Assembly (NCBI GenBank): GCA_027024625.1
Contig: JALVRY010000278.1
Location: 1 to 13,728 of the forward strand
DNA: 13,728 nucleotides
Reading direction: 5' to 3'
Source: Thiotrichaceae bacterium
Lineage (GTDB): Bacteria; Pseudomonadota; Gammaproteobacteria; Thiotrichales; Thiotrichaceae
The translations under genes and the position numbers were made by a program. The notes below the pieces were generated by a model. That model searched no databases and was not told the origin of the DNA. It saw only the letters and a list, made by a program, of their open reading frames with translations. Each line of letters starts with the position of its first letter. The first letter of the stretch is position 1. This document shows positions 1 to 13,728 of this stretch, in pieces.

Positions 1-1899
1 GGGGTAATCCGCAATACCGGGATTATCTGATACACCAACCAACTTAGGGTGATTAATTTTTGGCAATTTTAATACGTCGTCTTCACCCTTATTTTTAAGA
101 ATATAATCACGCACTACATCCCACATCAAGCGCCCATCTGGAGTACGATTAACCACCGCCCAGCCTGCAACTTTATAGGTTTTTTCAGGGTCAATAGGGT
201 CGCCATTGTCCAGCTTGGCATCAGTAATACGCTTATATAACTCTTTTGCCGGTTCCATGGTGTAATCCATACCACCAACACGCACCATATCACCACCAGA
301 CTGTAGATAAGGATCAGGGTCAAATAAGTTATCTGCTACTTGTTCTAGTACGTTAAGTAGCTGTTTACCTGTCATCTCATTCACATAGGTTTCTGCGTAG
401 GTCATGGAGCACTGCGTCATAACATCTTCCATGGTAATCCAATCACCTTTGAGAGTTGTTGTTCCCCAACGAACACCTGCTGACATAGCAATATCAGCTT
501 TATATTCTTCACGCAGTGCATTACATAACACTTGATCCCACGTTCCCATGAAATTACCACGGCGGTACAATGTTCTATCCGCAATCGCTAATTTCTCTTC
601 TAAAATATCATTGAAAGATTTACCTAAACGATCCTTGCTAAAGTGACGCTCTGGATTACGGCTCTCAATAATCTTTTCATCATATTTTTTACCACGCATT
701 TGCTTTAGATAAGCTTCCATTTCTGGGTCAGCGGGAAGCATATTCGTAATAACGGGAAGCATCTTGTAATGTAAGTTGGCTTTGCCATCCTGCACATCTA
801 TATCCATTACACCTACAAATTTTCCGTTAGAGCCTGCATTAGTAACCAAACAGGTTTTTCCTGTTTCTTTATTCTTAACTTGGACAGGCTCTGGCATTCC
901 ATCATGCGTATGCCCCCCAAAGACGGCATCAATACCGGGGATGTTTTCTCCCATTTTGATGTCTACATCCATGCCATTATGAGACAACATTACGACTGCA
1001 TCGGGTTTCTCTTCAGCTCGAACCTTTTTAACCAATGCCTTCATGTCATCCTCACGAAGACCAAATGACCAATCAGGGAAAAATTCAGGTGGGTTTGCGT
1101 TAGCAGTACGCGGAAATGCTTGGCCAATCACGGCAATACGCTTTCCACCCGCTTCTTTTATAACATAAGGTTGAAAAGCATAACCTTCATCTTCATCGAA
1201 TAAACCTCGTCCATCATTTTTATCAACAAGCTCTGTATACTTGTCATCCATTAATGAATCTTCTTTAACGCGAACATTCTGGCCAATAAAGTCACCTTTA
1301 AATAAGGCAACATTACTTAAAACTTCTTGCTCCTCATAAGTAAATTCCCAATGCCCAACCATGACATTAACACCAAGGATATTAGAGGCTTCTACCATGT
1401 CCACACCACGCGTCCATAATGATGTACCTGAACCTTGCCACAAATCACCACCATCTAATGTTATGGTATTTTCCACACCACCCGCTTGCTCACGCAACAT
1501 ATCAAGTAATGTTTTGATGTGTGAATAACCACCCATACGACCATATTTTTTTGCTGCCTCTTCAAAATCTAAATATGTGTACGCGTACGATTCAATACTA
1601 TTTTTGGGTAGTTTCATTCTTTCTAGTAATTTATCACCAACAATGTGAGGAGGACGATTGTAAGCATTACCCACACCAAGATTTACATTTGGCTCACGGA
1701 AATAAACCGGTAATAGTTGTCCATGTAAATCTGTTGTATGAAGAATTCGAGCTTGCCCCTTCTTTGGAATGTTATAGAAGTCTTTTGGAGAAACACCTTC
1801 TGCATAGGCATTTTGAAACAAAGGGAAAGTGGCAGCAGATGCACCTGCTGCACCCATTGCCAAGAATTTTAAAAATGTACGTCGATCCATTGTAGGCAT
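1..1899 (-). CDS. soxB: SoxB, thiosulfohydrolase of the Sox system (3' end outside window)
   Basis: SoxB is the periplasmic dimanganese hydrolase that releases sulfate from the sulfonate group bound to the SoxY cysteine. The frame is open for 633 codons from ATG 1899 to the window edge with no stop, so the C-terminus is missing. The last visible residues (NPGIADYP) resemble the region near the end of known SoxB proteins, so little is probably lost. The N-terminus carries a Tat motif (DRRTFLK, residues 5-11) and a hydrophobic stretch ending near AYA (33). Metallophosphoesterase metal motifs are seen: TDLH (56-59), GGD (150-152), GHWE (182-185), SHNG and GGHTH (328-332). The SoxB-specific FREPNVNLG is at 68-75. 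The start at 1899 is preceded by GAGG at good spacing; ATG 1890 is a less favoured alternative because it lies further from that site. It follows soxZ after a 286-bp gap. Confidence 0.96.
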   Translation of the reverse strand, partial: MPTMDRRTFLKFLAMGAAGASAATFPLFQNAYAEGVSPKDFYNIPKKGQARILHTTDLHGQLLPVYFREPNVNLGVGNAYNRPPHIVGDKLLERMKLPKNSIESYAYTYLDFEEAAKKYGRMGGYSHIKTLLDMLREQAGGVENTITLDGGDLWQGSGTSLWTRGVDMVEASNILGVNVMVGHWEFTYEEQEVLSNVALFKGDFIGQNVRVKEDSLMDDKYTELVDKNDGRGLFDEDEGYAFQPYVIKEAGGKRIAVIGQAFPRTANANPPEFFPDWSFGLREDDMKALVKKVRAEEKPDAVVMLSHNGMDVDIKMGENIPGIDAVFGGHTHDGMPEPVQVKNKETGKTCLVTNAGSNGKFVGVMDIDVQDGKANLHYKMLPVITNMLPADPEMEAYLKQMRGKKYDEKIIESRNPERHFSKDRLGKSFNDILEEKLAIADRTLYRRGNFMGTWDQVLCNALREEYKADIAMSAGVRWGTTTLKGDWITMEDVMTQCSMTYAETYVNEMTGKQLLNVLEQVADNLFDPDPYLQSGGDMVRVGGMDYTMEPAKELYKRITDAKLDNGDPIDPEKTYKVAGWAVVNRTPDGRLMWDVVRDYILKNKGEDDVLKLPKINHPKLVGVSDNPGIADYP

Positions 1900-1939
1900 A
1901 TCTCTATCCTCTTCATATTAATGAAGCTTTTAATTTGGT

Positions 1940-1968
1940 GTTATTTGGATTAAAACCTAAATCTACAA
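1940..1968 (-). promoter_or_regulatory. possible sigma70-type promoter for soxB
   Basis: On the minus strand a TTGTAG box (1963-1968) is separated by exactly 17 bp from AATAAC (1940-1945), about 40 bp upstream of the soxB ATG. The match to TTGACA/TATAAT is partial. The layout resembles the candidate soxX promoter (TTGTTT, 17 bp, GATAAC). It was found by eye only, and AT-rich DNA yields such matches by chance. Confidence 0.3.
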
Positions 1969-1990
1969 GGCTAATGTGGATTCAGTTTCA

Positions 1991-2053
1991 AAGTAAAAAG
2001 ATGTGTGTCACTTTTACTTATATGTTATTGCTTAATCGCTTTGCACGATTAGC
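1991..2053 (-). other. two adjacent inverted repeats between soxZ and soxB
   Basis: The 286-bp soxZ-soxB gap (1900-2185) shows no convincing gene. It holds two potential hairpins. The first pairs AAGTAAAA(A)G (1991-2000) with CTTTTACTT (2011-2019) around a 10-nt loop, with one bulged base. The second pairs GC(T)TAATCG (2030-2038) with CGATTAGC (2046-2053) around a 7-nt loop, again with one bulge. Neither is followed by a clear U-run on the minus strand, so a classical terminator is not supported. Processing, partial attenuation or operator roles remain possible. Confidence 0.35.
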
Positions 2054-2185
2054 GAATTTACCTAAAGATGTGAACTTTGATAAACTCCGTCACCCGCATG
2101 GAGCAACGGAATCTATACTAGAAATACCCTATTAAATAACCTCAATCATTCTCATGTTTTTAATAAGGATTTCTTGTCCAGCGAT

Positions 2186-2497
2186 CTATTTAACTGTCGC
2201 TTCAATAGAGGCCGTTTCACCTTTATTATCAGCCCAATCAATCTTGAGCTTATCACCTGATGCACCTTTGTATTTAAAGGCAAGATAAGGATTTTTAGAG
2301 ACAGAACCAGTCCAGTTAGCAGTAATTAGTGTCTTATCGCCAGACGTTACTGTTACCTTCTCAATGTAATGAGCTGGAATAAGCTCTCCTGTCTTTTTGT
2401 CTTTACGACGACCAGACTCCATTGGGTGACTCATCAACGCTTTAACTGTCACTAGACCATCTTTCGCTTTCGCACGGGCTTTAATTTTATCAGCCAT
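2186..2497 (-). CDS. soxZ: SoxZ, sulfur-carrier complex subunit
   Basis: SoxZ is the partner of SoxY. The SoxYZ heterodimer carries the sulfur substrate through the periplasmic Sox cycle while SoxXA, SoxB and other components act on it. The 103-residue product has the usual family length and the family motif HPMESGRRKD (about residues 24-33) followed by IPAHYIEKV. No signal peptide is present, as expected for a protein co-exported with Tat-dependent SoxY. The start at 2497 is well supported by AGGAG seven bases upstream. It lies 24 bp behind soxY, which makes co-transcription very likely. Confidence 0.97.
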   Translation of the reverse strand: MADKIKARAKAKDGLVTVKALMSHPMESGRRKDKKTGELIPAHYIEKVTVTSGDKTLITANWTGSVSKNPYLAFKYKGASGDKLKIDWADNKGETASIEATVK

Positions 2498-2521
2498 TTT
2501 TAAACTCCTAAATCTGTTGGA

Positions 2522-3013
2522 TTAACCGCCGCAGCCGCCAATTGTTACTTTAACATCTTTTGCCGCTTTAAACGTCTTGTCACCGGCAGTAACAAGAGCA
2601 ACAACAGATCCACTTTTACCCATTTTGATGCGTGTTGATGCAAATGCAACGACACCTTCACCAAGCTCAAATGAGCCAACTAGAGGGTCTGGGTTTTTAG
2701 GTGCAACTAATGTAATTTTTGTTGCACCTTCAATAGCAGACGCATCAACTGTAATTGGTACTACAGCTCCATTTTCTGCAACTTCTGGAGCTTTCAATTT
2801 GATTTGATCAGAGGCTTCTGCCGACTCGACAGTAGACATATCAAAACCAGAGCCTTTTTCACCTGCATCTGCTTTAGGGGCATCAGCAGCAGCTTCTTGC
2901 TTCTTTGCAGTATCATCTGCAAATAACATTGCAGGACTAAGTAGACCTGCACCTACTGCCAAGCTGGTAGCACCCGCTGACAATGTTCCTTTTACAAAAC
3001 TTCTTCGTTTCAT
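2522..3013 (-). CDS. soxY: SoxY, sulfur-carrier protein with C-terminal GGCGG
   Basis: SoxY covalently binds the sulfur intermediate through its C-terminal cysteine on a flexible arm. The product is 163 residues and ends exactly in GGCGG, with the carrier cysteine at residue 161. The N-terminus is a Tat signal (RRSFVKG, residues 3-9, then a hydrophobic segment to about residue 31). A low-complexity Ala/Lys/Glu/Asp linker (about 34-56) precedes the immunoglobulin-like carrier domain. The start at 3013 has a moderate GGAA ribosome-binding site. Order and spacing with soxZ are those of a soxYZ unit. A 254-bp gap separates it from soxK, so it may have its own promoter or mRNA-level control. Confidence 0.97.
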   Translation of the reverse strand: MKRRSFVKGTLSAGATSLAVGAGLLSPAMLFADDTAKKQEAAADAPKADAGEKGSGFDMSTVESAEASDQIKLKAPEVAENGAVVPITVDASAIEGATKITLVAPKNPDPLVGSFELGEGVVAFASTRIKMGKSGSVVALVTAGDKTFKAAKDVKVTIGGCGG

Positions 3014-3197
3014 TCTTAAATTTCCAATAATTCTTGTTAATGAATATAGTTTTTAGCTATGTTAGCAACCACTATGAGCATCATTACAAAGGTTGAGACT
3101 TACTAACACCTAATGTATAAAAACGCCCAAGCAAGTCCAGACTATCATTTTTCACCCAGACATTTGCATAACATATACTATGAATAAGGACTTTAAT

Positions 3198-3260
3198 TCC
3201 AAGTCATAATTCACTTTTATCATCAAGAATCTTAAATTCGCTTAAGACCCTTGACTTGGA
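3198..3260 (-). repeat. long-range inverted repeat downstream of soxK
   Basis: The soxK-soxY gap (3014-3267) contains no supported gene. Starting seven bases past the soxK stop there is a perfect 9-bp inverted repeat, TCCAAGTCA (3198-3206) with TGACTTGGA (3252-3260), separated by 45 bp. A smaller inverted repeat is nested inside: TCTTAA (3230-3235) with TTAAGA (3242-3247) around a 6-nt loop. A third short pairing, GACTT/AAGTC, lies at about 3190-3205 and competes with the large one. On the minus-strand transcript this could fold just after soxK and affect expression of soxYZ relative to soxXAK. No strong U-run follows, so simple termination is uncertain. Confidence 0.4.
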
Positions 3261-3267
3261 TACCAAA

Positions 3268-3594
3268 CTATTCAGGTTCCTCTGTAAAGTAACTAGGAAA
3301 ATCTAGATTAGACTGAGCTTCCATTTGTGCTTTACCCGTTTCACCTTGAAAAGCTGCTTTATTGGCTAATTTTACCGCCTTGGCAAAATCACCTTCTTTT
3401 GCGGCTTCGTCAGCCTTTTTAAGAAGTTTACCAACGTCTCTCCATTCACCACCTACTGCAGCAGCAGCTTTTTGATTTGCTGTTGCTGTTTCTAAAGCAG
3501 CCTTATAAGTATCAGCTGTCTCTTCTGCAAACACGCTGGCGGCAAAGCTACTAGCGACTGTAAAAACAGAAAGTATTAATACCTTTTTTAACAT
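3268..3594 (-). CDS. soxK: SoxK, SoxXA-binding protein
   Basis: SoxK-type proteins bind the SoxXA cytochrome and are found in species with short SoxA forms, where they stabilise or complete the complex. The 108-residue product has a Sec signal peptide (residues 1 to about 23, ending VFA). The mature part is small and Ala/Lys-rich, with a helical-looking segment around EWRDVGKLLKKADEAAKEGDFAKAVKLANKAAFQGE, interrupted here only for reference, which is characteristic of the family. No heme motif or cysteine is present. The start at 3594 has GGAG about eight bases upstream, and that site overlaps the soxA stop region. Only 12 bp separate soxA and soxK. Assignment rests on sequence character plus position behind soxXA. 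Confidence 0.85.
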   Translation of the reverse strand: MLKKVLILSVFTVASSFAASVFAEETADTYKAALETATANQKAAAAVGGEWRDVGKLLKKADEAAKEGDFAKAVKLANKAAFQGETGKAQMEAQSNLDFPSYFTEEPE

Positions 3595-3606
3595 GTTATT
3601 TCTCCG

Positions 3607-4440
3607 TTATTTTCGTGCACTAGGGCCATTAAGCTCTAAGCCATTGCTCATATAAGTTAAGAAATACTCTAGATCACGGTATTCCTCACCTTGGGCTTTA
3701 AATGGTTTTGCTCTAACTTGCTTATTACAACCTGTAAAGCGACGATGTAACGTACCCATGCCCCCCCACTTAGAACGATAAACAGGGAAACCTGTAGGCT
3801 GCCCATAAGCAGGACTTAGGACATCTGCTCGAATTTTATTCCCCGCATTCATTGCATGACAACCCGCACAAGACATATTCAACTGACCACGTTTAGCTAA
3901 CCAAAAATCTTTACCTTTTTGATAAGCTTCAAGCGCCTTTGGATCATCAGGAATTTCAACATTAATCTTTTGGCCACGAGATTCGTATGCTATGTATCCA
4001 AGAATATTATTAATTTTTCCTTTTTTATACTTTAGCTTCTCTTCACCATTGGCTTCTAAGCAGTTATTAATCGCAAGTGGAAGCGTCATTACCATACCCT
4101 TCTCTTTATCCCAGTGAGGGAACTTACTGGCAATTGCTGGTCCATCAGGAAAACAATCTTTATATGTTTTACCGTTTTTGAATGGCTTCTCCCACATTTC
4201 CTTACCCGCATCAACAACAGGCTCGTATGGAGGAAATTCTTCAATGGCTTCCCAACTTTCACGACCTACTGGATCAACAGCATAAACACCATTGGCAAAC
4301 TCTTGCTCAGCAACATCTGGAAACTTTTTCTTAAAGAAATCTTGGAATACTTTTAAATCATCTGCTGGAGCTGCTTGAACACTGGCAGACAAGCCTACAG
4401 TCAAACAAACACCGAGGATTAGGGGTAGTTTTTTCATCAT
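3607..4440 (-). CDS. soxA: SoxA, c-type cytochrome subunit of SoxXA (single heme motif)
   Basis: SoxA with SoxX forms the periplasmic cytochrome that oxidatively couples thiosulfate to the SoxY cysteine. The product is 277 residues with a Sec signal peptide (about 1-24). It has one CxxCH heme-binding motif, CAGCH (191-195), and a downstream cysteine in FTGCNK (C238) at the expected position of the axial, persulfide-forming catalytic ligand. Two further cysteines, C96 and C127, occupy the N-terminal domain, where diheme SoxA forms carry another heme; here they more likely form a disulfide. This is the monoheme SoxA type, consistent with the adjacent soxK. The start at 4440 has AGGAG seven bases upstream; soxX ends 15 bp before it. 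Confidence 0.96.
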   Translation of the reverse strand: MMKKLPLILGVCLTVGLSASVQAAPADDLKVFQDFFKKKFPDVAEQEFANGVYAVDPVGRESWEAIEEFPPYEPVVDAGKEMWEKPFKNGKTYKDCFPDGPAIASKFPHWDKEKGMVMTLPLAINNCLEANGEEKLKYKKGKINNILGYIAYESRGQKINVEIPDDPKALEAYQKGKDFWLAKRGQLNMSCAGCHAMNAGNKIRADVLSPAYGQPTGFPVYRSKWGGMGTLHRRFTGCNKQVRAKPFKAQGEEYRDLEYFLTYMSNGLELNGPSARK

Positions 4441-4455
4441 ATTACAGCTCCTGAA

Positions 4456-4827
4456 TTATAGTGATGAAATAAATTCAACGACTTTGTCTATTTCTTTATC
4501 TGAAAGAATCTTATGCTTTCCAAATGGAGGCATTAAGGTATCAGGATTTGCAACTTGAGCATCCCAAATTTGAGCACGTAATTTAGCTTTATCAGGAAAT
4601 CTTGCTGACATGGCTACAAGCTCTGGAGCAATATTACCTGCCATATCGCCACCTGCAATCTGATGGCAAGCAAGGCAATTTCCTTTTTTTCTATCAAATG
4701 CAAGTTCTTTACCTGTCATCTCTGCTTTTTTATCGCCAGCTGTTGCTACAGCAGTAAGCGACATCGCAGAAAACATAACGGCAGGAGCAATCCCAAGCAC
4801 CGCTAGTTTACGTAGTGAGTTATTCAT
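4456..4827 (-). CDS. soxX: SoxX, c-type cytochrome subunit of SoxXA
   Basis: SoxX is the monoheme electron-accepting subunit that passes electrons from SoxA towards respiratory cytochromes. From the chosen start the product is 123 residues. It has a Sec signal peptide (1-30, ending ATA), one heme motif CLACH (51-55) followed by QIAGG, and a likely axial Met in LMPPFGKH (M99). The start at 4827 is preferred over an in-frame ATG at 4869 because it places the signal peptide at the N-terminus and has AGGAGG upstream, although the spacing (12 nt) is somewhat long. It is the first gene of the soxXAK run and probably of the wider sox operon. Confidence 0.95.
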   Translation of the reverse strand: MNNSLRKLAVLGIAPAVMFSAMSLTAVATAGDKKAEMTGKELAFDRKKGNCLACHQIAGGDMAGNIAPELVAMSARFPDKAKLRAQIWDAQVANPDTLMPPFGKHKILSDKEIDKVVEFISSL

Positions 4828-4936
4828 TTTTATGTACACCCTCCTAAGAAATAAATGTGGTCGCTGCATAGCTCAGAGAACGGATTGAGAGAGTCATGTA
4901 GCAACCGACCTAAACTGATAACGACAAATACGTCTT

Positions 4937-4965
4937 GTTATCAATAGCTAGGAATAATAAAACAA
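4937..4965 (-). promoter_or_regulatory. possible promoter of the soxXAK operon
   Basis: On the minus strand TTGTTT (4960-4965) and GATAAC (4937-4942) are spaced by 17 bp. A transcript starting near 4930 would have a leader of about 100 nt before soxX. The boxes are weak matches to the sigma70 consensus, as often seen for activator-dependent promoters. Two dyad sites lie upstream of it (5004-5019 and 5086-5106). Confidence 0.35.
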
Positions 4966-5003
4966 GTGGTGAGATAAACAATTGGAAGATGTGCCGAGCT
5001 GCA

Positions 5004-5019
5004 TTGGGGTTTTCCCTAA
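5004..5019. promoter_or_regulatory. dyad TTGGGG-TTTT-CCCTAA, candidate regulator site
   Basis: A 16-bp imperfect inverted repeat with six-base arms (one G/T mismatch) around TTTT. It is followed on the plus strand by a further CCCTTA at 5021-5026, so CCCTAA/CCCTTA occurs twice about 8 bp apart. Its centre lies about 50 bp upstream of the candidate soxX -35 box, a usual distance for an activator site. The assignment is by position and symmetry only. Confidence 0.4.
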
Positions 5020-5085
5020 TCCCTTAGCTTATTTGTTAGATTTATAATTGATTATTAAGAATAATTTTAAGCAATTCAGTGTGTT

Positions 5086-5106
5086 TTTGGAGGCACTGCC
5101 ACCAAA
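5086..5106. promoter_or_regulatory. 21-bp near-perfect palindrome upstream of soxX, candidate operator
   Basis: The arms TTTGGAGGCA and TGCCACCAAA flank a central C. Nine of ten base pairs match and the only mismatch is at the fifth arm position counted from the centre. A one-base spacer cannot form an RNA hairpin loop, so this is best read as a binding site for a dimeric protein. It lies about 260 bp upstream of the soxX start and about 100 bp beyond the response-regulator stop. No second copy was noticed in the window. The FixJ-type regulator encoded next door is one candidate ligand; another DNA-binding protein is equally possible. Confidence 0.5.
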
Positions 5107-5203
5107 TACTAACTAAATACCACCCTAAAAATTAGAGCTACATTTTGAGGCAAAATACAGACGGACACATACATCAAACAGCCTTCCCTCTTTGATCAAG
5201 CAG

Positions 5204-5830
5204 CTAAGCAATATTTACAGTCAAAACCATTCTCATTAAGTCAGACAAAGAAGAAGCTTCCATTTTTTCCATCACTCTTGAGCGATGTACTTCTACTGTG
5301 GATTGTGAAATGTGTAATTCATCCGCAATAATTTTATTGCGATGACCTTTCACGACAAGATCTAGAACTTCTCTCTCCCTTGGCGTCAGGCGCTCCATCT
5401 TATGTTTAATTTCAGCATGTTTTTGTGCCTTACCACGCTGCTGTTCATCCACTTCAATGGCTCTATAAACACTATCCAACAACACCTGATCATTAAAAGG
5501 CTTTTGAATAAAGTCAATTGCACCTGCTTTGATTGCTTTGACTGCCATCGGAACATCTCCGTGTCCCGTAATAAAAATAATAGGCGGATGAATCACTTGC
5601 TCAGCAAGATGCTCTTGCAACATCAAGCCACTCATACCCTTCATTCTGATATCCAAAATAATACAACCAGGGCGAGAAAGATCAAAGCTATCAGAAAATA
5701 TCTCCGCAGATGAATAAGTCTCTGCCTGTAACCCCACAGACTCCATTAAAAACGCGATCGCATCTCTTACTTCATCATCATCATCAATAATGAATATTAT
5801 AGGCTCTCTATTTAATTGTTCTGCATTCAT
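5204..5830 (-). CDS. FixJ/NarL-type response regulator (TtrR/ThsR-like)
   Basis: A two-component response regulator that would bind DNA after phosphorylation by the adjacent kinase. The 208-residue product has an N-terminal receiver domain (about 10-125) with acidic residues D16-D18, phospho-acceptor D60 in CIILDIRM, T88 in FITGHGDVPMAV and K110 in QKPF. A short linker leads to a LuxR/FixJ helix-turn-helix (about 147-205: LTPREREVLDLV, then ISQSTVEVHRSRVM). This domain order is that of FixJ, TtrR and related regulators. Its ATG overlaps the kinase stop by four bases (ATGA), indicating translational coupling. The 376-bp region after its stop leads to soxX in the same direction, with no clear terminator, so read-through into sox is possible. 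The sox genes are the inferred targets. Confidence 0.93.
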   Translation of the reverse strand: MNAEQLNREPIIFIIDDDDEVRDAIAFLMESVGLQAETYSSAEIFSDSFDLSRPGCIILDIRMKGMSGLMLQEHLAEQVIHPPIIFITGHGDVPMAVKAIKAGAIDFIQKPFNDQVLLDSVYRAIEVDEQQRGKAQKHAEIKHKMERLTPREREVLDLVVKGHRNKIIADELHISQSTVEVHRSRVMEKMEASSLSDLMRMVLTVNIA

Positions 5831-7965
5831 AATTTATTTTTAGTAGCTAATGTAAAATAGAAACTAGCTCCCTCTCCTTCGGAAGAGTCCACGTGCAACA
5901 TTGAATCGTGGCTTTCAATGATACTATAACTGATTGATAAACCTAAACCCATCCCCTCTGGCTTAGTAGTAACGAAAGGTGAAAAGATTTGTTCTGATAT
6001 ATCACTCGACAGACCAGGTCCTGTATCACTAATACGTATCTCTGCTAAGTCCTTTCCCTTAGGTGTCACCGCTATTTTAATACTAGCCACATCCTGTGTA
6101 TTTTTCATCGCATCAATCGCATTACGCACAAGATTTAAGATAACCTGTTCAATTTGAATATCTTGAGCAAAAACACACTTAACCCTACTGTCAATATGAG
6201 TCATTACATTAATATTATTTTTCTGAATTTCTACTTTCAAAAGTTCTAGTACTGTATTGATTATTTTAGAAATTTCAACTACTTGTTTATTTGAAGTTTC
6301 TTTATGTGCAAAGTGCCGGATATGACGAATGACCTCACCCGCACGCTCAGATTGCATTGCAATTTTTTCAACAACATCAGCACAGCGCTCCGTTTGTGGC
6401 TTGCCTGATTCAAGCATACGTACACAGGCTCTTGCATTCGTGGAAATTGCGGTGAGCGGCTGATTTAACTCATGTGCAATACTTGATGCAATTTCACCTA
6501 AGGTACTAAGGCGAGCCACGTGGTTAATTTGATTTTGATGCTCTTGACGCTTTTGTTCTACTCGGTTTCTCTCAGTAATATCACGGAAAACGACAACACT
6601 TCCTAATGTCTTACCCTTCTCATCTCGTATCGGTGTTGCACTATATTCAACTGGGAAACTTGTCCCATCTTTCTTCCAAAATACATCATCCGTAACAAAA
6701 CGAGGCTTATTATCTTTAAAAGTTAGATATACAGGACACTTATCTCTAGGATGATGACTACCATCACTATAGGTATGGTGAAGAATTTTATGCTGATTCT
6801 TGCCGATTAGGTCGCTGCTAGTCCAACCTGTTATCTTTTCCATAGCATGATTAATAAACGTAGAATTACCTTGAACATCCACCCCGTAAATTCCATCAGC
6901 TACAGAATCGAGAATTAATTTATTCTGACGCTCTAATGTCGCTTTTTCTCCTCTTAAATAACGATTTCGCTGTGTAACAAATATTGTAATAAACACCATG
7001 ACAACCAGTGCAAGCAAGCTAATCACTGCCCAGTACCAATACAGCTTTGCTGCTTCCCACAGGGTGAATTTTTCTTCATAAGGAGAAAGCCCCAGCTCTT
7101 TAAACAAATCATGAACAGGCTGATAGTCAAGTGGTACAGTCCAGCCTGAATAATTCCCTGATTTTGCAGCTGGATGGTTTTTAGGCATTTGCAATAAGGC
7201 AATGGCAACATCTTGAGCCAATCGTGTCGATGTGTGTTGCAGCCTACTGAAAGGCCATTCAGGATAAAGGCGTGTACTATGTATAAAAGGAAATTTCTTA
7301 TCCTGCCTTTGGTTTAATATTCGAAAATCTCCCTTCTTTATTATACCTGCAGTGATCATCCGCTCTAAAATATCTGTTCTTACTGTTCCTGCATCAACTT
7401 CCCCCTTGATGACAGACATCACAACATGATCATGTGTTTCACCAAATTGAACCGATTTGAAGTCACTATAGGGGCTTATGCCTTGAGCATTGAATTCTCT
7501 CCATGCCATTTGAAAACCTCCTAGAGAGGTTTTATCAACCGCCATAAAGGATTTCCCCACTATATCTTCCAATGAATTCATTTCGGGGTGTTTACTACTG
7601 GTAAATATTACCCCACCAAAAATATTATAAGGCTCATTTCCACGCCTATTATTCATTGTTGCCAAACGTGATACGCGATAGCGAACTTCGAGATTAACGT
7701 AAATCCCTGGATTCACTAGGATAAAGTCAACTTTCCCCTTCCCTACCGCATCATTAATTTCATCAAATTTTAAGGGTTGTATTTCAAAACAATAACCCGA
7801 TAGCTGTCGCGTTAGATATTCTGCTGTAGGCTTCCATGCTCTCTTTGTAATTTCATCACCACGATGGCTTAACACCCCAATTTTAATTACCTCTCCCTTC
7901 TCACAACCAACAGCTTGTGAAAAAAACAGAGAAAGAAAAAACATAAATAGGATTCTTTGCAACAT
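5827..7965 (-). CDS. PhnD-like/PAS sensor histidine kinase (TtrS/ThsS-like)
   Basis: A membrane-bound sensor kinase of 712 residues. Order: N-terminal signal/anchor (1-20); periplasmic phosphonate-binding-like (PhnD) domain (about 25-290, starting IKIGVLSHRG); transmembrane helix (about 311-331); PAS domain (about 345-465, ending FRDITERN); HisKA domain with phospho-acceptor H498 in AHELNQPLTAIS; HATPase with N-box NLVRNAIDAM (N615), G1 DTGPG (647-651) and GMGLGLSI (671-678). PhnD-like input coupled to a FixJ-type regulator is the arrangement of tetrathionate sensor TtrS and thiosulfate sensor ThsS. Next to sox genes, a thiosulfate or tetrathionate ligand is the natural inference, though not provable from sequence. 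The start at 7965 lacks a good Shine-Dalgarno. A second Met at residue 8 would shorten the signal peptide and lose its basic residue. Confidence 0.93.
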   Translation of the reverse strand: MLQRILFMFFLSLFFSQAVGCEKGEVIKIGVLSHRGDEITKRAWKPTAEYLTRQLSGYCFEIQPLKFDEINDAVGKGKVDFILVNPGIYVNLEVRYRVSRLATMNNRRGNEPYNIFGGVIFTSSKHPEMNSLEDIVGKSFMAVDKTSLGGFQMAWREFNAQGISPYSDFKSVQFGETHDHVVMSVIKGEVDAGTVRTDILERMITAGIIKKGDFRILNQRQDKKFPFIHSTRLYPEWPFSRLQHTSTRLAQDVAIALLQMPKNHPAAKSGNYSGWTVPLDYQPVHDLFKELGLSPYEEKFTLWEAAKLYWYWAVISLLALVVMVFITIFVTQRNRYLRGEKATLERQNKLILDSVADGIYGVDVQGNSTFINHAMEKITGWTSSDLIGKNQHKILHHTYSDGSHHPRDKCPVYLTFKDNKPRFVTDDVFWKKDGTSFPVEYSATPIRDEKGKTLGSVVVFRDITERNRVEQKRQEHQNQINHVARLSTLGEIASSIAHELNQPLTAISTNARACVRMLESGKPQTERCADVVEKIAMQSERAGEVIRHIRHFAHKETSNKQVVEISKIINTVLELLKVEIQKNNINVMTHIDSRVKCVFAQDIQIEQVILNLVRNAIDAMKNTQDVASIKIAVTPKGKDLAEIRISDTGPGLSSDISEQIFSPFVTTKPEGMGLGLSISYSIIESHDSMLHVDSSEGEGASFYFTLATKNKL

Positions 7966-8028
7966 ATATAAAGAGTTTGGAGATTAAAAGAGATGGGATA
8001 CTAAAAGTATTATAGAGGAAGATCACGC

Positions 8029-8049
8029 TTAGTAATGAGAATTTACTAA
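8029..8049. promoter_or_regulatory. dyad TTAGTAA-N7-TTACTAA upstream of the sensor kinase
   Basis: Perfect 7-bp arms TTAGTAA (8029-8035) and TTACTAA (8043-8049) are separated by seven bases, 64 bp upstream of the kinase start. The octamer TACTAAAA occurs in direct orientation at 7999-8006 and 8044-8051. It could be an operator of the kinase-regulator operon, but the arms are AT-only apart from one base, so chance is a real alternative. Confidence 0.35.
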
Positions 8050-8132
8050 AAAGAGCTATAAAACATCATCTGGACGATGACCAAGGTGACAGCATTCCAG
8101 TCACAAGTATCGCTAGTGTAAAATACTGGTTT

Positions 8133-8179
8133 AAAATACGGGGAGTTCACCAAACTTTGATAATCTCCCCCTGTATTTT
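8133..8179 (-). terminator. GC-rich hairpin, possible terminator between lipoprotein gene and kinase
   Basis: The arms AAAATAC-GGGGAG (8133-8145) and CTCCCC-CT-GTATTTT (8165-8179) pair over 13 bp with a 2-nt bulge around a 19-nt loop. On the minus strand the stem ends in GTATTTT then AAAC, so the U-run is only four bases; on the plus strand it ends with five T. It lies about 155 bp after the lipoprotein stop and about 170 bp before the kinase start, in the 367-bp gap 7966-8332 that otherwise shows no gene. A bidirectional-looking terminator is plausible; a leader-RNA structure for the kinase is the alternative. Confidence 0.45.
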
Positions 8180-8332
8180 TAATATCATTACGCTGGAATT
8201 TTTTGATCTGTAACGCAAGACATTCTCGAACCATGTAACTGAAATAACAGCACTAAGCAGGAGGGCATAGTTAAAGAACGAAAAATCAACGGGTTAATGT
8301 TTAAATTAATATCGCATACACAGTTAAGTTAC

Positions 8333-8968
8333 TTATCTCCGCCTTCTACCAAATGAGAAACCACGGCGCTTACGCGGTTGTTGTGTGCGAGGTTTTGGTT
8401 TTGCCGGTTGTTGAACACTAGGCTTCGGACGTGGCTTGACCGTTTTTGAAATCGCCGCAGCAGGTCGAGTCGCTGCCTGCTGACGTTGTTTGAAATTTGA
8501 ATTGCGTGATAATTTGTTAGCGAGCATTCCGCCAATAAGAGAACCAGCAGCAGATGCCAATATCATCTCACCTAAACCCAGACCAGAAGACGCCTCTGCT
8601 GAGGTTTCTTGAATCAAAGCAGAACTTCCATCTTCAACCTTTTTAGCTTCTGCTTCTGCTAAAGCTTTAAGCTCTTCGTTGCTCATCACAACTTCCGTAC
8701 CATCCAACTTTTTAAGTACGGCTCGAGTTGAACCTGTGGTTTCGTGCCTTTCTGCTAAAACATATTTATCAGGATTACTAGCCGTTTGTTCAATCACAAG
8801 AAAGTAGTTCTGCTCTTGCAAATCTGCTTGGAGCGTTTCTAAATTTTCGGCATCACTCTGTTGATTTGCATCTTGAGAACCACCGCACCCTTGTAAACTT
8901 GCCAATAAAACAAGTCCAAATCCAAGAGCAACAGCCTTTACATTCTTATTTTTTCCAAACGTCTTCAT
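8333..8968 (-). CDS. putative lipoprotein of unknown function with glycine-zipper and Arg-rich C-terminus
   Basis: I do not recognise this family. The 211-residue product begins with a basic N-terminus and hydrophobic stretch ending LASLQGC, a plausible lipobox with the lipidated cysteine at residue 28. Residue 29 is Gly, not Asp, which would favour outer-membrane sorting. The mature part has an acidic region (about 31-120, Glu/Gln-rich), then a Gly/Ala/Leu-rich segment (about 129-150, GLGLGEMI to GSLIGGMLANKL) like a glycine-zipper membrane or oligomerisation segment. The last 35 residues are Pro/Lys/Arg/Gln-rich (repeats of KPRPKP type) and end in FGRRRR. Such a basic tail suggests binding to polyanions such as peptidoglycan-linked polymers, LPS or nucleic acid, but this is speculative. 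The start at 8968 has a weak GGG site inside a small hairpin. It lies 43 bp behind the small secreted-protein gene. Confidence 0.75.
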   Translation of the reverse strand: MKTFGKNKNVKAVALGFGLVLLASLQGCGGSQDANQQSDAENLETLQADLQEQNYFLVIEQTASNPDKYVLAERHETTGSTRAVLKKLDGTEVVMSNEELKALAEAEAKKVEDGSSALIQETSAEASSGLGLGEMILASAAGSLIGGMLANKLSRNSNFKQRQQAATRPAAAISKTVKPRPKPSVQQPAKPKPRTQQPRKRRGFSFGRRRR

Positions 8969-8975
8969 AATTTAC

Positions 8976-8995
8976 CCAGCATTATTAATAGCTGG
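8976..8995 (-). other. small intercistronic hairpin overlapping the lipoprotein ribosome-binding site
   Basis: CCAGC (8976-8980) and GCTGG (8991-8995) pair around a 10-nt AT loop in the 43-bp gap. On the minus-strand mRNA the 3' arm contains the only G-run upstream of the lipoprotein ATG, so folding could reduce its translation. The stem is only five base pairs, so the effect would be modest. Confidence 0.3.
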
Positions 8996-9011
8996 CAAAT
9001 TCTAAAGAGAG

Positions 9012-9320
9012 TTACTTTGCAGTGCAAGCGTAACGAATATATTTAAACTCTCCCGTTGTCGTAATCATCTTAACAATATGACAATTTGGAAAACCTGGCT
9101 TCGCTGTACGCTTGGTATAAATAATACGTCCTTTATGCAGTTTTTTGACAGCTGTTTTTACTTGCAGTGTCGATAGATGACCTGTGGATGTGTCTGGAAT
9201 GTTAACAGTTGCTGCTTGTGCAACGCCCGCAGACCACATGAAGGTTGTAAGAATAGATGCTTTTGTTGCAGACACAATAAAACGACGCACGGATTGACGT
9301 GCATTAATACTAAAGCCCAT
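9012..9320 (-). CDS. small secreted protein of unknown function
   Basis: Not recognised with confidence. The 102-residue product has a signal peptide of about 36 residues (basic n-region with VRR, hydrophobic core, AQA before the likely cut). The mature part, about 66 residues, has two cysteines (C80 and C99) that could form a disulfide. The segment around GRIIYTKR to HIVKMITTTGEFKYIRYAC has the rhythm of a PepSY-like strand pattern, a weak resemblance only. The start at 9320 has GGGGA at about six bases. It is followed 43 bp later by the lipoprotein gene on the same strand, so the two may form an operon of exported proteins. Confidence 0.7.
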   Translation of the reverse strand: MGFSINARQSVRRFIVSATKASILTTFMWSAGVAQAATVNIPDTSTGHLSTLQVKTAVKKLHKGRIIYTKRTAKPGFPNCHIVKMITTTGEFKYIRYACTAK

Positions 9321-9435
9321 AGTAATTCCCCAATTATTATCGGATGGTTAAAAAATGGTTGACCTGCCGTTTGGCGTTATTGCTTTAGTACAAATGCGGT
9401 TAAGTTGGCACTGTACACTTATGGTCGACAATATT

Positions 9436-9454
9436 GAAAAGCATATTGCTTTTC
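9436..9454. repeat. perfect 8-bp inverted repeat upstream of the small secreted-protein gene
   Basis: GAAAAGCA (9436-9443) and TGCTTTTC (9447-9454) are separated by TAT. It lies about 116 bp upstream of the start of the small secreted-protein gene and about 290 bp beyond the argB stop. The 3-nt spacer allows either an operator or a tight hairpin. No poly-U follows on the minus strand. Confidence 0.4.
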
Positions 9455-9536
9455 CCCTGTTTTATGATTACACAGCAAGTCGATCAGCTACTATCCATAA
9501 CCCCCGTTACATCTAAGCTGATTTAGCACCGAAATG

Positions 9537-9576
9537 CCGCATACCTCATGTGGGAGCAATCTAATGAAACATTGCT
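9537..9576. other. two tandem small hairpins in the argB downstream region
   Basis: The 421-bp stretch 9321-9741 holds no supported gene and no recognisable tRNA. It contains two adjacent stems: CCGCAT/ATGTGG (9537-9553, one G-T pair, 5-nt loop) and AGCAAT/ATTGCT (9555-9576, 10-nt loop). They are separated by one base. They could belong to an argB mRNA tail or to an unannotated small RNA; no promoter or U-tract supports either. Confidence 0.25.
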
Positions 9577-9741
9577 GAAGAGAGGCTGAACAAGTGTGTT
9601 AGAATAGACTAAATATTAATCAATTACTGCTGCTTCTTGATGTCACACATGAATTTACAGCCTCTTTATGCTTATTTAACAGATACTTATAAATAAAAGT
9701 TATCAAGTTAGATTAATATATTCACATTTTATTTAAAAATA

Positions 9742-10632
<891 letters not shown>

Positions 10633-10778
10633 TTAGAGAGGAGATTAACAAAAGCTGAAGTATATATTAGGTGGCTAACTGAGCATAGCAAGCCGACTAC
10701 GGAAAGTTGAATTTGGTGTATCACAATTGAAGTCAAAATATATTAATTCATTTTAAATGACTGATTTTAATTAAAAAC

Positions 10779-10801
10779 AAGACTAAAAGATTAAGACTAA
10801 A
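10779..10801. repeat. 14-bp-spaced direct repeat AAGACTAAA in the argB/protease divergent region
   Basis: AAGACTAAA occurs at 10779-10787 and 10793-10801, in the 306-bp region 10627-10932 between divergent argB and the protease gene. This region must hold both promoters, but no convincing -35/-10 pair was found; a TATACT box without a matching -35 faces argB near 10645-10650. The direct repeat could be a regulator site or chance in AT-rich DNA. Confidence 0.3.
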
Positions 10802-10832
10802 TTCAGTTTTGATGCTATCATTAGGAGGCGTT

Positions 10833-10874
10833 GTGGCAAGAATGCTACACCGTATTATTTTTACACATATATGA
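10833..10874 (+). CDS. possible 13-codon leader ORF upstream of the protease gene
   Basis: A perfect AGGAGG (10823-10828) stands four bases before GTG 10833, which opens a 13-codon frame (MARMLHRIIFTHI) ending at TGA 10874. The same Shine-Dalgarno is too close (2 nt) to the TTG at 10831 that would give the protease a 34-residue N-terminal extension. The ORF ends 58 bp before the protease ATG. It could be a leader peptide or a relic of an older start site. Evidence is a single motif, so confidence is low. Confidence 0.25.
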   Translation: MARMLHRIIFTHI

Positions 10875-10932
10875 TGTTTTTTGGCAAAGCTACTGTTTAA
10901 CAGGGCAAACTTGTCTTTGTGGGGTTTTAGGT

Positions 10933-12006
10933 ATGATTGTACAACATATCATTCAGCGTTCATTCTACTGCATTGCTTTACTAAGTATAAGCACCATCAG
11001 TGCCTGCTCAATAACCATAACCCCGGGCTTTGGCAAAGCTAGCCATCAAACATCTACCGCCCCAATGCTTAGAGGTGTATTACCCGCTGTTGTTAACGTC
11101 TTTTCTGAAGGAAAGAATGTCAACTGCACGAGATTTCTACCCAAAAATCCCAAGATAAGGAAGCAGTTTGAACTTGATAAAAACCCTCTGGAAAAATGCA
11201 TGGAGCAAAGCCAAGGCTCCGGCGTTATTATCGATGCAAAAAAGGGCTTAATCGTAACGAATTATCATAATGTAGAAAATGCTCAGCGAACAATCATTAC
11301 ATTGCAAGATAGACGACAGGTTAATGCAAAAATTGTAGGCACTGATCCTGAAACTGACCTCGCCCTACTTAAAATTACTGCCAAAAAATTATCTGCTCTA
11401 CCTTTAACAAATGCTGACAAACAACTTGAGACAGGTGATTTTCTTGTCGCCATTGGTAGCCCCTTTGGTTTAGATCACAGTGTTTCATTTGGTATTGTCA
11501 GCGCATTAGGACGCTCAGGTTTAGGCTTGGAAGGTTATGAAGATTTCATTCAAACAGATGCCGCTATTAATGTAGGGAATTCGGGTGGTGCAATTGTCTC
11601 CATGAATGGCAAGCTTGTTGGTATCAGTAGTGCAATTGTTGGCGCTAATAACAGTAATACAGGTATAGGGTTTGCTATACCTGGCAGCATGGCTAAAGCC
11701 GTTGTCGAACAGCTTGCAAAATATGGCGAGGTTAAGCGCGGTCAAATAGGCATTATGATCGATGACATAATGCTTGATGATAAAATTAGAGCCGTCATCA
11801 CCACTGTACTTACAGACTCACCTGCTGATAAAGCGGGCTTGAAAGCAGGCGATATTGTTCTGACTTACAATGGCGAAGCCGTTTATGGATCGAACAAATT
11901 GCATAACGCCCTAGGACTTATGCGGGTTGGTGAAAAAGTCACCTTGGGTATCCTTCGGAATCACAAGCATAAAACCATCAGCGTTGTTCTTGGCATGCGA
12001 GTCTAA
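10933..12006 (+). CDS. HtrA/Deg-family serine protease with one PDZ domain, putative lipoprotein
   Basis: A periplasmic S1C protease, probably for degrading or sensing damaged envelope proteins. From ATG 10933 the product is 357 residues. The trypsin-like domain (about 45-260) shows the catalytic triad H112 (VTNYHNV), D142 (DPETDLALLKI) and S217 (NVGNSGGAI). One PDZ domain follows (about 270-355, SPADKAGLKAGDIVLTYNG). One PDZ and the length resemble DegS or short DegQ-like enzymes more than two-PDZ DegP. The N-terminus has a hydrophobic stretch ending TISAC, a lipobox-like site with C25, suggesting membrane anchoring through lipid rather than a DegS-type helix. Two further cysteines (C65, C89) flank a Lys-rich loop. 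A frame extension to TTG 10831 is judged unlikely because it adds Trp/Cys/Tyr-rich sequence before the signal. It converges on the Sel1 gene, 80 bp away, with no clear terminator between. Confidence 0.9.
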   Translation: MIVQHIIQRSFYCIALLSISTISACSITITPGFGKASHQTSTAPMLRGVLPAVVNVFSEGKNVNCTRFLPKNPKIRKQFELDKNPLEKCMEQSQGSGVIIDAKKGLIVTNYHNVENAQRTIITLQDRRQVNAKIVGTDPETDLALLKITAKKLSALPLTNADKQLETGDFLVAIGSPFGLDHSVSFGIVSALGRSGLGLEGYEDFIQTDAAINVGNSGGAIVSMNGKLVGISSAIVGANNSNTGIGFAIPGSMAKAVVEQLAKYGEVKRGQIGIMIDDIMLDDKIRAVITTVLTDSPADKAGLKAGDIVLTYNGEAVYGSNKLHNALGLMRVGEKVTLGILRNHKHKTISVVLGMRV

Positions 12007-12086
12007 GATAGCATTTGCCTCAAGGAAGTTATTGCATTTAATCAAGCCCTAAATATTGGAAGCAACACTTTATTCTCACCCATAAG

Positions 12087-13728
12087 CTATTCACTTGGAG
12101 CTTTTAGTAGCATATCAAGATTACGCTGAGCGTTTGGATTACCTTGTTCTGCGGCACGTCTAAACATTAGCTCCGCCCTATTTCGATCTTTTATTACACC
12201 TTTCCCCATAATATATAAGACACCAAGATTATTTTGAGCTTCAGAGAAACCATTATTCGATGCACGTTTGTACCATTGTGCTGCTTCATAATAATCCTGA
12301 TCCATGCCTCTACCATCTTCGTAGAGTAAGCCTAAATTATATTGAGCTTGTGCAAACCCTTGATCTGCCGCTTTACGATACCATTCTGCTGCTAGTTCAT
12401 AATCTTGGGGCATTCCCGCTTTACCATCTTCATATAATGAGCCTAATAATAACTGACTTTCAGCATCACCTGCTGCAGCTCCTCGTCTAATAGCAGCAAC
12501 ATCTATGTCTGCGTCTTCCTGCCCCAGATGTGCATTATCTTTATTAACACCAGAAGCAGAAACAGACGGTGTTGTATGTTTCGGTATGTTCTTTACTACT
12601 TCTTGTTTTGGTGAAGCAACTTCTTTTGCAGGAATGGGTCTTGGTGTTGGCGCAGTAATACTCGCAACACGGATTTGTTCCTGTGGCTCTTCCAACTTCT
12701 CTGCATTCTCGGCAAGCTGCACCACTGGCTTTTGTTCATCTATAAAACGTGTTTGACTAGGTTCAGTAATTTCCGTTGCTGCTGTACTTCCAATTTCTAA
12801 GGGAGCTTGTTCTGTAATTTCTACTGGTGTCTCTGCCGTAGTTATTTCAGTTGGCATTGAGACTTGTGAGTTAGGATTGCTTTGAGGTGTAAAAGCACCT
12901 TCTGAAGCAATCAATGCAATTCTTGCAGGCATATTGCCTTGCTCAGATGACAGCTTGAACCATTTTTTTGCAAGATTTTCATCTTGCTTAACTAAATCTC
13001 CATTAGCATATAATAAGCCTAAACTATACTGAGCATCAGCGTTACCCGCTTGCGCTGCACGTCGATACCAAGATACAGCCTTTTTTCCATCATCAGGATT
13101 GCTCATATTTTCTCGATATAGCATCGCTAGAGCATATTGAGCTTTTGCATTATTTGCATTTGCAGCACGCGTTAACCAATGAATAGCTTGATATACATTC
13201 TCTTCGACACCATTCCCTGCACGATACATTAATCCAAGTTGATATTGAGATTCACTATCTCCCTGTGCGGCTTGTGCTTGTAAGTTTTCGACCGGCTGAT
13301 TATTTACTGAGGCATTCTGTCGGTTTTGATACCAGCTCTCTATTCCCCCTTCTGTTTTTTGTGCCACTTGCTCTTTTTCATTTTTTTTCTTTCGAGAAAA
13401 CAACTTTCCAAATAAGCCCCTTTTCTTTTCTTGTTCATCTGCTATCTGGATCTGTTCTTGAGATTCTTTCTTTTTCCGAGAAAATAATTTACCCAGTAAA
13501 CCTTTCTTCTCTTTTTTTTCAGCACTATCAATCGCCACTACTGTTGAGTCAATGGAATCATTAGACAATACTCCGCCTTCATCTTCTAATGTTAGCGGAC
13601 GAGAATCCATAGCGACCGACTGATCTAATGAATAACTTGGAGTAGTTGGCATTGCTTGAGGTTCTGCTGCTGCACTAATATCTAGTGTTTTTTGAACAAT
13701 TTCCTCAGCCGGTGGCGGTTGTACATCA
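12087..13728 (-). CDS. Sel1-repeat (TPR-like) protein with duplicated basic motif (5' end outside window)
   Basis: The frame stays open to the right edge: the 25 codons before ATG 13652 (starting DVQPPPAEE) contain no stop, so the gene is probably 5'-truncated; 13652 is only the first visible ATG. Numbering from it, the protein has 521 residues. A near-duplicate basic motif, GLxGKLFSRKKK, occurs at 51-62 and 79-90, each within Lys/Glu-rich sequence. Three Sel1-like repeats lie at about 131-250 (QYQLGLMYRAGNGV type). A Pro/Thr/Glu-rich linker (about 251-390) follows, then three more repeats at 393-516 (QYNLGLLYEDGRGM type). Sel1 repeats form helical scaffolds for protein binding. No signal peptide is visible in the retained part. 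Partner and function are unknown. Confidence 0.88.
   Translation of the reverse strand, partial: DVQPPPAEEIVQKTLDISAAAEPQAMPTTPSYSLDQSVAMDSRPLTLEDEGGVLSNDSIDSTVVAIDSAEKKEKKGLLGKLFSRKKKESQEQIQIADEQEKKRGLFGKLFSRKKKNEKEQVAQKTEGGIESWYQNRQNASVNNQPVENLQAQAAQGDSESQYQLGLMYRAGNGVEENVYQAIHWLTRAANANNAKAQYALAMLYRENMSNPDDGKKAVSWYRRAAQAGNADAQYSLGLLYANGDLVKQDENLAKKWFKLSSEQGNMPARIALIASEGAFTPQSNPNSQVSMPTEITTAETPVEITEQAPLEIGSTAATEITEPSQTRFIDEQKPVVQLAENAEKLEEPQEQIRVASITAPTPRPIPAKEVASPKQEVVKNIPKHTTPSVSASGVNKDNAHLGQEDADIDVAAIRRGAAAGDAESQLLLGSLYEDGKAGMPQDYELAAEWYRKAADQGFAQAQYNLGLLYEDGRGMDQDYYEAAQWYKRASNNGFSEAQNNLGVLYIMGKGVIKDRNRAELMFRRAAEQGNPNAQRNLDMLLKAPSE

Follow-up and report, generated by a model that had tools for sequence, protein, structure and literature searches.

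The TtrS-TtrR two-component system serves tetrathionate respiration in Salmonella, Vibrio and Shewanella baltica, and the Sox pathway oxidizes thiosulfate. In Vibrio parahaemolyticus, according to passages of PMC11293645, TtrRS responds to tetrathionate and the verified TtrR box reads GTGG-N4-CCAC, a box present also at tsdBA. ThsS-ThsR of Shewanella halifaxensis is a thiosulfate sensor encoded beside the thiosulfate reductase PhsAB/PsrC, and passages of the same source (PMC5408782) report a survey in which 13 PhnD-type two-component systems adjoin predicted thiosulfate-use genes. In Acidithiobacillus caldus, TspS-TspR lies upstream of sox-II and is proposed to sense thiosulfate, TspR being a sigma54-dependent regulator with the UAS TGTCCCAAATGGGACA (PMC6335251, passages on this system). 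SoxR and sHdrR (Hyphomicrobium) are ArsR-type repressors sensing sulfane sulfur (PMC12423496 and PMC11582611, in extracts). How thiosulfate is sensed in gammaproteobacterial sulfur oxidizers, including the chemosynthetic symbionts of animals, is little known on our reading of this literature.

In the window analysed here, the whole stretch of 13,728 nucleotides from a Thiotrichaceae bacterium, a family of sensors familiar from anaerobic reduction stands beside the reverse, oxidative pathway. The sensor histidine kinase (ORF 5827-7965, minus strand, 712 aa) starts with a signal or transmembrane helix, followed by a periplasmic PhnD-like domain (residues about 24-300; PF12974 Phosphonate-bd at 29-276, 145 bits), a probable second membrane helix (about 310-335) and, according to domain models, PAS (349-463), HisKA (489-556) and HATPase_c (603-707), His498 in HisKA being the putative phospho-acceptor. 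The response regulator (ORF 5204-5830, minus strand, 208 aa) is of FixJ/TtrR type, with Response_reg and a LuxR/GerE-type helix-turn-helix and Asp60 as presumed phospho-acceptor of the receiver; its start codon and the stop codon of the kinase gene overlap as ATGA (minus-strand bases 5830-5827). These ORFs and domains confirm the preliminary description, which placed a PhnD-like/PAS kinase and a FixJ-type regulator, overlapping by ATGA, upstream of soxXAK on the same strand.

The PhnD-like domain scores 154.3 bits with the TtrS model, versus 76.0 with phosphonate-binding PhnD and 72.2 with the phosphate/phosphite/phosphonate subfamily, so that the comparison with TtrS suggested earlier places the sensor closer to TtrS than to the phosphonate families. 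The complete proteins remain below the family cut-offs: 305.7 bits for the kinase with TtrS (NF040750, cut-off 750), 185.1 for the regulator with TtrR (NF040749, cut-off 290) and 232.8 with FixJ (NF006900, cut-off 255). Two ttr-linked reference kinases, at 529 and 274 bits, are also below the 750-bit cut-off. They come from a search of 369 genomes of the class with the TtrS model, which took the best three candidates per genome at most and missed the window's own kinase, and is therefore uninformative on TtrS frequency; it gave at least two matches at E <= 1e-70, none among the matches listed exceeding the cut-off, and both references, found at this threshold, adjoin ttr genes. The window pair shares with TtrSR the PhnD-like sensor domain, the association of a kinase with a FixJ-type regulator and, as a predicted site, a box with GG-N4-CC, but differs in an added PAS domain (712 aa versus a 555-position model), in missing the TtrS and TtrR cut-offs and in its neighbours, which are sox oxidation genes and not ttrABC; for the 13 window proteins scanned, no ttr reductase (ttrABC) model was listed, and sox genes were found instead. 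Like ThsS (Shal_3128), compared by its description only in passages of PMC5408782, the kinase has a PhnD-like sensor and adjoins thiosulfate-use genes, here sox in place of the thiosulfate reductase; a search aimed at ThsS-like kinases listed mostly PhnD-GGDEF proteins. Location of a two-component system upstream of sox is shared with TspSR as presented in the passages of PMC6335251, whereas the window regulator is FixJ-type: its listed Pfam matches are receiver-type and helix-turn-helix-type, with no sigma54-interaction domain. The proposed control of sox in response to a sulfur substrate also recalls SoxR and sHdrR, as far as the extracts describe them, but with a membrane sensor and a presumed activator instead of a repressor.

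Following the regulator on the minus strand come soxX (ORF 4456-4869, likely start ATG at 4827 with AGGAGG just before), soxA (3607-4440; TIGR04484, 238 bits), soxK, encoding the SoxAX-binding protein SAXB (3268-3594; NF052674, 78.7 bits, below the cut-off of 95), soxY (2522-3013; TIGR04488, 131.3 bits), soxZ (2186-2497; TIGR04490, 132.8 bits) and soxB, whose 3' end is lost at the window edge (1-1899; TIGR04486, 715.6 bits, cut-off 550). SoxX, SoxA, SoxY, SoxZ and SoxB exceed their NCBIfam cut-offs, and the joint presence of soxXA, soxYZ and soxB identifies a Sox thiosulfate oxidation cluster. The regulator is separated from the soxX ORF by 334 bp, or 376 bp up to the likely start ATG. The absence of a clear terminator, mentioned in the preliminary description, holds in a simple scan of 4700-5300, which found none; but the gap carries its own predicted promoter, and because of this and of its length there is no need to assume that regulator and sox genes share a transcript. 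A simple scan found no ordinary sigma70 promoter between the two genes, and no Rfam element in the window exceeds its gathering score.

The interval 4828-5203, proposed for footprinting, contains a TtrR-box-like dyad, the predicted regulator box GGATTAGGGAAAACCCCAATGC (5001-5022, minus strand, 24.2 bits; TTAGGG-AAAA-CCCCAA, core TTAGGGAAAACCCCAA). It reads AGGG-AAAA-CCCC and shares the core GG-N4-CC with the TtrR box, the exact GTGG-N4-CCAC occurring in relatives (L030, L056, L312 and L313). The dyad at 5001-5022 has the top score among the 25 loci of the genome pattern scan, and no other site in the window exceeds 12 bits. Between box and promoter lies a second conserved element, ACATCTTCCAATT (4980-4992, minus strand), with a consensus of about RTATNYNCCAATT across 27 promoters, perhaps a degenerate second half-site. 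The -10-like hexamer TATTAT (4954-4959, minus strand, 5/6) is at offset 42 from the box, and the conserved spacing points to a weak -35-like hexamer TTGTTT (4976-4981, minus strand, 3/6), missed by the simple promoter scan. A -10 match of at least 5/6 is found at offset 43 in 10 of the 27 promoters and at offset 42 in three; 500 shuffle sets gave at most 4 at a fixed offset, versus these 10.

The dyad emerged from a de novo search with random starts in 25 sox upstream regions, sites being scored by a position weight matrix in place of fixed-gap pattern counts. One 22-bp dyad was obtained with a log-likelihood of 153.0, versus 34.5-37.3 in four shuffled sets and 56.0-60.6 in four sets of 25 other upstream regions, and with the matrix it recurs before soxX, soxB and soxY at other loci. 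Most of these sites are training data, the independent ones being leave-one-out, cross-class and non-adjacent sites. A matrix built from eight soxB regions only (consensus TATTGTGG-TATA-CCACAATA) recovers most soxX and soxY sites, and also the soxX sites of four operons lying away from the pair (G001, G002, G006 and G012), that of G002 having first been encountered via a pattern search, as well as one site at a ttr locus. Sites recovered in this way are each reached in 0-3 of 500 shuffles, except the weakest, soxY of L037 (12 of 500); the matrix gives no site in L059 (two regions), L032 soxB or the L027 soxB stretch. Six of the 25 training regions are without a strong site (L027, L032 soxB, L058, L059 twice and L068). 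L058 and L068 each have a site (21.6 and 22.7 bits) that overlaps the regulator gene at its end, a little beyond the training stretch. L027 has a 23.2-bit site immediately after the regulator, separated from soxB by 1.5 kb that include another ORF. In Halochromatium (L059) the pair-sox gene order is kept and the box is absent. Where kinase and soxB are divergent, the box could instead belong to the kinase gene.

Conservation of the kinase-regulator-sox order, a check called for at the outset, is borne out across several families of Gammaproteobacteria. Among 41 PhnD-type kinases placed in a tree, 30 belong to the window's clade, and in 23 of these 30 sox genes adjoin the pair, which makes this neighbourhood more than chance; the partner varies between soxXA, soxB and soxYZ. 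Because the branches of the ttr-linked kinases are long and the node uniting the 30-member clade is supported at 93/89, we claim no branching order between sox-linked and ttr-linked kinases. The non-sox neighbours scanned for unlinked pairs, truD (G001), UbiA-/GtrA-type genes (G011) and crotonase (G016), show no common function.

Among the sox units scored, the occurrence of the box also follows that of the pair. In 24 genomes lacking the pair, that is with no kinase match of at least 570 bits, none of the 45 sox units scored carries the box; these units are part of all sox units, several weaker or extra sox matches and four units with less than 100 bp of upstream sequence being left out, and six of the genomes (G008, G013, G017, G029, G036 and G054) hold other, more distant PhnD-type proteins. 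Within genus g5, two pair-bearing genomes have boxes at soxX and soxB (16.4-22.3 bits), versus a top score of 7.2 and no box in four genomes lacking the pair. Among secondary sox units of pair-bearing genomes, only 5 of 21 reach 14 bits; one of these five, in G028, is actually linked to the pair. In G032 the pair is present, yet the soxB region scores 8.9. Genome-wide, loose box patterns are hardly commoner than the same patterns reversed (30 versus 19 rows; 86 versus 81), and the strict pattern gives 24 versus 10; a regulon is therefore not defined by the box on its own.

We consider it probable that a TtrSR-related two-component system is here coupled to thiosulfate oxidation: the pair would activate soxXAKYZB via the box at 5001-5022, most likely directly. 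Domains, gene order, the recurring box, its spacing to the promoter and its likeness to the verified TtrR box are all read from sequence; the TtrS domain score, the gene order and the dyad favour the earlier proposal of a TtrS/ThsS-like pair controlling sox. The periplasmic domain would bind a sulfur oxyanion, most likely thiosulfate and next tetrathionate; the kinase would autophosphorylate on His498 and pass the phosphate to Asp60, and the phosphorylated regulator dimer would bind the dyad, which precedes the predicted start of soxX transcription by about 65 bp and adjoins a promoter whose -35 is poor, and activate the operon. More tentatively, somewhat short of an even chance, the clade may be a distinct thiosulfate-receptor family, derived from TtrS-type sensors through an altered pocket (now H34/S147/H178), driving sox via an inherited TtrR-type box and duplicated in one lineage, where the two copies came to serve different sox modules (soxB or soxXAK for one, soxYZ for the other). 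If so, a sensor family of anaerobic sulfur reduction would be a general Sox switch in many Gammaproteobacteria, free-living and symbiotic. A sensor, a regulator, a DNA site and a promoter position are now proposed for sox control, and the pair could be a natural source of new parts for thiosulfate or tetrathionate biosensors.

Sensing of tetrathionate instead of thiosulfate, with sox induced by tetrathionate or a mixed polythionate pool, is a less likely but serious option: TtrS is the best curated model of the sensor domain, and the V. parahaemolyticus system, in the passages cited above, answers tetrathionate, with a further box at tsdBA. However, H34, S147 and H178 of the putative pocket, conserved in 26 of the 30 clade members, are replaced in the two ttr-linked kinases by Y/F, A and V/M, respectively, the S and H at two of the putative pocket positions align with PtxB and ArrX, and the substrate of Sox is thiosulfate. 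A phosphonate/phosphite-type or other non-sulfur oxyanion as ligand, sox adjacency being incidental, is suggested by the best structural neighbours of the predicted sensor domain, PtxB, ArrX and HtxB (TM about 0.7-0.8, 18-21% identity); we hold this for very improbable, as the domain's score with TtrS is double that with PhnD, adjacency is repeated with different sox modules and TtrR-box-like sites occur in sox promoters.

The proposed thiosulfate sensing by a TtrSR relative also bears on genes already in print. Passages of PMC11237559 describe, in lucinid symbionts with Sedimenticola among them, ‘LuxR’ and histidine kinase genes beside sox in the same order as in the window, and relate them to quorum sensing. 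These passages describe neither the type of sensor nor a box or regulon. Judging from gene order and genus name, this is very likely the same system, for which we offer another reading: a quorum-sensing role seems hardly credible for a regulator with a phospho-receiver domain, FixJ/TtrR kinship, a gene overlapping that of a kinase and, in the Pfam scan, no autoinducer-binding domain. The pair had been put forward as a less-described system; this needs qualifying, because the adjacency and the 13-system survey, in the passages of PMC11237559 and PMC5408782, are already published, while our literature search found no published description of the sox-promoter box. That the dyad belongs to another regulator, the pair acting on unrelated genes, is improbable, although 12 of the 19 strict-pattern places (in 9 of 16 genomes) are not known to be upstream of sox and, in the window's own genome, a 22.5-bit site at the beginning of contig C271 adjoins genes without known role, with no sulfur genes among the ORFs scanned nearby; against it, the box tracks the pair among the units scored, as the pair-less genomes illustrate, and its sites are similar to the box verified for a homologous regulator. 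No such site is found at a second ttr locus (L360), but at L359 (18 kb) the best site of the sox-trained matrix is GTGG-AAAA-CCAC, located between a TtrS-like kinase and ttrC/ttrA.

The TtrS/ThsS-like pair upstream of the sox genes is real and its preliminary interpretation was largely right; the evidence added here turns a guess from the neighbourhood into a specific regulatory model for sox. ORFs and domain scans bear out the arrangement described, a PhnD-like/PAS kinase and a FixJ-type regulator overlapping by ATGA on the strand of soxXAK. The histidine kinase (712 aa, 5827-7965, minus strand) combines a periplasmic PhnD-like domain with PAS and a standard HisKA/HATPase core, and the response regulator (208 aa, 5204-5830, minus strand) has a receiver and a GerE-type helix-turn-helix; 3' of the latter, beyond a 334-bp gap, soxX, soxA, soxK, soxY, soxZ and soxB follow on the same strand. 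The window makes up contig C278 (13,728 bp) of a draft genome (2.61 Mb, 490 contigs, completeness 83%, contamination 6.6%). Among curated models, TtrS fits the sensor half of the kinase best and FixJ/TtrR the regulator, every score lying below cut-off. Taken alone, the N-terminal sensor domain reaches 154.3 bits with TtrS, above the phosphonate-binding PhnD (76.0) and the phosphate/phosphite/phosphonate family (72.2), in keeping with the proposed assignment, and its predicted structure (mean pLDDT 95.1) is closest to the PDB entries PtxB, ArrX and HtxB, which are periplasmic oxyanion binders.

Some other features of the region deserve mention. In the PAS domain, kinase residues 395-413 hold a motif, LHHT..DGS..P...CPVY (His396, His397, Cys410), conserved in both alignments (A1 and A2); the kinase may receive a second input in the cytoplasm (redox or metal). 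Two small ORFs lie 5' of the kinase (8333-8968 and 9012-9320); in the genus mate G001 (locus L024, 6928-8012) both stay with the pair though sox is located elsewhere, and truD directly follows the regulator. The DegQ/DegP-type protease at 10831-12006 (plus strand, opposite to the pair; Trypsin_2 and PDZ) is ordinary.

The search covered 57 genomes, among them that of the window; with presence defined as a match of at least 570 bits, 16 have the kinase (the G032 copy being split across two contigs). Neighbourhoods were read for the kinase-bearing genomes and named contigs, and 41 PhnD-type kinases were placed in a tree. The clade to which the window's kinase belongs (fork 93/89) comprises 30 kinases, and in 23 of them the pair adjoins sox genes, so that the suggested kinase-regulator-sox order does extend across genomes, with a varying partner module. 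This partner is a soxX- or soxA-led operon in the window, in Sedimenticola selenatireducens L052, in L054, L055, L058, L059, L061, L068 and in G034; a divergent soxB in G006, G012, G014, G020, G026, L057, L059 and L061; a downstream soxB in G022, L056 and G028 (the last linkage inferred from a contig-end overlap of 175 bp, 174 identical); soxYZ in G004, G011b, G016b and G022b; and soxYZA..B in G049. Sox genes do not adjoin the pair in G001, G002, G011a, G016a, G034b, L053 and L060, a contig end being close by in G002, G034b and L053. One inherited gene order would be weaker evidence than this pairing with varying pieces of one pathway. Four genomes (G011, G016, G022, G034) hold two kinase paralogues each, and the soxYZ-adjoining copies form a five-row subclade (100/100) together with the unlinked G034b. 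The entire pair has undergone lineage-specific duplication (L035, L036, L039 and L041 versus L027, L028, L029 and L032), one copy mostly adjoining soxYZ, the other adjoining soxB or soxXAK or being unlinked.

A palindromic motif search over 25 stretches upstream of sox in pair-bearing loci, seeded with a previously seen dyad, gave TATTGGGG-TATA-CCCCAATA (18.7 bits of information). Under leave-one-out scoring, 19 of the 25 regions contain a site that no more than 1 of 300 shuffles equals; such a site is missing from the remaining six, three of these loci having a strong one outside the analysed stretch. The same motif was recovered from 150 random starts with a log-likelihood of 153.0, against 34.5-37.3 for four shuffled sets and 56.0-60.6 for four sets of 25 different upstream regions used as controls. 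A matrix built only from six soxX regions detects the soxB and soxY sites (equalled by at most 2 of 500 shuffles), and one built only from eight soxB regions, with consensus TATTGTGG-TATA-CCACAATA, detects the soxX and soxY sites; neither found a site in L059 or in the soxB stretches of L032 and L027. The predicted box of the window (5001-5022, 24.2 bits) is its sole site above 12 bits and the top score among 25 loci drawn in by a genome-wide pattern scan.

When 27 sites were aligned on the box, an element close to RTATNYNCCAATT recurred at offsets 9-21, with T at offset 20 in 25 of the 27 promoters, and at offset 43 a -10 hexamer with at least 5/6 matches to TATAAT appeared in 10 (maximum over offsets of 4 in 500 shuffled sets). 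The box centre would thus lie about 65 bp upstream of the predicted transcription start. In the window the -10-like hexamer is TATTAT (4954-4959, offset 42) and the -35 is poor; this would account for the failure of a simple scan to find a promoter in the gap, and would fit activator dependence of soxX. Shared ancestry of related species accounts for some of the similarity of these regions among close relatives, but not for the repeated occurrence at soxX, soxB and soxY promoters.

The box resembles that of TtrR in V. parahaemolyticus, GTGG-N4-CCAC, for which the cited passages report a position immediately upstream of the -35 and, by EMSA and deletion, a requirement for TtrR binding and activation (PMC11293645); exact GTGG-AAAA-CCAC occurs here at four sites (L030, L056, L312, L313). 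Applied to the ttr locus L359, the sox-trained matrix scores GATATGTGGAAAACCACAATAC highest in 18 kb (15.7 bits); this site lies between a TtrS-like kinase, whose matched part runs to about 9923, and ttrC/ttrA, which are on the opposite strand. No such site was found in a second ttr locus, L360, where the highest score was 12.2 bits, for a position at the far end of the region. A 19.6-bit box also lies at the end of the regulator gene in a PhnD-type pair that is more distantly related and close to a contig end (L073, 4702-4723).

The box is found as well at sox operons remote from the pair (G001, 20.6 bits; G002, 26.2; G006, 16.4; G012, 19.2), and a strict 18-base pattern has a single match in each of G001 and G002, both upstream of soxX. 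Across 16 genomes this pattern falls at 19 places in nine genomes; sox lies downstream of seven (two of which are a single site present on overlapping contigs); for the other 12 no position upstream of sox is known. It gave 24 rows versus 10 for the reversed pattern (seven of them in G002), looser patterns showing scarce or no excess (30 versus 19 in the window's genome, 86 versus 81 in the 16 genomes). Since only 5 of 21 scored sox units of pair-bearing genomes reach 14 bits, the pair-linked one of G028 among them, many of the secondary units are unlikely to be targets. None of 45 scored units does so in 24 genomes with sox and no pair (best 12.6). The cleanest case for the box tracking the pair is one genus (g5), in which members with the pair (G006, G012) have boxes at soxX and soxB of 16.4-22.3 bits, whereas those lacking it (G017, G023, G029, G035) score at most 7.2. 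No box was found in Halochromatium L059, where the gene order is kept, nor in G032, where the pair is present and soxB scores 8.9. Another strong box of the genome that contains the window, AAATTAGGGTATTCCCTAATAA (22.5 bits), occupies positions 15-36 of contig C271 (L187), at the contig start; the ORFs near it are of unassigned family, and polysaccharide-export-type ABC genes come after them. The gene under its control may lie beyond the contig edge.

Published accounts, as far as the cited passages go, place sox under the sigma54-type two-component system TspSR in Acidithiobacillus (PMC6335251) and under ArsR-type SoxR/sHdrR in Hyphomicrobium (PMC12423496, PMC11582611). In Sedimenticola, Thiohalomonadales and Thiodiazotropha symbionts, LuxR and histidine kinase genes are reported to adjoin sox, and the authors link LuxR to quorum sensing (PMC11237559). 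ThsSR was demonstrated as a thiosulfate sensor in a survey counting 131 PhnD-type kinases adjoining a regulator, 13 beside predicted thiosulfate-use genes (PMC5408782). In the portions of the open-access literature searched, we found no description of sox promoters with a TtrR-type box, or of a PhnD-like sensor type beside sox.

As to the ligand, the putative pocket residues H34, S147 and H178 occur together in 26 of the 30 clade kinases, the exceptions being G016b and G022b (N34), G011b (A147 and P178) and G026 (first position absent from the predicted ORF). Two ttr-linked kinases differ, with Y/F, A and V/M at these positions, and nine other PhnD-type proteins have mostly F/N/W/Y, A/G and Q/L (G054 has H34, G017 has H178). 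In the alignment with PtxB and ArrX, a serine and a histidine stand at the places of S147 and H178, and we take the aligned PtxB/PhnD residues to bind the oxyanion. Because of these residues, a single sulfur oxyanion such as thiosulfate would be favoured over tetrathionate, with modest confidence. An input domain of the same PhnD-like kind is fused to GGDEF domains in many proteins among the matches listed (L080, 9971-11563; P0121-P0240), so that related sensing may feed cyclic-di-GMP signalling too.
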